From contig NZ_CP102512.1 of assembly GCF_024612015.1 (NCBI RefSeq), positions 3,100,001 to 3,164,000 of the forward strand: a DNA stretch of 64,000 bases, given 5' to 3'. The notes beneath the pieces were generated by a model. It had not been told where the DNA came from, did no database searches, and saw only the letters and a list, made by a program, of their open reading frames with translations. Below, one piece after another: positions 1 through 64,000 of the stretch (position 1 is the stretch's first letter; the number at the start of each line of letters is the position of its first letter). This stretch comes from Streptomyces sp. CA-210063. GTDB taxonomy: Bacteria > Actinomycetota > Actinomycetes > Streptomycetales > Streptomycetaceae. The translations under genes and the position numbers were made by a program.

Positions 1-1
1 A

Positions 2-370
2 CGCGACCTGCCGGACGGCCTCGACACCCGACTGGGCGAGGGCGGTCGCCGTACGGACGGCGCCCAGGCCCAGCAACTCGCCCTCGCCCGCGTCGTCCTG
101 GCCGACCCCCACACCCTCATCCTCGACGAGGCCACCGCCCTCCTCGACCCCACCACCGCCCGCCACACCGAACGCGCCCTCGCCGCCGTCCTCCAGGGCC
201 GCACCGTCATCGCCATCGCCCACCGCCTCCACACGGCCCACGACGCGGACCGCGTCGCCGTCATGGAGGACGGCCGCCTCACCGAACTGGGCACGCACGA
301 GGAACTGGTGGCAGCGGAGGGGGCGTACGCGGCGCTGTGGCGGAGGTGGCACGGGGAGGGGGTGGCCTGA
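2..370 (+). CDS. ABC transporter ATP-binding domain, C-terminal fragment
   Basis: The window opens inside this gene and 122 residues to the TGA are visible. It shows a Walker B/D-loop segment LILDEATALLD (visible residues 39-49) and an H-loop AIAHRL (71-76), followed by the usual GTHEELVAAEGAYAALW tail of exporter-type ABC ATPases that are fused to a transmembrane domain. The signature stretch before Walker B reads RTDGAQAQQLALAR, so the LSGGQ core is degenerate. That is typical of the non-canonical half of a heterodimeric exporter, though with only the 3' part visible the partner and substrate cannot be named. It ends 65 bp before the next gene. Confidence 0.85.
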   Translation, partial: RDLPDGLDTRLGEGGRRTDGAQAQQLALARVVLADPHTLILDEATALLDPTTARHTERALAAVLQGRTVIAIAHRLHTAHDADRVAVMEDGRLTELGTHEELVAAEGAYAALWRRWHGEGVA

Positions 371-435
371 CGGGCGTGCACGGCACCGTACAAGATTGCC
401 GAACAGCCCTACCACGATGAGGAGAACGCGTCCCC

Positions 436-651
436 GTGATGCCGCCGATGTGTGTCGTCTGCCCTCGCTCCCCGCGCCGCGACAGGCCGCTCGCGGAGTT
501 CACCCTGGTGTACTTCCGCGAGACCCGCACCTACCCCGAGGACTGGGTCGGTCACCCGGAGAACGCCGTGTGGTTCTGCGACGACCACGCGCACCTCGTC
601 GAGGGGCTGACCGACCTGACGGCCGACGAGGCGCTGGAACGGATCAAGTAG
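436..651 (+). CDS. small hypothetical protein with paired cysteines
   Basis: This is a 71-residue protein of unknown function. The start is ATG at 436 or the next codon, ATG 439. It begins MMPPMCVVCPRSPRRD, with a Cys-x-x-Cys pair near the N-terminus, and has a third Cys next to His and Asp (WFCDDHAHLV) in the second half. That arrangement could bind a metal, which is inference. Third-codon positions are strongly G/C, as in neighbouring real genes, and the other frames here are less convincing. No family was recognised. Confidence 0.55.
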   Translation: MMPPMCVVCPRSPRRDRPLAEFTLVYFRETRTYPEDWVGHPENAVWFCDDHAHLVEGLTDLTADEALERIK

Positions 652-926
652 CGCGCGGTGAACAGTCCGCATACCGAACATGACCAACCGGGCAACGGAC
701 CATTTCCGGCCAATCCTTGACGCGCTCCTGACAGGACACCCGGTCTCCTGCCACTCTGCCCACAACCGCGTCACAGCAAGCTCACAGTGGCCCGCCGTGC
801 CGCGAAGCACCCCTCACGCATGTGGTTTTCGCGTTCACCAGTTCACACCTTGTTCTGCCCGGGCGGTCACCAGCCGTCCGGTCTCCCCTGGCCGTGTGCA
901 CCACGGCCATGCAGAAGGAGTCAGTG

Positions 927-2993
927 TTGAGACGCCAGTCCCACAGACGCACCTCCCACACCGGTACCACCTTCGGCCACAGCACCCGGCGGCGCGCGGC
1001 CGCCGGCGCGCTCGTCGCCGTCACCGCCCTGCTCGCCGCGGCCGTCCAGTCGGGCGCCGCCACCGCCGCCCCGGAGAAGGCACCGTCGGCCGCGGACAAG
1101 GCGACCCCGGGCGCGGTCTCCGTGAAGCTCACCCCCGCCCAGCGGGCCGAGCTGATACGCGAGGCCAACGCCACGAAGGCGGAGACGGCCGAGGAGCTGA
1201 ACCTCGGCGCGAAGGAGAAGCTCGTCGTCCGTGACGTGGTCAAGGACCGCGACGGCACCGTGCACACCCGGTACGAGCGGACGTACGACGGCCTCCCGGT
1301 CCTCGGCGGCGACCTGGTCGTCGAGACGTCGAAGGCGGGCGACACCGAGGGCATCGTGAAGGCCACCAAGGCGACGATCAAGGTCCCGTCACTGACGCCG
1401 GCCGTCACCGCCGCCAAGGCCGAGAAGCAGGCGCTCGGCGCCGCGAAGGCGGAGGACGCCAAGAGCCCCGAGGTCAACCGCGCGCCGCGCAAGGTCGTCT
1501 GGGCCGCGAGCGGCAAGCCGGTCCTCGCCTACGAGACGGTCGTCGGCGGCTTCCAGCACGACGGCACCCCGCAGGAACTGCACGTCATCACCGATGCCAC
1601 CACGGGCGCGAAGCTGTTCGAGTGGGAGGCGATCGAGACCGGCACCGGCAACACGGTGTACAGCGGCCAGGTGACCCTCGGCACCACGCAGTCCGGTTCG
1701 ACGTACAACCTCACCGACGGCGCGCGCGGCGGCCACAAGACGTACAACCTGAACCGCGGCACGTCCGGCACCGGCACGCTCTTCTCCGGCCCCGACGACG
1801 TGTGGGGCAACGGCACCCCGTCGAACCTGGAGTCGGCCGCCGCGGACGCCCACTACGGCGCGGCGCTGACCTGGGACTACTACAAGAACGTGCACGGCCG
1901 CAGCGGCATCCGCGGTGACGGCGTCGGCGCCTACTCGCGTGTGCACTACGGCAACAACTACGTCAACGCGTTCTGGCAGGACTCCTGCTTCTGCATGACG
2001 TACGGCGACGGCTCGGGCAACGCCAACCCGCTGACGTCGATCGACGTGGCCGCGCACGAGATGACCCACGGGCTCACCTCCAACACGGCCGGCCTCAACT
2101 ACAGCGGCGAGTCCGGCGGTCTGAACGAGGCCACCTCGGACATCTTCGGCGCGACGGTCGAGTTCTACGCGGCGAACTCCTCCGACGTCGGTGACTACCT
2201 CATCGGCGAGGAGATCAACATCAACGGCGACGGCACGCCGCTGCGGTACATGGACCAGCCGAGCAGGGACGGCTCGTCGAGGGACGCGTGGTACTCGGGC
2301 ATCGGCTCGATCGACGTGCACTACTCGTCGGGCCCCGCGAACCACTTCTTCTACCTCCTCTCCGAGGGCAGCGGCGCCAAGACCATCAACGGCGTCAGCT
2401 ACAACTCGCCCACCTCGGACGGCCTGGCGGTGACCGGCATCGGCCGCGCCAAGGCGGAGCAGATCTGGTTCAGGGCGCTGACCACGAAGTTCACGTCCAC
2501 GACCAACTACGCGGCCGCCCGCACCGGCACCCTCGCGGCCGCCGGTGAGCTGTACGGCACGACGTCCGCCGAGTACACGGCGGTGCAGCACGCGTGGGCG
2601 GGCGTGAACGTGGGCGCGCGGCCCGGCGGCGGCGGGGGCGGCGGCACGTCGTTCGAGAACACGGCCGACGTATCGATTCCGGACAACGGCGCGGCGGTCA
2701 CCTCGTCGATCACCGTCTCCGGCCGGACCGGCAACGCGCCCTCGAACCTCGCGGTCGCCGTGGACGTCGTCCACACCTACATCGGTGACCTCCAGGTCCA
2801 GCTGGTCGCCCCCGACGGCACGGCGTACACGCTGAAGGCGTACGGCACCGGCGGGAGCACGGACAACATCAACACCACCTACACGGTGAACGCCTCCTCC
2901 GAAGTCGCCAACGGGGTCTGGCAGTTGAGGGTCCAGGACAACGCGGCGCAGGACACGGGCCGCATCAACAGCTGGAAGCTGACGTTCCCGTAG
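927..2993 (+). CDS. secreted M4-family zinc metalloprotease with P-domain
   Basis: This is a thermolysin-like extracellular neutral protease made as a prepro-protein. The start is taken as TTG 927, six bases after a GAAGGAG ribosome site (914-920). The in-frame ATG 909 would overlap that site. In order: a twin-Arg-rich basic N-terminus and hydrophobic signal ending near AATAAPEKA, an FTP/PepSY propeptide (about residues 60-230), the M4 catalytic domain with HEMTH (zinc ligands H377 and H381, catalytic E378) and the third ligand E401 in GGLNEATSD, a Gly-rich linker, and a C-terminal proprotein-convertase P-domain (about 570-688, NGVWQLRVQDNAAQDTGRI...). The next gene is a paralogue lacking the P-domain. 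Secretion and family are well supported; substrates are unknown. Confidence 0.93.
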   Translation: MRRQSHRRTSHTGTTFGHSTRRRAAAGALVAVTALLAAAVQSGAATAAPEKAPSAADKATPGAVSVKLTPAQRAELIREANATKAETAEELNLGAKEKLVVRDVVKDRDGTVHTRYERTYDGLPVLGGDLVVETSKAGDTEGIVKATKATIKVPSLTPAVTAAKAEKQALGAAKAEDAKSPEVNRAPRKVVWAASGKPVLAYETVVGGFQHDGTPQELHVITDATTGAKLFEWEAIETGTGNTVYSGQVTLGTTQSGSTYNLTDGARGGHKTYNLNRGTSGTGTLFSGPDDVWGNGTPSNLESAAADAHYGAALTWDYYKNVHGRSGIRGDGVGAYSRVHYGNNYVNAFWQDSCFCMTYGDGSGNANPLTSIDVAAHEMTHGLTSNTAGLNYSGESGGLNEATSDIFGATVEFYAANSSDVGDYLIGEEININGDGTPLRYMDQPSRDGSSRDAWYSGIGSIDVHYSSGPANHFFYLLSEGSGAKTINGVSYNSPTSDGLAVTGIGRAKAEQIWFRALTTKFTSTTNYAAARTGTLAAAGELYGTTSAEYTAVQHAWAGVNVGARPGGGGGGGTSFENTADVSIPDNGAAVTSSITVSGRTGNAPSNLAVAVDVVHTYIGDLQVQLVAPDGTAYTLKAYGTGGSTDNINTTYTVNASSEVANGVWQLRVQDNAAQDTGRINSWKLTFP

Positions 2994-3047
2994 GTCACCG
3001 CGTGACGTTCCCGTAGGTACCGCCTGACGTTCCCGTAGGCCACCGCT
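2980..3047 (+). repeat. three tandem 22-23 bp units starting at the stop codon
   Basis: The last codons of the M4 protease and its TAG stop are repeated: units at 2980-3002, 3003-3024 and 3025-3047 share the core TGACGTTCCCGTAGG and then (T/C)(C)ACCGC. The unit is not a multiple of three, so the extra copies are not in the reading frame. It looks like replication-slippage duplication in the 3' untranslated region. Confidence 0.9.
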
Positions 3048-3072
3048 CACGCGGACACTTCTCAGCCAGGCA

Positions 3073-3104
3073 CCGCCCCGGTGGGTCGATTCCCGCCGGG
3101 GCGG
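3073..3104 (+). terminator. hairpin terminator after first M4 protease
   Basis: A 13-bp inverted repeat (CCGCCCCGGTGGG at 3073-3085 and CCCGCCGGGGCGG at 3092-3104, one mismatch) encloses a 6-nt loop. It has no U-tract, which is usual for Streptomyces. It separates the two tandem protease genes, which therefore probably have their own promoters. Confidence 0.7.
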
Positions 3105-3252
3105 AGCCCGTTCACGTTCCCGAAACATTCACCGGACAGTTGACTTTCGGCCAACATCATCACCCCCTCCTGACATGAACACGCCTCAGGTGTCACTCTT
3201 CCTCCACCCGCCGCACCAGCACCAGAGCACTTCCCCCACATAAGGAGCTTGT

Positions 3253-4914
3253 GTGACTCCCCTCTACGCGCGTCACAAGCGCACTACCCTGGCCATCGCG
3301 ACCGCCGTCGCCGCCGGCGCGCTGCTGACCACCGGGCTGACCTCCGGCGCCACCGCCCAGCCCGCGCCCGTCACGGACAAGGCCCAGCCGGCCGGTGCCC
3401 AGGTCCCGCTGACCCCCGCCACGCGCACCGCCCTGATCAAGAAGGCGGACGCCGCCACGACCGCGACCGCCGACGAGATAGGCCTGGGCGCCAAGGAGGA
3501 GCTGGTCGTCCGCGACGTCCTCAAGGACGCCGACGGCACGGTCCACACGCGCTACGAGCGCACCTACGGCGGCCTCCCGGTCCTCGGCGGCGACCTGGTC
3601 GTCCACGAGTCCAAGGCCGGTGACATCAAGAGCATCACCAAGGCCACGCAGGCCTCCGTCAAGGTCGCCGACCTCACCGCGGACGTCACCAAGGCGACCG
3701 CCGAGAAGCAGGCACTGAAGGCCGCCAAGGCCGAGGGCTCCACCAAGACCGAGGCCGACAAGGCCCCGCGCAAGGTCGTCTGGGCCGCGAACGGCAAGCC
3801 CGCCCTCGCCTACGAGACGGTCGTCGGCGGCTTCCAGCACGACGGCACCCCGCAGGAGCTCCACGTCATCACCGACGCGGAGACCGGCAAGAAGCTGTAC
3901 GAGTTCGAGGCCATCCAGACCGGTTCGGGCAACAGCCAGTACAACGGCCAGGTCACCATCGGCACGTCCCTGTCGGGCTCGACGTACCAGCTGAACGACC
4001 CCTCCCGCGGCGCCCACAAGACGTACAACAAGGCCCGCGCCACGTCCTCCTCCGCAGGCACGCTCTTCACCGACGCGGACGACATCTGGGGCACCGGGAC
4101 CGCCACCAGCTCCTCCACCGACCAGAACGCCGCCGTGGACGCCCACTACGGCGCCCAGGTCACCTGGGACTTCTACAAGAACGTCCTCGGCCGCAACGGC
4201 ATCAAGAACAACGGCGTCGCCGCGTACTCCCGCGTCCACTACGGCAACGCGTACGTCAACGCCTTCTGGTCCGACACCTGCTTCTGCATGACGTACGGCG
4301 ACGGCGAGGGCAACGTCAAGCCGCTGACGTCCCTGGACGTGGCGGGCCACGAGATGACCCACGGCCTGACGTCGAACACGGCCGGCCTGAACTACAGCGG
4401 CGAGTCCGGCGGCCTGAACGAGGCCACCTCGGACATCCTCGGCACGGCGGTCGAGTTCTACGCGGCCAACTCCAAGGACCCGGGCGACTACCTCATCGGC
4501 GAGAAGGTCGACATCCGCGGCAACGGCACCCCGCTGCGCTACATGGACCAGCCGAGCAAGGACGGCAACTCGGCCAACGCCTGGTCGTCGTCGCTGGGCA
4601 GCCTGGACGTCCACTACTCCTCGGGCCCGGCGAACCACTTCTTCTACCTGCTGAGCGAGGGCAGCGGCAGCAAGACGATCAACGGGGTGTCGTACAACTC
4701 CCCCACCTCGAACGGCGCCACGATCACGGGCATCGGCCGCGACAAGGCCGTCCAGATCTGGTACAAGGCGCTGACCACGTACATGACGTCCACGACCAAC
4801 TACAAGGGCGCCCGCACGGCGACCCTGAACGCGGCGTCCTCCCTCTACGGCTCCAGCAGCACGGAGTACGCGGCGGTGAACGCGGCGTGGGCGGCGGTCA
4901 ACGTGACGGCGTGA
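3253..4914 (+). CDS. secreted M4-family zinc metalloprotease
   Basis: This is a second thermolysin-like exoprotease of 553 residues, clearly paralogous to the gene upstream: long near-identical stretches run through the propeptide and catalytic core. The GTG start at 3253 sits 5 bases after AAGGAG (3242-3247). It has a signal peptide (TTLAIATAVAAGALLTTGL...), an FTP/PepSY propeptide with the conserved VHTRYERTYGGLPVLGGDL, and then the catalytic domain with HEMTH (H366, E367, H370) and E390 in GGLNEATSD. It stops directly after the catalytic domain, so the P-domain of its neighbour is absent. The arrangement suggests a tandem gene duplication followed by domain loss or gain. Confidence 0.93.
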   Translation: MTPLYARHKRTTLAIATAVAAGALLTTGLTSGATAQPAPVTDKAQPAGAQVPLTPATRTALIKKADAATTATADEIGLGAKEELVVRDVLKDADGTVHTRYERTYGGLPVLGGDLVVHESKAGDIKSITKATQASVKVADLTADVTKATAEKQALKAAKAEGSTKTEADKAPRKVVWAANGKPALAYETVVGGFQHDGTPQELHVITDAETGKKLYEFEAIQTGSGNSQYNGQVTIGTSLSGSTYQLNDPSRGAHKTYNKARATSSSAGTLFTDADDIWGTGTATSSSTDQNAAVDAHYGAQVTWDFYKNVLGRNGIKNNGVAAYSRVHYGNAYVNAFWSDTCFCMTYGDGEGNVKPLTSLDVAGHEMTHGLTSNTAGLNYSGESGGLNEATSDILGTAVEFYAANSKDPGDYLIGEKVDIRGNGTPLRYMDQPSKDGNSANAWSSSLGSLDVHYSSGPANHFFYLLSEGSGSKTINGVSYNSPTSNGATITGIGRDKAVQIWYKALTTYMTSTTNYKGARTATLNAASSLYGSSSTEYAAVNAAWAAVNVTA

Positions 4915-4929
4915 CGCACATCTGAGCCA

Positions 4930-4968
4930 GGGCGGTACCCGGAGAGAAGGCGACTCCGGGTACCGCCC
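4930..4968 (+). terminator. strong hairpin terminator
   Basis: A perfect 15-bp inverted repeat (GGGCGGTACCCGGAG at 4930-4944 and its complement at 4954-4968) encloses a 9-nt loop, starting 15 bases after the second protease stop codon. It isolates the protease from the DUF1990 gene that starts 13 bp later. Confidence 0.9.
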
Positions 4969-4981
4969 TAGGCTTTGGCCC

Positions 4982-5515
4982 ATGCCCCACACCGACGGCC
5001 CCCTCCCCGAGGGCCCCTTCACGTACGACGCGGTCGGCGCGACCCGCGAGGGCCACTGCCCACCCGACTTCAAGCCCCTCCACGTCCGCACCCGCATCGG
5101 CGAGGGCGTCGACGTGTTCGAGCGAGCCGCGCACGCGGTCCTCACCTGGGAAATGCACCGCGCACTGGGCGTCGGCATCCACGCCGACGCACCCGAGGCA
5201 GCCCCGGGCGTCGACGTGACGGTCACCCTGGGCGGCGTCATCAAGGCCCCCTGCCGCGTGGTGTGGACCCTCGACGAACCCCGCCGCAAGGGCTGGGCCT
5301 ACGGCACGCTGCCGGGCCACCCCGAATGCGGCGAGGAGGCCTTCGTCGTCGACCGCACGGGGGACGGCACGGTCTGGCTGACGGTCACGGCCTTCAGCCG
5401 GGGCGCCAAGTGGTACGCGCGGGCGGGCGGGGCGGCGACGAGGGGGTTGCAGCATGCGTATGCGCGGCGGTGCGGGGTGGTGTTGCGGAGGTTGGCTGGG
5501 GACCCGAAGGAGTGA
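4982..5515 (+). CDS. DUF1990 family protein
   Basis: A 177-residue cytosolic protein that matches the DUF1990 pattern as I know it: an N-terminal FTYDAVGATREGHCPPDF, a central VGIHADAPEAAPGVDVTVTLG strand pair, then RVVWTLDEPRRKGWAYGTLPGHPECGEEAFVV and a C-terminal ...HAYARRCGVVLRRLA. The biochemical function of the family is unknown to me. There is no obvious ribosome site, and the ATG lies 13 bases after the preceding terminator stem. The 3' 243 bp recur at 11050-11291 as a broken partial copy. Confidence 0.85.
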   Translation: MPHTDGPLPEGPFTYDAVGATREGHCPPDFKPLHVRTRIGEGVDVFERAAHAVLTWEMHRALGVGIHADAPEAAPGVDVTVTLGGVIKAPCRVVWTLDEPRRKGWAYGTLPGHPECGEEAFVVDRTGDGTVWLTVTAFSRGAKWYARAGGAATRGLQHAYARRCGVVLRRLAGDPKE

Positions 5516-5534
5516 GCGGGGGCCATGGCCGCTC
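5514..5534. terminator. weak hairpin between convergent genes
   Basis: GAGCGG and CCGCTC flank an inner GGCCATGG palindrome, starting inside the DUF1990 stop codon and lying 30 bases before the end of the convergent lipoprotein gene. It could terminate from either direction, but the outer stem is only 6 bp. Confidence 0.35.
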
Positions 5535-5565
5535 CCGGGCGACCTCGTGGGTGCATGCCGCACCG

Positions 5566-6282
5566 TCACCTGCTCTGGGCGTCGCGCAGCCGCTCGGTCT
5601 GCTTGGTGATGGGAGCGGTGGGGAAGTTCGAGGTGCGGCCGACCTCCAGGGACTGGTAGGTCGCGATGACGTTGCCGGTCCTGACGACGATGAACAGTTC
5701 GTCACGCTTGCCGAATTCGAGGGTGCTGTACTCCCTGTACTGCAGGGCCTCGTCGCCGACTTCGGGCGCCTTCTGTGTCTTCACGGTCGAGGTGTAGGCG
5801 CCGGTCCACCCGTCGCCCTGGTAGGTGGCGCACGAGCCCAGGGCTTGCTCGAGTTCCGTGAAGAGCTGCTCGGCCTTGCCGTCGTCGTAGGCGGCGAGGG
5901 TGGCACCACCGGGGTAGATGCCGCCCTTCCAGTTGATGATCTGCCCCACCACCGCTGACGCGGTGGACCCGCCGCGGATGTCGTGCACCTTCTGGCAGTC
6001 CGGATCCGAGGCGGGCTTGAACGAGGGACGGTCGGCGGGGTCAGTGCGCTCCTGGACGGGGATACCGTCTGGGCGGGCCTGAGGCAGATCATCCGCCTGA
6101 AGGACCAGCGCCTCCAACTCAGCCTCGCTCAGCGCCTCAGCCGGCGCGGTGGCGGTGGTGGAGGAGGACGGTTCAGCTCCGGAAGTCTTGGCTGTGCCGT
6201 CTGCGGTCGAGCAGCCGACCAACACCGCCGCGGTGGAGGGCATCAGGAAAGTCCGTGCCAGCAGTGGTATGCGCGCGTGCAT
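5566..6282 (-). CDS. putative lipoprotein
   Basis: An exported lipid-anchored protein of 238 residues. The start is the ATG at 6280-6282, preceded by a G-rich ribosome site (GGGGGGA, 6-base spacer); the longer frame upstream lacks one. The N-terminus MHARIPLLARTFLMPSTAAVLVGC has a lipobox (LVGC, Cys24). A Ser/Thr/Ala-rich linker follows, then a domain with EAELEALVLQADDLPQ, paired Cys (CQKVHDI, SCATYQG) and a C-terminal EVGRTSNF. The layout resembles PknH-type extracellular sensor domains, but I do not claim that family. It is divergent from the next gene with 157 bp between starts. Confidence 0.75.
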   Translation of the reverse strand: MHARIPLLARTFLMPSTAAVLVGCSTADGTAKTSGAEPSSSTTATAPAEALSEAELEALVLQADDLPQARPDGIPVQERTDPADRPSFKPASDPDCQKVHDIRGGSTASAVVGQIINWKGGIYPGGATLAAYDDGKAEQLFTELEQALGSCATYQGDGWTGAYTSTVKTQKAPEVGDEALQYREYSTLEFGKRDELFIVVRTGNVIATYQSLEVGRTSNFPTAPITKQTERLRDAQSR

Positions 6283-6439
6283 GAGAAGTCCCCCCGAGAC
6301 CAGATCAAGAAAGGCGACCGTAACCGACGAAAAACCCGCCCGTCGAGCGATGGCAAACGGACGTCGTGGACCTCGATCCCTCTCCCCGTGTGTGACCCTG
6401 GACTCTGTTGAGCAGCGCAAAGACGATACGGGGGGTGTC

Positions 6440-7510
6440 GTGAGTCAGGTGCTGTATGGCGAGCGGTCCAGGAATCCGCTGGCGCGGACCGTGGAGTTGA
6501 CCGAGGACCGGCTGCGCAGGGGCGGCAGGATCACGCCGTTGAGTGAGCTGAACCTCGGTGCCATGGCCGAGGCGTTCCAGCGCGGGTACTGGCTAGGGGG
6601 CGGCGGGTCGGAACGCCCGCTGACGCGGCTGACGGCCGGCCCCGGGATCGTCCCGGTGACCCGCGTGACCGGCAGCTCCAAACCCATGAAGGTACGGCAG
6701 GCCGCCGAGTTCGCCCACAGGCTGGGCGAGTTGGCGGTATGGCACTGCGGTGGTCCGGCCCAGGTGGCCGCTCTGGCGGCCCAAGCCCAGGCCGAAGGCG
6801 TACCCCTGTGGATCGCACGCCGGTACGCACCCGGCCCCACCGGCCCGGTGACGGTCGCGGTGGACCGGCGCCTGATCCGCGTGGACGTATGGGGACCGCA
6901 CGCTCCCGTCGTACGGATCCGCGCTCCCCGCGGCTTCCATCACGACGCCCCGGAACCGTCCCGGGGCCTGCGACTGACCGTCGGCGACGTAACGGCGCGA
7001 CTCGTCCTCACGAAGCGGCTACGCAAGTCCAAGAGTTCCGTGGAGGTACGCCTGCCCAACGGCCACTGGGAACTGCGCCGGGAGACCTCGAAGAGTTCGT
7101 GGCTGCTGCGCGACGAGCGCCGTGTCGCCCTGCTGACGCGTCCACCACGCCACCAGGTACCCCCGCCGGGCACGGTCCTGCTGCCCTTGGCACCCATACG
7201 CCACGAGAGCCCCGACCCACTGGACGCCGTCATGGCGTATGTCTTCTCCGTCACCTTCGGGCTCGGGGACACGACGGGCCTGGCCCGCTTCCCATCGAAC
7301 CGCAAGCGCCCGTCCCGCGAGAGCGAGCCGATCGACCTCGCCGAATGGTGGGACCGCACCTGGTTCAGCAACCTCGGCAACAGCAGCGACGACAACGAGC
7401 CCGGCGGCAACGACGGCTGGGGTTCGGACGGCGGCGACGGCGGGGACTCCGGCGGCAGCGGGGACAGCGGGGGTGGGGACGGCGGGGGTGGCGGTGGCGG
7501 TGGCGACTAG
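6440..7510 (+). CDS. hypothetical protein with Gly/Ser/Asp tail
   Basis: A 356-residue protein I do not recognise. The start is GTG 6440 (VSQVLYGERSRN), just after GGGGGT; the frame is open further upstream but crosses the divergent lipoprotein start. No signal peptide or membrane segment is seen. The first 290 residues are mixed alpha/beta with many Arg (LTKRLRKSKSSVEVRLPNGHWELRR). The last 55 or so are a low-complexity tail of Gly, Ser and Asp ending in a run of Gly. The stop codon TAG (7508-7510) is immediately followed by a transposase remnant on the other strand, so the original 3' end may have been altered. Confidence 0.65.
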   Translation: MSQVLYGERSRNPLARTVELTEDRLRRGGRITPLSELNLGAMAEAFQRGYWLGGGGSERPLTRLTAGPGIVPVTRVTGSSKPMKVRQAAEFAHRLGELAVWHCGGPAQVAALAAQAQAEGVPLWIARRYAPGPTGPVTVAVDRRLIRVDVWGPHAPVVRIRAPRGFHHDAPEPSRGLRLTVGDVTARLVLTKRLRKSKSSVEVRLPNGHWELRRETSKSSWLLRDERRVALLTRPPRHQVPPPGTVLLPLAPIRHESPDPLDAVMAYVFSVTFGLGDTTGLARFPSNRKRPSRESEPIDLAEWWDRTWFSNLGNSSDDNEPGGNDGWGSDGGDGGDSGGSGDSGGGDGGGGGGGGD

Positions 7511-7635
7511 GCCACCCGCCACCGCACCCCGTTGATCAACCGTCGCTGGTTGCGAGCCGGACGCCCCACCCCCGCTGTCGGCAGCAACGGCTCCAGCACT
7601 AACCACTGATCGTCCGAAAGGTCCCCACGCCCCAC
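7508..7635 (-). pseudogene. IS5-type transposase N-terminal remnant
   Basis: Read leftward from GTG 7635, the frame gives VGRGDLSDDQWLVLEPLLP and then TAGVGRPARNQRRLINGVRWRVA before a stop. This is the conserved opening of IS5/IS1112-type DDE transposases (D-L-T-D-x-Q-W...LEPLLP...N-G-x-x-W-R). Everything after WRVA is missing, so only about 42 of roughly 270 residues remain. The break coincides with the stop codon of the neighbouring plus-strand gene (CTAG shared). It contains a TTA Leu codon. The 290 bases to the right (7636-7924) hold no convincing gene and may be the rest of the IS flank; I could not define terminal repeats. Confidence 0.75.
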
Positions 7636-7911
7636 ACCGAGATCATCACGGCCTGAGGCATGTTCAGGAGCTCAGTTCAAAAACACGGCCTAGCTGACCC
7701 AGCACAGCGGCTTGGCCGACGGACCTTGCCGAAAGGCGTGATGTTCTCGGCCGACTGTGTACAAGTACATCTGACCGAGCTGCGCGCCCCCGGCTCGACT
7801 GGGTACGCCCGGCAGCCTGGACAGCATGCCGGGTCTCCGGCCTGGAAGCATCCCGCGGATGCCGACTGACCTGGGCGGGCGGCGAGCCGTCTTCGCTCGT
7901 ATTCGGCCGAC

Positions 7912-7917
7912 TACGCT
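7912..7917 (+). promoter_or_regulatory. possible -10 box for leaderless HAD gene
   Basis: TACGCT lies 7 bases before the ATG at 7925, and no ribosome site precedes that ATG. A start point 7-8 bases after the box would make a leaderless message. No clear -35 is visible. Confidence 0.3.
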
Positions 7918-7924
7918 GAACTTC

Positions 7925-8578
7925 ATGATTCGTGCGGTGGTTTTCGACGTTGGTGAGTGCCTGGTGGACGAGACCCGGGAGTACGGCACTTGGGCGGACT
8001 GGCTCGGAGTTCCCCGCCACACCTTCCATGCCGTGTTCGGTGCCGTCATCGCGCAGGGACGTGACTACCGCGAGACGTTTCAGGAGTTCCGGCCCGGCTT
8101 CGACCTGCACGAGGAGCGGGAGCGGCGGGCGGCTGCGGGGCAGTCTGAGACGTTCGGTGAGGGGGACCTGTACGACGATGTCCGGCCGACGCTGGCCCGG
8201 CTGCGGGCGGACGGGTTGTGGCTCGGAATCGCGGGCAACCAGACGATCCGGGCCGGGAAGATCCTCCGTGAGCTCCTCACCGACGACGTCGATCTGATCG
8301 GCACCAGCGACGACTGGGGCGCGAGCAAACCAGACCCGAAGTTCTTCGAGCGTGTCGCAGACGTCACCCCCTTCACCCACGACGAAATCCTCTACGTGGG
8401 CGACCGCGTCGACAACGACGTGCGTCCAGCCGTGATCGCCGGGATGCGTACCGCACTGGTGCGCCGTGGCCCCTGGGCGACCATTCAGTGGCAGAGCGAG
8501 GAAGCGAGGGAACTCCCCACATTCCGAGTCGAGAGCCTTGATGAACTGCCCCCTCTCATCCGGGATTTCAACGGGTGA
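7925..8578 (+). CDS. HAD-superfamily hydrolase
   Basis: A 217-residue haloacid-dehalogenase-fold hydrolase, probably a phosphatase of small metabolites. Motif I is VVFDVGECLVDE (the usual second Asp of DxD is Glu/Gly-shifted: DVGE, as in many FDVG-type members). Motif II is IAGNQT, motif III is the Lys in ASKPDPKFF, and motif IV is YVGDRVDNDV. A helical cap lies between motifs I and II. ATG 7925 is the first start giving the proper N-terminus MIRAVVFD; upstream sequence is non-coding in style. The 3' end overlaps the convergent XRE regulator by 11 bp. Confidence 0.88.
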   Translation: MIRAVVFDVGECLVDETREYGTWADWLGVPRHTFHAVFGAVIAQGRDYRETFQEFRPGFDLHEERERRAAAGQSETFGEGDLYDDVRPTLARLRADGLWLGIAGNQTIRAGKILRELLTDDVDLIGTSDDWGASKPDPKFFERVADVTPFTHDEILYVGDRVDNDVRPAVIAGMRTALVRRGPWATIQWQSEEARELPTFRVESLDELPPLIRDFNG

Positions 8579-9794
8579 GAGCGTTGACGGTCATCGGCCA
8601 GCTGTAGAGACGGTCGTCCAGTTCGCGTACGCACCGCTCGTGCTGGTGCGGTACGAGAGAGCGCCGTACGTCGCGGACCCGGTCCATTCCCGTCGCGTAC
8701 CAGGTCCGTGCCAGTTGGTCGAGCGCCCGTAGCGCGTATGCACATGCTTCCTGGGGCCGGTTGGCCGCGGCTTCCACGGCGGCCAGGTCGCCGAGTACGA
8801 CGGTGGCCTGCTTCTCCTCGCCGGAGTCGAGTGTGTTGAGGACGCCGAGGAGTGTTTCCCGAGCCTGAGGCAGATGGCCGGCTTTCAACTGTGTGTTCCC
8901 CTTGAACGCGGCCAGCCGTACCGGCGAGAACCAGTCGAGCCACTCGGGAGATCGGTGTTCGCCGCCCCGGGCAAGGACATCCTCCGCGTGCCCGATCAAG
9001 TTCAGTGCGGTCCGCGCGTCTCCGCACCGCGTCTCGCACTCTGCCTCTACCGCGTCGAGCCAGGCCAGCAGTTCCGCTGATGCCGGACCTCGTCGGGCAT
9101 GGGCACGCGCCGCGATCAGCCGTTCCACGGCCGCGTCGCGGTCACCCGCCCATCCGGGGATGAACGCGCTGTGGGCGAGAACAGCCGCGCCGAGCAGCGG
9201 ATCGTCCGCCTCCCCCGCCGCTTGCAGCGCCCTCAGAAACGTCTGTTGCGCTCTGTCCGGCTCGCGGAGATCGAAGAACTCGATGCGCCCGACAAGCAGC
9301 CACGTCTCGGCCAGTGCGGCTGCGGCCGTGCGCCGCGTCTGCCCGACCGTCTCCGGCAGCAGTGCGCACCCCAGCGTGGCGTGCGCCAACGCGGCGGGGT
9401 GGAGGACGGCCGGTGCGACGGACCAGTACAGGCGGCGGTGCGCGCGCGTCACCGTCAGGAAGTCTTGTCCCACAGAGGCAGGTTGCAGCGCGATCGCCTG
9501 CGTGGGGACAGCGGCGAGCCCTGCTACCGGAGCCGTAGTCGTCACGGTGGCTCGCCGCCCCCGGTCCGCCACGGCATTGTCAGAGGGTGCGAAACCGAGC
9601 GATCGCAGGTCCTGCCCGAGGAGAGCTTCGATGGCCTGAGCTTGTGCGGGCTGCGGCCAGGGTGGATTCTCCGATTCCCAACGCCGGACTTGTCGGACGC
9701 CTACACCGAGGGCATCTGCGAGTGCCTGTTGTGAGGCATATCCAGCAGCCAGGCGGGCCGACTTCAGGCGGATGTTTCCTACGGTCCGGGGCAC
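8568..9794 (-). CDS. XRE-type regulator with helical repeat domain
   Basis: A 408-residue regulator. The start is GTG at 9792-9794 behind a near-perfect AGGAGGTGG. Residues 5-60 form a helix-turn-helix (LKSARLAAGYASQQALADALGVGVRQVRRWES). An Ala/Thr linker follows, then a long all-helical region (about 115-400) with TPR-like periodicity such as TFLRALQAAGEADDPLLGAAVLAHSAF and QARETLLGVLNTLDSGEEKQATVVLGDLAAVEAAANR. In Streptomyces this architecture is commonly a DNA-binding sensor whose repeats bind a peptide or protein. It is divergent from the small-gene operon at 9933-10953, which is its likely target (inference). Confidence 0.85.
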   Translation of the reverse strand: MPRTVGNIRLKSARLAAGYASQQALADALGVGVRQVRRWESENPPWPQPAQAQAIEALLGQDLRSLGFAPSDNAVADRGRRATVTTTAPVAGLAAVPTQAIALQPASVGQDFLTVTRAHRRLYWSVAPAVLHPAALAHATLGCALLPETVGQTRRTAAAALAETWLLVGRIEFFDLREPDRAQQTFLRALQAAGEADDPLLGAAVLAHSAFIPGWAGDRDAAVERLIAARAHARRGPASAELLAWLDAVEAECETRCGDARTALNLIGHAEDVLARGGEHRSPEWLDWFSPVRLAAFKGNTQLKAGHLPQARETLLGVLNTLDSGEEKQATVVLGDLAAVEAAANRPQEACAYALRALDQLARTWYATGMDRVRDVRRSLVPHQHERCVRELDDRLYSWPMTVNALTR

Positions 9795-9895
9795 GGCTCC
9801 ACCTCCTGTGCGGTGCCTCGAATTGTGCCATGAAAGACCCTTCCACTAGCGATCTTCACCCGAAGGAGGCATAGAAGGCCCTGTAATGCACAAGG

Positions 9896-9931
9896 AAAAG
9901 TCCTTCAGAAGCCCTCGATGAAAGGACTTTT
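9896..9931 (+). promoter_or_regulatory. inverted repeat overlapping a ribosome site
   Basis: A perfect 10-bp inverted repeat (AAAAGTCCTT at 9896-9905, AAGGACTTTT at 9922-9931) is separated by 16 bases. The right arm contains AAAGGA, the ribosome site of the small frame starting ATG 9933. It could be an operator for the divergent XRE regulator, or an RNA hairpin that hides the ribosome site. Confidence 0.5.
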
Positions 9932-9932
9932 G

Positions 9933-10004
9933 ATGGTCACGCTTGAGGCAGTACCCAGCGGAGCGCCTCCGACGGGCGCGCCAGAATTCCGAAGCCTCAG
10001 GTGA
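9933..10004 (+). CDS. very small ORF, possible leader peptide
   Basis: A 23-codon frame (MVTLEAVPSGAP then PTGAPEFRSLR) starts 6 bases after AAAGGA and ends TGA at 10002-10004, 9 bases before the next possible ATG. The good spacing to the ribosome site and the position at the head of a polycistronic unit support translation. Nothing in the peptide identifies a function: it may be a leader peptide coupling translation of the operon, or chance. Confidence 0.4.
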   Translation: MVTLEAVPSGAPPTGAPEFRSLR

Positions 10005-10058
10005 CCGCCGCCGATGCGGTACCGGAGCGCGACCGACCTGATCGGAGCTGACCGACCG

Positions 10059-10409
10059 ATGCCCCTTGTCTCACAGGCCCTCGCGTGGCTGAGAACCCTC
10101 CTGCTCGGGCCGCACGAAGCCAGCACCGCAACTCCTGCCACGGCCCTGGACAACAGCCGGAACCTGCCCGCGGGTCACCCATCCCCCGCCTCCTGGGCGC
10201 GGGTGCTACGGCAAGCACGGCGGCGCAGGGCCCCTCACCTGTGGCCTTCCGCCGAATCAGTCGCGTATACGGACATCACGGACACCTGGGGACCGGTACG
10301 CGCGTATGTCCTGTTGCCCGAGGAAGGCCACCACGCCCTCCTCCCCGATCACGAGCGGCAGCAGGAAGCACCACGGGCGACGACGCGCGGAGCGAAGGTG
10401 AACGCATGA
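10059..10409 (+). CDS. hypothetical protein, first larger gene of small operon
   Basis: About 116 residues from ATG 10059 (MPLVSQALAWLRTLLLGPHE...). An in-frame ATG at 10014, 9 bases after the small ORF, is an alternative start. Neither has a good ribosome site. There is a short hydrophobic N-terminal helix, a Pro/Ala-rich middle, then RRRRAPHLWP and TWGPVRAYVLLPEEGHHALL. The stop overlaps the next start as ATGA, so the genes are cotranscribed and translationally coupled. I do not recognise the family. Confidence 0.6.
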   Translation: MPLVSQALAWLRTLLLGPHEASTATPATALDNSRNLPAGHPSPASWARVLRQARRRRAPHLWPSAESVAYTDITDTWGPVRAYVLLPEEGHHALLPDHERQQEAPRATTRGAKVNA

Positions 10410-10729
10410 CCGCCCTGCGCCTGCTGCCGTGGCCCTCTCCCGATGGCAACCCCTGCTTCCTTTCCACAGGCAGTGGGAGAGGCGTCGTGTCGCGCTTGGC
10501 CGACGACATGGAAGCCGTTCAACTCACCACGGGCACCGACGTGCTCGAACTCGGGCGTGGAGTGCTGAACGACCCGAAAGCCACAGCCGCCGAGTTGCGG
10601 TACACCGGAGTCCGCCTCGCCGAGTGCCTGCGCGATGCCCTGCGGGTCGCCGAGTCACGCGGCATGCGCCTGCCCGGCAGCGCCACCGAAGACCAGGACC
10701 ACGGGGAAGGCGAGGAGGGCCTCGGATGA
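10406..10729 (+). CDS. hypothetical protein, second gene of small operon
   Basis: A 107-residue soluble protein starting in the ATGA overlap at 10406. The first 35 residues are variable. The rest is helical: LADDMEAVQLTTGTDVLELGRGVLNDPKATAAELRYTGVRLAECLRDALRVAESRGMRLPG, with an acidic tail. Similar helical proteins accompany XRE regulators in Streptomyces (perhaps the DUF6415 type, which I cannot confirm). It overlaps the next gene by ATGA. Confidence 0.7.
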   Translation: MTALRLLPWPSPDGNPCFLSTGSGRGVVSRLADDMEAVQLTTGTDVLELGRGVLNDPKATAAELRYTGVRLAECLRDALRVAESRGMRLPGSATEDQDHGEGEEGLG

Positions 10730-10953
10730 GCCGAACCGTTCTGCGCTACGTCCGCCACACCATCCGACACACCCCGGACGCCGAAGTCACCTTCGAAGCG
10801 TTCTGCACGACGTCCGGCTGCGGCGCGGAGTCCGGCCCTCAGAAAGCCCAGCAGGCAGCCCAGGACTGGTGCCTACGCCACACGGGCCGCACCGGCCACG
10901 ACCTCTTCCGTCGCATCGTCACCGACCATGCCCGCGTGACACGCGAAGAGTAG
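10726..10953 (+). CDS. DUF7848-like small protein
   Basis: A 75-residue protein starting in an ATGA overlap with the gene before. The pattern VLRYVRHTIRHTPDAEVTFEAFCTTSGCGAESG...DWCLRHTGRTGHDLFRRI has two or three Cys around a short loop (FCTTSGCGAES) and resembles, from memory, the DUF7848 family of actinobacterial small proteins. That Cys/His content suggests a small zinc-bound fold (inference). It is the last gene of the operon that begins near 9933. Confidence 0.7.
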   Translation: MSRTVLRYVRHTIRHTPDAEVTFEAFCTTSGCGAESGPQKAQQAAQDWCLRHTGRTGHDLFRRIVTDHARVTREE

Positions 10954-11049
10954 AGCCGTCGACGCACGCACACCCACGGGGTACGGGTGCTCGCGGTGGC
11001 CCCGGGCACGGCGGCGAGGCCGCGCTCGAGGGGACAGCAGGCCAACCAA

Positions 11050-11291
11050 GACGAACCCCGCCGCAAGGGCTGGGCCTACGGCACGCCGCCGGGCCACCCG
11101 GAATGCGGCGAGGAGGCCTTCGTCGTCGACCGCACGGGGGACGGCACGGTCTGGCTGACGGTCACGGCCTCCAGCCGCGGCGCGAAGTGGTACGCGCGGG
11201 CGGGCGGGGCCGCGACGAGGGGTTGCAGCACGCGTATGCGCGGCGGTGCGGGGTGGTGTTGCGGACGTTGGCGGGGGACCCGAAGGAGTGA
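11050..11291 (+). pseudogene. truncated, frameshifted copy of the DUF1990 gene
   Basis: From GACGAACCCCGCCG to the TGA this stretch matches 5273-5515 with about nine substitutions and one deleted G in the run GAGGGGG (here GAGGGG). The 5' half of the gene (start codon and about 97 codons) is absent. The frame reads DEPRRKGWAYGTPPGHPECGEEAFVV...GGAATRG and then shifts, with HAYARRCGVVLRTLAGDPKE appearing in another frame. The copy is in direct orientation 5.8 kb from the intact gene and ends exactly at the stop codon. Confidence 0.9.
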
Positions 11292-11374
11292 TCCGGGTCG
11301 GACTCCTCACCGCGCCGCAGGTCACCTGGATAGACATGGGGCGATCCCTGTCCCCCGCCCACGCGGAGTGCCTT

Positions 11375-12883
11375 ATGTCCACACGTCACCGGCGAGGGCA
11401 CCTGCCCGGCGCCCCCATGGGCCGAGAATACGAGTGGACAGCACTCACCGGCTTCCTCACCGATCCCGCTCCCGCTCCCGCAATGCGGCTGGCCACCATC
11501 TCCGGACCGCGCCGCATCGGGAAGTCCTATCTGCTCCACGCGCTGTGCGAGGCTGTGGACGGGTTGTACTTCACGGCGATCAGCGACGAGGGCCGCCAAC
11601 GTGCCCTGTACCGGTTCACCGAAATGATCGCGGCGCACGCGAGGGTGGCCCCCGACACCCTGCGCCCACGAGACTGGCGCGAAGCGCTCACCAACGCCCT
11701 CGACGTCACCTCCCGCTGCTCGCCGCATCCCTTTCTCGTCCTCGACGACTTCCCCCATCTGCTCTCACACTCACCTGAACTCCCCCAGCTGATCGAGGAG
11801 TTACACAACCAACCTCGGCACAGCGAGGACCAGGGCGCCCGGCTCATCCTGAGTGGCACGGCGAGAGGCGGCCTGCACGAGTCGCTCTCTGATGGGAGGC
11901 CTCTGCGCGGACGCGCGGTCATCGATCTACGCCTGGGCGCCTTCGACTACCGAACGAGCCGCGACTTCTGGCAACTGGACGACCCTCACACGGCGCTCCA
12001 TGTCCACTCGGTCCTCGGAGGCGCCCCCGGCTACCGGCTCAGCACCGGCCGCACCAGCCCACTCGACGGCTTCGACACCTGGGTCACGGAGACGCTCCTG
12101 AACCCGGGCAGGGCGATCTACTCCCGTACGGAAGCCGAGTTCCTGCTGCGCGAGGATCCCCGAATCACCCAACACACCCTCTACTACGACATCCTCACGG
12201 CGATCGCCCGAGGCGCGACCACGCCCACGAAGATCGGTGCCGCCCTAGGCCGGCAACGCAACACGGTCACACACCCCCTCGATGTTCTGGAGTCCACCGG
12301 CTACATCCACCGTGAACAGGATCTCCTTCGCCGCCGCCAACCGGTGATCACCCTCGCCGACCCCGTGATCCGCTTCAACCAGCTCATCACGCTCCCCCAG
12401 GCCGCAGCGGTGGAACAGGGCTTCGCCGATGAGGTCTGGAAGGCTTCCGCTTCTACGTTCAACTCCAAGATCTTGGGGCCCCACTACGAGTCCCTGGCCC
12501 GCTCCTGGACCCTTCAGCACGCCCACGCGGTCCTCCCGGACGGCCTCCCTGGCCCGGTCGGCACAACAGAAGTCCCCGACCCGGCAGCCCGCACCAGGCA
12601 CGAGGTCGACGTCATCGCCCTGTCCCTCGGCGAACGCCCCCAGTCCCCGCGCGCCCGCATCGCACTACTGGGCGAGGTGAAGGCGACAGCGGCCCGACGG
12701 GGCGTGAGCGACCTCCAACGCCTGGAACACATCCGCGACTTGCTGTCCGTGCAGGGGTACGACACAAGCGAGGTCACTCTGGCGCTCTTCTCCCTGTACG
12801 GCTTCCACGCCGACGTGACGGAACTGGCGAAGCGGCGCCCCGACGTGCTGCTGGTGGATCTGGAGACGCTGTACGGCCTGTGA
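11375..12883 (+). CDS. AAA+ ATPase with winged helix and DUF234-like nuclease-fold C-terminus
   Basis: A 502-residue protein. ATG 11375 is preceded by GGAG with a 6-base spacer; the frame runs further upstream only through the DUF1990 remnant. Walker A is GPRRIGKS (44-51) and Walker B is FLVLDDFPHL. A winged-helix-like part follows (TKIGAALGRQRNTVTHPLDVLESTGYI). The C-terminal part (EVDVIALSLG...RIALLGEVKAT) fits the D...(E)xK core of PD-(D/E)xK-like DUF234 domains, as in the archaeal-type ATPases I know. The role is uncertain, and such proteins are sometimes proposed as conflict or mobile-element systems. A TTA codon (11801-11803) suggests bldA-dependent translation. Confidence 0.8.
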   Translation: MSTRHRRGHLPGAPMGREYEWTALTGFLTDPAPAPAMRLATISGPRRIGKSYLLHALCEAVDGLYFTAISDEGRQRALYRFTEMIAAHARVAPDTLRPRDWREALTNALDVTSRCSPHPFLVLDDFPHLLSHSPELPQLIEELHNQPRHSEDQGARLILSGTARGGLHESLSDGRPLRGRAVIDLRLGAFDYRTSRDFWQLDDPHTALHVHSVLGGAPGYRLSTGRTSPLDGFDTWVTETLLNPGRAIYSRTEAEFLLREDPRITQHTLYYDILTAIARGATTPTKIGAALGRQRNTVTHPLDVLESTGYIHREQDLLRRRQPVITLADPVIRFNQLITLPQAAAVEQGFADEVWKASASTFNSKILGPHYESLARSWTLQHAHAVLPDGLPGPVGTTEVPDPAARTRHEVDVIALSLGERPQSPRARIALLGEVKATAARRGVSDLQRLEHIRDLLSVQGYDTSEVTLALFSLYGFHADVTELAKRRPDVLLVDLETLYGL

Positions 12884-12963
12884 GTCCGAGTAGTGACGCA
12901 CCCCAATCACTGGACGTTTCCCATTCAGGTTCAGGTCACTCGGCACGAAGTGAGGGCGGGCAC

Positions 12964-13827
12964 ATGACGGACGAGCGGGACCGGAAGCCGGAGACGCCGG
13001 CGGAGGCCGACGGGACGACGGGACTGTTCACCGCGATCGGCAAAATGCTCAAGCTCCTACGGGAGCGAGCAGGACTCACCCAGAAGGAACTCGGCGAGGC
13101 CGTCGGCTACGGCCCCGACGCCATCTCGGCCATGGAGCGCGGCGTACGAGTGGCCCGCCCCGAGGTCCTGGAGAAGGCGGATGAACTCCTCGATGCCGGA
13201 GGCTTGTTGAAAGCGATGATCCCCGAGATCAAGGAGGGCATGAAGAAGGCGCGGACGAGGCATCCGGAGTGGTATCGGGGCTACGCCACCCTGGAGGCGC
13301 AGGCCGTCTCGCTGTACGACTACAGCACGATGGGTGTGCTCGGACTCCTCCAGACCGAGGACTACGCGCGAGCCGTGTTCACCCAGCGCTTCCCACCGCT
13401 GAGCGAGGACACCATCGAGAAGCGGGTCGCGGACCGCCTCTCCCGCCAGCAGATCTTCGAGCAGTGGCCTCCGCCGGAGTGCAGCTTCGTCGTCGAGCAG
13501 TCGGTGCTGGAGCGGCCGATTGGTGGGCCAGAAGTGCACGCTGGGCAGCTGCGGCAGTTGTTGCGGATCGGGAGCATGCGCAATGTGCAACTTCAGGTGA
13601 TGCCGACAGGGCGGCAGGAACATCCCAGCCTCGGTGGCTCCTTCACCTTGCTAACCCCCAAGGGGCAGGAGCAGGTTGCGTACATGGAGACCCAGGGGTA
13701 CCCCCGCCTGATCACCGACCGAGAAGAGGTGCGTATCCTCGCCGCCCGCTATGGGATCATCCGGGCGCAGGCGCTCAACCCGTACGAGTCCCTGGACCTG
13801 ATCGAGAAGATGCTGGAAGGGCGATGA
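12964..13827 (+). CDS. XRE-family regulator with DUF5753 domain
   Basis: A 287-residue regulator from ATG 12964. Residues 20-80 form the helix-turn-helix (IGKMLKLLRERAGLTQKELGEAVGYGPDAISAMERGVR). The remainder is a DUF5753 domain (TLEAQAVSLYDYSTMGVLGLLQTEDYARAVF... FVVEQSVLERPIGG...HAGQLRQLLRI), the standard partner architecture of DUF397 proteins in Streptomyces. It overlaps the following DUF397 gene by ATGA. Pairs of this kind have been linked to control of differentiation and antibiotic production (for example bldB-neighbour and whiJ-type systems). The direct target here is unknown. Confidence 0.92.
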   Translation: MTDERDRKPETPAEADGTTGLFTAIGKMLKLLRERAGLTQKELGEAVGYGPDAISAMERGVRVARPEVLEKADELLDAGGLLKAMIPEIKEGMKKARTRHPEWYRGYATLEAQAVSLYDYSTMGVLGLLQTEDYARAVFTQRFPPLSEDTIEKRVADRLSRQQIFEQWPPPECSFVVEQSVLERPIGGPEVHAGQLRQLLRIGSMRNVQLQVMPTGRQEHPSLGGSFTLLTPKGQEQVAYMETQGYPRLITDREEVRILAARYGIIRAQALNPYESLDLIEKMLEGR

Positions 13828-14069
13828 ACATGGAGCAGCTGAGCTGGTTCAAGTCGAGCTACAGCGACGGTGAGGGCGGCCAGTGTCTTGAAGCCGCATA
13901 CACCTGGCGAAAGTCCACCTACAGCAGCGGCGAGGGTGGCCAATGCGTAGAGATAGCCGCCTGCCCCCACACCATCCACATCCGCGACTCCAAGGCTCCC
14001 ACCGGCCCCCACCTCACCCTCTCCCCAATCACGTGGTCGGTGTTCCTTACACGCCAACTCCTGGGTTGA
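13824..14069 (+). CDS. DUF397 protein with duplicated motif
   Basis: An 81-residue partner of the upstream XRE-DUF5753 regulator, coupled through the overlap GCGATGA. The signature W-x-K-S-S-Y-S-x-G-E-G-G-Q-C appears twice: WFKSSYSDGEGGQCLEAAY at residues 8-26 and WRKSTYSSGEGGQCVEIA just after it, before the usual HIRDSK strand. DUF397 proteins normally carry one copy. The C-terminus (TWSVFLTRQLLG) matches the usual W-x-x-F ending. Known relatives act as antagonists or cofactors of their regulator. Confidence 0.9.
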   Translation: MNMEQLSWFKSSYSDGEGGQCLEAAYTWRKSTYSSGEGGQCVEIAACPHTIHIRDSKAPTGPHLTLSPITWSVFLTRQLLG

Positions 14070-14207
14070 TGACCCACGGCCGTACCTACTCCGTCACCTT
14101 CAGCAAGGAGAGATGGACACGAAGATCATACTGTCGGCCTCCTTTCAGGCCGGGACCACGATCACGAGGGCAAGGTCACCAACCAACCGCCCGCATGATC
14201 CACGGTT

Positions 14208-14540
14208 TCAAGCCGAGCGAAAGAAGCGCAGCAACAGCCTTTCGGCCATCACATGCTGATAGTCGTCCGCCAACTCCAGCGGAGATTTCCCCTGACTCCC
14301 CTCGATTTGAGGGTCCGCACCATAGGCAAGAAGTATCGCTACCAGAGTTACACCCATCTCGCGGCCAGCCTGAATTGCCGTGTCAGCCTCATAATCAACC
14401 GCATGAGCCAACAGGGTCATTCCACAGCAGATCTCGTCGGGGTCCACCCCCGAGTCCAGCAGTCGAGCCAACTCGTCCGACTCGCCATTCTCAACAGCTT
14501 GGTGAGCCGGAGTCCACAGGTTCTCCACCTCTTCAAACAT
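14208..14540 (-). CDS. ankyrin-repeat protein
   Basis: A 110-residue soluble protein with about three ankyrin repeats: TPAHQAVENGESDELARLLDSGVDP, a second with MTLLAHAVDYEA...LVAILLAYGADP, and KSPLELADDYQHVMAERLL. The start is the ATG at 14538-14540. Base composition is less G+C-rich than the glycogen genes, as in the adjacent toxin-immunity segment. Ankyrin proteins are frequent secondary immunity genes downstream of Rhs toxins, and this one lies on the same strand 0.4 kb after the immunity candidate. The toxin link is inference. Confidence 0.8.
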   Translation of the reverse strand: MFEEVENLWTPAHQAVENGESDELARLLDSGVDPDEICCGMTLLAHAVDYEADTAIQAGREMGVTLVAILLAYGADPQIEGSQGKSPLELADDYQHVMAERLLLRFFRSA

Positions 14541-14955
14541 GCCGCCGATTACACCATTTGATTAGCAATGCCGGATGGCAGCCTTCCGACTGGGCGCGCG
14601 TCACGCTGCATCAGCGTCGCAAGACCGTCATGGCCTGCGACACCCGCCATGACCGAAGCCATTCAAACGTCCCGCCAAACCACTCACGCAGTAGTCACTG
14701 GAGAGCCGGATGACCGGGAACCTGTCATGCTCGGTTCGGCAGGAGGCCACACGGAACAGGACCTGTGCACGGTGAGCACCTCACACCGCGCGGCCGACCC
14801 AGCGGCCTGGCTTGAGACGATGCCGCCGCCTGCCAAAAGAACGACCTGCGCGTCCGCTCGGAGAACGCCACCTACTGCGCCGTGGCCATGCTTCTGGCAC
14901 GTCGCCTCGCAATACCATCCCGCCGACAGGCCCCCAAGACGCTCTCTAGCGAAAT
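14541..14955. other. gene-poor stretch within the toxin-immunity region
   Basis: I see no convincing gene. A plus-strand reading of 14820-14960 (KNDLRVRSENATYCAVAMLLARRLA) has Streptomyces-like codon use and may be a remnant of something larger, but it has no start or family match that I recognise. The interval separates the ankyrin gene from the immunity candidate and may be scar sequence from cassette exchange. Confidence 0.4.
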
Positions 14956-15429
14956 TTAGCGATCAAGCTTCAGTCTGAATTTTAGATCAGAGAAATTGAC
15001 ACCGCCTGGACCGCTGCTACAGGAAAATATGAATTCGTCACGATGAAGCACCTCGCAGACCATTCCGGAATTCACCAGCCATGCCGCTCGTTCGCCAAAA
15101 CGGCCACGCCAGCAATTCCAAATCTGAAGATTTGCCCCATTTTCGGCGTCAACTGCCACTTGAACCACAGGAGGAGCCGAATCCGCCCACAAGACTAGCC
15201 CAGGATTCACGCTTCCTTCAACCACAAGATTACCTTTGTCGAGCTGAACGCATACGCCCTGAACAGGGGAACCCATCGACTCCAGAAATTCCACTTGGAA
15301 GCCAGATAGTGTCGTATCGACAGGAACTCTATACGCCATGTAAACCAGTACATCATTGTACCTAATAGGCTGCCCACGCGATTCCTTAAATTGCTCAGCC
15401 AGCGCAGGCGAGGTGTCGGGCTCACTCAT
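14956..15429 (-). CDS. candidate immunity protein for the Rhs toxin
   Basis: A 157-residue soluble protein whose ATG (15427-15429) overlaps the Rhs stop codon as ATGA, so it is translated right after the toxin. No known immunity family was recognised. Visible features are YNDVLVYMAYRVPVDTTLSGFQVEFLESMG, a Trp-containing segment IWNCWRGRFGERAAWLVNSG, and a C-terminal NFSDLKFRLKLDR. It is clearly lower in G+C than the Rhs core, as usual for exchangeable toxin-tip and immunity cassettes. The assignment rests on position, coupling, size and composition rather than on sequence similarity. Confidence 0.75.
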   Translation of the reverse strand: MSEPDTSPALAEQFKESRGQPIRYNDVLVYMAYRVPVDTTLSGFQVEFLESMGSPVQGVCVQLDKGNLVVEGSVNPGLVLWADSAPPVVQVAVDAENGANLQIWNCWRGRFGERAAWLVNSGMVCEVLHRDEFIFSCSSGPGGVNFSDLKFRLKLDR

Positions 15430-18400
15430 GGGGTGTCCTTGGGCAAGTGTCTATACGGATCGATTAGAGCATGCTCATCTGGCCATCGCGGCGTCAAGAG
15501 CATACCGCCCTCCCGGTCAGGGACAGGCTCATGACTCAACTCCATAGACTCTCGGGTCCCATCAGGCCTCATTCTCTGGGGGGCCGACCCCCTCTTCATC
15601 CGCTCGATGTTGTCTTTCCCCCACTGGTCCTCGGCCGCCGGTTCGGCAGCTTCGTTCTTCCAGAATCGCTTACGCATTGTCGACATGGTGGGAGATTTGC
15701 CCTTCTTATTGGGCTTGGTGTAATCATCTCCCACCTTCCAGCGGGCATACGAGGACTTATTCGAGCTACCGGGCTTGCCAGGCCTATGTCCGAAGATGGC
15801 CGCAAGAGCACTGGGGACTTGGTAGGCGTCACTCGATGTGTCGTAGCCGTGGCCGGCTATCCAATTATCGAACTGAGCACCGTAGTCACATCCTGGCTCA
15901 CCAGGACCACCACCGTTGCGACAGTCCCCGTCAAAGATCCATCCGCCGTACTCCGCCATGTGGGGAACGTTGCTGACAACCCCGTAGAACGTCTCTCCAA
16001 CACCGGAGCAAACTCCCGACAGGAAACCCCACGAGCCGCACCCATCCTCGGAGTCCCCGGGTCCATTCGTGGTTCCGGTGCTGTCGGTGGTGGCCGTTCC
16101 GCAATTGCTGTTGCATGGATGCACGGAGGCCGGCTTGGTGTAGTCCACTGCCTCGTTGGGACGCCCGTTTCCTTCTGTCCCGTCAGGGCGCTTCGGACAT
16201 GCCGGATCGTTCGGGCCGCCGCATTTCAGGCCGAGGCCCGACGGGTCGGAGAAGGTGACGGGGTTGTTGATGCTGTAGGTGTAGCCGTTGAGGGTCTGGT
16301 GCTTGTCGAGTTCCAGCAACGGGTCGACGCTGATGAACTGGCCCGTCTTCGGGTCGTACTCACGTGCCCCGATGTGCGTCAGCCCCGTGCCGACGTCGGC
16401 CGGCTTACCCAGGAACGCCTTGTCGTCCGGCCAGCCCGTGACCGCCTTCGGGTCTCGTGAGGCACCGAACGGCGACGTGTACCTCTTCGTGACCGCGTAC
16501 GTCGTAGCGTCGAGCGCGATGCTGGACGTGCCGTGGTGGTCCGAGGCCAGGAAGCTGAGCTTCGAGCCCGACGTGCCCGAAACCGCCGTACGCACCGCGA
16601 TGCTCTGACCGCCGGCCGTGTAGTAGCGAGTGCCGGACAGGGTCTTCGTCGCGCCCTTGACCGTCAGGCGGACCTCCGTGCCGCCCAGGTACAGGACCGT
16701 GTCGCCGTTGCCCTTGGCCCGACGGATCAACAGCTCCCCGTTGGCGTCGTACAGGTAGCCGGTCTCTGCACTGCCCTCGGTCGTCTTGGCCAGCTTGCCT
16801 TCGGCGTTCCAGGCCAAGGTCTGCTGCGCGGTCGGGCCAGGGCGGGACTCGGTGTTGCCGTTGGCGTCGTAGTCGTACGTCGCGGCCCTGGCGCCCGTGG
16901 TGTTGTCCAGGGTGTGGGGCTTGTTGTCGCCCTGGGCACTGGTGTCGTCGTACGTGTACGTCGTGGTGCTGTTGCCCGACGTCGCGTGTTGCGTCTCCGT
17001 CTTGCGCTGGCCCGCCGCGGTGTACGTGTACGACGTCCAGTACGGGGCCTGGCCGTCGATGTTCGCCGTGGTGCGGCCCGCGGTCGCGCAGTCGGCCGTC
17101 TTCGGGGTCCAGGACTCGGTCAGGCGGCGGTGGCCGTCATAGGAGAAGCACTGGTAGTCCGGCTTGGTCGTGCCGCCCTGGGTCGTGCCGTCGAAGATGG
17201 ACGTGACATTGCCGGCGTCGTCCTGGGTGAAGTTCAGGTCCTGCGGCATGTAGGCGTGGACGTCGTCCGTGACGTAGGCGCGGGTCAGGCGGCGGAAGCC
17301 GGGCTCATAAGTGAAGTTGACGTACGCCTTCTTCGCCGAGCTGGTCGGGTCCCTGCCCAGGCGCAGCTGGGTCAGGTCGCCTTGCGGTGAGTAGCCCGCG
17401 TCCTGGAGGTAGTTGGTCGAGCCGGCCGCACTCAGCACCTGCCCTGTCACGGTGTAGGTGTAGCTGACCTTCTCGGCGGCCAGACCGCCGGCTGCCGGTT
17501 CGGTGACAGTGCCGAGGGAGCTGTCCAAGTTGTAGGAGCTGCTGAAGGGCAGCGTCTTGGCGAGCCCCGCCGCCACCAGTGGTTCGCTGGCAGGGAGTTG
17601 CAGCTCGCTGGCGGTGGCGTTGTAGAGGTTGTCGAAGGTGGTGACCTTCTGCGTGTACGCGTTGGTGATGCTGCCGTCGTAGCGGACGGCGGTGTCCTGC
17701 TGGCCCTTGGCGACCGCGTCATAGCCCCACGACGCCAGCTTGTTGGCGTCCGTCTTCTGAGACTGCCACAGCCCGGTCTTGCGGTTCAGCTCGTCGTAGC
17801 CGTAGAGGAGCTTCTTGCTCTCCTCCGCGACGTTGAAGGTGGAGTCGACCCGGTCGAGACCGTCGTACGTCGTCTTGCTCGTGCCCTTGTCCGGGTCGGT
17901 CGCGGTGATCTGACGGCCGAAGAGGTCGTAGGTGTACGACCACTTGGCCTCGTCCGGGCCGATGATGGTTTCCTGCTGGCCCGCCGGTGTGTAGGCGTAC
18001 CTCGTCGTGGTGTAGTCGCTGCCCGTCGGCTGTGGGCCGCCGTACTCACGGCGCTCCGTCGTCCGGCCCAGCGCGTCCGTCACCACGGCTACGGCCTGGC
18101 CGCCGGCAGGGGCCGAAGTGGCCACCGTGTCACCGGTGTACGTCGTGTCGACCGTCAGCCGCCGGATGACCGGCTTCTCCTTGAGCGAGACGTCCCTGCC
18201 GCTGGTGACCGCCTTGATCGCGCGGCCCGCGCCGTCATACGTGGTGTTGGTTTCGATCGGGGCCTGGCCACCGTCCGGCTGTGCCGGCTCGGTGGACGGT
18301 TCGGTCGCCGCCTCCCAGATGTCGCTGCGGGTGCCGGCGACGAGCCCCCGGGAGTCGTAGAGCGACAGGGAGATCAGACGGCCGCCGCTCGGGGTCGGGG

Positions 18401-21400
18401 TCTGGACCTGGCGCGTGCGCAGCATCGAGTCGAAGAACTCGTAGGTGGTCTTGTAGCGGTCCGCGCTGTTGCCGACGAGCGTCGCCGTGGAGACCCACGA
18501 CATTTCCGATGCCTTGCTCGTGACGTGGTAGCCGAAAACATAGTTCGGCTTGAAGTTGAGAACGCGCAGCCGGTTCGGCAGCCACACCTGGGTGGTGCGG
18601 CCGAGGCTGTCGTACGTCGTCTCGGTGATCTTGTTGTTCGGGTCGGTGATCTTCGTCGGAGAGCCCGTTGCGAAGTCCACGACGCTCGTCGTCTTGTGTC
18701 CCTTGACGTTGCTGACGCTGGTGGAGGTCAGCGGCCCGGTCGCGGTCGGAACATAGGCGGTGTCGGTGACGAGCTGGTCGTTGGTGTCCTTGACCACCCG
18801 AGGGCGGCCCAGACTGTCGTACGTGCTCGTCGACGCTTTCTGCCAGGTGGGAGCGTCGTCGCTGCCGTAGCCCTTGGCCCTGCCCACCCAGACCGCTTCA
18901 CCCTTGGTCGGCTTCTGTACGGCGGACCACGCCGTGGCCGTCGCGTCGTCGTACACGGTGGCCGTGTCGGCGATCACGTCACCAGGGCGGTTGGAGTCGC
19001 TCGGGAGGTCGAGCGTGGAGTCGGCGATGGCGCAGCTCTTGGCGACCTTGCGTACCCGTGAGGTGAGGGAGTTGATGCCGTTGTCGGCGTTGCGGGCGTA
19101 CCACGTGCGGGTGCAGGTCTCGTCGCCCTCGACGGCGTTGTCGCCCCGATCCTCGACGGTCTCCGGCATGCCGTAGTCGTCGAAGGTGGTCTTCACCGTG
19201 CGCACCCGGTCGTACGGGGTGAGCTTGCTGGTGATGTTGGTGCGGGTGTGGGTGGCTTCCGTACGGACGTAGTACGCCTCGGTGTCCGCGTACGACTTGT
19301 GCTGGGTGGCCGTCTTCTTCGACCACGGGTCGTTGACCGTGCCGGAGACCTCGTCGGCGCCGTTGTAGGTGACGGTCTCACGGACGAGGCCCGCGTACTG
19401 GTCGGAGTCCGTCAGTGCCGGGGCCTTCACCCCGGTGACCTTCACACTCTTGCGGTCGTCCTTGTGCGGGGTCTTGCCGTCGGCGCCCAGGACGCGGTCG
19501 CCGTTCATGCCGCGCAGATAGACCGTGACCGTCTTCGACTGGGTTCCGTTGGGCGCGCCGGTGATATGGGTGACCTTGCCGAATCCGCGCCAGACGGACC
19601 AGGTCCGCTCCTTCTCCTTCGTGAAGGGGTCCTCGTTGTAGTGCCAGGCTCCGCCGCCCGAGTACTGGTAGGCGTGCTGCACCGACTCCGAGCCGCCCTG
19701 CGGGTCCGACGTGTACACGGACGTGACCGGGTACTTCTGGAACCAGTCGAGGATCGGTTCCTTCTCGCCGTTCGGCGACCAGTAGACCGGGTAGCAGTTC
19801 CTGGTGTTCTCGTCCACCTTGGGCTTGGCCTGGCCCGCGACGCAGTCGGCGTCGGCGTAGGTGACGACGGTCTTTGCTCCGGTCTCGGAGGTGACCGTCG
19901 CCAGGCGCGGCCGGTAGAGCGGCAGGATGTTGTCGCCGGCCCCGTCGACACGGTTCTTCCGGAAGTCGTGGCCGAACTTCACCGGGTCCAGGGAGAGTTC
20001 GGTTCCGCGCTTGCCGGTGTGCCGGATCTCGTCGAGCCACAGTGACTGGTCGCTCGAATCGCCGGTGTCGCCCGGGTCGAGGTAGATCTGCTTGAGGGAC
20101 CAGGCGTCCACGGCGTCGTACGCGGGGGTGGATGCGGCGGCGTTCCAGGCGTAGGTGGTGATGCCCGTCATCCGCTTGCGGGTGAAGAAGGACGGGCCGA
20201 CGTTTCCGGTGCACTTGTCGTCGTCCTTGCACACGGCGTCGAACGGGACGTCCGGCCAGTTGTCGCGTGCGTCCTCGGTGAGTTCGTCGCAGCCGGTTCC
20301 CGAGGCGACGCAGCGTTCGGCGTACGAGAAGACGACCTTGTTCGACGCGGCCGGCGTCGCGGAGAACAGGGCGTCCGCCCGCTGCCCGTAGCGGATCTCC
20401 TTGAGGTGTCCGCCACGGGTGTACCTGGTTCCCGTGGTGTCGTCGCCGAGCATGTCGTAGTTGTTGGTCTCGGCCGTGTACCAGTAGGTCATGGCGTTGC
20501 CATGGGTGTCCTCGACGTAGTCGAGGTTCCAGCGCCAGGCCTGCTTCTTGTCCCGGCCGGAGAAGTTGGTGCCGTCGCTGTAGCCGGGCTCCCCGGAGTC
20601 ATCGCCGAAGACCGGTACGGTCCATACGGAGTTGGTCCGTTCGTCGGCACCGGCGCCTTCGAGTTTGTTCCGACCAAAGACGTACTTGGTGCCGTCCCCG
20701 GTCGTGACAGTCCAGTGCTCCCCGTTGTCGTCGCCGTTGTCCGCCGCCGTGGAGTGCGTGACCGTGGAGGCGTCGTCGTTCTTCAGCCGCCACTTGCCGC
20801 TCGTGTCGTCCTTGACGAGTTCCGTGGCCTTGCCGTTCAGGACGAGAGAGGCGTTGTCGAACTTCCAGCACAAGTCGAACTTGTCCGTCTGACCGTCGTC
20901 GTCGCACGAGCCGTACTTGCGCTCGATGTACGAGGAGGTCAGGTCGAAGCCTGTGCCTATGGCCGTGCCCTGGTTGTTGGTCGTGGACGTCTGCCCGTCA
21001 ACACTGCCGGAGTCGTAGGAGATCGACATGTCGGGCTTGGGGCCTGCCGCCGAAGGCGGTACCCGCAGCGGGTACGACCAGGTGAATGTGCCTGCGGACC
21101 CGCCGGCCTCCCATGTGGAGGAGGCCGACAGCGGGGTCGCCTTGTAGTCACCGCCGCCCGAACTGGTGCCGGCGGCCACTGCCAGCATGGTGGGGGCTCC
21201 GTCGGCGGACAGGGTGACGGGCGCCGAAAGCCGTTGCGTGGAGCGGTCGTTGGTGAAGTCGAGGGTTTCGCGGGTTCGGCACTTCGCCGCAGAGCGGTCT
21301 GTGAGGGCGCAGGCCGGGAGGGACTGCAGCCGCAGGCGTCCCGCCCAGTCACCACCGTAGGCAGAAGCGAATGCGTCGTAGTTCAAGGCGAGTTGGGCGG

Positions 21401-21932
21401 CCCCACCGTCACCCTTCGCCGCCTTGACCTCCAGTACGACCCCGCGCACCCCCAGCCCGGCCGCGGTCTTCTGGTCCAGGACCTTGACCGTGACGCTGTT
21501 CGGGGCCTTGCCCTTGCGTGGCTTGGAGAGCGTGACGGGCAGCGATCCGGGCGTCGCCCTGGTCGAGCCCTTCGCGGGCAGCGTCACCGTCGCCTGGCCG
21601 GCCTTCGGCCAAGTGACGGTCCGTTGCCGCTCCTCGCGCGCACGGGCGGCTGCCGATCGGTCCGCTGCTTCCGCTTGTTCCACCGCGGCGGCGGCCTTCT
21701 TGTCCACCTTGGGCTTGAAGGGGCTCACCTTCTGCCCCCGTGGCGCAGGGACGTCCGGAGCGCCCAGTGGGTCGGCCTCGGCCGCGAACGCCACCGGGGT
21801 GAGCAGCCCGGACAGCACGGCGAGACTCGTGACGGCTGCTGCCCGGTGGACCCATCGACCTGAGTGGATCCACCGACCTGAGCGGCTCATGACATCGCGA
21901 CGCGCGGATCTCGCGGTCTCGAACAAATTCAT
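15426..21932 (-). CDS. secreted Rhs/YD-repeat polymorphic toxin
   Basis: A 2168-residue exported toxin-delivery protein. The ATG (21930-21932) follows GGGAGAG. The signal region RAAAVTSLAVLSGLLTPVAFAAEADP is followed by a spacer and many YD repeats (for example YDSLGRTTQVW, YDGLDRVDSTF, YTYTAAGQRKTE). The Rhs core is ...LASDHHGTSSIALD...YTSPFGASRDP...FLGKPADVGTGLTHIGARYDPKTG-type sequence ending in NNPVTFSDPSGL near residue 1900. The remaining 270 or so residues are the variable tip. Its last 40 residues (MELSHEPVPDREGG... PRWPDEHALIDPYRHL) have the spaced His/Glu pattern of HNH/EndoVII-like nuclease tips. Nuclease activity is inferred. The immunity candidate follows immediately and the LamG gene precedes it by 111 bp. 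Confidence 0.9.
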   Translation of the reverse strand: MNLFETARSARRDVMSRSGRWIHSGRWVHRAAAVTSLAVLSGLLTPVAFAAEADPLGAPDVPAPRGQKVSPFKPKVDKKAAAAVEQAEAADRSAAARAREERQRTVTWPKAGQATVTLPAKGSTRATPGSLPVTLSKPRKGKAPNSVTVKVLDQKTAAGLGVRGVVLEVKAAKGDGGAAQLALNYDAFASAYGGDWAGRLRLQSLPACALTDRSAAKCRTRETLDFTNDRSTQRLSAPVTLSADGAPTMLAVAAGTSSGGGDYKATPLSASSTWEAGGSAGTFTWSYPLRVPPSAAGPKPDMSISYDSGSVDGQTSTTNNQGTAIGTGFDLTSSYIERKYGSCDDDGQTDKFDLCWKFDNASLVLNGKATELVKDDTSGKWRLKNDDASTVTHSTAADNGDDNGEHWTVTTGDGTKYVFGRNKLEGAGADERTNSVWTVPVFGDDSGEPGYSDGTNFSGRDKKQAWRWNLDYVEDTHGNAMTYWYTAETNNYDMLGDDTTGTRYTRGGHLKEIRYGQRADALFSATPAASNKVVFSYAERCVASGTGCDELTEDARDNWPDVPFDAVCKDDDKCTGNVGPSFFTRKRMTGITTYAWNAAASTPAYDAVDAWSLKQIYLDPGDTGDSSDQSLWLDEIRHTGKRGTELSLDPVKFGHDFRKNRVDGAGDNILPLYRPRLATVTSETGAKTVVTYADADCVAGQAKPKVDENTRNCYPVYWSPNGEKEPILDWFQKYPVTSVYTSDPQGGSESVQHAYQYSGGGAWHYNEDPFTKEKERTWSVWRGFGKVTHITGAPNGTQSKTVTVYLRGMNGDRVLGADGKTPHKDDRKSVKVTGVKAPALTDSDQYAGLVRETVTYNGADEVSGTVNDPWSKKTATQHKSYADTEAYYVRTEATHTRTNITSKLTPYDRVRTVKTTFDDYGMPETVEDRGDNAVEGDETCTRTWYARNADNGINSLTSRVRKVAKSCAIADSTLDLPSDSNRPGDVIADTATVYDDATATAWSAVQKPTKGEAVWVGRAKGYGSDDAPTWQKASTSTYDSLGRPRVVKDTNDQLVTDTAYVPTATGPLTSTSVSNVKGHKTTSVVDFATGSPTKITDPNNKITETTYDSLGRTTQVWLPNRLRVLNFKPNYVFGYHVTSKASEMSWVSTATLVGNSADRYKTTYEFFDSMLRTRQVQTPTPSGGRLISLSLYDSRGLVAGTRSDIWEAATEPSTEPAQPDGGQAPIETNTTYDGAGRAIKAVTSGRDVSLKEKPVIRRLTVDTTYTGDTVATSAPAGGQAVAVVTDALGRTTERREYGGPQPTGSDYTTTRYAYTPAGQQETIIGPDEAKWSYTYDLFGRQITATDPDKGTSKTTYDGLDRVDSTFNVAEESKKLLYGYDELNRKTGLWQSQKTDANKLASWGYDAVAKGQQDTAVRYDGSITNAYTQKVTTFDNLYNATASELQLPASEPLVAAGLAKTLPFSSSYNLDSSLGTVTEPAAGGLAAEKVSYTYTVTGQVLSAAGSTNYLQDAGYSPQGDLTQLRLGRDPTSSAKKAYVNFTYEPGFRRLTRAYVTDDVHAYMPQDLNFTQDDAGNVTSIFDGTTQGGTTKPDYQCFSYDGHRRLTESWTPKTADCATAGRTTANIDGQAPYWTSYTYTAAGQRKTETQHATSGNSTTTYTYDDTSAQGDNKPHTLDNTTGARAATYDYDANGNTESRPGPTAQQTLAWNAEGKLAKTTEGSAETGYLYDANGELLIRRAKGNGDTVLYLGGTEVRLTVKGATKTLSGTRYYTAGGQSIAVRTAVSGTSGSKLSFLASDHHGTSSIALDATTYAVTKRYTSPFGASRDPKAVTGWPDDKAFLGKPADVGTGLTHIGAREYDPKTGQFISVDPLLELDKHQTLNGYTYSINNPVTFSDPSGLGLKCGGPNDPACPKRPDGTEGNGRPNEAVDYTKPASVHPCNSNCGTATTDSTGTTNGPGDSEDGCGSWGFLSGVCSGVGETFYGVVSNVPHMAEYGGWIFDGDCRNGGGPGEPGCDYGAQFDNWIAGHGYDTSSDAYQVPSALAAIFGHRPGKPGSSNKSSYARWKVGDDYTKPNKKGKSPTMSTMRKRFWKNEAAEPAAEDQWGKDNIERMKRGSAPQRMRPDGTRESMELSHEPVPDREGGMLLTPRWPDEHALIDPYRHLPKDTP

Positions 21933-22043
21933 CGCGTTCTCTCCCTGCGCACAGCGGATGCCAGTTGCGCTACGGCACGAGCCGAAGAGCCCGTACAGGT
22001 TGGTGAGTTCGAAGATCGGAGTGTGGGGTGGCGGGTCAGCTGG

Positions 22044-25000
22044 TCAGGTGGCGTCCGGGTCAGCCATCACCTGTGAGCGAATCTGTTCGGAGTTCATCGC
22101 TCCGGTCCAGATCCTTAGGTCACCGAGGTTCGCGAGCAGGTAGTGGCCAGTGGATCCGCCTGTCGTGCCACGCCCCATGGCAAGTTCACCGCTGCCCTGC
22201 TGCGGCTCGGTGAAGACGTCCGTTTCCGTCTCGAGCTGGCTGTCCTGCCCCACGTAGAGGTGGAGCCGCCCCGGACCTGTCTCCGCCTGTGCGTCGAAGA
22301 CGCCGGTGACCTGCACCCAGGTGTCGGTCTCGGCGATGTCGCCGCCCGGAACCTCGGCGCTCTGCGTGACCTTGCCGTCGGATCCGACGGCGGTCCGGGT
22401 GAACTTCCACTGGTAGACGCCGTCCGCGGGCTTGACCACCCAGAGAGCCCACGACGACTCACCTCCGGCCCGCTGCCCTGCCACCTGCGCCTGGTAGCCG
22501 ACCGGTTTGTCCGCGAGCTTGCCGGACTCCAGTTGCACACTCGCCGAGACCGTGAACGATCCGCTCTCGTCGACCATGGGGCCCGTCGCAGACGCGTAGC
22601 CGGACGTGCCGTCAAGGGTGAGGCCGTTGTCCTCCTCGTTGATGACGGCACCCGTACCCGACAACTTCATCGCGGGTCGGGGGTACGAGGTCCGCTCGAC
22701 GATCTCGGTACCGGTCGCGGACGTGGCGTCCCACTGGGCCACCAGTTCGTTGGTCGGCATCCCGTCCACGTTGAGGGAGCGTGCCTCCTGGACGATGTCC
22801 TCCTGCGTCAGGGCATACTGCCAAACGGCGACCTCGTCGACACGGCCGTGGAAGTACTGGCCTCCCGGCGAACGCCCGAAGGTGAGGCCGCCGCTGGCCG
22901 TCCACGGCTGGTAGGTGGACGACTTCGCGTACAGGTTGATCGGTTCGCCCTGGGGGCGCCCGTTCACGAACAGCTGCACAGTGTCGTTCTTCGGGTCCGT
23001 GTCCGGGAGCCCGTCGTCTCCCTCGGTCTTGAACACGCCGACCAGATGGGTCCATACGTTCAACGTGGCGGGCTGGTCGGAAGGCGAGCGGATCCACGCC
23101 GGGCTGTTGCTGTCGGTGCCGGACCGGCTGAATCCCCACCTTCGGTCACCGGGCGAGTAGGACAGCGAGAGGGCCTGCCCCAGCGTGCCCGACGACTGCG
23201 ACAGCACGACGCGGGTGTCGTCGGCATCCGTGAGATACGCCCAGGCCGACACGGTGTAGGAGTCCTTCGTGATGATCGCGGGGGACGAGGTCACTGCGTG
23301 CCCGGTCTGCTGCTCCGCGTTCGTGGTGTCGTTGAGCCACAGGGACTGATCGGCATCGCCCTGGCGGGCCATGGTCGACCATCCGACACCCGCGTTGGTG
23401 AGCGCGGCGGGGTGACGGGATCCGACTGTGGCCGTGTCCTGGGCCGAGCGGGCGCCGGCGTCGCGAGTGGCGTCGTCGAAGTGCCAGCGGCCCGACTCAC
23501 CCGGTGGCGGGGCCACCTTGAAGATGAACTCCGCCGGGGGACCCGTACGGTTGCGTACGTCGATCGCCGTCACCGACAGCACCTGGGTGCCACCCAGTTG
23601 CGGTGTCACCGACACGGTGGGGCTGGTGCCGGAGACGCGGGTCGCCTTGCCCGTCGAGCCGGCGATGAGCTGCCACTCGTAGCTGGTGATGTCCTTGTCC
23701 GCCGCATTGGGTTTGAAGGTGAAGGATCCCCGTGTGCCGGGGCCGCCCAGCCCCGGGCAGTCGTTGGTCAGGCACGGCTCGTACGGGCCGTTGCTGATGA
23801 TCTGCGGGACCTTGGGTGCGGTGGAGTCCACATTGAAGTAACACCAGGAGGAGTACGGGGAGTACAGGTCGCCGCTCTTGCCGTCGTAGGACCAGTGGGA
23901 CTGAGTGCGCGCCCGGTAGCGGTAAACGCCCCCGTCCGCCCGGTCGTTGGTGCGCATTCGCTGCAACTCACCATCCGGAGCCCAGCCCGAGTCACGCGGG
24001 CGGAAGTCGGTCCATGCCGTGGCCCATGTGCCGTCCGCGTGCTTGTTCTGCACAACGAACTCGGCCTGCAGGGCCGGCTTGTTCTCTCCGCTGACCGGTT
24101 GGACCTTGGTCTGCACTCTTGCCTGCACCATGGGGTCCAGGCGGGTGACGGTCAACGGCTTCGTGGACGACTTCTCGCAGTACGCGACATTGCCGTCACC
24201 CGGTATCAGGCCCACGTTCGTCGGCACTCCCGGCTTGTGGGCGTACGTGACCTGCAACTCGGCATTGTCGTCGAACCGCTTCCAGGCCCGTGGGTCGTCC
24301 TCGTCCTTCGCCCACAGCATGAGGGTCAGACGCTGGAACTTGCCGTCCGCGAAGGCGCGCACCGTCGACGTCAGGTTCTCCTCCGGCTGCGCCGGATCGT
24401 CGTTGAACTCGACCCATCGGTCCGGCTGATCGGGGCTGCACAGGTCGCCCCGGCCGGCCGAGACGAGCCTGTCGCCCATGTGGTCGATCGTCTTCGGGCC
24501 CGGCCAGCGCGTGCCTTCGGAGATGTTGTTGGTCCGCACCAGGTTGAGCCACTTGGCGTCGCAGTTGAACGACCATGTCTCGTACGCGCGGAACGTCGCG
24601 TCCAGGACGTGCTTACCGCTCAGCTTGCCGGGACCGAATTCGAAGAGCATCCGGTCGATGTAGTTGTCGCCGCAGTAGTAGCCGTCCGCGCTGCCGCAAC
24701 GGCCGACGCCCAGGTCTCCGTTGAACTGCCAGAATCTGTCACCGTCCGAGGAGATCTTCGTACGCTCGGATCGGCCCAGTCCGACGGGCGGGTCGATGTA
24801 GACGGGATAGACCGTGTCCGTGCCCCGCAGCAGGCCGAGGTCCGGCTTCACTGTGACGGACCCGTTCTCGACCTGGACGGGCAGTACGGCACTGGCATCC
24901 CCCGCGCCGGGTTGCGCCGAATCCTCCTGACCCGCGGCCGTCGGACCTTCCTCCGCACTGGCAGAGCGCATCAACTGCGGCTCCACACCGCTGCTCGTAT

Positions 25001-25800
25001 CACCGGCGGAGTCCCACATCTGACCGGCCGGGCCGTTGAACACCGCGTTGCCGTCCTCGTCGACGGCGCGCAGACCACCGCCGGAGCCGGGGGACGACCT
25101 CAAGTCCCTGACCAGCGGCGCTGAAACGCAACTGCTCCAGCGCATCGCTGTCGGCGGCCTCGGCCGACTTCACCACAAGGACCTGCCTGTACCCCTCGGC
25201 CGTGGCCGTCAGTTGCAGGTCCACGCCGGGAAGGACCTCCGCATACGTGGCGGTCGCGCCGTCCAGTGTCGGAGCGGGCAGGTGGCCCGGCCAGCCAAGC
25301 GTGAACGACCGTCCGTCACGGCCGAGACGAAGCATGTCTCCGCCGTCTCCGCCCCCGGAGAACTCCAGGTCCACAGCAGCGGCCTTGGGGACCACGCTGC
25401 CGTCGGCTTTCTTCGTCAGGGCCGCATCGATGTCCTGCCAGCCGCCGTCTGTGGTTCGGGCCCGCTGTGGCGTCGTCGACTGCGTCAGCGTGAAGGTTCC
25501 GTCCGGATTCGCGAACGTCTGTGAGTACTCGGTGCGTTGCCCGATGTCCTCCACCGGCTCGCCCGAATCAGCCGCCTCCTCGGACGCCGTCAATGCCGCC
25601 TTGGGCACCGCCGCAGCTGGCGAAGCCCCGGCCAGGGCCACGGGCAGTGAGCCCAGAACACACCACGCTGCTACCGCCGACACACCACGACGCATGCCTC
25701 TGCGCCGAGTCCATGCACGCCGGGCCCCCGACTCCGTGCCCACAATCCCCACCCCGTTGTCACAAGAATCACAAAGATCCGGGAGGGAACATAAGTTCAC
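22044..25800 (-). pseudogene. LamG-domain secreted protein, frameshifted
   Basis: Two overlapping frames make one protein of about 1250 residues. The N-part (from 25800; likelier starts are GTG 25743 or ATG 25695) has a signal peptide (AVAAWCVLGSLPVALAGASPAAA) and reads to LRFSAAGQGLEVVP. The C-part continues GSGGGLRAVDEDGNAVFNG to 22044. Removing one base from the five-G run at 25089-25093 joins them perfectly. Downstream come a DNRLRE-like region, a Cys-rich beta part and two LamG/concanavalin-like jellyrolls (about WHFDDATRDAG... and GTSGYASATGPMVDESGSFTV...). Such proteins are the usual upstream partner of Streptomyces Rhs toxins. The shift may be a real mutation, phase variation or a sequence error. 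Confidence 0.85.
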
Positions 25801-26189
25801 AGCAACTCACACCGTCAAGAGTGATCCATGCCACTTCGAGGGACCGTTGCGCTACTAAGCGTAGAAATAGCCGGACACTCTGTGGGCTTTAAGCCAAAGA
25901 TGGCCGGAAGGACCTCGCGCAACAGGTAAACGCCAAGGGGATTCCACTCAAACATCAAAGGTCTCCGTGGGAATCGCGACCCCCTCCGTGACGACCACTG
26001 AGCCGCCGCGCCCCTCTCCGGCAATCGCGTCCAGGACGAGGCGACGACATACGGCCACGACAGCCGGAACGGCCCCGCGTGTCCTTGGGCCGCACAGCTG
26101 ACTCCGCTACCTTGACGGTCAGAATCAGGCTCGTCGACGCGTTGGTGGCTGGGAGGCGCGTCTCCTCGACGTGCCCGACGGAGACATCA
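25801..26189. other. divergent intergenic region, no gene seen
   Basis: This separates the LamG gene (leftward) from the MFS gene (rightward). It has lower G+C than its surroundings around 25840-25960. A frame on the minus strand (25815-26024) has poor codon use and no ribosome site. The promoters of both flanking genes must be here, but no convincing -35/-10 pair stands out. Confidence 0.4.
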
Positions 26190-27374
26190 GTGTCGTACCG
26201 ATCCCTGCTGTGCGTTGCCGGCGTGGGCTTCTTCCCCTTGGGATTCCTCGCCCGCCTGCCCTACGCGACCTCAGCCCTCTCCACCCTCATCCTGCTCCAG
26301 GCATCGACCCGCAGCTACGCCTTCGCCGGTCTCGCCTGCGCGGCCCAGAGCATCGCCATCGCCGTGGGCGGCCCCCTGGTCGGGGCCCTGGCGGATCGCC
26401 ACGGTCACCGGCCCGTCGGGGTCGCCGCCGCGCTCGCCAACTTCGGTGCCTGGGCCGCCCTGCTGGCCGCGAGCCACGGCACTCGGGAGGGCATGCTCGC
26501 CGCGGCCGCCCTCGTGGGCATCACCCAGCCCCAGGTCGGCCCACTCGTACGGGTGCACTGGTCCCGTCTGGTGCGCTCCCACGACAAGCCTCACCTGCTG
26601 GCCACGGCCCTGGCCTATGGGGCATCCGCCGACGAGATGAGCTTCGTCGCCGGACCCGCGCTCGTCGGGCTGCTCGCGTCGGTCGGTCCTCTCGCCCCCG
26701 CTGCGGTGACCATGTCCCTGATCGTGGCGAGCACCCTCCCCTTCGCCCTGCGCCACGCCCACCGCACCACGCGGCGGCACTCCTCGGGGAAGCAGGAGAA
26801 GCCGCGTCTGCCGCGTCGCCCCCTGGCTGTGATGTTCCTGGCGATGGTCGCGATGGGGGCGGTCTTCGGCGCGGTCCAGACGGCCGTCACCGTGTACGCC
26901 GACACGATCGGCGAGCCCGAAGCCTCGGGGCTCCTGTACGAACTCGGCATCGGCAGTGCCCTGGCCGGCCTCGCCTGTGCCTGGCTCCCGCGGCGGTTCT
27001 CCCCGCGCGCCCGCTATGTCTCATTCGCCACGGCGCTCTTCGCCGGCATGCTGGTCCTCTTCGTCGGAGCCCGACTGGCCTCCCTCCCCGTGGCCGTCGC
27101 GTCGGCGAGCTTCACCATCGCGCCCTACATGATCAGCCTGTACGCGTTGACCGAACGGCTCGCCCCCGCTGAACGGGCCACGATCGCCATGACCATCCTG
27201 TGCGCCGGAGGCCCCCTCGGAACAGCCGCCGGACAGGCCGCCTCCGGCAGCCTCGCGGAGAGCCACGGCGTCGACGGCGCCCTCCTGGTGGCGCTCGCCG
27301 CGGCGACCGGCGCGCTCCTGCTCGCGCTCTCGGCATTCCTGGCCGACCGGCGTCGTAAAGTCTGGATCGCGTGA
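26190..27374 (+). CDS. MFS transporter
   Basis: A 394-residue integral membrane protein, probably a proton-driven drug or metabolite exporter. GTG 26190 follows GGAG with a 7-base spacer and gives an N-terminus running straight into the first membrane helix (VSYRSLLCVAGVGFFPLGFLARLPYATSAL). About 12 hydrophobic segments are visible. The cytoplasmic loop after helix 2 carries the MFS motif-A variant GALADRHGHRPVGV. A basic central loop (RHAHRTTRRHSSGKQEKPRLPRRP) splits the two six-helix halves. The substrate is unknown and there is no linked regulator. Confidence 0.85.
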   Translation: MSYRSLLCVAGVGFFPLGFLARLPYATSALSTLILLQASTRSYAFAGLACAAQSIAIAVGGPLVGALADRHGHRPVGVAAALANFGAWAALLAASHGTREGMLAAAALVGITQPQVGPLVRVHWSRLVRSHDKPHLLATALAYGASADEMSFVAGPALVGLLASVGPLAPAAVTMSLIVASTLPFALRHAHRTTRRHSSGKQEKPRLPRRPLAVMFLAMVAMGAVFGAVQTAVTVYADTIGEPEASGLLYELGIGSALAGLACAWLPRRFSPRARYVSFATALFAGMLVLFVGARLASLPVAVASASFTIAPYMISLYALTERLAPAERATIAMTILCAGGPLGTAAGQAASGSLAESHGVDGALLVALAAATGALLLALSAFLADRRRKVWIA

Positions 27375-27413
27375 GACTCCCGTAGGGGCGGTGGCTCCCA
27401 AGCCCCGCGCCCT

Positions 27414-27468
27414 TCGCCCATCGCCCATCGCCCATCGCCCATCGCCCAAGCCTCTCGCCCATCGCCCC
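27414..27468 (+). repeat. heptanucleotide tandem repeat TCGCCCA
   Basis: Five exact tandem copies of TCGCCCA (27414-27448) are followed, after AGCCTC, by one more copy and a degenerate one. They lie between the MFS gene and the Nudix gene. It is a simple-sequence repeat, expected to vary in copy number between strains. Confidence 0.95.
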
Positions 27469-27535
27469 TCGCACGGTGGCTCGCCGTCGCGATCGGACGG
27501 GACTCTTCCGGCGACGGACCGGGAAGCATGGCGAG

Positions 27536-28057
27536 GTGTCCGACTCCACGGTTCCGCCGCTCGCAGTCGACGATCGCGGCAACTCCTTGGTCACGTTCAC
27601 CCGGGAGCCGGAGGAAGCACCACCGCGTGACGCGCCGCTGCCGGCGGCATTGGTCGCCCTCTGGCACACGGACCGTGTCCTCATGGTCTTCGACCGCTAC
27701 CGCCGGCAATGGGAACTGCCCGGTGGACGTGTGGAGGAAGGTGAATCTCCTCGCCGGGCGGCCGCACGCGAGTTGCTGGAGGAGAGCGGCCAGCAGCCCG
27801 ACGGGCCGCTGCGGTTCATCGGCTACGCGGGCTTCGTACTCGCGCCCGACCGGCGAGCCGAGTACGCCGCACTGTTCGTCGGCCACACCACCGATGTCCG
27901 GGACTTCCGGGCCAACGAGGAGATCGCGGCCATCCGGTGGTGGGACCTCTCAGAAGCCCTCCCGGGACGCACAGCACCTCTGGATGCCTACCTCGCCCGC
28001 AACCAATGCCGGCTCGCCCCGCCCCCCGGCTCAGCCCTCTCGCATGGACGGCCCTGA
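27536..28057 (+). CDS. Nudix hydrolase
   Basis: A 173-residue Nudix-fold pyrophosphohydrolase acting on a nucleoside-diphosphate-linked substrate that cannot be predicted. The Nudix box GGRVEEGESPRRAAARELLEESG matches Gx5Ex7REUxEExGU. The flanking sequence VALWHTDRVLMVFDRYRRQWELPGG and the C-terminal IRWWDLSEALPG are typical. GTG 27536 is chosen as the start (VSDSTVPPLAVDDRGN); a longer frame from GTG 27476 exists, and neither has a strong ribosome site. The stop codon lies inside the first of two 23-bp tandem repeats. Confidence 0.88.
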   Translation: MSDSTVPPLAVDDRGNSLVTFTREPEEAPPRDAPLPAALVALWHTDRVLMVFDRYRRQWELPGGRVEEGESPRRAAARELLEESGQQPDGPLRFIGYAGFVLAPDRRAEYAALFVGHTTDVRDFRANEEIAAIRWWDLSEALPGRTAPLDAYLARNQCRLAPPPGSALSHGRP

Positions 28058-28091
28058 CCGCCGATCCTGGACGGCCCTGACCGCCGATCCT
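28046..28091 (+). repeat. two exact 23-bp tandem copies spanning the Nudix stop
   Basis: GGACGGCCCTGACCGCCGAT plus CCT occurs at 28046-28068 and again at 28069-28091. The TGA stop of the Nudix gene (28055-28057) is inside copy one. The second copy provides the left arm of the terminator that follows. Confidence 0.95.
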
Positions 28092-28125
28092 GGTCAGGCC
28101 GCGCACGCCATACCAGGATCGGCGG
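28081..28125 (+). terminator. hairpin terminator after Nudix gene
   Basis: A perfect 13-bp inverted repeat (CCGCCGATCCTGG at 28081-28093, CCAGGATCGGCGG at 28113-28125) has a 19-nt loop. Because the left arm is duplicated upstream, two alternative pairings are possible. It lies between the convergent Nudix and glgP genes and may serve both. Confidence 0.8.
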
Positions 28126-28194
28126 GAACTCCTCCTCGAAGCAGCGGAAACAGGCGGTGCCGGTACGGGGGGCGCGGCGGCCTGCCGGCGCGGG

Positions 28195-30831
28195 TTACCG
28201 CATCAACACCCCCGCCCCCTCCCCCATCCCCTCCGACGGCACCACCACCAGCCCCAGCTCCGCCCCCGAGGCCAGCAGTCGGTGGGCCGGCAGGATCCGT
28301 ACCGTGTAGCCGAAGGAGCCCGTGCGGTCCAGGGACAGGGGGCCCTCGTAGGACCAGCGGCCCTCCTCGTCGGGCCCGCTGGTCGGTTTCAGCGGGACGT
28401 ACGTCGCATCAGTGATGCGGTCGTCGGCGTCCACACGCCCCGATACCGCCTGGACCTCGACGTCGTCCGGGACGAGGTCGCCGAGCGCGACGCGTACCCG
28501 GAGGACGAGCGTCGCGCCCAGCTCAGCGGCTGTACTGAGAGGAGCCGCCGAGGTCTCCACATGGTCCACCGTCACCCGGTGCCACGTGCCCCGCACCCGT
28601 CCCTTCCACTCGGACAGTTCCCGGGCCACGTCCGGCGTCAGCGACCGGTGGGCCCGTGCGGCCGGGGCGTACAGGCGCTCCACGTATTCGCGGACCATCC
28701 GCCCCGCCAGCACTTTCGGGCCCAAATGCGTCAACGTCTGGCGGACCATCTCGATCCAGCGGTCGGGCAGGCCGTCCTGGCCGCGTTCGTAGAAACGGGG
28801 GGCGACCCGCTGTTCCAGGAGGTCGTACAGGGCCGCCGCCTCCACGTCGTCCCGGCGGTCCTGGTCCTCGTCCATCGCCGTGCCGTCGGCCGTGGGGATC
28901 GCCCAGCCGAAGTCCGGCCGGAACCACTCGTCCCACCAGCCGTCCAGGACGGACAGATTCAGACAGCCGTTCAGGGCCGCCTTCATCCCCGACGTCCCGC
29001 ACGCCTCCAGCGGACGCAGCGGATTGTTCAGCCAGACATCGCACCCCGGATACAGCTTCTGAGCCATCGCCATGCCGTAGTCCGGAAGGAACACGATCCG
29101 GTGGCGTACACGCGGATCGTCCGCGAACCGCACCAGCTCCTGGATCAGGCGCTTCCCGCCGTCGTCCGCCGGGTGCGCCTTGCCCGCGATCACGATCTGG
29201 ATCGGGCGCTCCGGGTGGAGCAGCAGCTCCATCAGGCGGTCGGGGTCGCGCAGCATCAGGGTCAGGCGCTTGTAGGACGGGACTCGGCGCGCGAACCCGA
29301 TGGTCAGCACATCCGGATCCAGCACTCCTTCGATCCAGCCCAGTTCGGCCGTGCCGGCACCGCGCTGCCGCCAGGAGGCGGACAGGCGTTCCCGTACTTC
29401 CGTCACCAACTGCTCGCGGAGGACCCTGCGCAGGTCCCAGATGTCCTGGTCGGGGATGTCCCCGACCGCGTCCCACCGCTCCGAACCGCCCACCGACATC
29501 GCGTCCTCGGTCCGTTCGGCGCCGATCTGGCGGGCGCCGAGGCGGAAGACCTCCGGGGCCACCCACGTCGGGGCGTGCACCCCGTTCGTCACCGAGGTGA
29601 TCGGGACCTCGTCCGCGTCGAAGCCCGGCCACAGGCCGGAGAACATGTCCCGGCTGACCTGGCCGTGCAGCAACGACACACCGTTCGCCCGCTGCGCCAG
29701 CCGTAGCCCCATCACCGCCATGTTGAAGACGTTCGGGTCGCCGCCCGCGTAGGTCTCCATGCCGAGGCCCAGGATGCGTCCCACGTCGATGCGCGGGAGT
29801 TCGGCGTCGGGGCCGAAGTGGCGGGCGACCAGCTCGCGGTCGAAGCGGTCGATGCCGGCGGGGACGGGGGTGTGGGTGGTGAAGACCGTGCCGGAGCGGA
29901 CCGCCTCCAGGCCGGCGTCGAAGTCGAGGCCCTCGTCGCAGAGTTCGGCGATGCGTTCCAGGCCGAGGAAGCCGGCGTGGCCCTCGTTGGTGTGGAAGAC
30001 CTCGGGCCCGGCATGGCCGGTGAGCCGGCAGTACAGGCGGACGGCCCGCACTCCTCCTATGCCGAGCAGCATCTCCTGGAGGAGGCGGTGCTCGCTGCCG
30101 CCGCCGTACAGCCGGTCGGTCACGCCGCGTTCGCCGAGGTCGTTCTCCTCGACGTCCGAGTCCAGGAGCAGCAACGGCACCCGGCCGACCTGGGCCTGCC
30201 AGACGCGGGCGTGCAGCCGGCGGCCGCCGGGGAGCGCCAGGTCGACCTGCGCCTGGGAGCCGTCGGCCTCGTGGAGCGGCACCAACGGCAGCTCGTTCGG
30301 GTCGAGCACCGGATAGCGCTCCTGCTGCCAGCCGTCGCGGGACAGGGACTGCCGGAAGTAACCGTGCCGGTAGAGCAGGCCGACACCGATCAGCGGTACG
30401 CCTAGGTCGCTGGCCGCCTTCAGATGGTCGCCGGCGAGGATACCGAGGCCGCCGGAGTACTGCGGCAGCGCGGCCGTGATGCCGAACTCGGGCGAGAAGT
30501 AGGCGACGGCGGCCGGGAGTTCGGAATTCTGTGCCTGTGCCTGGTACCAGCGGTCCCCGGTGACGTAGTCCCGCAGATCGTCGGCGACGACGGTCAGCCG
30601 GCGCAGAAAGCGCCGGTCCTCGGCGAGTTCGGCCAGACGGCGGGTGGAGACGGAGCCGAGGAGGCGTACGGGATCGCCGCCGGAGGCGGCCCAGCGCTCG
30701 GGGTCGACCGACTGGAAGAGGTCACGGGTCTCCGCGTGCCAGGACCAGCGCAGATTGCGCGCCAGCTCGCTGAGCGGGTGCAGGGCTTCGGGGAGGACGG
30801 GTCGGACGGTGAATCTGCGGATGGCCTTCAC
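28195..30831 (-). CDS. glgP: alpha-glucan (maltodextrin/glycogen) phosphorylase
   Basis: An 878-residue PLP-dependent phosphorylase releasing glucose-1-phosphate from alpha-1,4-glucan. The start is GTG at 30829-30831 (VKAIRRFTVRPVLPEALHPL), the conserved N-terminus; the frame is open further upstream but non-conserved. An N-terminal DUF3417 region (about 1-115, SELARNLRWSWHAET) marks the actinobacterial/archaeal-type branch. The C-terminal catalytic half contains the PLP-lysine segment LEACGTSGMKAALNG and the phosphate-site NNPLRPLEACG. It is convergent with the Nudix gene and opposite to the glgE operon, whose product it degrades. Direct 15-mer repeats lie about 100-140 bp upstream. Confidence 0.93.
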   Translation of the reverse strand: MKAIRRFTVRPVLPEALHPLSELARNLRWSWHAETRDLFQSVDPERWAASGGDPVRLLGSVSTRRLAELAEDRRFLRRLTVVADDLRDYVTGDRWYQAQAQNSELPAAVAYFSPEFGITAALPQYSGGLGILAGDHLKAASDLGVPLIGVGLLYRHGYFRQSLSRDGWQQERYPVLDPNELPLVPLHEADGSQAQVDLALPGGRRLHARVWQAQVGRVPLLLLDSDVEENDLGERGVTDRLYGGGSEHRLLQEMLLGIGGVRAVRLYCRLTGHAGPEVFHTNEGHAGFLGLERIAELCDEGLDFDAGLEAVRSGTVFTTHTPVPAGIDRFDRELVARHFGPDAELPRIDVGRILGLGMETYAGGDPNVFNMAVMGLRLAQRANGVSLLHGQVSRDMFSGLWPGFDADEVPITSVTNGVHAPTWVAPEVFRLGARQIGAERTEDAMSVGGSERWDAVGDIPDQDIWDLRRVLREQLVTEVRERLSASWRQRGAGTAELGWIEGVLDPDVLTIGFARRVPSYKRLTLMLRDPDRLMELLLHPERPIQIVIAGKAHPADDGGKRLIQELVRFADDPRVRHRIVFLPDYGMAMAQKLYPGCDVWLNNPLRPLEACGTSGMKAALNGCLNLSVLDGWWDEWFRPDFGWAIPTADGTAMDEDQDRRDDVEAAALYDLLEQRVAPRFYERGQDGLPDRWIEMVRQTLTHLGPKVLAGRMVREYVERLYAPAARAHRSLTPDVARELSEWKGRVRGTWHRVTVDHVETSAAPLSTAAELGATLVLRVRVALGDLVPDDVEVQAVSGRVDADDRITDATYVPLKPTSGPDEEGRWSYEGPLSLDRTGSFGYTVRILPAHRLLASGAELGLVVVPSEGMGEGAGVLMR

Positions 30832-30929
30832 AGAGGATTCCACCTTCACGCCAGGACGTACGGGCCGGGGGACGCACTCCGCTGTGCGCCGTTCGTCACC
30901 CCCGACCGTAGCGGCGCGAGGCGCCCGGC

Positions 30930-30969
30930 AACTACGGCGCGTCCCTCGGTATGCAATTACGGCGCATCC
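30930..30969. promoter_or_regulatory. pair of 15-bp direct repeats upstream of glgP
   Basis: AACTACGGCGCGTCC (30930-30944) and AATTACGGCGCATCC (30955-30969) differ at two positions and are spaced 25 bp start to start. They lie between glgP (leftward) and the subtilisin-like protease (rightward). Two helical turns of spacing would put both on one DNA face, so they could be regulator sites; no regulator is identified. The rest of the 432-bp interval shows no gene. Confidence 0.35.
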
Positions 30970-31263
30970 GTACCCCGGCCGCCCGGCCGGACAGTCCACC
31001 CCCGCACGTTCAGTCCTGAATTCGCCGCAACCCAGCCGCAACCTTCACATGTACCCCACGGGCGATATGGCCGATTCCGCCCCTCTGTGCGACCTTGTGG
31101 CACTTCACACCGCACGAGAGGCTGCCGAGTGGCGTACCCACCGGCCGACCTCGGCCGAACCCGGCGAACTCCGGCAGCCCCCGCGCGACCCGTACCACCT
31201 GCACGACCGGCTCCCGGCGAACTCCGGTGTCGGTGCGCCGAGTCGAGGAGGGGGTTCTCACAC

Positions 31264-32475
31264 ATGCGTCACCTGGCAGAGGCGAGAAACAGGCGTACGC
31301 GCTGGGCTGGAGGTCTCACGGCGGTCATGACGGCCGCGGTGCTTTCGGCCATCACCCTGCCCGCGCAGGCCGCTCCGGAGGGGCGTGTTCTCGGAGCCGG
31401 CGATCCCGGTTCCGTCAGCGGCAGTTACATAGTCACCCTCAAGACGGGCACGAAGGCCCCGTCGAAGGCCGGAAAGGACGTGGCGACGAAGTACGGGGCG
31501 AAAATACGCCACACGTACAGCACCGCTCTGAACGGATATTCCGTGAAGGCCGGTGAGAAACAGGCCAGACGTCTCGCGGCGGACTCCCGCGTGGCCTCGG
31601 TCGTCCAGGACACGGAGGTCACCCACGACCACCGGCAGCCCAATCCCCCCTCATGGGGCCTCGACCGCGTCGACCAGTCGGACCTGCCGCTCGACAAGGG
31701 CTACACCTGGCCCGAGTCGGCGGGCAAGGGCGCCACCGTGTACGTGATCGACACCGGCATACGGATCACGCACAAGGACTTCGGCGGCCGGGCGAGCCAC
31801 GGCTGGGACTTCGTCCAGAACGACAGGACGGCGCAGGACGGCAACGGGCACGGCACCCATGTCGCGGGCACCGTCGCCGGCACCACGTACGGCGTCGCCA
31901 AGAAGGCCGAGGTCGTCGCCGTACGTGTCCTCGACGACGAGGGCGCGGGGACGACCGCCCAGGTCATAGCGGGCATCGACTGGGTCACCAAGCATGCGAG
32001 GAAGCCCGCCGTGGCCAACATGAGTCTGGGCGGCTTCGGCAACGCCCAGCTCGACGCGGCCGTACGCAACTCCATAGCGTCCGGGGTCACCTACACGGTC
32101 GCCGCGGGCAATGACGGACTCGCCGCCGGCCTCTACTCGCCCGCCCGCGTCAAGCAGGCGATCACTGTCGGCGCCACCGACAAGAAGGACGTTCGCGCCA
32201 ACTTCTCGAACTGGGGCCCGAGTCTGGACCTGTTCGCACCCGGCATGTCCATCACCTCCGCGTCCCACCGGAGCAACACCGCGAAGGCGACCCACTCCGG
32301 TACGTCCATGGCCTCCCCGCACGCCGCGGGCGCGGCCGCCCTGTATCTGGCCGACCATCCGTCGGCCACACCCGCCCAGGTGAGCAAGGCCCTGGTGGAG
32401 CATGCGGTTTCGGGCAAGGTCAAGGACAAATTTCCGGGCTCTCCGAACAAGCTTCTACAAGTCCACAACCCGTAG
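31264..32475 (+). CDS. secreted subtilisin-like serine protease (S8)
   Basis: A 403-residue extracellular protease of the proteinase-K type. ATG 31264 follows GAGGAGGGGG (9-base spacer); the same frame is open far upstream only because stops are rare. A signal peptide (about 1-38, ending LPAQAAPEG) and an I9 inhibitor propeptide (SYIVTLKTGTKAPSK...VASVVQDTEV) precede the catalytic domain with D163 (YVIDTGI), H196 (GHGTHVAG), the oxyanion Asn in AAGND, and S348 (GTSMASPHAAG). It ends right after the domain with no C-terminal extension. It is flanked by the glycogen genes, but no functional link is evident. Confidence 0.93.
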   Translation: MRHLAEARNRRTRWAGGLTAVMTAAVLSAITLPAQAAPEGRVLGAGDPGSVSGSYIVTLKTGTKAPSKAGKDVATKYGAKIRHTYSTALNGYSVKAGEKQARRLAADSRVASVVQDTEVTHDHRQPNPPSWGLDRVDQSDLPLDKGYTWPESAGKGATVYVIDTGIRITHKDFGGRASHGWDFVQNDRTAQDGNGHGTHVAGTVAGTTYGVAKKAEVVAVRVLDDEGAGTTAQVIAGIDWVTKHARKPAVANMSLGGFGNAQLDAAVRNSIASGVTYTVAAGNDGLAAGLYSPARVKQAITVGATDKKDVRANFSNWGPSLDLFAPGMSITSASHRSNTAKATHSGTSMASPHAAGAAALYLADHPSATPAQVSKALVEHAVSGKVKDKFPGSPNKLLQVHNP

Positions 32476-32525
32476 GACTCTGTAACACCACAGGTGAACG
32501 ACCCTTTACCCAGAGCGACTACAGT

Positions 32526-32558
32526 GACCGGCCTCGCCCTCTTCGGACGAGGCCGGTC
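32526..32558 (+). terminator. hairpin terminator after S8 protease
   Basis: A perfect 11-bp inverted repeat (GACCGGCCTCG at 32526-32536, CGAGGCCGGTC at 32548-32558) with an 11-nt loop is followed by TTGTGTG. It separates the protease from the glgE operon. Confidence 0.85.
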
Positions 32559-32704
32559 TTGTGTGTAGACATACGCGTGAGTAGTTAACAAAGTGCCGGA
32601 ATGCCCACCCGCACTGTGTGGGAAGGCTCCACCGGTACGTCCCGATGGCCCCACCTCCCCACACCCTCATCCGCCCACCCACGTTGACGCGGACAGGAGC
32701 GGTC

Positions 32705-36558
<3,854 letters not shown>

Positions 36559-36653
36559 ACCCGACCGGAACCCCCGGGCGGGCCGGTTTCTCCCGGCCCG
36601 CCCGGGGCACGCAGACAGGAACACCCCGCCCCCCGGGGAAAGGACGCGACGCC

Positions 36654-38165
36654 ATGTCGGAAGCCGCCACGCACTCCACTGCGACAAGTCCTGGCCCACC
36701 GCATGTCGCGGAGCCGGTGCCCGGGCTGCTCACCTCGCTGGAGCCGCTCCTGCGGGAGTGGCTGCCACGGCAGCGCTGGTTCGCGGGGAAGGGGCGGCCG
36801 GTCACCGGGTTCAGCCTGGTGGCGGGGACCGAGCTGCTGCCGGTGGGCACCTCCGAGGCAGGGGGTTCCCAAGCGGCCGGCTCCCCGTCAGGTGGCTCCA
36901 AGTCGGCCGGCTCCAAGGCCGGGCTGCTGCATCTCCTCGTCCGCGCCCATCAGCCGCTGGTGCCGTCCCAGGGCGCTCCGGCCCACCCCGGCGACTGCTA
37001 CCAGCTGCTGCTCGGCGTACGCGAGGCGCTGCCACCACGGCTGGCGCCCGCGCTGATCGGACATGTGGCCGACGGGCCGCTGGCCGGGCGGACGGTGTAC
37101 GAGGCGCTGTACGACCCGCGCCTCGCCGATGTCCTCCTGGAGGCGCTGCGGACCGAGGCGCACGTCGGTGAGCTGCGCTGCGAGCGGGACATGCGGCACG
37201 ACATTCCCGAGGGCCTGGTACCGCGCATGGTGACCTCGGAGCAGTCCAACTCATCGATCGTCTACGGCGATACGTTCATCCTGAAGCTGTTCAGGCGGGT
37301 CGTGCCCGGAGACAACCCCGACCTCGAACTGCCCCTGACCCTGTCCCGCGAGCAGTGCCCCCGCGTACCGGCCCCGGCGGCGTGGATGATGGCGGACCTG
37401 GGCCGGACCGGCGACCCCGAAGGCCACCACGTCCTGGGCGTCCTCCAGCCGTTCCTGCACGGCGCGGCGGACGGCTGGGAGCTGGCGCTGAGCATGCTGG
37501 CCAAGGGCGAGGACTTCGCCGCCGAGGCGCGCGCGCTGGGGCGGGCGACCGCCGAGGTGCACACGGCGCTGACGCGGGCCCTGCCCACGGTCACCCTGGG
37601 ACGGCCCCAACTGGAGCTGCTGCTCGACGGGATGACCGAACGCCTGGAGGCCGCCGCACAGGCCGTACCCACGCTGCGGCCGTACGCGCCCGGGCTGCAC
37701 ACGGCCTTCGAGGCGCTGGCCGACCTCGCCGCCGAGGGGCGCACCTGGACCGCCCAGCGCATCCACGGCGACCTCCACCTCGGCCAGTGTCTCCGCTCTC
37801 CCTCCGGGGAGTGGTCCCTCATAGATTTCGAGGGCGAGCCGTCGAAGCCGCTGGCCGAACGCCGGATGCCGCAGCCCGTCGCCCGCGACATCGCCGGCAT
37901 GCTCCGCTCCTTCGACTACGCCGCCCACTCCCTCCAGCCCCCGGCCGCCGACTGGGCGACCGCCTGCCGGGCCGCGTACTGCTCCGGCTACGCGGACGTC
38001 GCCGGGGCCGACCCGCGCACCGATCCCGTACTGCTGCGCGCCTACGAGACCGACAAGGCGGTGTACGAGGTCCTCTACGAGGCCCGCCACCGCCCCGACT
38101 GGCTTCCGGTGCCCCTGGCGGCCGTCCACCGCCTGGCCACGGACACCGGCGCCGACACACCCTGA
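36654..38165 (+). CDS. mak: maltokinase
   Basis: A 503-residue ATP-dependent kinase (Pep2/Mak) making maltose-1-phosphate for GlgE. ATG 36654 follows GGGGAAAGGA. The N-terminal cap begins [22 protein letters not shown]. The kinase C-lobe shows the catalytic loop HGDLHLGQ and the metal-binding IDFEGEP, as in aminoglycoside-phosphotransferase-like enzymes. Within the cap, residues 65-90 or so are an unusual Gly/Ser/Ala/Lys insertion made of short repeats ([20 protein letters not shown]) that looks like slippage product and should be a flexible loop. It is 44 bp before glgB. Confidence 0.93.
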
Positions 38166-38209
38166 CCCCACCCCCACCACTTCCTGTTCCCGCCGAGGAG
38201 GCCGTCCCT

Positions 38210-41200
38210 GTGACTCCCCGCCCGCCGTCCGACGACAGCACACAGCACACCGGCGCCGCCGCCGAGGGGTCCGCCCCGGTGAAGAAGACGGCCACGAAGA
38301 AAACGGCCGCGAAGAAAACCGTGGCGAAGAAGGCGACGACAGCGAAGAAGACGGCGACGAAAAAGGCGGCTGAGAAAACGGCGGAGAAGAGCACCGCGGC
38401 GAAGAGCACGGCGAAGGCGGTCGCCAAGAAGGCGGCCGAGGGGGCGCCGGTGGTCAAGAAGGCCGTCGCCAAGAAGGCGGCCGAGGGGGCGCCGGTGGTC
38501 AAGAAGGCCGTCGCCAAGAAGGCGGTCACCAAGAAGGCGGTCGCCAAGAAGGCCGGCGAAGGTACGGCGGCGGTCAAGAAGACCGCCGGGGCCGGCGGCA
38601 CGGCCGCGCCCAGAAAGGTGGCCGAGGACAAGGGCGTGGCCAAGAAGGCTCCGGCCAAGAAGACCGCCACGAAGAAGACCGTGGCGAAGAAGGCGGTCGC
38701 CAAGAAGGCGGTCACGAAGACGGCTGTCGCCAAGACGGCTGTCGCCAAGACGGCTGTGGCGAAGAAGTCGGCGGCCAAGAAGACCGTGGCAAAGAAAGCC
38801 GTCACCGCCAAGGCCGTCACCAAGAAAGCCGCCGCGAAGAAGACCGTGAGGCCCCCGCAGGAGACCGTGGCCGAGCCGGCCGCTCCCGTATCGGTGCTGA
38901 CTGAATCGGCGCACCCGGAACCGGTGCTGCCTCAGCAGGCCACCGCCGAGCGCGCGGTCACCGGCCGCTCGCCGGGCGAACCGGTCGGCACCCCCGACGC
39001 CGGACCCGGCCTCGCCCAGCCCGCCTTCTCCCCCGCCATGGACGGCGCCGATCGCGAGCGGCTGATCGCCGGTACCCACCACGCGCCGCACTCGGTGCTC
39101 GGGGCTCACCCCGCGCCCGGCGGTGTGGTGTTCCGGGCGTTCCGGCCGTACGCGCTCGCAGTGAGTGTGGTGGTGGAGTCGCTGCGGGCGGAGTTGCACG
39201 ACGACGGAGGCGGGTTCTTCTCGGCGCTGCTGCCGTTGCGGGAGGTGCCGGCGGCGTACCGGCTGCTGATCTCGTACGAGGGAACGGAACAGGAGACCGA
39301 GGACGCGTACGGTTTCCTGCCCGCGATCGGCGAGCTGGACCTGCATCTGATCAACGAGGGCCGGCACGAGGAGCTGTGGCGGGTGCTCGGCGCCGAGCCG
39401 ATGACCCACCAGGGCGTGACCGGCACCCGCTTCACGGTGTGGGCGCCGAACGCGCGCGGCGTACGGCTGGCCGGGACGTTCAACTTCTGGGACGGCACCG
39501 GATATCCGCTGCGTGCGCTCGGCTCCTCGGGCGTGTGGGAGCTGTTCGTGCCCGGGATCGGCGAGGGCGAACTGTACAAGTTCGAGATCACCCGGCCGGA
39601 CGGCACCAAGACGCTCCGCGCCGACCCGCTGGCCCGCCGCACGGAGGTCCCGCCCAATACGTCCTCCGTCGTGCACGCCTCGCACTACGAGTGGGGCGAC
39701 GAGGAGTGGCTGACCAGGCGGGCGGAGACCCCCGCGCACGAGGCGCCGTTCTCCGTCTACGAGATCCATCTGCCGTCCTGGCGACCCGGACTGACGTACC
39801 GTCAACTGGCCGAACAGCTACCGGTGTACGTCTCCGACCTCGGCTTCACCCATGTCGAGCTGCTGCCGGTCGCCGAGCACCCGTTCGGCGGCTCATGGGG
39901 CTACCAGGTGACCGGGTTCTACGCGCCGACGGCCAGGCTCGGCACCCCGGACGACTTCAAGTTCCTGGTCGACGCGCTGCACCAGGCCGGGATCGGTGTG
40001 CTGATGGACTGGGTGCCGGCTCACTTCCCGCGTGACGACTGGGCGTTGGCCGAGTTCGACGGGCGACCGCTGTACGAGCACGAGGACCCGGCGCGGGCGG
40101 CGCACCCCGACTGGGGGACGCTGGAGTTCGACTACGGGCGCCGCGAGGTGCGCAACTTCCTTGTCGCCAACGCCCTTTACTGGTGCGAGGAGTACCACAT
40201 CGACGGGCTGCGGGTGGATGCCGTCGCGTCGATGCTCTACCTCGACTACTCGCGCGAGCCGGGCCAGTGGACGCCGAACGAGCACGGCGGCCGGGAGAAC
40301 CTGGACGCGGTCGCCTTCCTCCAGGAGATGAACGCGACCGTGTACCGGCGGGTGCCGGGTGTCGTGACCATCGCCGAGGAGTCGACGGCCTGGGACGGCG
40401 TCACCCGCGCCACCCACCACGTCGGTCCGGGCGGCTTCGGCGGTCTCGGCTTCGGCCTGAAGTGGAACATGGGCTGGATGCACGACTCGCTGGGCTACAT
40501 GTCCAAGGAGCCGGTGCACCGCAAGCACCACCACCACGAGATGACGTTCTCGATGGTGTACGCGTACAGCGAGAACTACGTCCTGCCGATCTCCCACGAC
40601 GAGGTCGTCCACGGCAAGGGCTCCCTGGTGTCGAAGATGCCGGGCGACTGGTGGCAGCGGCGGGCCGACCACCGCGCGTATCTCGGCTTCATGTGGGCCC
40701 ACCCCGGCAAGCAACTCCTCTTCATGGGCCAGGAGTTCGCCCAGGGCGCAGAGTGGTCGGAGGCGCACGGGCCGGACTGGTGGCTGCTGGATCCGGCGTA
40801 CGGCGCCGAAGCCGACCACCGGGGGGTGCGCGATCTCGTCCGCGACCTCAACACGACCTATCGCCGCACCCCCGCCCTCTGGCAGCTCGACACCCACCCG
40901 TCCGGGTTCTCCTGGATCACGGGCGACGCCGCGGACGACAACGTCCTGGCGTTCCTCCGCTTCGACGCCGACGGGGCGCCTCTGCTGGCCGTCTCCCACT
41001 TCAGCCCGGTCGTCCGCGAGGACTACCGGCTGGGGGTTCCCGAGGACGTGCCGGCGTGGCGCGAGGTGCTCAACACGGATGCCGACGCTTACGGAGGGAG
41101 CGGCGTCACCAACCCCCACCCCGTGAAGACGGAACCCCACCCCTGGCACGGCCGCCCGGCCGGCATCCGCATCACCTTGCCCCCCCTGTCCACGATCTGG

Positions 41201-41215
41201 CTCCGCCCGGCCTAG
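38210..41215 (+). CDS. glgB: glycogen branching enzyme with long Lys/Ala-rich N-terminus
   Basis: A 1001-residue GH13_9 enzyme introducing alpha-1,6 branches. GTG 38210 follows GAGGAGG (8-base spacer). The canonical enzyme begins near residue 280 ([24 protein letters not shown]): N1 and CBM48 modules, then the barrel with [12 protein letters not shown] (nucleophile D670), TIAEESTAW (acid E723) and [10 protein letters not shown]. About residues 24-215 are a histone-H1-like array of KKAVAKK/KKTATKK motifs, then a Pro/Ala linker. Usual GlgB proteins are about 730 residues, so the extension is extra. The array contains an exact 45-bp DNA duplication. It is the last gene of the operon. Confidence 0.95.
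38420..38509 (+). repeat. exact 45-bp tandem duplication in glgB
   Basis: Units 38420-38464 and 38465-38509 are identical and each encodes [15 protein letters not shown]; a partial third copy follows. It lies in the Lys/Ala-rich region before the enzyme body and keeps the frame. Confidence 0.95.
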
Positions 41216-41220
41216 TTTTT

Positions 41221-41439
41221 CGCCCCCGCCGCCCCTACCCGTCCCATCCCCAGGGGCGCTGCCCCTTCGACCCCGAGGGGTTCGTTGTCGGGTGCGGGTG
41301 GGTGGGGGCTTGTCGCGCAGTTCCCCGCGCCCCTTTCAGGGGCGCGGGGAACTGCGCGAACGGGGTCCGGGGCGGAGCCCCGAGGCGGGTCGAAGGGGCG
41401 CAGCCCCTGGGGATGGGACGGGTAGGGGCGGCGGGGGCG
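41221..41439. repeat. long nested inverted repeat between convergent genes
   Basis: The outer arms 41221-41273 and 41387-41439 are complementary over 53 bp with a few mismatches. Inside is a perfect 21-bp hairpin with a 3-nt loop (41314-41334 and 41338-41358). It lies between the ends of glgB and the P450 gene. Similar sequences, with the AGTTCCCCGCGCCCCT stem, are scattered in intergenic positions of many Streptomyces genomes (from memory). It is probably a two-way terminator and an interspersed repeat family member. Confidence 0.9.
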
Positions 41440-41459
41440 AGAAGAACTCCCGCGGCCCC

Positions 41460-42896
41460 TCAGCCGCCGCTCTTCCGCCCCCCGAACATCATCCGTCGCA
41501 ACGCCCCCAGCAACCCACTCGCCGACCGCTCCCCGACAGCCGACGGAACGGCACCCGGCGCCACGGGAGGCGCGACCTCGTCCCCCCGCCGCGCACCCGG
41601 CACCCGCACCGCGCTGTGATCGCTGAGTTCATAGCGAACCGGCAGCAACCGCAACCCCCGCACCACCGGCCCCGACCGCCACGGCAACTGATCCGGCGGC
41701 AAGGTGAGTTCCGCACGGGCGAAGTGCTCGAAGACCCGCCCCACCGCCGTGGTGACGATCGTCCCCGCGAGCTCACGCGCGGCGCTGGGGCACTGGTGGG
41801 GCCCGGCCCCCCACGCCAGATGCGCCCGCGTACTGATCGTGGAGTCGACGATGTGCGAGGACCCGATCGCGAGCAGATCCCGGTGCGCGGCCGCGACGGA
41901 CGGGGACACGATGTCACCGGCCCGGATCCAGAAGTTCCCGAGCCGCACATCACGCGCCGCGAACCGGAAGCACAGGTTGGCCGTCGGCGGATTCACCAGC
42001 GCCGCCCGGTTCACGGTCTCCCCGAGCTGCCCGTCGGACAGGCTCCGCCGGACGGTCGCGTTGCCACGCAGCACTTCGAGGAGGGTGTTGCAGACCATGT
42101 TCCCGGCGATGTCGTTCAGATAGACCGCGTTCATGAACAGCTCGCGGCCCAACTGCTCGTCGCTCAACGACGGGTCGGACAGCAGCATGTAGGACGTCAG
42201 GTCCTCTCCGGGACGGGAGCGCCGGTGCGCCGCGAGCCGGGTCATCGCCCCCAGCGCCCGCCCGGTGGCCGGCCCCGCGTCCGGCCCGCCGTCGAGCATC
42301 CGCCACAGGTCCATGACCATCTCGTCGCCGAGTTCGACGGGGCAGCCGAACAGCTTGGTCGTGACCATGAGGAGCAGCGGCCGGGTGTACTGCGCCGCGA
42401 GATCGGCGAACCCGGTGGTTCCGGACTCGGCCGCGAGCATCGCGATCAGCTCGTCGGCGTACCGCGCGACGGCCGCCCGCAGCTCCCAGCCCTCGGGGGT
42501 GTGCCCGTCCTGGAACGGGCGCATCGCCGAGTGGTAGCTCAGCCGGGCGTGCCGGTGTTCCTCGTCGTCGAAGAACATGGTCTGCCGGACCTCGTACCCG
42601 GCGAGCAGCGGCCAGTCCCGCGGCAGTCGCCCCTCCGCCCGGGCCCGCCAGTGCCGTACGTCGCGCCGCCACACGCTCTCGCTGCGCAGGACCTCCAGCA
42701 CCTCGCGGTAGTCGAGAACCAGCCACGCCGGCACCCCCATCAGCCCCACCGGTGCCACGGGGCCGTACGTACTCCGCAGTCGCTCGTAGACGCTGCCCGG
42801 GTCCACGTCGAACTCCGCGGTCAGCAACGGCTCCACGGGCAGCGATTCCAGGGTGGGGCTGCCGGCCGGGGCGGCCGCGAAGGGATGTGTTTCCAT
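41460..42896 (-). CDS. cytochrome P450-like protein
   Basis: A 478-residue P450. The start is ATG at 42894-42896 (METHPFAAAPAG); the open frame upstream is non-conserved. The heme loop WGAGPHQCPSAARELAG keeps the thiolate Cys and the His two before it, but the usual first Phe is Trp. The K-helix shows ETVNR (ExxR type). The I-helix region YLNDIAGNMVCNT lacks the acid-Thr pair that activates oxygen in standard P450s. Together these resemble the unusual P450s often found beside Streptomyces conservon operons, but no conservon genes are here. The C-terminus extends about 55 residues past the P450 fold (Arg/Pro/Gly-rich). The substrate is unknown. Confidence 0.85.
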   Translation of the reverse strand: METHPFAAAPAGSPTLESLPVEPLLTAEFDVDPGSVYERLRSTYGPVAPVGLMGVPAWLVLDYREVLEVLRSESVWRRDVRHWRARAEGRLPRDWPLLAGYEVRQTMFFDDEEHRHARLSYHSAMRPFQDGHTPEGWELRAAVARYADELIAMLAAESGTTGFADLAAQYTRPLLLMVTTKLFGCPVELGDEMVMDLWRMLDGGPDAGPATGRALGAMTRLAAHRRSRPGEDLTSYMLLSDPSLSDEQLGRELFMNAVYLNDIAGNMVCNTLLEVLRGNATVRRSLSDGQLGETVNRAALVNPPTANLCFRFAARDVRLGNFWIRAGDIVSPSVAAAHRDLLAIGSSHIVDSTISTRAHLAWGAGPHQCPSAARELAGTIVTTAVGRVFEHFARAELTLPPDQLPWRSGPVVRGLRLLPVRYELSDHSAVRVPGARRGDEVAPPVAPGAVPSAVGERSASGLLGALRRMMFGGRKSGG

Positions 42897-43038
42897 GACC
42901 GACACGCATACCGCATGAAGCGTGTACGAGCAGTGACGATGACGGGAACTGTTACGGGTTGGTGATCCCTGGTGCACCTGTGGTGACGGTGACGAGGGCC
43001 ATGGCCCGCCGGGCACTCGCCCGGCGGGGCCCGCCCGG

Positions 43039-45327
43039 CTACTTCAGGCCAGCCGTCGACAACTCCCGCAGTGCTTCCGGCAGTTCGTCCGCGTGCACGA
43101 CGCCCAGCGCCTGCGTCGCCCGCGTCAGGGCCACGTACAGGTCGCTCGTGCCGAAGCGTCCGGGCTCGACGACGAGGACGGAGTCGAACTCCAGCCCCTT
43201 GGCCTGCCGGGGGTCGAGGAGGACGACGGCATGGGTCAGGTCCGGCTCCGCGCCGGCCGTCACCCCGTCGAGGCGGGCCGCCAGCGCCCGGTGCAGCTCG
43301 CGGGGCGCGATCACCGCGAGCCGTCCCTCGGCCGGGGTCAGCTCGACGACCGCCTTGGCCACCTCCGCGGGCAGTTCCTTCGGCGCCGCGCGGCGCGCCC
43401 AGGGCCGTACGCCCGTCGACCGTACGGAGCTCGGCGGCTCGAAGTCCGGCCGCTCGGCGCGGACGACCCCGGCCGCGACGGCCATGATCTCGGCGGGGGT
43501 GCGGTAGTTGACGCCGAGCCGGGTGTGCTCCCAGCGGTCCTCGACGTACGGCGCGAGGATGTCGGCCCAGGAGCCGACGCCCGCGGCCTCCGCCGTCTGG
43601 GCGGGGTCGCCGACCAGGGTCATCGAGCGGGTGGGCGAGCGGCGCATCAGCAGCCGCCAGGCCATCGGCGACAGCTCCTGCGCCTCGTCGACGATGATGT
43701 GCCCGAACGCCCAGGTCCGGTCGGCCGCCGCCCGCTCGGCGGCGCTGCGGTGGTCGTCCTCCTCGTGCCGCTCCGCGAACCGCTCGGCGTCGATGATGTC
43801 GTGCGCGGACAGCACCTCCGAGCCGTCGGGGTCGTTGTCCTCCTTGTCCTCGAACTCGTAGGTCCGGGACGCGTACGACACCTCCAGCACGCCCTGCGCG
43901 TACGCGATCTGGGTCTCCCGCTCGCGTTCGGCGCGGGCCCGCGCCACCCGGTCGTCCTCGCCCAGCAACTCCGCCGCCTCGTCGAGAAGCGGTACGTCGG
44001 CGACGGTCCACGCACGGGTGACGGGACGGCGTACGGCGTCGGCGTCCTCCGGGGACAGATACGCGTCCGGCTCGGCGAGGAGGTCGGCGATCAGGCGGCG
44101 CGGGGTGATCCGGGGCCACAGCCGGCCGATGGCGGACCAGACCTCGGGGTTCTCCGCCAGCTCGTCGCGGATCTGGGTGATGTCGCTGGCGTCGAGGAGG
44201 TTGGAGCCGTCGTACGGGTCGGTGCCGATGCGCTCGGTGACCATCTCCGTGAGGGTGTTGAGGATGTAGCCCTCGAAGTGCTCGCGGGCCACGTTGTGCG
44301 GGAGCTTCGCCTCGCGGGTGCGCTCGCGGGCGACCCGTACGAGGTCGTCGTCGAGCATCAGGATCTCCCGGTCGTGCTCGATGGCGATCACCGGGTCGGG
44401 CAGCGTCTGCCGGTCCCGTACGGCGGCCGCGAGCACCTCGGCCATGTCGGCACGTCCCTTGACGCGGGCGGCCGCCGGGGTGTCGGTCGCGGTGGCCCGT
44501 ACGCCGGGGAACAGTTCGCCGACGGTCGAGAGCAGCACGCCGGTCTCGCCGAGGGAGGGCAGCACCTCGCCGATGTAGCCGAGGAAGGCGGGGTTGGGGC
44601 CGACGATGAGGACGGCGCGCTTGGCGAGCAGCTCGCGCTGCTCGTAGAGGAGGTACGCGGCCCGGTGCAGGGCGACGGCCGTCTTGCCCGTTCCGGGGCC
44701 GCCCTCGACGACCATCACGCCCTGGTGGGGCGCGCGGATGATGCGGTCCTGCTCGGCCTGGATGGTCTGCACGATGTCGCCCATGCGGCCGGTGCGGGCC
44801 GAGTTGAGGGCGGCCAGCAGGACGGCGTCGCCGGTGGGGTCCTCGTACCCGGTGCGGGTCTCGTCGCCGAGGTCGAGGATCTCGTCGTGCAGGGCGGTGA
44901 CCCGGCGGGCCTCGGTGGTGATGTGCCGGCGGCGGCGCAGGCCCATCGGGGTGTGGCCGGTGGCGAGGTAGAAGGGGCGGGCGACGTCGGCCCGCCAGTC
45001 GATCAGGATCGGGGTGCGCTCGGTGTCGTCCTCCCGCAGCCCGATCCGGCCGATGTGGTGGCTGAGCCCGTTCGCGAGGTCGAGTCGGCCGAAGCAGAGC
45101 GAACCGTCGACGGCGTTCAGCGCGGCCAGCAGCCCCGAGCGCTCGGCGACGAGGATGTCCCGCTCCAGACGGGCCTGCATGGGCGTGTTGCCCTGGGCGA
45201 GCGCGTCCGTGACCGAGCCCTCGGTCGCACCGCGCAGGGCGTCCACGCGGGCATACAGCCCGTCGATGAATTCCTGTTCGCGCCGCAATTCATCTTGTTC
45301 ATCACGCGAAAAGCCGGTGTTTGACAA
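43039..45327 (-). CDS. helD: HelD-family RNA polymerase-associated ATPase/helicase
   Basis: A 762-residue UvrD/Rep-like superfamily-1 protein. In characterised relatives, HelD removes stalled RNA polymerase from DNA. TTG 45327 is preferred (GGGAG, 5-base spacer); GTG 45333 is two codons upstream. The N-terminal coiled coil is SRDEQDELRREQEFIDGLYARVDALR. Walker A is GGPGTGKTAVALHRAAYLLY, Walker B is HIIVDEAQELSPM, motif III is LVGDPAQTAE, motif IV is LGVNYRTP and motif VI is DLYVALTRATQALGVV. The rifampicin-linked palindrome found upstream of the HelR subgroup was not seen, so it is called HelD. Its start region overlaps a strong promoter on the opposite strand. Confidence 0.9.
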   Translation of the reverse strand: MSNTGFSRDEQDELRREQEFIDGLYARVDALRGATEGSVTDALAQGNTPMQARLERDILVAERSGLLAALNAVDGSLCFGRLDLANGLSHHIGRIGLREDDTERTPILIDWRADVARPFYLATGHTPMGLRRRRHITTEARRVTALHDEILDLGDETRTGYEDPTGDAVLLAALNSARTGRMGDIVQTIQAEQDRIIRAPHQGVMVVEGGPGTGKTAVALHRAAYLLYEQRELLAKRAVLIVGPNPAFLGYIGEVLPSLGETGVLLSTVGELFPGVRATATDTPAAARVKGRADMAEVLAAAVRDRQTLPDPVIAIEHDREILMLDDDLVRVARERTREAKLPHNVAREHFEGYILNTLTEMVTERIGTDPYDGSNLLDASDITQIRDELAENPEVWSAIGRLWPRITPRRLIADLLAEPDAYLSPEDADAVRRPVTRAWTVADVPLLDEAAELLGEDDRVARARAERERETQIAYAQGVLEVSYASRTYEFEDKEDNDPDGSEVLSAHDIIDAERFAERHEEDDHRSAAERAAADRTWAFGHIIVDEAQELSPMAWRLLMRRSPTRSMTLVGDPAQTAEAAGVGSWADILAPYVEDRWEHTRLGVNYRTPAEIMAVAAGVVRAERPDFEPPSSVRSTGVRPWARRAAPKELPAEVAKAVVELTPAEGRLAVIAPRELHRALAARLDGVTAGAEPDLTHAVVLLDPRQAKGLEFDSVLVVEPGRFGTSDLYVALTRATQALGVVHADELPEALRELSTAGLK

Positions 45328-45350
45328 TTCCACTCCCGCCCGGATATACT
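45321..45350 (+). promoter_or_regulatory. consensus sigma-HrdB-type promoter
   Basis: TTGACA (45321-45326) and TATACT (45345-45350) are separated by 18 bp, an almost ideal housekeeping promoter reading rightward. Nothing protein-coding follows in that direction before the terminator at 45412-45449. The -35 element overlaps the first codons of helD on the other strand. Confidence 0.8.
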
Positions 45351-45356
45351 CTGCTC

Positions 45357-45449
45357 ACTGAACTTTTTGCGACCCGATCCCCTTCAAGTCGCGAACCATC
45401 AAATATACGCAAGAAAGGCCCCCGAGCACAATTGCTCGGGGGCCTTTCT
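45357..45449 (+). ncRNA. candidate small RNA, about 93 nt
   Basis: The inferred transcript runs from about A45357 (7 bases after the -10 box) to the end of the terminator stem. It contains a small stem with GCGAC (45369-45373) and GTCGC (45388-45392) around a C-rich loop, an A/U-rich single-stranded part (CATCAAATATACGC), and a 17-bp terminator hairpin. It has no reading frame with a ribosome site. A C-rich loop is a common seed for pairing with G-rich ribosome sites (inference). It lies between the helD start and the end of the thioredoxin gene. Confidence 0.6.
45412..45449. terminator. perfect 17-bp bidirectional terminator
   Basis: AGAAAGGCCCCCGAGCA (45412-45428) is exactly complementary to 45433-45449 with loop CAAT. 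The A/T ends on both sides make it usable in both directions: leftward for the MerR-thioredoxin transcript and rightward for the small RNA candidate. Confidence 0.92.
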
Positions 45450-45459
45450 CGTCCAGGCG

Positions 45460-45792
45460 TCAGAGCACGTCGGCGAGTTCTTCGAGCAGCCGCCGCTTCG
45501 GCCGGGCGCCGACCATGGCCTTCACCGGCTCACCGCCGCTGAACACCATGAACGTCGGCATGGACAGCACCTTGTACGCGAGGGTGGTGTCCGGGTTGGT
45601 GTCCACGTCCAGCTGCACCACCTTCAACCGCTCCCCCTCCTCCGCGGCGAGGGCGCTGAGCACCGGCCCCATCTGCCGGCACGGCGGGCACCAGTCGGCC
45701 GTGAACTCCACGAGCACCGGCAGCTCCGCCCCGATCACCTCCGCCTCGAAGTCCGCGTCTGTCACCTCGGCCACACCCGCCGCCCTGATCAC
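45460..45792 (-). CDS. thioredoxin with WCPPC active site
   Basis: A 110-residue thioredoxin-fold oxidoreductase. GTG (45790-45792) overlaps the MerR stop as GTGA, so the pair is coupled. The active site at residues 34-38 is WCPPC instead of the standard WCGPC. The conserved cis-Pro (SMPTF) and the strand VLVEFTADWCPPCRQMGPVL are present. The middle Pro change should make it differ in redox potential from a housekeeping thioredoxin (inference). It may serve a thiol-stress pathway with the MerR protein. Confidence 0.93.
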   Translation of the reverse strand: MIRAAGVAEVTDADFEAEVIGAELPVLVEFTADWCPPCRQMGPVLSALAAEEGERLKVVQLDVDTNPDTTLAYKVLSMPTFMVFSGGEPVKAMVGARPKRRLLEELADVL

Positions 45793-46253
45793 AGTTCCCC
45801 GCCTCCCAGTTCACACCCCGGCTCCGGACCCCCCGGAACCTCCGCCTCGGCCGCCAGCCGCTCCCGCGCCCGCTCGGCCCGCGCCAGCTGCTCGCCGACC
45901 GACGCCCGCACGGCCGCCAGCTCACCGATCAGCGCGTCGAGTTCGTCCAGCTTCCGCCGGTACACCGCCAGCGACGCCGGACACGAGTCGCCCTCCGGGT
46001 GCCCGGCCCGCAGACACTCCACGAAGGGCCGCGTCTCCTCCAGGTCGAACCCGAAGTCCTGCAACGTCCGGATCTGCCGCAGCAGCCTCAGATCCCCCTC
46101 GTCGTACGTCCGGTACCCTCCCCCACTCTCGGCTTCGCTCGAGCGGGAGGTGCCCCCATCGCTCCGCCGCGCGGGCAACAACCCGCGCGCCTCGTAGTAC
46201 CGCAACGTCCGTGTCGTCGTCCCGGCCCGTGCCGCCAGCTCGCCGATGCGCAT
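45789..46253 (-). CDS. MerR-family regulator with repeat insertion
   Basis: A 154-residue activator-type regulator in an operon with the thioredoxin. The MerR helix-turn-helix is MRIGELAARAGTTTRTLRYYEARGLLPARRS. The wing, normally GGYRxYDE, is interrupted: after ARRSDGG come about 13 extra residues (TSRSSEAESGG) before GYRTYDEGDLRLL. A dimerisation coiled coil follows, and two Cys (VECLRAGHPEGDSCP) sit where metal or redox MerR proteins bind their effector. The inserted DNA (near 46117-46157) looks like an interspersed Streptomyces repeat. Whether the protein still binds DNA is uncertain. Confidence 0.85.
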   Translation of the reverse strand: MRIGELAARAGTTTRTLRYYEARGLLPARRSDGGTSRSSEAESGGGYRTYDEGDLRLLRQIRTLQDFGFDLEETRPFVECLRAGHPEGDSCPASLAVYRRKLDELDALIGELAAVRASVGEQLARAERARERLAAEAEVPGGPEPGCELGGGEL

Positions 46254-46311
46254 GCGATGACGGTATTCCTTGACGCCGACGTGAAGGAAAGAACGTGGGA
46301 ACAGACAAAAG

Positions 46312-46352
46312 CCGAGCGGCCAGGTCCATAGGGGGAGGACCTGGCCGCTCGG
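46312..46352. terminator. hairpin, first of a twin pair
   Basis: A perfect 16-bp stem (CCGAGCGGCCAGGTCC at 46312-46327 with 46337-46352) has a 9-nt loop ATAGGGGGA. It lies 90-130 bases past the end of dctA and 60 bases upstream of the MerR start. Confidence 0.85.
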
Positions 46353-46376
46353 TGTTCTGGTGCTCTTCAGTTGTGG

Positions 46377-46419
46377 GCCGTACGGCCGGGTCTACGGGGG
46401 GAGGACCCGGCCGTACGGC
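46377..46419. terminator. hairpin, second of a twin pair
   Basis: A perfect 16-bp stem (GCCGTACGGCCGGGTC at 46377-46392 with 46404-46419) has loop TACGGGGGGAG, closely resembling the loop of the neighbouring hairpin. It starts 22 bases after the dctA stop (in the direction of dctA transcription) and is its likely terminator. Confidence 0.88.
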
Positions 46420-46440
46420 GTTCTTGGGGGCCGGAACCCG

Positions 46441-47823
46441 CTACGCCTTGGCGAGTTCCTTCTCACCGTCCGACTCGGCGGCCGCGGCCTCCGGCGCAGG
46501 TCCATGCCCGTCGTCCAGCAGCGTCTTCTCGTCGAAGGGCAGCTGCCCGGCGAGGACCTGGTCGACGCGCTCCTTGTCGATCTCCTTGGTCCAGGTGCCG
46601 ATGAGGACCGTGGCGACCGCGTTGCCCGCGAAGTTGGTGAGGGCGCGGGCCTCGCTCATGAAGCGGTCGATGCCGACGATGAGGCCGATGCCGTCCACCA
46701 GGGCCGGCTTGTGGGACTGGAGGCCACCCGCGAGGGTCGCGAGGCCGGCGCCGGTGACACCGGCCGCGCCCTTGGAGGCGACCAGCAGGAAGAGCAGCAG
46801 CGGGATCTGCTCACCGATCGACATCGGCGTACCCATGGCGTCGGCGATGAAGAGGGACGCCATGGTCATGTAGATCATGGTGCCGTCGAGGTTGAAGGAG
46901 TAGCCGGTCGGGACGGTGATGCCGACGACGGGCTTGCTGACGCCCAGGTGCTCCATCTTCGCGATGAGGCGCGGCAGCGCCGACTCGGAGGAGGAGGTGG
47001 ACAGGATCAGCAGGAACTCACGGCCCAGGTACTTGAAGAACGTGAAGATGTTGAGGCCGGAGACGATCCGCAGCAGCGCCGCGAGCACGATGAAGACGAA
47101 GAGGAAGCAGGTGACGTAGAAGCCGAGCATCAGCACGGCGAGGCTCTTGAGGGCGTCGAGGCCCGCGGAACCGGTCACGGCCGCGATGGCACCGAAGGCG
47201 CCGATCGGGGCGGCCCACATCACCATCGCGAGGATGCGGAAGACGAGGCGCTGGATGTGCTCGACACCGCGCAGGATCGGCTGGCCGGCGTCACCCATGG
47301 CCTGGAGCGCGAAGCCTGCGAGCACGGCGACGAGCAGCGTCTGGAGGACCTCGCCGCCGGTGAAGGCGGAGACGAGTGTCGTCGGGATGATGCCGAGCAG
47401 GAACTCGGTGGTGTCCTTGGCCTCGGCCGACACCTGCGCCTGACCGGTCTCCTTGATCGCGTCGGTCACCGCGAGGCCGGTGCCCGGCTCCAGGATGTTG
47501 CCGACGACCAGGCCGATACCGAGGGCGACCAGCGACATCACCGTGAAGTAGGCGAGGGCGATACCGCCGACCGCGCCGACCTTCGCGGCCTTCCGTACGG
47601 AGCCGATGCCCAGCACGATCGTGCAGAAGATGATCGGCGAGATCATCATCTTGATCAGGTTCACGAAGCCGGTGCCGATGGGCTTCAGCTCAACGGCGAA
47701 GTCAGGGGCGATGAGGCCCACGGCGATGCCGATGGCCACAGCCACGATCACGGCGATGTACAGGTAGTGGGTGCGGTCCCGCTTGGCGGGTGCGGTAGGT
47801 GCCGTATGAGTGGTGCTGGCCAC
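46441..47823 (-). CDS. dctA: C4-dicarboxylate/cation symporter
   Basis: A 460-residue DAACS-family membrane transporter taking up succinate, fumarate or malate with cations. GTG 47821-47823 follows GAGGAGGG (5-base spacer). About eight hydrophobic helices are visible plus the hallmark re-entrant loops: the Ser-rich STSSSESALPRLI, the substrate loop PTGYSFNLDGT, and the second loop region SKGAAGVTGAGL with the helix-8 Asp/Asn motif DRFMSEARALTNFAGNAVAT. The C-terminus is an acidic tail. It is divergent from a CitA/DcuS-like two-component system, which fits dicarboxylate-induced control. Confidence 0.93.
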   Translation of the reverse strand: MASTTHTAPTAPAKRDRTHYLYIAVIVAVAIGIAVGLIAPDFAVELKPIGTGFVNLIKMMISPIIFCTIVLGIGSVRKAAKVGAVGGIALAYFTVMSLVALGIGLVVGNILEPGTGLAVTDAIKETGQAQVSAEAKDTTEFLLGIIPTTLVSAFTGGEVLQTLLVAVLAGFALQAMGDAGQPILRGVEHIQRLVFRILAMVMWAAPIGAFGAIAAVTGSAGLDALKSLAVLMLGFYVTCFLFVFIVLAALLRIVSGLNIFTFFKYLGREFLLILSTSSSESALPRLIAKMEHLGVSKPVVGITVPTGYSFNLDGTMIYMTMASLFIADAMGTPMSIGEQIPLLLFLLVASKGAAGVTGAGLATLAGGLQSHKPALVDGIGLIVGIDRFMSEARALTNFAGNAVATVLIGTWTKEIDKERVDQVLAGQLPFDEKTLLDDGHGPAPEAAAAESDGEKELAKA

Positions 47824-47893
47824 GGCTGCCCTCCTCGTCGACGTCGTCGTCGGCTCGCTCTTCCGGCGTGCGGCTCACGTCCGGGGGAAATTC

Positions 47894-48283
47894 GGGAGAC
47901 GGTCTCCCAGGGGTGGGAACCGGCGGGTTCCCGGGTGGGAGACCGGCTCCCACGTGGGAGACCGGCTCCCGGGGGTGGGAGCCGGCGGGCTCCCGGGGCT
48001 GGGAGTGGGGGCTCCCGGGCGGGAGCCTGGGGAGGCTCCCTGCGGTGGGAGCCGGAGCTCCCGGTGGGAGCGGGGCTCCCGGGGGGTGTGGGAGCCGGGG
48101 CTCCCGGCGGTGGAAGCCGACAGGCTTCCGGGCCGGAGGCTTGGGGGCTTCCGGCGGTGGGAGCTGGGGGGCTCCCGGTGAAGGGAGACAGGCTCCCGGT
48201 GGTGGGGAGAGGTGCCTCCCGAGGTGGGAGACGGGCTCCCGGCGGCTCGGGGTGTGGGGTCCCGGGGCGGGAGTCGTACTCCC
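47894..48283. repeat. array of about 17 short hairpin repeats
   Basis: A 390-bp array of imperfect palindromes fills most of the dctA-kinase intergenic region. The unit is GGGAGcCGG(n)GGCTCCCG, 15-20 bp, with a 2-9 bp linker often CGGTG or GGGTG; the period is about 22 bp. Clear units start at 47894, 47914, 47937, 47956, 47977, 48001, 48021, 48047, 48066, 48090, 48112, 48135, 48159, 48183, 48205, 48226 and 48269. Arms vary in a compensated way (GGGAAC with GTTCCC, GGAAGC with GCTTCC, GGGAGT with ACTCCC), so pairing is maintained. Only the linkers vary and there are no long spacers, so it is not a CRISPR array. Confidence 0.95.
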
Positions 48284-48395
48284 TCTCGTTGTCCATGTGC
48301 TGGACGAGTCGATGGGGTGACTATCCCCCGCCCTGTGAGGGCGGTCACCCTTCCGTTCATTTAGTTCACGCCGACACGTCGAGCAGACTGTTGGC

Positions 48396-50126
48396 ATGCG
48401 CGTCCCGCCCCGCCTCCGTCCCCGCAGCCTGGCCGGCCAGCTCTTCGCCGTACAGGCGGTGCTGATCGCGGCCGTCGTGGCCGGGTACGCGCTGTTCACG
48501 TACGTCAGCGACCGCAGCCAGGCGGAGGAGGCGGCGACCCGCCAGGCCCTGGCCGTCGCCGTCACGGTCGCCGACTCCCCCTCCGTGCGCGAGGCGATCC
48601 ACACCCCCAAGCCCACCAAGCGGCTCCAGCCGTACGCCACCGAGGTGCGGCAGCACGCCGGCGTCGACTTCGTGACGATCATGACCCGTGACGGCATCCG
48701 CTGGACGCACCCCGACCCCCGGCAGATCGGCCAGCCCTTCCTCGGCCACATAGAGAAGGCGCAGAACGGCGAGTCCTTCACCGAGACCTACACGGGCACC
48801 CTCGGCCCGTCCGTCCGCGCGGTCACCCCGGTCATGGAGAACGGCGAGGTCATCGGCCTGGTCAGCGCCGGGATCAGGGTCCAGGCGATCAGCGACCGCG
48901 TCCAGGACCAGCTGACCGCCCTCGTCGGCGTGGCCGCCGGCGCCCTCAGCCTCGGCGGCATCGGCACCTACATCGTCAACGCCCGGCTGCGCCGCCACAC
49001 CCACAACATGAACGCCGCCGAGCTCAGCAACATGCACGACTACCACCAGGCCGCCCTGCACGCCGTGCGGGAGGGCCTCGTCATGCTCGACGGCCAGTAC
49101 CGCGTGGCCCTCATCAACGACGGGGCGCGCGAGCTGCTGGGTGTGACGGAGAAGGTCGTGGGCCGCTCGGTCGCGGAGCTGGGCCTGCCGGCGCCCCTGA
49201 CGGGGGCGCTCCTGTCCTCGGAACCGAGGGTGGACGAGGTTCTCCTGACCGCCGAACGGGTGCTGGTCGTGAACACGTCCCCGGTGTCGGGCGGCCAGCG
49301 CCGCGGCACGGTGGTCACGCTTCGGGACGTGACCGAACTCCAGTCCCTCACGGGCGAGCTGAACTCCGAACGCGGCTTCACCCAGGCGCTCCGCTCGCAG
49401 GCCCACGAGGCCGCGAACCGCCTCCACACGGTCGTCTCGCTGATCGAGCTGGGCCGCTCGGACGAGGCGGTGGAGTTCGCGACGGCGGAACTGGAACTGG
49501 CGCAGGCCCTGACGGACCAGGTGGTGGCCGCGGTGAGCGAGCCGGTGTTGGCGGCCTTGTTGCTGGGCAAGACCGCCCAGGCGAACGAGCGGGGCGTGGA
49601 GCTGGTGGTGTCGGAGGACAGCCGCATCGACGACGGCCTCCTCCCGGAGTCCCTCCCCGCGCGGGACCTGGTCACCGTCCTGGGCAATCTGATCGACAAC
49701 GCGGTGGACGCGGCGCAGGGGTCGGTGGGGGCGCGGGTGACGGTCACGGCGTACACGGACGGGGCAGAGGAGTCGACGGACGATTCCGTCCTTGTGCTGC
49801 GCGTGACGGACACGGGTACCGGTGTGGACCCGGCTCACGCGGAGGCCGTCTTCGAACGCGGCTTCTCGACGAAACCGGCGGGCCCGGGAGGTCGAGGGCT
49901 GGGCCTGGCCCTCGTACGGCAGACCGCGCGCCGCCATGAGGGCACGCTGACGGTGTCGGAGGCGGCCGGGGGCGGAGCGGAGTTCGAAGTCCGCTTGCCG
50001 CTGCGTACGACCGATCCCGGGGCCGGTGCCGGGGCTGGGGCTGGGGCTGGGGCCGTTCCTGTTCCCGTTCCCACCAAGGCTGTCCAGGCCCCTCGGGCCA
50101 CTGTGGCTGGAGGCGACGACGTATGA
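48396..50126 (+). CDS. sensor histidine kinase, CitA/DcuS type
   Basis: A 576-residue membrane kinase sensing an extracellular carboxylate (by family). It has TM1 near residues 13-35, an extracytoplasmic PAS-like CitA domain (about 40-170, ADSPSVREAIHTPKPTKRLQPYATEVRQHAGVDFVTIMTRDGIRWTHPDP), TM2 at about 175-195, and a cytoplasmic PAS (VREGLVMLDGQYRVALINDGARELLG). The His region is QAHEAANRLHTVVSLIELG, and the ATPase has N-box LGNLIDNAVDAA, G1 DTGTGVD and G2 GRGLGLALVRQ. The tail has hexanucleotide repeats (GAGAGAGA, VPVPVP). It is coupled to the response regulator by ATGA. Confidence 0.92.
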   Translation: MRVPPRLRPRSLAGQLFAVQAVLIAAVVAGYALFTYVSDRSQAEEAATRQALAVAVTVADSPSVREAIHTPKPTKRLQPYATEVRQHAGVDFVTIMTRDGIRWTHPDPRQIGQPFLGHIEKAQNGESFTETYTGTLGPSVRAVTPVMENGEVIGLVSAGIRVQAISDRVQDQLTALVGVAAGALSLGGIGTYIVNARLRRHTHNMNAAELSNMHDYHQAALHAVREGLVMLDGQYRVALINDGARELLGVTEKVVGRSVAELGLPAPLTGALLSSEPRVDEVLLTAERVLVVNTSPVSGGQRRGTVVTLRDVTELQSLTGELNSERGFTQALRSQAHEAANRLHTVVSLIELGRSDEAVEFATAELELAQALTDQVVAAVSEPVLAALLLGKTAQANERGVELVVSEDSRIDDGLLPESLPARDLVTVLGNLIDNAVDAAQGSVGARVTVTAYTDGAEESTDDSVLVLRVTDTGTGVDPAHAEAVFERGFSTKPAGPGGRGLGLALVRQTARRHEGTLTVSEAAGGGAEFEVRLPLRTTDPGAGAGAGAGAGAVPVPVPTKAVQAPRATVAGGDDV

Positions 50127-50812
50127 CCAAGGCCGAGGCCGATCCCATCAGAGTCCTGGTGGTCGAGGACGATCCCGTCGCCGCCGACGCCCACATGATG
50201 TACGTCGGCCGTGTCCCCGGCTTCACGGCTGTGGGCAAGGCCCACACGGGCGCGGAGGCACGCCGCGCGCTGGACCGCACGCCGGTGGACCTGCTGCTGC
50301 TGGACCTGCACCTGCCGGACGTACACGGCTTGCAGCTGGCCCGCTCGCTGCGTGCGGCCGGTTACCACGCGGACGTGATAGCGGTGACATCGGCGCGGGA
50401 CCTGACGGTGGTGCGGGAGGGCGTGTCGCTGGGGGTGGTGCAGTACGTACTGAAGCCGTTCACGTTCGCGACGTTGCGGGACCGGCTGGTGAGGTACGCC
50501 GAGTTCCACGCGGCGGCGGGCGAGGCGAGCGGCCAGGACGAGGTGGACCGGGCGCTCGCGACCCTGCGGGCACCGGGGCCGGCCGCCCTGCCGAAAGGGC
50601 TGAGCGCGCCGACGCTGGAGCGGGTGACGGTGACCCTGCGGGATGCGGGTGAGGGCCTGACGGCGGCCGGGGTCGCGGAAGCGGTGGGCATCTCCCGGAT
50701 CACGGCTCGGCGGTACCTGGAGCACTTGGTGGACGCGGGGCGGGCGGCGCGGAGTCCGCAGTACGGGCAGGTGGGGCGGCCGGAGCTGCAGTATCGGTGG
50801 GTGAAGGGGTAG
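50123..50812 (+). CDS. response regulator, CitB/DcuR type
   Basis: A 229-residue regulator starting in an ATGA overlap with the kinase. The receiver domain has the acidic pair VVEDD, the phosphoacceptor Asp in LLLLDLHLPDVHGLQLAR, TSARD, and Lys in YVLKPFTFATLRDRL. The C-terminal part has a helix-turn-helix (TAAGVAEAVGISRITARRYLEHLVDAGRAARS) typical of CitB/DcuR regulators rather than LuxR or OmpR types. The likely target is the divergent dctA promoter, across the hairpin array. Confidence 0.92.
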   Translation: MTKAEADPIRVLVVEDDPVAADAHMMYVGRVPGFTAVGKAHTGAEARRALDRTPVDLLLLDLHLPDVHGLQLARSLRAAGYHADVIAVTSARDLTVVREGVSLGVVQYVLKPFTFATLRDRLVRYAEFHAAAGEASGQDEVDRALATLRAPGPAALPKGLSAPTLERVTVTLRDAGEGLTAAGVAEAVGISRITARRYLEHLVDAGRAARSPQYGQVGRPELQYRWVKG

Positions 50813-50822
50813 GCAGCCCCCG

Positions 50823-51401
50823 TCAGGTGAAGGGTTTGGCGTAGAGGACGACCTGGGCCCCGAGCCCGGCGATCGTGAGGGCCTCGACGACGGAGAGCAC
50901 GACAAGCCCGGAACCGGTCTTCCCACTCGCCCAATACACAAGAAGCCCGGCGAGCGGAACGACACAGAAGGCCAGCAGATCGATCCCGCACTGTATGGCC
51001 TTACGGGAGCGGCGCCGGGCATCGGAACGGTGGGCCACTTCCCAGTCGAAAACCTTCTCCGCACCGGCGAGCTGCGCGAGCCGCGGCCCCAGATCCCCCC
51101 GCACGTACGCCCCGATCGCGGAGATCTTCTCGTCGTTGACGAGGTAGGTCCACCCGAGCACGACACACACCGGCGGCAGCGCGAGCAGCATGGCGGGCTG
51201 CTCGGCCTGCGCGGTCGCGGCGATGACGGCGGCGAGGATGGTGAGCGTGACGTAGAGGAGATTGTCCCGAAAGCCGATACGGGTCTTCTGCTCGTCCTTG
51301 ACGGTCTGGTACTCGGCGAGCAGCAACTGCCCGGCGGTGACGTCACGGTCGGCACGGTCGGCTCGGTCGGCACGGTCGGCTCGGTCGGCGGGTTCCGGCA
51401 C
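50823..51401 (-). CDS. hypothetical integral membrane protein
   Basis: A 192-residue protein; GTG at 51399-51401 follows GAAGGGA (7-base spacer). The N-terminus is a short repeat of Asp-Arg-Ala (ADRADRADRADRADRD), from an 18-bp DNA repeat. Two hydrophobic hairpins follow: LLYVTLTILAAVIAATAQAEQPAMLLALPPVCVVLGWTYLV and LLAFCVVPLAGLLVYWASG...VVLSVVEALTIAGLGAQVVLY, with a soluble KISAIGAYVRGDLGPRLAQL stretch between. I do not recognise the family. It is convergent with the response regulator, 10 bp apart. Confidence 0.75.
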   Translation of the reverse strand: MPEPADRADRADRADRADRDVTAGQLLLAEYQTVKDEQKTRIGFRDNLLYVTLTILAAVIAATAQAEQPAMLLALPPVCVVLGWTYLVNDEKISAIGAYVRGDLGPRLAQLAGAEKVFDWEVAHRSDARRRSRKAIQCGIDLLAFCVVPLAGLLVYWASGKTGSGLVVLSVVEALTIAGLGAQVVLYAKPFT

Positions 51402-51417
51402 GGGTGTCCCTTCGGGT

Positions 51418-51474
51418 GGAGGCGGAAGCGGAGGCGGAAGCGGGCGTGGCGGGGGCGGAAGCGGGCGTGGCGGG
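51418..51474. repeat. short tandem repeats between divergent genes
   Basis: Two 12-bp copies of GGAGGCGGAAGC (51418-51441) run into two exact 21-bp copies of GGCGGAAGCGGGCGTGGCGG (plus G) at 51433-51453 and 51454-51474. They lie just upstream of the membrane-protein start. Confidence 0.9.
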
Positions 51475-51587
51475 GGTGCCGACGCACCCTACCGGTGCAG
51501 ACACATTGACCTGACTAGACCACTCCTCGTACCGTCACCGGGCACCCACCCAGGCCACAACGACGTAGCCAGCAGGAGGTCGTGCCC

Positions 51588-52994
51588 GTGCGCCCCACCG
51601 CACCCAGCCCCCGCCGATCCCCCCTTCGCCTCCTTCTCACCGCAGCCCTGGCGATCACCGCCCCCGGCGCGCTCACCGCCTGCGGCACCGGCTCCGGCAG
51701 CGACCCGGACACGGTCGAGGTCTCCTACAAACAGTCCACGGACAACCAGATCCGCGTCCTGGACACCTTCCTCGCCGACGTCAAGAAGCAGTTCGAGAAG
51801 GCGAATCCGGGCAAGAAGGTGAAACTCGTCCCGATCAAGGCCCCGGACTCGGAGTACTACACCAAGGTCCAGCAAATGCTCCGCTCCCCGAAGACGGCCC
51901 CGGACCTGGTCTACGAGGACACGTTCCTCATCAACTCGGACATCACGAGCGGTTATCTGAAACCCCTCGACGACTACTTGGCCGACTGGAAGGACTGGGA
52001 CCAGTTCATCGACACGGCCAAGACCGCGGCGAAGGCCGAGGACGGCAAGACGTACGGCGTTCCGGACGGCACGGACACCCGAGGTCTGTGGTTCGACAAG
52101 GCGATCTTCGAGAAGGCGGGCCTGCCGGCCGACTGGCAGCCGAAGACCTGGGCCGACATCCTCACCGCCGCCCGCACGATCAAGGACAAGGTCCCCGACG
52201 TCATTCCCCTGAACGTCTACACGGGCAAACCGGCGGGCGAGGCCGCCACGATGCAGGGCTTCGAAATGCTCCTCTACGGCACGGAAGACGCCACGGCCGC
52301 CGACGCGAGCGACCCCCTGTACGACGAGAAGTCGAAGAAATGGAAGGCCGGCACGCAGGGTTTCAAAGACGCTCTCACCTTCGTGGAGACGGTCTACAAG
52401 GAGAAACTCGGCCCGGAAGTCTCCGACGCCCTGGACCCCAACATCTCCACCCGAGTACGCGGTGAACTCCTCCCCGAGGGCAGACTCGGCATCAACCTCG
52501 ACGGCTCCTGGCTCCCCCAGGACTGGCTGCCCGGCAGCGGCCACGCATGGCCGGACTGGTCGGAGAAACTCGGCCTCGCCCACATGCCCACCCAGAACGG
52601 CCAGTCCCCCGGCAAGGTGAGCATGTCCGGCGGCTGGACCTGGGCCATCCCCGACAAGGCGGGCAACCCCGACCTCGCCTTCGAGTTCATCGAGACGATG
52701 CAGACGAAGGCGAACGCCCAGAAGTGGTACATCGCCAACTCCGGAATCGCGGTCCGCAAGGACGTGGCTGAGGACCCGGCTTACGCGGAAGCCCAACCCG
52801 GCATCAAGTTCTTCACCGACCTGGTGCCGAGCACGCACTACCGCCCCGCGTACCCGGCGTATCCCAAGGTCTCCACCGCCATTCAGGAAGCGATGGAATC
52901 CGTGACGACGGGCGATGCCTCGGTGTCCGAAGCGGCCGAGAACTACGACGAGGAGCTGAAAGCGGCCACGGACAACCAGGTGATCGAAGAATGA
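51588..52994 (+). CDS. sugar ABC transporter substrate-binding lipoprotein
   Basis: A 468-residue solute-binding protein (SBP family 1). GTG 51588 is chosen because AGGAGGT (51574-51580) then has a 7-base spacer; GTG 51582 would be too close. A Tat/Sec-like basic N-terminus precedes the lipobox ALTACGTGSGSD. The mature part shows YEDTFLINSDITSGYLKPLDDYLADWKDW, a ligand-lobe GTDTRGLWFDKAIFEKAGLPADW... and GGWTWAIPDKAGNPDLAFEFIETM. It is followed by two MalF/MalG-type permeases. The sugar specificity cannot be read from sequence. The stop codon lies in a 21-bp tandem duplication. Confidence 0.92.
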   Translation: MRPTAPSPRRSPLRLLLTAALAITAPGALTACGTGSGSDPDTVEVSYKQSTDNQIRVLDTFLADVKKQFEKANPGKKVKLVPIKAPDSEYYTKVQQMLRSPKTAPDLVYEDTFLINSDITSGYLKPLDDYLADWKDWDQFIDTAKTAAKAEDGKTYGVPDGTDTRGLWFDKAIFEKAGLPADWQPKTWADILTAARTIKDKVPDVIPLNVYTGKPAGEAATMQGFEMLLYGTEDATAADASDPLYDEKSKKWKAGTQGFKDALTFVETVYKEKLGPEVSDALDPNISTRVRGELLPEGRLGINLDGSWLPQDWLPGSGHAWPDWSEKLGLAHMPTQNGQSPGKVSMSGGWTWAIPDKAGNPDLAFEFIETMQTKANAQKWYIANSGIAVRKDVAEDPAYAEAQPGIKFFTDLVPSTHYRPAYPAYPKVSTAIQEAMESVTTGDASVSEAAENYDEELKAATDNQVIEE

Positions 52995-53021
52995 GCCCGC
53001 GTGATCGAAGCATGAGCCCGC
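52980..53021 (+). repeat. two 21-bp tandem units spanning the SBP stop codon
   Basis: GTGATCGAAGAATGAGCCCG (plus C) at 52980-53000 and GTGATCGAAGCATGAGCCCG (plus C) at 53001-53021 differ at one base. The stop TGA (52992-52994) is in unit one. The second copy nearly abuts the permease start at 53026. Confidence 0.95.
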
Positions 53022-53025
53022 GCGC

Positions 53026-53928
53026 ATGAAGAGCCCCGCGAGGCCGGCAGCCGGGCCGCCACCGCACCCCACACTCCGCTCCCTGACCCGAGTCCTCCCC
53101 CTCACCCCCGCCACCGTCCTCCTGCTCCTCTTCCTCGCCGGCCCGATCGCCTACTGCGCCTACATCGCCTTCACCGACCTCCAACTCACCGGCCAGGCCG
53201 AGGATTCGTTCATCGGGTTCGACAATTTCCGTACGGCATTCGGGGACGAGGCGTTCCTCAACGCGGTATGGCTGACCCTGGTCTTCACGGTGATATCGGC
53301 CCTGATCGGCCAGAACACACTGGGCCTGGCTTTGGCAGCCCTGATGCAACGCGCCTCGAAACCCGTCCGCACGCTGGTGGGCGGAATCGTCGTGACGGCG
53401 TGGGTCCTGCCGGAGGTGGTGGCGGGATTCCTCCTCTACGCCTTCTTCCGCCGAGAGGGAACGTTGAACGCCATCCTGGACTGGCTCCATCTCCCCACCC
53501 AGAACTGGCTGTACACGCTTCCCATCCTGGCGGTCTCGTTCGCGAACGTCTGGCGAGGCACAGCCTTCTCGATGCTGGTCTATTCAGCAGCCCTGAACGA
53601 AATACCGAAGGAGATCACGGAAGCGGCGGAGGTGGACGGCGCGGGCGGCTGGCGCCGTATGTGGCACATCACGCTCCCAATGATCCGCCGCTCGATCGGC
53701 ACGAACCTGATGCTCATCACGTTGCAGACGCTGTCGGTCTTCGGCCTGATCTGGGTGATGACGCGGGGCGGCCCCAGCGGCAAAAGCCAAACGCTCCCCT
53801 TGTTCATGTACGAGGAGGCGTTCCAGAAGAGCATGATCGGTTACGGCACGGCGGTGGCGCTGTTGCTGCTGGTGGTGGGTTCGCTGTTCTCGACGATCTA
53901 TCTGCGGCTGCTGCGAACGGAGGTGTGA
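53026..53928 (+). CDS. sugar ABC transporter permease (MalF type)
   Basis: A 300-residue inner-membrane permease with six hydrophobic segments. The MalF-like N-terminus RVLPLTPATVLLLLFLAGPIAYCAYIAFTDLQLTG is followed by the FIGFDNFRTAFGDEAFLNAVWLTLVFTV segment. The EAA loop EIPKEITEAAEVDGAGGWRRMWHITLPMI contacts the ATPase. It pairs with the next permease. No ATP-binding subunit gene is nearby, so a shared ATPase such as MsiK is presumably used, as for other Streptomyces sugar importers. Confidence 0.93.
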   Translation: MKSPARPAAGPPPHPTLRSLTRVLPLTPATVLLLLFLAGPIAYCAYIAFTDLQLTGQAEDSFIGFDNFRTAFGDEAFLNAVWLTLVFTVISALIGQNTLGLALAALMQRASKPVRTLVGGIVVTAWVLPEVVAGFLLYAFFRREGTLNAILDWLHLPTQNWLYTLPILAVSFANVWRGTAFSMLVYSAALNEIPKEITEAAEVDGAGGWRRMWHITLPMIRRSIGTNLMLITLQTLSVFGLIWVMTRGGPSGKSQTLPLFMYEEAFQKSMIGYGTAVALLLLVVGSLFSTIYLRLLRTEV

Positions 53929-53934
53929 GTTTTC

Positions 53935-54795
53935 GTGGCCCTGAATACCCGAAACACCCGAACGCCCGCCTCCCGCCGCACAGTCCGCCACCGCCTGGCC
54001 GCAGACATCGGCCTCCTGGTCGTCGCCGCGACCTTCGTACTCCCGCTTGCCTGGGTGATCCTCTCGTCGGTCGACCCACAGGCGAACCTGACGGTGAAAC
54101 TCCCGGACGGCGTGACCCTCGACAACTTCGACGCTGTCCTGACCCCGGAAATCACCTTTACGCCACTGCTGAACAGCCTGCTCCTGTGCGGCGGAGGAAC
54201 GGCGTTGACGGTGGTGTGCGCGGCCTTGGCGGCCTACCCCCTGTCCCGATTCCGTTCCCGCCTGAACCGCCCCTTCCTCCTCACGATCCTCTTCGCGACA
54301 AGCCTGCCGATCACAGCGATCATGGTGCCGGTGTACGCGCTGTTCGTCCAGGTGAACCTGATCGACACCATGCAGGGCACGATCTTCTTCTTCGCCGCGT
54401 CCCAATTGCCGTTCGCCATCTGGCTGATGAAAAACTTCATGGACGGCGTTCCGAAGGAACTGGAGGAGGCGGCGTGGACCGACGGCGCGTCGTCGCTTCA
54501 GTCGCTGCTGCGGGTTGTACTGCCGCTGATGGGCCCGGGCGTCGCCGTGGTGACCGTCTTCTCGTTCGTGATGATGTGGGGGAACTTCTTCGTCCCGTTC
54601 ATGCTGCTCCTCACACCGGAACAGATGCCGGCGGCGGTGAGCATCAATGAGTTCTTCGGGAATCGGGGGACGGTGATTTATGGGCAGTTGGCGGCGTTCT
54701 CGGTTATTTACTCGACGCCGGTGATTTTGTTGTATGTGGGGGTGGCCAGGCGGTTGGGTGGGGGGTTTGCTTTGGGTGGGGCGGTCAAGGGGTGA
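53935..54795 (+). CDS. sugar ABC transporter permease (MalG type)
   Basis: A 286-residue inner-membrane permease. GTG 53935 follows GGAGGTG, which overlaps the end of the preceding permease. Six hydrophobic helices are visible and the EAA loop is GVPKELEEAAWTDGASSLQSLLRVVLPLMGPG. The YPLSRFRSRLNRPFLLTILF and MPAAVSINEFFGNRGTVIYGQLAAFSVIYSTPVILLY segments are typical of the family. With the lipoprotein and MalF-type permease it forms an importer lacking its own ATPase. Confidence 0.93.
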   Translation: MALNTRNTRTPASRRTVRHRLAADIGLLVVAATFVLPLAWVILSSVDPQANLTVKLPDGVTLDNFDAVLTPEITFTPLLNSLLLCGGGTALTVVCAALAAYPLSRFRSRLNRPFLLTILFATSLPITAIMVPVYALFVQVNLIDTMQGTIFFFAASQLPFAIWLMKNFMDGVPKELEEAAWTDGASSLQSLLRVVLPLMGPGVAVVTVFSFVMMWGNFFVPFMLLLTPEQMPAAVSINEFFGNRGTVIYGQLAAFSVIYSTPVILLYVGVARRLGGGFALGGAVKG

Positions 54796-54909
54796 CAGGG
54801 ATGGTGGAGGTATACGGCTGTCCCATTCACCGGACGCGCGGCAACTGGAGTGCAATCGAGGGAAACGTCGTCCGGAACGCCAGAGTCGCCAGAGTGCCGC
54901 TGGACCACG

Positions 54910-56022
54910 TCAGTCGGGGCGGACACCGGTCGCTGAGAGCGGCTGAGGGGCGTAGCAGTCGCAGGCAAGGACTGTGGCGGCGGCCGACTTGCCCGGGGGC
55001 ACCTCGATCAGCGCGGTCATGCTGTACACCACGTCAACCTTGCGCCAGCTCTCGCCTCCACCGCCGAGTAGCACGTCGATGTCCGAGCCTTCGTCGAACT
55101 GCACCGTGTCCGATGGCGTCTTGCCCTCCGCGTGGTACTCCTGGACGAACTGGCACGCGACGAGGGAACTTCCCGTGGCGAGGCGGAAGACGGGGAGTGG
55201 TGTGCCGGTTGTCTCGGTGGAGAAGCGCCGGGTGAGGCTGTCGCTCGCCCATCCGTTGTAGTGCCGGACGACATCGCTCGTGAACCCGCCTGACGTGAAG
55301 CGGTCATCGACTGGGCGTCCGTGCGGCAGTGTGAAGCTGAGGTAGTCGGCGAAATCGTCGCATGCCGAGCGGTCTGACGCCGCGGCCGGTGAGAGCTGCA
55401 CTGCTCCCGAGGCGTCGCGGTGTACGTCGGGGAGTTGCTTCGGTTCCACAGACACGAAGTCCTCTTCGCTCTCCGCTGGTGCAGGAGTCGGTGATGCTTC
55501 CGAGGCTGCGGACTCTTTGACGGGTTCGGTCACTGCGAATGTGTCCGCCGTGGCCTTCCACGGCGCGTCCGCCTCCGGCTGGACGAAGTAGAAGATCACC
55601 GAGCTGCGGTCGTCCTCTTCCCCTTCCTCTTTGCTGGTCACGGCGAAGAACCGCGGATACCTCTTCGGGTCCTCTACCGCCGGGATGAGATAGCGCGGCT
55701 TCGTGAAGTGAGTGGCACTGCCCCCAATGTTCGCTTCGCGGTAGAGCCGGTATACGGCAAGCGACTCCTTGAGCAGGACTCCGGTCTGCACCTTGCGGAC
55801 GGCCGAGTCGTCCAACGCTGCGTCGGCGGCGGCGCTTCCACGGTCGAACTGCTCGAAGATCTGCTTGGCCTGTGCCGTCGTGATGACCGGCACTCGTGCA
55901 GAAGCGGACGGCGGTGCTGCATCGTCCTTCGAGGAAATGTCCGCGGACGACGTGCAGCCGACCGACAGCGCCAGCAAGGTCACCAGACTGGCCGCTCCGA
56001 GCCGAGTAGTTGAGCGTGTCAC
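54910..56022 (-). CDS. putative lipoprotein
   Basis: A 370-residue exported protein of unknown function. GTG (56020-56022) follows GGGGAGG (8-base spacer). The N-terminus is a lipoprotein signal (RLGAASLVTLLALSVGC, lipobox LSVGC). A conserved N-terminal part (TTAQAKQIFEQFDRGSAAADAALDDSAVRKVQTG) resembles secreted Streptomyces proteins that follow such motifs, but I do not recognise a family. An acidic Ser/Pro/Glu linker separates it from a Cys-containing C-terminal part (DFADYLSFTLPHGRPVDDRF...SSLVACQFVQEYHA). It converges with the permease operon across a 114-bp gap. Confidence 0.78.
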   Translation of the reverse strand: MTRSTTRLGAASLVTLLALSVGCTSSADISSKDDAAPPSASARVPVITTAQAKQIFEQFDRGSAAADAALDDSAVRKVQTGVLLKESLAVYRLYREANIGGSATHFTKPRYLIPAVEDPKRYPRFFAVTSKEEGEEDDRSSVIFYFVQPEADAPWKATADTFAVTEPVKESAASEASPTPAPAESEEDFVSVEPKQLPDVHRDASGAVQLSPAAASDRSACDDFADYLSFTLPHGRPVDDRFTSGGFTSDVVRHYNGWASDSLTRRFSTETTGTPLPVFRLATGSSLVACQFVQEYHAEGKTPSDTVQFDEGSDIDVLLGGGGESWRKVDVVYSMTALIEVPPGKSAAATVLACDCYAPQPLSATGVRPD

Positions 56023-56104
56023 AGTTCGCTGCCTCCCCGCGCATGCGTGATTCCTGTCAGAACGAAGGCCTTTCGGTCGTGCTGCAAGCAGAGCGGAGCA
56101 CCGC

Positions 56105-56587
56105 TCAACTTCGAAGACCCGTCATGCCCAGCTCCACTACGGCCATGCGCGCAAGGTACTCAGCATCAGTGGGGACCGGTCCCGTCACGACGGGACCTCC
56201 GGGCCGACGTAGCGGAGCTTGCCCAGGTCCTTGTGCCTCTTGGCAGGCGGCCAGGTTCTGGAGAGTTCGGCCTGATCGGTACCCAGTCCTGGAAGTCCCG
56301 GTAGACACCCAGGGTGTGACCGTACGCCTCGACCGCCTCCTCCACACCCGGCCCACCTCCCACAAGGCGGCGCCGAGGTTGCCCCACGCCATGCCCTCAC
56401 CGTGTTGGTCGCCGACGGCCTGGTACAGGGAGCGGGCACGGGTGTGGGCGTCGATCGCCTCCCCCGCCCGGCCCGTCTCCGCAGGATGACGCCGAGGTCG
56501 GGTGGCGAACCGCTCCGGCGCAGGCCAACACCCCCGCCACATCGCCCACTTGGCAGTACCGTGGACAGGTGCCCAAACCTGACACAC
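56105..56587 (-). pseudogene. decayed TPR protein (STAND-type C-terminus)
   Basis: Read leftward, fragments match the TPR block of the STAND gene downstream but in alternating frames: AGEAIDAHTRARSLYQAVGDQHGEGMAWGNLGAALWEVGR, then EEAVEAYGHTLGVYRDFQDW in another frame, then SGRTLQNLAACQEAQG in the first. At least two frameshifts are needed, the N-terminal ATPase part is absent, and no start codon fits. It lies head-to-head with the phosphorylase gene. Confidence 0.75.
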
Positions 56588-57441
56588 GCCCCGTATCAGC
56601 CGTCGTGCTCACCGCACTCCCGGTGGAGTACAACGCCGTACGCGCCCTCCTGACGGACCTGGACCCCGAGGAACTCGTCCACGAAGACGGAGCCCGCGTC
56701 GAGCGCGGCCGGATCGAGGGCACCTCCTGGACCGTGGCGATCTCCGAGCTGGGTGAGGGCGCGGTGCACGCCGCCGCGATGACCACGCGGATCGTCGGGT
56801 GGCTCCGCCCGGAGGTGCTGCTCTTCGTGGGGGTCGCGGGCGGGCTCAAGGACGACATCGAGATCGGCGACGTGGTGGTCGGCACGAAGGTGTACGGCAT
56901 CCACGGCGGCAAACAGACCCCCAAGGGCTTCCACGCCCGGCCCGAGGTCTGGCACGGCTCGGGCCGGCTGGTACCGGCGGCCCGTTCCGCGCTGCGGGAC
57001 ATGGCGGACGTACGGGGACATCTCAAGCCGATCGCGTGCGGCGACGTCGTCCTCGCCGACGACAAGTCCGCGCTCGCCGAACACATCCGCCTGCACTACA
57101 ACGACGCCTGCGCCATCGAGATGGAGGGCTCCGGCGCGGCCCACGCGGCCCACCTCAACGGCCAGTTGGACGCCCTCGTCATCCGGGGCATCAGCGACCG
57201 CGCCAACCGCCACAAGCACAAGGCCGACGCCTCCGGCTCCCAGGAACTGGCCGCCAAACAGGCCGCCTCGGTGGCCATGGCCGTCCTCCGTAAACACCGG
57301 CCGCGCGGCGGCGGCTCCTCCGACTCCCAGGAGGGTCCCTTTCGCGGCCACGAAGACGGAGCCTCCTACGGCGGCGATCACATCGACTTCCGAGGCGGCA
57401 CCTTTTATGGACCCGTCACCGGCAAGTCGGACGGGCGATAG
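56569..57441 (+). CDS. nucleoside phosphorylase-family protein (MTAN/PNP fold)
   Basis: A 290-residue soluble enzyme of the nucleoside phosphorylase/nucleosidase superfamily. The start is GTG 56569; no strong ribosome site precedes it. The core shows AVVLTALPVEYNAVRALL, the phosphate/ribose loop LLFVGVAGGLKDDIEIGDVVVG, and CAIEMEGSGAAHAAHLN with the MEGSG motif that holds the ribose. A Gly/Ser-rich tail ends with DHIDFRGGTFYGPVTGKSDGR. It overlaps the next gene (STAND ATPase) by 35 bp. In bacterial NLR-like systems such domains act as effectors depleting nucleosides. That role here is inference. Confidence 0.85.
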   Translation: MPKPDTRPVSAVVLTALPVEYNAVRALLTDLDPEELVHEDGARVERGRIEGTSWTVAISELGEGAVHAAAMTTRIVGWLRPEVLLFVGVAGGLKDDIEIGDVVVGTKVYGIHGGKQTPKGFHARPEVWHGSGRLVPAARSALRDMADVRGHLKPIACGDVVLADDKSALAEHIRLHYNDACAIEMEGSGAAHAAHLNGQLDALVIRGISDRANRHKHKADASGSQELAAKQAASVAMAVLRKHRPRGGGSSDSQEGPFRGHEDGASYGGDHIDFRGGTFYGPVTGKSDGR

Positions 57442-59536
57442 GCCCCATGGCCGGAGTCAGGGTCGGGAACACGGTCCGGTCCCGGTCGCGACGGCGATAC
57501 TCCCGCCCCGTCCCCCGGGCTTCACCGGCCGCTCAGCGGAGATGGACCGCCTCCTCTCCCGCCTGGCACCCGCCCCGGACGAGGACACTGCCCCGCTCCC
57601 CCTCCTCATCTCCGCCGTCACCGGCATGGGCGGCATCGGCAAGACCGCGCTCGCGGTGGAGGCGGCGCACCGGGCGTGTACGCGAGGCTGGTTCCCTGGC
57701 GGAACCCTTTTCGTCGACCTGCGCGGCTACGACGACAACCCGGTCACCGCCGACCAGGCGGTACTGGCCCTGCTCGATGCGCTGGGAGTACTCAACGGGG
57801 ACCTACCGGAGAGGACCGCACGGCAGTACGACGCCTACCGCACGCTCCTCGCCGAGCGGCAGGACCGGATGCTGCTGATCCTGGACAACGCCTCGGACCC
57901 GTCCCAGTACCTCCGCCTGCTGCCCGGCACGGACGACCACCGGGTCCTGATCACCTCCCGGGACCGCCCGAACGCGCTTCCCATACGCGTCATCGACCTC
58001 GACACCCTCCTCCCGGACGAGTCCGCCGCCCTGGTGACCCGCGCCCTGCACGACGCTGATGAAAGGGACAACCGCTGCTCCTGCGAACCAGACGCTTTGC
58101 GTGAACTCACCGCCCTCTGCGGCCACTTGCCCTTGGCCCTCCAGATCGCCGCCGCGATGCTCCGCCAACGTCGGCACCGGAGCATCGCCTCACTAGTGGC
58201 CGACATCAAGAAGGCCGAGGACCCGACCGCCGTATTCGACAACGGCAGTCCGGGCACGGACCTGTACGGCCGCTCACTCGTCCTCCGACCCGTGCTGGAG
58301 ACCTCATACCGCCGACTGTCACCCGACCAGGCCCGGTTGCTGCGTCTGCTGTCCCTCGCCCCCGGCGCGGAGACGACCACAGAGGCGGTGGCTGCCCTGG
58401 CCGACCTGTCCACGGAGGCTGCGCTGTCTCTGCTCGAAGACCTGGCAGCCGCCTATCTGGTCGCGCCGGTCCAGGATGGCGAGGGGTCGCCTTCCATACT
58501 GCGGTGGCGGCTGCATGACTTGGTGCGGGCGTTCGGGGTGGGTGTGGTAGCGGGGGAGATGGGGTTGCAGGAGGAGGGGGAGGCGGCGCGGGAGCGGGTG
58601 CTGGCGTTCTACTTCCGAAACGCGGCTGCGGCTGATGACCGGTTGCGGTGGTTGCCCGGTATGGAGCAGCCGGAGCGGTTTTCGAATCGTGGGGAAGCGT
58701 TGGAATGGTTTGACGGGGAACGGGCGGGGCTGGTGGCGGCGGTGTCATGGGGGCGAGAAGCGCTGTTCGCGGAGACAGCAGTGCTGCTGTCCGAGTGCCT
58801 GGGCGAGTATCTCGGTTGGCGGCGGTACTTCGACGACTGGATCACCGTCGCCCATGCCGCGCGGGAAGCCGCGCATCGTGCCGGGAACAACCGCAGCGAG
58901 GGCAACGCGTTCAACAACCTCGGCATCGCCCTGCGGGAGGCAGGCAGGGTGGAGGAGGCGATCGACGCCCACACCCGCGACCGCGAGCTGTGCCAGGCCG
59001 CCGGGGATACCGATGGGGAAGCCATGGCGTGGAACAGCCTCGGCATCGCCCTGCATGAGGTCGGTCGGGTGGAGGAGGCGATCGACGCCCACACCCGCGC
59101 CCGTGACCTGCATCAAACCACCGGGAACCGCCACGGCGAGGCCATGGCGTGGAACAACCTCGGCACTACCCTCCTGGTGGCGGACCGGGGGGAGGAGGCG
59201 ATGGACGCCGTCACCCGCGCCCGTGACCTGCACCGAACCACCGGGAACCGCTACGGCGAGGCCGGGGCGTGGAACAACCTCGGCACCGCCTTACGGAGAG
59301 CGGGCCGGAGGGAGGAGGCGATCGAAGCACACGGCAGAGCGCTGGAGATCTTCGAGGAGTTCGTAGACTCCTACGAGACAGGCCAGACCCTCCAGAACCT
59401 GGCCCTCGATCACTGGGACGCCCACTGCCTCGCCAAAGCCCGTGCCCACTGGCTGCAGGCCGCCGAGGCCTACGCCCGCGCCAACGCCCCCGCCGAAGCC
59501 GCCCAAGCCCGCGCAGCAGCCGAGGCCCTGGGATAG
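57407..59536 (+). CDS. NB-ARC/STAND ATPase with TPR repeats
   Basis: A 709-residue signal-transduction ATPase. ATG 57407 lies inside the upstream phosphorylase gene (35-bp overlap); an alternative is ATG 57542. The conserved opening LPPRPPGFTGRSAEMDRLL is present. Walker A is GMGGIGKT (73-80) and Walker B is MLLILDNAS. The sensor loop is TSRDRP, the GxP motif GHLPLALQIA, and the winged-helix Trp/His-Asp LRWRLHDLVRAFG (MHD-like). Residues of about 480-700 are five TPRs with a 40-residue period (AWNNLGTTLLVADRGEEAMDAVTRARDL). Together with the phosphorylase it resembles a split PNP-NB-ARC-TPR sensor. Confidence 0.9.
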   Translation: MDPSPASRTGDRPHGRSQGREHGPVPVATAILPPRPPGFTGRSAEMDRLLSRLAPAPDEDTAPLPLLISAVTGMGGIGKTALAVEAAHRACTRGWFPGGTLFVDLRGYDDNPVTADQAVLALLDALGVLNGDLPERTARQYDAYRTLLAERQDRMLLILDNASDPSQYLRLLPGTDDHRVLITSRDRPNALPIRVIDLDTLLPDESAALVTRALHDADERDNRCSCEPDALRELTALCGHLPLALQIAAAMLRQRRHRSIASLVADIKKAEDPTAVFDNGSPGTDLYGRSLVLRPVLETSYRRLSPDQARLLRLLSLAPGAETTTEAVAALADLSTEAALSLLEDLAAAYLVAPVQDGEGSPSILRWRLHDLVRAFGVGVVAGEMGLQEEGEAARERVLAFYFRNAAAADDRLRWLPGMEQPERFSNRGEALEWFDGERAGLVAAVSWGREALFAETAVLLSECLGEYLGWRRYFDDWITVAHAAREAAHRAGNNRSEGNAFNNLGIALREAGRVEEAIDAHTRDRELCQAAGDTDGEAMAWNSLGIALHEVGRVEEAIDAHTRARDLHQTTGNRHGEAMAWNNLGTTLLVADRGEEAMDAVTRARDLHRTTGNRYGEAGAWNNLGTALRRAGRREEAIEAHGRALEIFEEFVDSYETGQTLQNLALDHWDAHCLAKARAHWLQAAEAYARANAPAEAAQARAAAEALG

Positions 59537-59743
59537 CCCGCCTCATTCCACCTCCGCATACCCCCTGGCCATCCTCGTCCCACCCCCAGGCTCCCTCGCC
59601 TCCCCAAACCCCCACTCCCAGGACGCGCCCGCACCACGCACCACGCACCCCAACACCCGCAACGCACCCCGCCGCCGCGCGTCACAGGCTCTCATCCGGG
59701 ACATCAAGGCGGGCAAGGCCGACCACCTCCTCTGACCACACGA

Positions 59744-60217
59744 TCACCCCTCCGGCAACACCCCGGGACGGAAGGGCTCCACCCCCACAACCCGCCGCAC
59801 CCGCACCGGCTCGATCAGGATCATCAGGCGCCGTTCCCCGGGCAGCAGCCACGGATACCGTTCCTCCCCGATGTACTTCTGCGTCAGCCGATCCATGGCC
59901 CGCTCGGCCATCTCCCCCTCCACGAACCGCGCCACCCGCCCCCGGATCTCTGCCCGGTCGTAGGGGTTCTCGGGATCGATGTGGGACAGGGAGACATACG
60001 GGTTGCGCCGGAGGTTCTCCTCCTTCACCCGACCGACCGACGTGTTGACCATGACGTACTCACGCTCGCCGTCACCGTCTCCGTCACCGCCCTCGTCCGC
60101 CTCGATGTCCACCCACATGGGTGACACCTGAGGCGCCCCGTCCGCCCCCACCGTCGCCAAGTGCCAGAAGTTCGGGGCCAGTAGGCGCTCACGTATGTGC
60201 CCGTCCAGTTTCGTCAT
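59744..60217 (-). CDS. PPOX-class FMN/F420-dependent protein
   Basis: A 157-residue split-barrel protein of the pyridoxamine-5'-phosphate-oxidase superfamily. The start is ATG at 60215-60217 with AGGGA upstream. Signature segments are NFWHLATVGADGAPQVSPMWVDIE and a strand VMVNTSVGRVKEENLRRNPYVSLS. SHIDPENPYDRAEIRGRVARFVE and KYIGEERYP are typical of F420-dependent actinobacterial members (TIGR03618-like). A Gly/Asp insertion (EADEGGDGDGDGEREY) lengthens one loop. The cofactor choice is inferred from family. It is divergent from the XRE gene, 85 bp apart. Confidence 0.85.
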   Translation of the reverse strand: MTKLDGHIRERLLAPNFWHLATVGADGAPQVSPMWVDIEADEGGDGDGDGEREYVMVNTSVGRVKEENLRRNPYVSLSHIDPENPYDRAEIRGRVARFVEGEMAERAMDRLTQKYIGEERYPWLLPGERRLMILIEPVRVRRVVGVEPFRPGVLPEG

Positions 60218-60288
60218 GCGGTCATCCCTACCCACGGATCCGCACTCAGGTCACTCGGACCACACCGCCCTCACAAACCGTAGCTTCC

Positions 60289-60294
60289 TACAAT
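60289..60294 (+). promoter_or_regulatory. -10 box for a possibly leaderless XRE gene
   Basis: TACAAT lies 8 bases upstream of GTG 60303. A start point at G60303 would give a leaderless message; GTG 60297 is too close to the box. No clear -35 is seen. Confidence 0.5.
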
Positions 60295-60302
60295 CCGTGA
60301 TT

Positions 60303-61106
60303 GTGGCCGAACAGCCCGTAGTCACCGCAGCCCCGCACCCCTACGTTGTGCGCGTGCACCGACGCTCAGCCAACGAACGGCAGCCCCAGCACCCGCTCCG
60401 GCAACCGGACTCACCCACACTCGCCCTCCCCTTCAACGCCCCCGCCGCCCGGAAACTCCGCATCGCCCTCGGCATGGGACCCGAGCACGTCGCCTACGGC
60501 ATGCGCTCCTCGTACGGACTCCCGTACGTCACCCCGGACCTGGTCGCCGCCTGGGAATACGGCACGATCGCGCCGACGAGCCCCGAACTCACCGCGCTGG
60601 CAGGCGTGTTGTGGTGCTCAGCCGGTGAACTCATCGGCGTGCCCAGGACATTGCGCGAGCACCGCATGGCCCGGGGCCTCGCCGCAGAGGACGTCGCGCG
60701 GGCGATCGGCCTCGAACTCTCCGCGTATCTCCACATGGAGGAGACCGACGAATGGCGCGGCACGGACCGTCAGTCCGCCGCCCTCGCCGACGTGCTCGAC
60801 CTCTCGCTGCCCGACCTGATCGCCGTCACGGGGCGCGAGGCGAAGCTGACCGCGCTGCTCCACAGCGCGGTGACCACGCGCTGGCAGGCCCATGTGCGGC
60901 CGACCGCCAAGCTGCTGTCCCTCGACCGGCGCCTCCTGGAAGACGTCCTCCAGGAGATGCACACCGACTACCAGGGCCGTACGACCGCCGGCCTCACCTG
61001 GACGAACGGCACCGCGGCGACCGACTCGGGCGACTCCGGCCGCGCCTACCTGGACCGGATCGTCGACCATTTCTGGTCACTGGTCCAGAGAACGACCACG
61101 TACTAG
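60303..61106 (+). CDS. XRE-family DNA-binding protein
   Basis: A 267-residue regulator with two helix-turn-helix-like segments: KLRIALGMGPEHVAYGMRSSYGLPYVTPDLVAAWEYG and LREHRMARGLAAEDVARAIGLELSAYLHMEETDEW. The second domain is followed by a helical stretch (DVLDLSLPDLIAVTG) and a C-terminal region (TAKLLSLDRRLLEDVLQEMHTDYQG). The start is taken as GTG 60303 because TACAAT sits just upstream; GTG 60297 and longer frames are possible. It neighbours pfkA convergently. The targets are unknown. Confidence 0.85.
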   Translation: MAEQPVVTAAPHPYVVRVHRRSANERQPQHPLRQPDSPTLALPFNAPAARKLRIALGMGPEHVAYGMRSSYGLPYVTPDLVAAWEYGTIAPTSPELTALAGVLWCSAGELIGVPRTLREHRMARGLAAEDVARAIGLELSAYLHMEETDEWRGTDRQSAALADVLDLSLPDLIAVTGREAKLTALLHSAVTTRWQAHVRPTAKLLSLDRRLLEDVLQEMHTDYQGRTTAGLTWTNGTAATDSGDSGRAYLDRIVDHFWSLVQRTTTY

Positions 61107-61112
61107 CGAACC

Positions 61113-61188
61113 CTCCCAGAGTCCCTAGAACTCCCAGAGTCCCTAGAACTAACTCCCAGAACCCCTAGAACTCCCAGAGCCCCTAGAA
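61113..61188. repeat. four tandem 18-bp units spanning the pfkA stop codon
   Basis: CTCCCAGAGTCCCTAGAA occurs at 61113-61130 and 61131-61148, and variants at 61153-61170 (with a 4-bp insert CTAA before it) and 61171-61188. In the direction of pfkA the units read TTCTAGGGxxTCTGGGAG, so each begins with the gene's last Phe codon and its TAG stop, all in the same frame. Confidence 0.95.
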
Positions 61189-62208
61189 CACCGACTCCGC
61201 CTCATCCATCCGATCCTTCGGCACCGTCTTCAGCTCGGTCACCGCCTCCGCCAGCGGCACCATCACCACCTCGGTGCCGCGCAGCGCGGTCATCCGGCCG
61301 AAGTCGGCCCGGTGCGCGGCCTCGACCGCGTGCCAGCCGAAGCGCGTGGCGAGCACCCTGTCGTACGCGGTCGGGGTGCCGCCCCTCTGGACGTGGCCGA
61401 GGATGACCGGCTTGGCCTCCTTGCCGAGGCGGCGCTCCAGCTCGTACGCCAGCGCCGTGCCGATGCCCTGGAAGCGCTCGTGGCCGAACTGGTCGATCTC
61501 GCCGTGGCCGTAGTCCATGGAACCCTCGGCGGGGTGGGCGCCCTCCGCGACACAGATCACCGCGAACTTCTTGCCGCGCGCGAAGCGCTCCTCGACCATC
61601 TTCACGATGCCGGCCGGGTCGAACGCGCGCTCGGGCAGGCAGATGCCGTGCGCGCCCGCCGCCATCCCGGACTCCAGCGCGATCCAGCCCGCGTGCCGGC
61701 CCATGACCTCGACGACCATCACCCGCTGGTGGGACTCGGCGGTCGTCTTCAGGCGGTCCATCGCCTCCGTGGCGACCCCGACCGCCGTGTCGAAGCCGAA
61801 CGTCCGGTCCGTCGACGAGATGTCGTTGTCGATGGTCTTCGGGACGCCGACGACGGGCAGGCCCGCGTCCGACAGCATCCGCGCCGCCGTCAGCGTGCCC
61901 TCGCCGCCGATCGGGATCAGTACGTCGATACCGAACTGGTGGGCCATGTCCTGCGCGTTCTCGCAGGCCTCGCGGAGGCGGTCGCGCTGGAGGCGGGAGG
62001 AGCCGAGGATGGTGCCGCCGCGGGCGAGGATGCCGCTGACGGACTCCAGGTCGAGGCTGCGGTAGCGGCCGTCGAGCAGACCGGCGTAGCCGTCCTCGAA
62101 GCCGATGACCTCGTCGCCGTACTGGGCGACCGCTCGGTGCACGACCGACCGGATCACTGCGTTCAGGCCCGGACAGTCGCCGCCTGCGGTGAGAACTCCG
62201 ATACGCAT
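61183..62208 (-). CDS. pfkA: ATP-dependent 6-phosphofructokinase
   Basis: A 341-residue PFK-A enzyme phosphorylating fructose-6-phosphate in glycolysis. The start is ATG 62206-62208 (MRIGVLTAGGDCPGLNAVIRSVV), with AGGAG upstream. ATP/substrate motifs include GGDCPGLN, PIGGEGTLTAARM and PKTIDNDISSTDRTFGFDTA. The substrate-site MGRHAGWIALESGMAAGA and HVQRGGTPTAYDRVLATRFG are intact. The length fits the ATP-dependent actinobacterial branch. It is divergent from pta (260 bp between starts), so upper glycolysis and acetate overflow sit side by side. Confidence 0.95.
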   Translation of the reverse strand: MRIGVLTAGGDCPGLNAVIRSVVHRAVAQYGDEVIGFEDGYAGLLDGRYRSLDLESVSGILARGGTILGSSRLQRDRLREACENAQDMAHQFGIDVLIPIGGEGTLTAARMLSDAGLPVVGVPKTIDNDISSTDRTFGFDTAVGVATEAMDRLKTTAESHQRVMVVEVMGRHAGWIALESGMAAGAHGICLPERAFDPAGIVKMVEERFARGKKFAVICVAEGAHPAEGSMDYGHGEIDQFGHERFQGIGTALAYELERRLGKEAKPVILGHVQRGGTPTAYDRVLATRFGWHAVEAAHRADFGRMTALRGTEVVMVPLAEAVTELKTVPKDRMDEAESVF

Positions 62209-62468
62209 CGTGCTGTGTCTCCTGCTCGTCCTGATCATCCTGATCGGTGCCGGTACTTGTGAGCCAGTCCGATTGTTTCACGGCTCGCTGGGGGCCGCCG
62301 CGTCCCTACAGGCTCTCCGGCGGGACCGCGACCTGACGGGCGCCTTAGCCACCCGCAAGGGTATTGTCAAGAGGGTTTCCGTCCGCCGCGACGGTGATTT
62401 TCGATCACGCACAGCCACACCCACCGAACCACACGTCCTACACGTCCCACATGAAACGGAGAGCACAC

Positions 62469-64000
62469 GTGACGCGCAGCGTGTACGTGACCGGGATCGA
62501 CCGCGGCGACGGCCGCCAGGTCGTCGAGCTGGGGGTCATGGAGCTCCTGACCCGCCACGTCGACCGGGTGGGGGTGTTCCGGCCACTGCTGCACCACGGC
62601 CCGGACCGGCTCTTCGAACTGTTGCGCGCCCGCTATCGGCTCACCCAGGACCCGGCGACCGTGTACGGCATGGACTACCACGAGGCGTCCACCCTCCAGG
62701 CCGAGCACGGCACGGACGAGCTCGTCTCGACGCTCGTCGACCGCTTCCACGCCGTCGCCCGTGACTACGACGTCGTCCTCGTCCTGGGTACGGATTTCGC
62801 CGACACCCAGTTCCCGGACGAGCTGGCCCTCAACGCACGGCTCGCGAACGAGTTCGGCGCCTCCGTCATCTCCGTCGTCGGCGGGCGGAAGCAGACCGCC
62901 GAGTCCGTCGCCGCCGAGACGCACAACGCGTACCGCGCGTACGAGGGCCTCGGCTGTGACGTCCTCGCCATGGTCGTCAACCGGGTCGCGCCCGCCGACC
63001 GCGCCGGGATAGCGGAGCGCCTCGGCGACTCCCGGCTCCCGCTGCCCGTGCCCTGTTACGTGGTTCCCGACGAGCCCGCCCTCTCCGCGCCCACCGTCGC
63101 CCAGATCACCCACGCGCTCGGCGGCAAGGTACTGCTCGGCGACGACTCGGGCCTCGCCCGCGACGCGCTGAACTTCGTCTTCGGCGGCGCCATGCTCCCG
63201 AACTTCCTCAACGCGCTGACCCCGGGCTGTCTCGTCGTCACCCCCGGCGACCGCGCGGACCTCGTCGTGGGGGCGCTGGCCGCCCACAGTGCCGGGACCC
63301 CGCCCATCGCCGGCGTCCTCCTCACCCTCAACGAGCGGCCCAGCGACGAGGTCCTCACCCTCGCCGCCCGCCTCGCCCCCGGCACCCCCGTGGTCGCCGT
63401 CGAGACCGGCTCCTTCCTCACCGCCTCCGAACTCTTCTCCATGGAGGGCAAGCTGAGCGCGGTGACGCCACGCAAGGCGGAGACCGCGCTCGGGCTGTTC
63501 GAGCGGTACGTCGACACCACCGAGCTGCGCAACCGGGTCTCGGCGCCGAGCAGCGACCGCGTCACGCCGATGATGTTCGAGCACACGCTGCTGGAGCAGG
63601 CCCGGTCCGAACGGCGCCGGGTGGTCCTGCCCGAGGGGACCGAGGAGCGCGTGCTGCACGCGGCCGAGGTGCTGCTGCGGCGCGGGGTCTGCGATCTCAC
63701 CCTCCTCGGCCCCGTCGAGCTGATCCGCAAGAAGGCCGCCGACCTGGGCATCGACCTCGGCGAAAGTCAGCTGGTGGACCCGGCGACCTCCGAGTGGCGG
63801 GACATGTTCGCCGAGAAGTACGCCCAGTTCCGTGCCCACAAGAACGTCAGTATCGAGCTGGCGTACGACGTCGTGTCCGATGTGAACTACTTCGGCACGC
63901 TCATGGTCCAGGAGGGGCTCGCCGACGGCATGGTGTCGGGGTCGGTGCACTCCACCGCCGCCACCATCCGGCCCGCCTTCGAGATCATCAAGACCAAGCC
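62469..64000 (+). CDS. pta: phosphate acetyltransferase, 3'-truncated by the window
   Basis: Interconverts acetyl-CoA and acetyl phosphate. GTG 62469 follows GGAGAG (5-base spacer); 510 codons are visible. The N-terminal third is a BioD-like P-loop fold (SVYVTGIDRGDGRQVVELGVMELL) whose Walker A is degenerate, lacking the Gly-Lys-Thr/Ser. The central DRTGG-like domain (SAPTVAQITHALGGKVLLGDDSGLARD) is followed by the catalytic PTA domain (MMFEHTLLEQARSERRRVVLPEGTEERVLHAAEVL...MVSGSVHSTAATIRPAFEIIKT). Bacterial Pta of this type is about 700 residues, so roughly 190 are missing. Confidence 0.94.
   Translation, partial: MTRSVYVTGIDRGDGRQVVELGVMELLTRHVDRVGVFRPLLHHGPDRLFELLRARYRLTQDPATVYGMDYHEASTLQAEHGTDELVSTLVDRFHAVARDYDVVLVLGTDFADTQFPDELALNARLANEFGASVISVVGGRKQTAESVAAETHNAYRAYEGLGCDVLAMVVNRVAPADRAGIAERLGDSRLPLPVPCYVVPDEPALSAPTVAQITHALGGKVLLGDDSGLARDALNFVFGGAMLPNFLNALTPGCLVVTPGDRADLVVGALAAHSAGTPPIAGVLLTLNERPSDEVLTLAARLAPGTPVVAVETGSFLTASELFSMEGKLSAVTPRKAETALGLFERYVDTTELRNRVSAPSSDRVTPMMFEHTLLEQARSERRRVVLPEGTEERVLHAAEVLLRRGVCDLTLLGPVELIRKKAADLGIDLGESQLVDPATSEWRDMFAEKYAQFRAHKNVSIELAYDVVSDVNYFGTLMVQEGLADGMVSGSVHSTAATIRPAFEIIKTK

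Follow-up and report, generated by a model that had tools for sequence, protein, structure and literature searches.

Between the dctA gene and the divergent two-component system of Streptomyces sp. CA-210063 lies a dense ladder of about 17 short hairpins, which raises the question of how such an array arose and what it does in this position. The initial annotation offered a multi-site operator, a structure acting in a long 5' leader, or an expanding repeat as possible answers. In the window, i.e. the whole stretch of 64,000 nucleotides that was analysed, the genes and the array are placed as follows:

46441..47823, minus strand: dctA, encoding a sodium:dicarboxylate symporter (Pfam SDF, E 2.1e-98; NCBIfam DctA, 489 bits, cut-off 513)
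47829..47836, minus strand: dctA ribosome-binding site (RBS) GAGGAGGG, as read from the sequence, with the start codon GTG at 47823
47894..48283, no strand assigned: array of about 17 GGGAG-type hairpins, which on the minus strand would form RNA hairpins within the predicted dctA leader
48396..50126, plus strand: DcuS/CitA-like sensor kinase (NCBIfam PRK11086, 343 bits, cut-off 520; sCache_3_2 and HATPase_c domains)
50123..50812, plus strand: DcuR/DpiA-like response regulator (NCBIfam DcuR, 126 bits, cut-off 262; Response_reg and DpiA-like HTH_64 domains)

As DctA and both two-component proteins score below the curated NCBIfam cut-offs, these names are used at family level.

The tandem, head-to-tail GGGAG-loop-CTCCC hairpins occupy the 572-bp gap between the dctA start at 47823 and the kinase start at 48396. 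Counting with the purine-rich arm first, 17 hairpins are located between the flanking conserved boxes, with start-to-start distances of 19–26 bp, a single gap of 43 bp, and a median period of 22 bp. If either arm may come first, 16 non-overlapping hairpins are parsed across 47894–48283. Among these, 13 of the 15 gaps are shorter than 15 bases, and the remaining two measure 15 and 28. The loops are G-rich on the plus strand (182 G and 52 C in 63 distinct units). The arm variants named in the initial annotation (GGGAAC/GTTCCC, GGAAGC/GCTTCC, and GGGAGT/ACTCCC) were each located in the array, namely as GGGAACC/GGTTCCC at 47915, GGAAGCC/GGCTTCC at 48112, and GGGAGT/ACTCCC at 48269.

The hairpin score of the array is 70, compared with a mean of 24.9 (sd 6.3, maximum 38) for 100 dinucleotide shuffles. 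The array also provides the top non-overlapping 402-bp tile of the window (69, the next being 49), and its 400-bp tile, again scoring 69, exceeds the maximum of 49 among 3,920 overlapping tiles from 800 kb (40 x 20 kb) of the same 10.86-Mb genome. Standing above all shuffles and tiles, the array of about 17 hairpins with a period of about 22 bp is confirmed where it was first described.

Further repeats occur in the window. The gap between dctA and its convergent neighbour contains two long near-perfect GC-rich palindromes in tandem (46311–46353 and 46376–46420), whose arms differ from one palindrome to the other and are complementary within each. They are probably a pair of two-way terminators, and the tile around them scores second-highest within the window. 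Degenerate 15/45-bp tandem repeats of the GAAGGCGGTCGCCAA type at 38281–38842 probably encode a lysine/alanine-rich protein tail, while 120-bp tandem repeats at 58881–59332 are presumably tetratricopeptide-type coding repeats. A tandem 18/40-bp repeat, CTCCCAGAGCCCCTAGAA, is found at 61113–61189.

Distribution and stepwise growth among Streptomyces

A tree was built from 87 rows, all of which contain dctA and the kinase gene; the duplicates L009 and L006 had been removed beforehand. The array is present in 17 rows and absent in 70. Long arrays are confined to one 15-row clade (SH-aLRT 99), in which the orthologous arrays comprise 3–4 hairpins in L094 and L010, 7–8 in L008, L037, and L038, and 9–17 in ten rows including the window. 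The sister group (L079, L046, and L044) has 1–2 hairpins in spacers of 57–67 nt. Far off on the tree, L082 and L091 carry a separate array of GGGAGGyGTACTCCC units, with 3–4 hairpins by a strict count. The array of L213 is of the same type as that of L082, and L178 and L082 evidently represent one contig. The comparison of copy number across relatives, which the initial annotation had proposed, thus yields a nested series as well as a second origin. Among 80 named loci, 70 are array-free, and all of these contain dctA and the kinase gene. The regulator gene is present in 69 of the 70, the other locus ending just past the kinase, and in 78 of all 80, both misses being short loci that end soon after the kinase.

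The gaps that separate close relatives frequently measure 19–25 bp, as between the window and L003 (20), L004 and L032 (25), L035 and L034 (22), and L082 and L213 (23). Other gaps are 43 bp (L009/L010), 64 bp (window/L036), and 7–13 bp (L007/L033). In the window (39 of 2000 shuffles), L004 (3), and L036 (13), neighbouring units resemble each other more closely than when their order is shuffled. This similarity is borderline in L003 (131 of 2000) and absent in L007 (1559), L008 (293), and L082 (347). Degenerate units are found within the arrays of L007, L033, L009, and L010. Non-hairpin tandem copies or a repeated box A (the conserved box on the dctA side of the array) occur at the same spot in L066 (CTGTACTGC-type), L194, L126, L122, L059, and L236. 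Judging from these sequences, the dctA spacer looks like a duplication hotspot; the array is read as a tandem duplication there on account of its nested growth, often unit-sized gaps, and alike neighbours in some arrays. The expanding repeat proposed at the outset is therefore upheld by stepwise growth in one clade and by the likeness of adjacent units in three of the arrays.

BLAST of the array against its own genome returned no second copy among the 40 of 92 candidates that were scored. A hairpin-pair pattern gave 33 matches in this genome, 20 in the array and 13 elsewhere, and a reversed-pattern control gave 30. Three overlapping matches at G000:C1:5549750–5549804 may form a second, very small GGGAG-type cluster. 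Similar DNA was not found in plasmid and phage collections. In 392 genomes, 121 had a match to the array at E <= 0.001, and 30 matches were fetched as loci. Of these, one is the window itself (L001), all eight of L003–L010 are dctA/kinase loci, and all 21 of L011–L031 contain neither gene; 10 of the latter were inspected and are low-complexity repeats or isolated matches.

When forward and reverse matches of the pattern were counted together in 392 Streptomyces genomes, the genome studied here had 25 matches, followed by the array genomes G253 (21) and G108 (20). G095 reached 18 even though its dctA leader (L126) has no array, and its 10 listed places are scattered. The array genomes G295 and G349 have 16 each, as does G293, and the remaining array genomes, whose arrays are shorter, are unremarkable (G247 12, G352 12, G139 11, and G366 6). 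The pattern covers this stem sequence only, and hairpins of any sequence were scanned for in 800 kb of the genome studied here; hairpin arrays of a wider class, with other stems and at other loci, are possible. Identical arrays at random unrelated intergenic sites, which the initial annotation had named as counter-evidence, were looked for by BLAST, pattern, and 800-kb tile searches of the own genome and by the 392-genome pattern search, and were not seen. Together with the plasmid and phage searches, these point to one locus and give no support to a dispersed repeat family.

Predicted promoter, leader and regulator sites

The linkers between dctA and the predicted promoter were compared in 209 loci (184 distinct linkers), comprising the window, eight loci from the array-match search, the 80 named loci retrieved via the kinase protein, and 120 loci found through a conserved block and drawn from the 188 of 392 genomes that match it. 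The elements recognised are:

47867..47879, no strand assigned: box A, CGTGCGGCTCACG, an inverted repeat in the interval between the array and the dctA RBS, exact in 175/184 distinct relatives
48320..48325, minus strand: predicted dctA -10 hexamer GATAGT (ACTAT-N17..19-GGTCAC in 181/184)
48335..48348, no strand assigned: Crp-like site GTG-N6-GNCAC overlapping the predicted -35 hexamer, in 184/184, partly by construction
48343..48348, minus strand: predicted dctA -35 hexamer GTGACC, 17 bp from the -10 hexamer
48355..48368, minus strand: direct repeat TGAAC-N4-TGAAC just upstream of the predicted -35 hexamer (GTTCATTNAGTTC in 165/184)

The core of box A is present in at least two copies in 9 of the 184 distinct linkers. 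On the kinase side, box B contains the Crp-like site, the TGAAC repeat and, in the direction of dctA, GTGACC-N17-GATAGT; 162 of the 184 have this spacing and 19 have one extra base. Box B is proposed as the dctA promoter, with a transcript start near 48313, in which case the array would make up most of a leader of about 490 nt. A scan with a generic sigma-70 consensus found no promoter. The Crp-like site follows the consensus quoted in PMC10033298, and its count of 184/184 reflects loci that were anchored on the best block match (at most 4 mismatches), 120 of the 209 having been fetched with a pattern that contains the site; the 80 named loci were retrieved by the kinase protein instead. The TGAAC direct repeat would be the best candidate site for the DcuR/DpiA-like regulator.

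Where present, the array is always located between box A and the promoter-like block, and the internal spacing of the block is kept. The spacer between boxes A and B measures 10–29 nt in 91 of 172 measurable linkers and at least 150 nt in 17, with many intermediate sizes. In S. cyaneus (L105:668-4001), about 3.3 kb split the promoter-like block, which lies with box A and dctA at 3–668, from the kinase at 4001. The initial annotation had placed the array exactly where the response regulator should act. This placement did not hold: both the predicted promoter and the regulator-like repeats are found beyond the array, nearer the kinase, and the regulator gene is retained in 69 of the 70 named loci that have no array.

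Relative to shuffles, the minus strand is predicted to fold more strongly than the plus strand in three leaders (z -10.0 and -6.4; -9.8 and -7.4; -5.0 and -3.7, respectively), which is attributed to the G-richness of loops and linkers on the opposite strand. In the predicted minimum-energy folds, local hairpins occur alongside pairing between units. The predicted openness of the RBS, scored in 188 of the 209 leaders, is 0.16 in 17 leaders with spacers of at least 150 nt and 0.24 in 105 with spacers below 60 nt (p 0.01, ignoring kinship). In S. clavuligerus, structured transcript ends without a U-rich tract (353) outnumber those with one (182) according to PMC8269248, and hairpin clusters without U-tracts at bacterial transcript ends have been proposed as terminators (PMC8355165). 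Taken together, folding, RBS openness, and the reported U-tract-free hairpin ends suggest that the ladder acts as a mild brake on dctA. In addition, the dctA-sense RNA might suit Rho, as its unpaired bases are C-rich. If this RNA were the form that counts, G-U wobbles would be expected to be tolerated on its strand. Wobbles show no strand preference, with 12 G-T and 10 A-C among 47 mismatches in 92 distinct units, and thus do not point to the dctA-sense RNA as the molecule that is preserved. The idea of a structure in a long, predicted 5' leader is supported, with pairing kept.

Maintenance of pairing and competing explanations

Covariation between units was tested with units chosen blind to pairing (107 distinct of 234, from 19 sequences, kinship uncorrected). 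None of 5,000 shuffles reaches the pairing seen at arm positions 3 and 5; the signal at position 6 is weaker, being reached by 125 of 5,000. Positions 1, 2, 4, and 7 are not distinct (1390, 585, 2163, and 3621 of 5,000, respectively). Among orthologous units of eight close relatives, pairing is intact in 95.2% of 601 cells, and most stems are invariant. Double-sided changes were found in 6 of 83 pairs, compared with a shuffle mean of 1.6 and 0–2 in slid structures. Four of the six belong to a single hairpin and two to a helix in which the alignment of L036 looks faulty. As many orthologous pair types arise in 187 of 500 shuffles, so that their number does not stand out, and RNAalifold, applied to the eight-relative alignment, prefers a structure that is in part long-range and whose covariation term, +4.55, is unfavourable. 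Orthologous covariation thus rests on essentially one hairpin. The co-varying arms described in the initial annotation are accordingly seen between different units, and hardly among orthologous stems.

The rate of change provides a second measure. In seven close non-overlapping pairs, 19 of 769 stem positions and 71 of 1210 non-stem positions changed (Mantel-Haenszel OR 0.42, z -3.4), and in the same pairs 213 of 1991 fourfold sites of dctA changed. These figures use a union stem annotation and supersede both a set of 15 overlapping pairs annotated in one sequence and an eight-sequence version, which gave a larger difference. Two of the seven pairs show only a slight stem advantage or the opposite trend (L037/L038, 3/100 and 8/127; L009/L010, 2/33 and 11/126). 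Drift of the arms without compensation, which had been named as a refuting observation, is partly true, with 47 mismatched arm positions in 92 distinct units, some of which are possibly spurious. By these measures together, pairing is maintained to a moderate degree. Weak selection is the preferred cause, since arm-to-arm copying alone would not make stems change more slowly; this is an argument and not a proof.

The reading preferred here, at a probability of roughly 0.45, is that the array is a lineage-specific hairpin minisatellite in the dctA 5' leader and acts as a mild restraint on dctA. It would have started from a single GGGAG-loop-CTCCC hairpin in the short spacer between the predicted dctA promoter and box A, duplicated head to tail, mostly by one unit of about 22 bp per event, up to about 17 copies. 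Transcribed into the dctA mRNA from the minus strand, the units could form a ladder of short GC hairpins. In cis, this would most likely cause pausing or partial premature termination within the ladder and make the RBS somewhat less accessible, and dctA output would fall as the ladder lengthens. If the ladder does affect expression, the nested series of one to about 17 units would be a natural dose series for the effect of repeated hairpins on transcription and translation in high-GC bacteria. The array also lets selective upkeep of hairpins be weighed against upkeep by replication errors, which is usually hard because functional RNAs are strongly constrained throughout.

A nearly neutral minisatellite, to which slippage at hairpins of the replicating strand adds copies and in which template switching, with one arm copied from the other, keeps the palindromes without benefit to the cell, is a serious rival and quite possible. 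The spacer evolves fast in many species and contains other tandem copies (the CTGTACTGC type of L066; box A repeats in L194, L126, and L122, among others), and template switching can create and maintain hairpins according to PMC8794818. The wobbles without strand bias, the degenerate units of some species, and the two sequence pairs with little or no stem advantage also fit it. Unbiased arm copying, however, predicts stems that change at the neutral rate with both arms changing together, while the stems are slower overall and single-sided breaks exceed kept double changes (106 and 42 cells, from all ordered, non-independent pairs of eight related sequences). Furthermore, inversion of loops would scramble their G-richness on the plus strand, which persists, although copying of arms only, without loop inversion, is possible.

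The preferred minisatellite with a mild brake also has a stronger form, in which each added hairpin shifts dctA output slightly and selection built such a counting rheostat at least twice at the same spot. This form is doubtful. If true, a minisatellite would provide heritable, gradual tuning of a nutrient transporter through RNA structure.

It is improbable that the array is a two-way terminator or insulator separating the divergent dctA and kinase promoters. Palindromic units would act on both strands, and U-tract-free hairpin clusters or stem-loops mark many transcript ends in the reports cited above (PMC8355165, PMC8269248), but the array is located downstream of the predicted dctA promoter rather than between the promoters and would mainly stop dctA; moreover, array-free species keep the same genes. 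A multi-site operator, as first suggested, bound by the response regulator or another dimeric regulator, is less probable still and was rejected. In its favour, the units are dyads that recur at a nearly constant period and lie in the control region of a regulated gene. However, the array is lineage-restricted (17 of 87 rows; 70 of 80 named loci lack it, 69 of these with the regulator gene), while the regulator-like repeat (165/184) and the promoter-like hexamers (181/184) are better kept outside it. In addition, sequence-reading proteins have no need of paired arm changes between units, and spacer sizes from 10–19 nt to at least 150 nt do not suggest that phasing is constant. The reading of the array as coding for a leader peptide or small repetitive protein is largely refuted and was rejected: an ATG near 48296 does open a minus-strand frame through the array of the window, but its context is found in 5 of 15 related arrays, 2 of the 5 frames stop before the dctA start, and most periods of the 19–26 bp units are not multiples of three.

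Comparison with known systems

Among the open-access papers listed for Streptomyces dctA, palindromic tandem repeats between genes, hairpin arrays, C4-dicarboxylate regulation, and repeats in leaders, none was recognised as describing this array. Rfam gave no match at gathering score; the only hit, mir-3151 (40.5 bits, gathering score 83, E 4.1e-5), was dismissed as chance since it lies below that score. Like VNTR and MIRU loci, the array consists of intergenic repeats arranged head to tail, and its copy number varies from relative to relative. The MIRU of senX3-regX3 is a parallel of repeats beside a two-component system, as found here. In contrast, the units of the array are short self-complementary hairpins whose arms differ from unit to unit, they occupy a single locus and are not dispersed, and their copy-number variation is known here between species.

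With REP, BIME, and REPIN elements the array shares short, clustered, GC-rich palindromic units. REPs usually exceed 100 copies per genome (PMC2817692), whereas the array was found at one locus in the searches made. Hairpin-cluster terminators are similar in having closely spaced hairpins without U-tracts, and 13 of the 15 gaps of the array fall below their spacing of 15 bases. As described in PMC8355165, such clusters lie downstream of stop codons and most commonly consist of two hairpins, while the array lies upstream of a start codon and comprises about 17. Finally, hairpins created or maintained by template switching, which PMC8794818 treats for rRNA-type RNAs, share the compensated arm changes, but the present case is a tandem array in which the stems change less than the rest.
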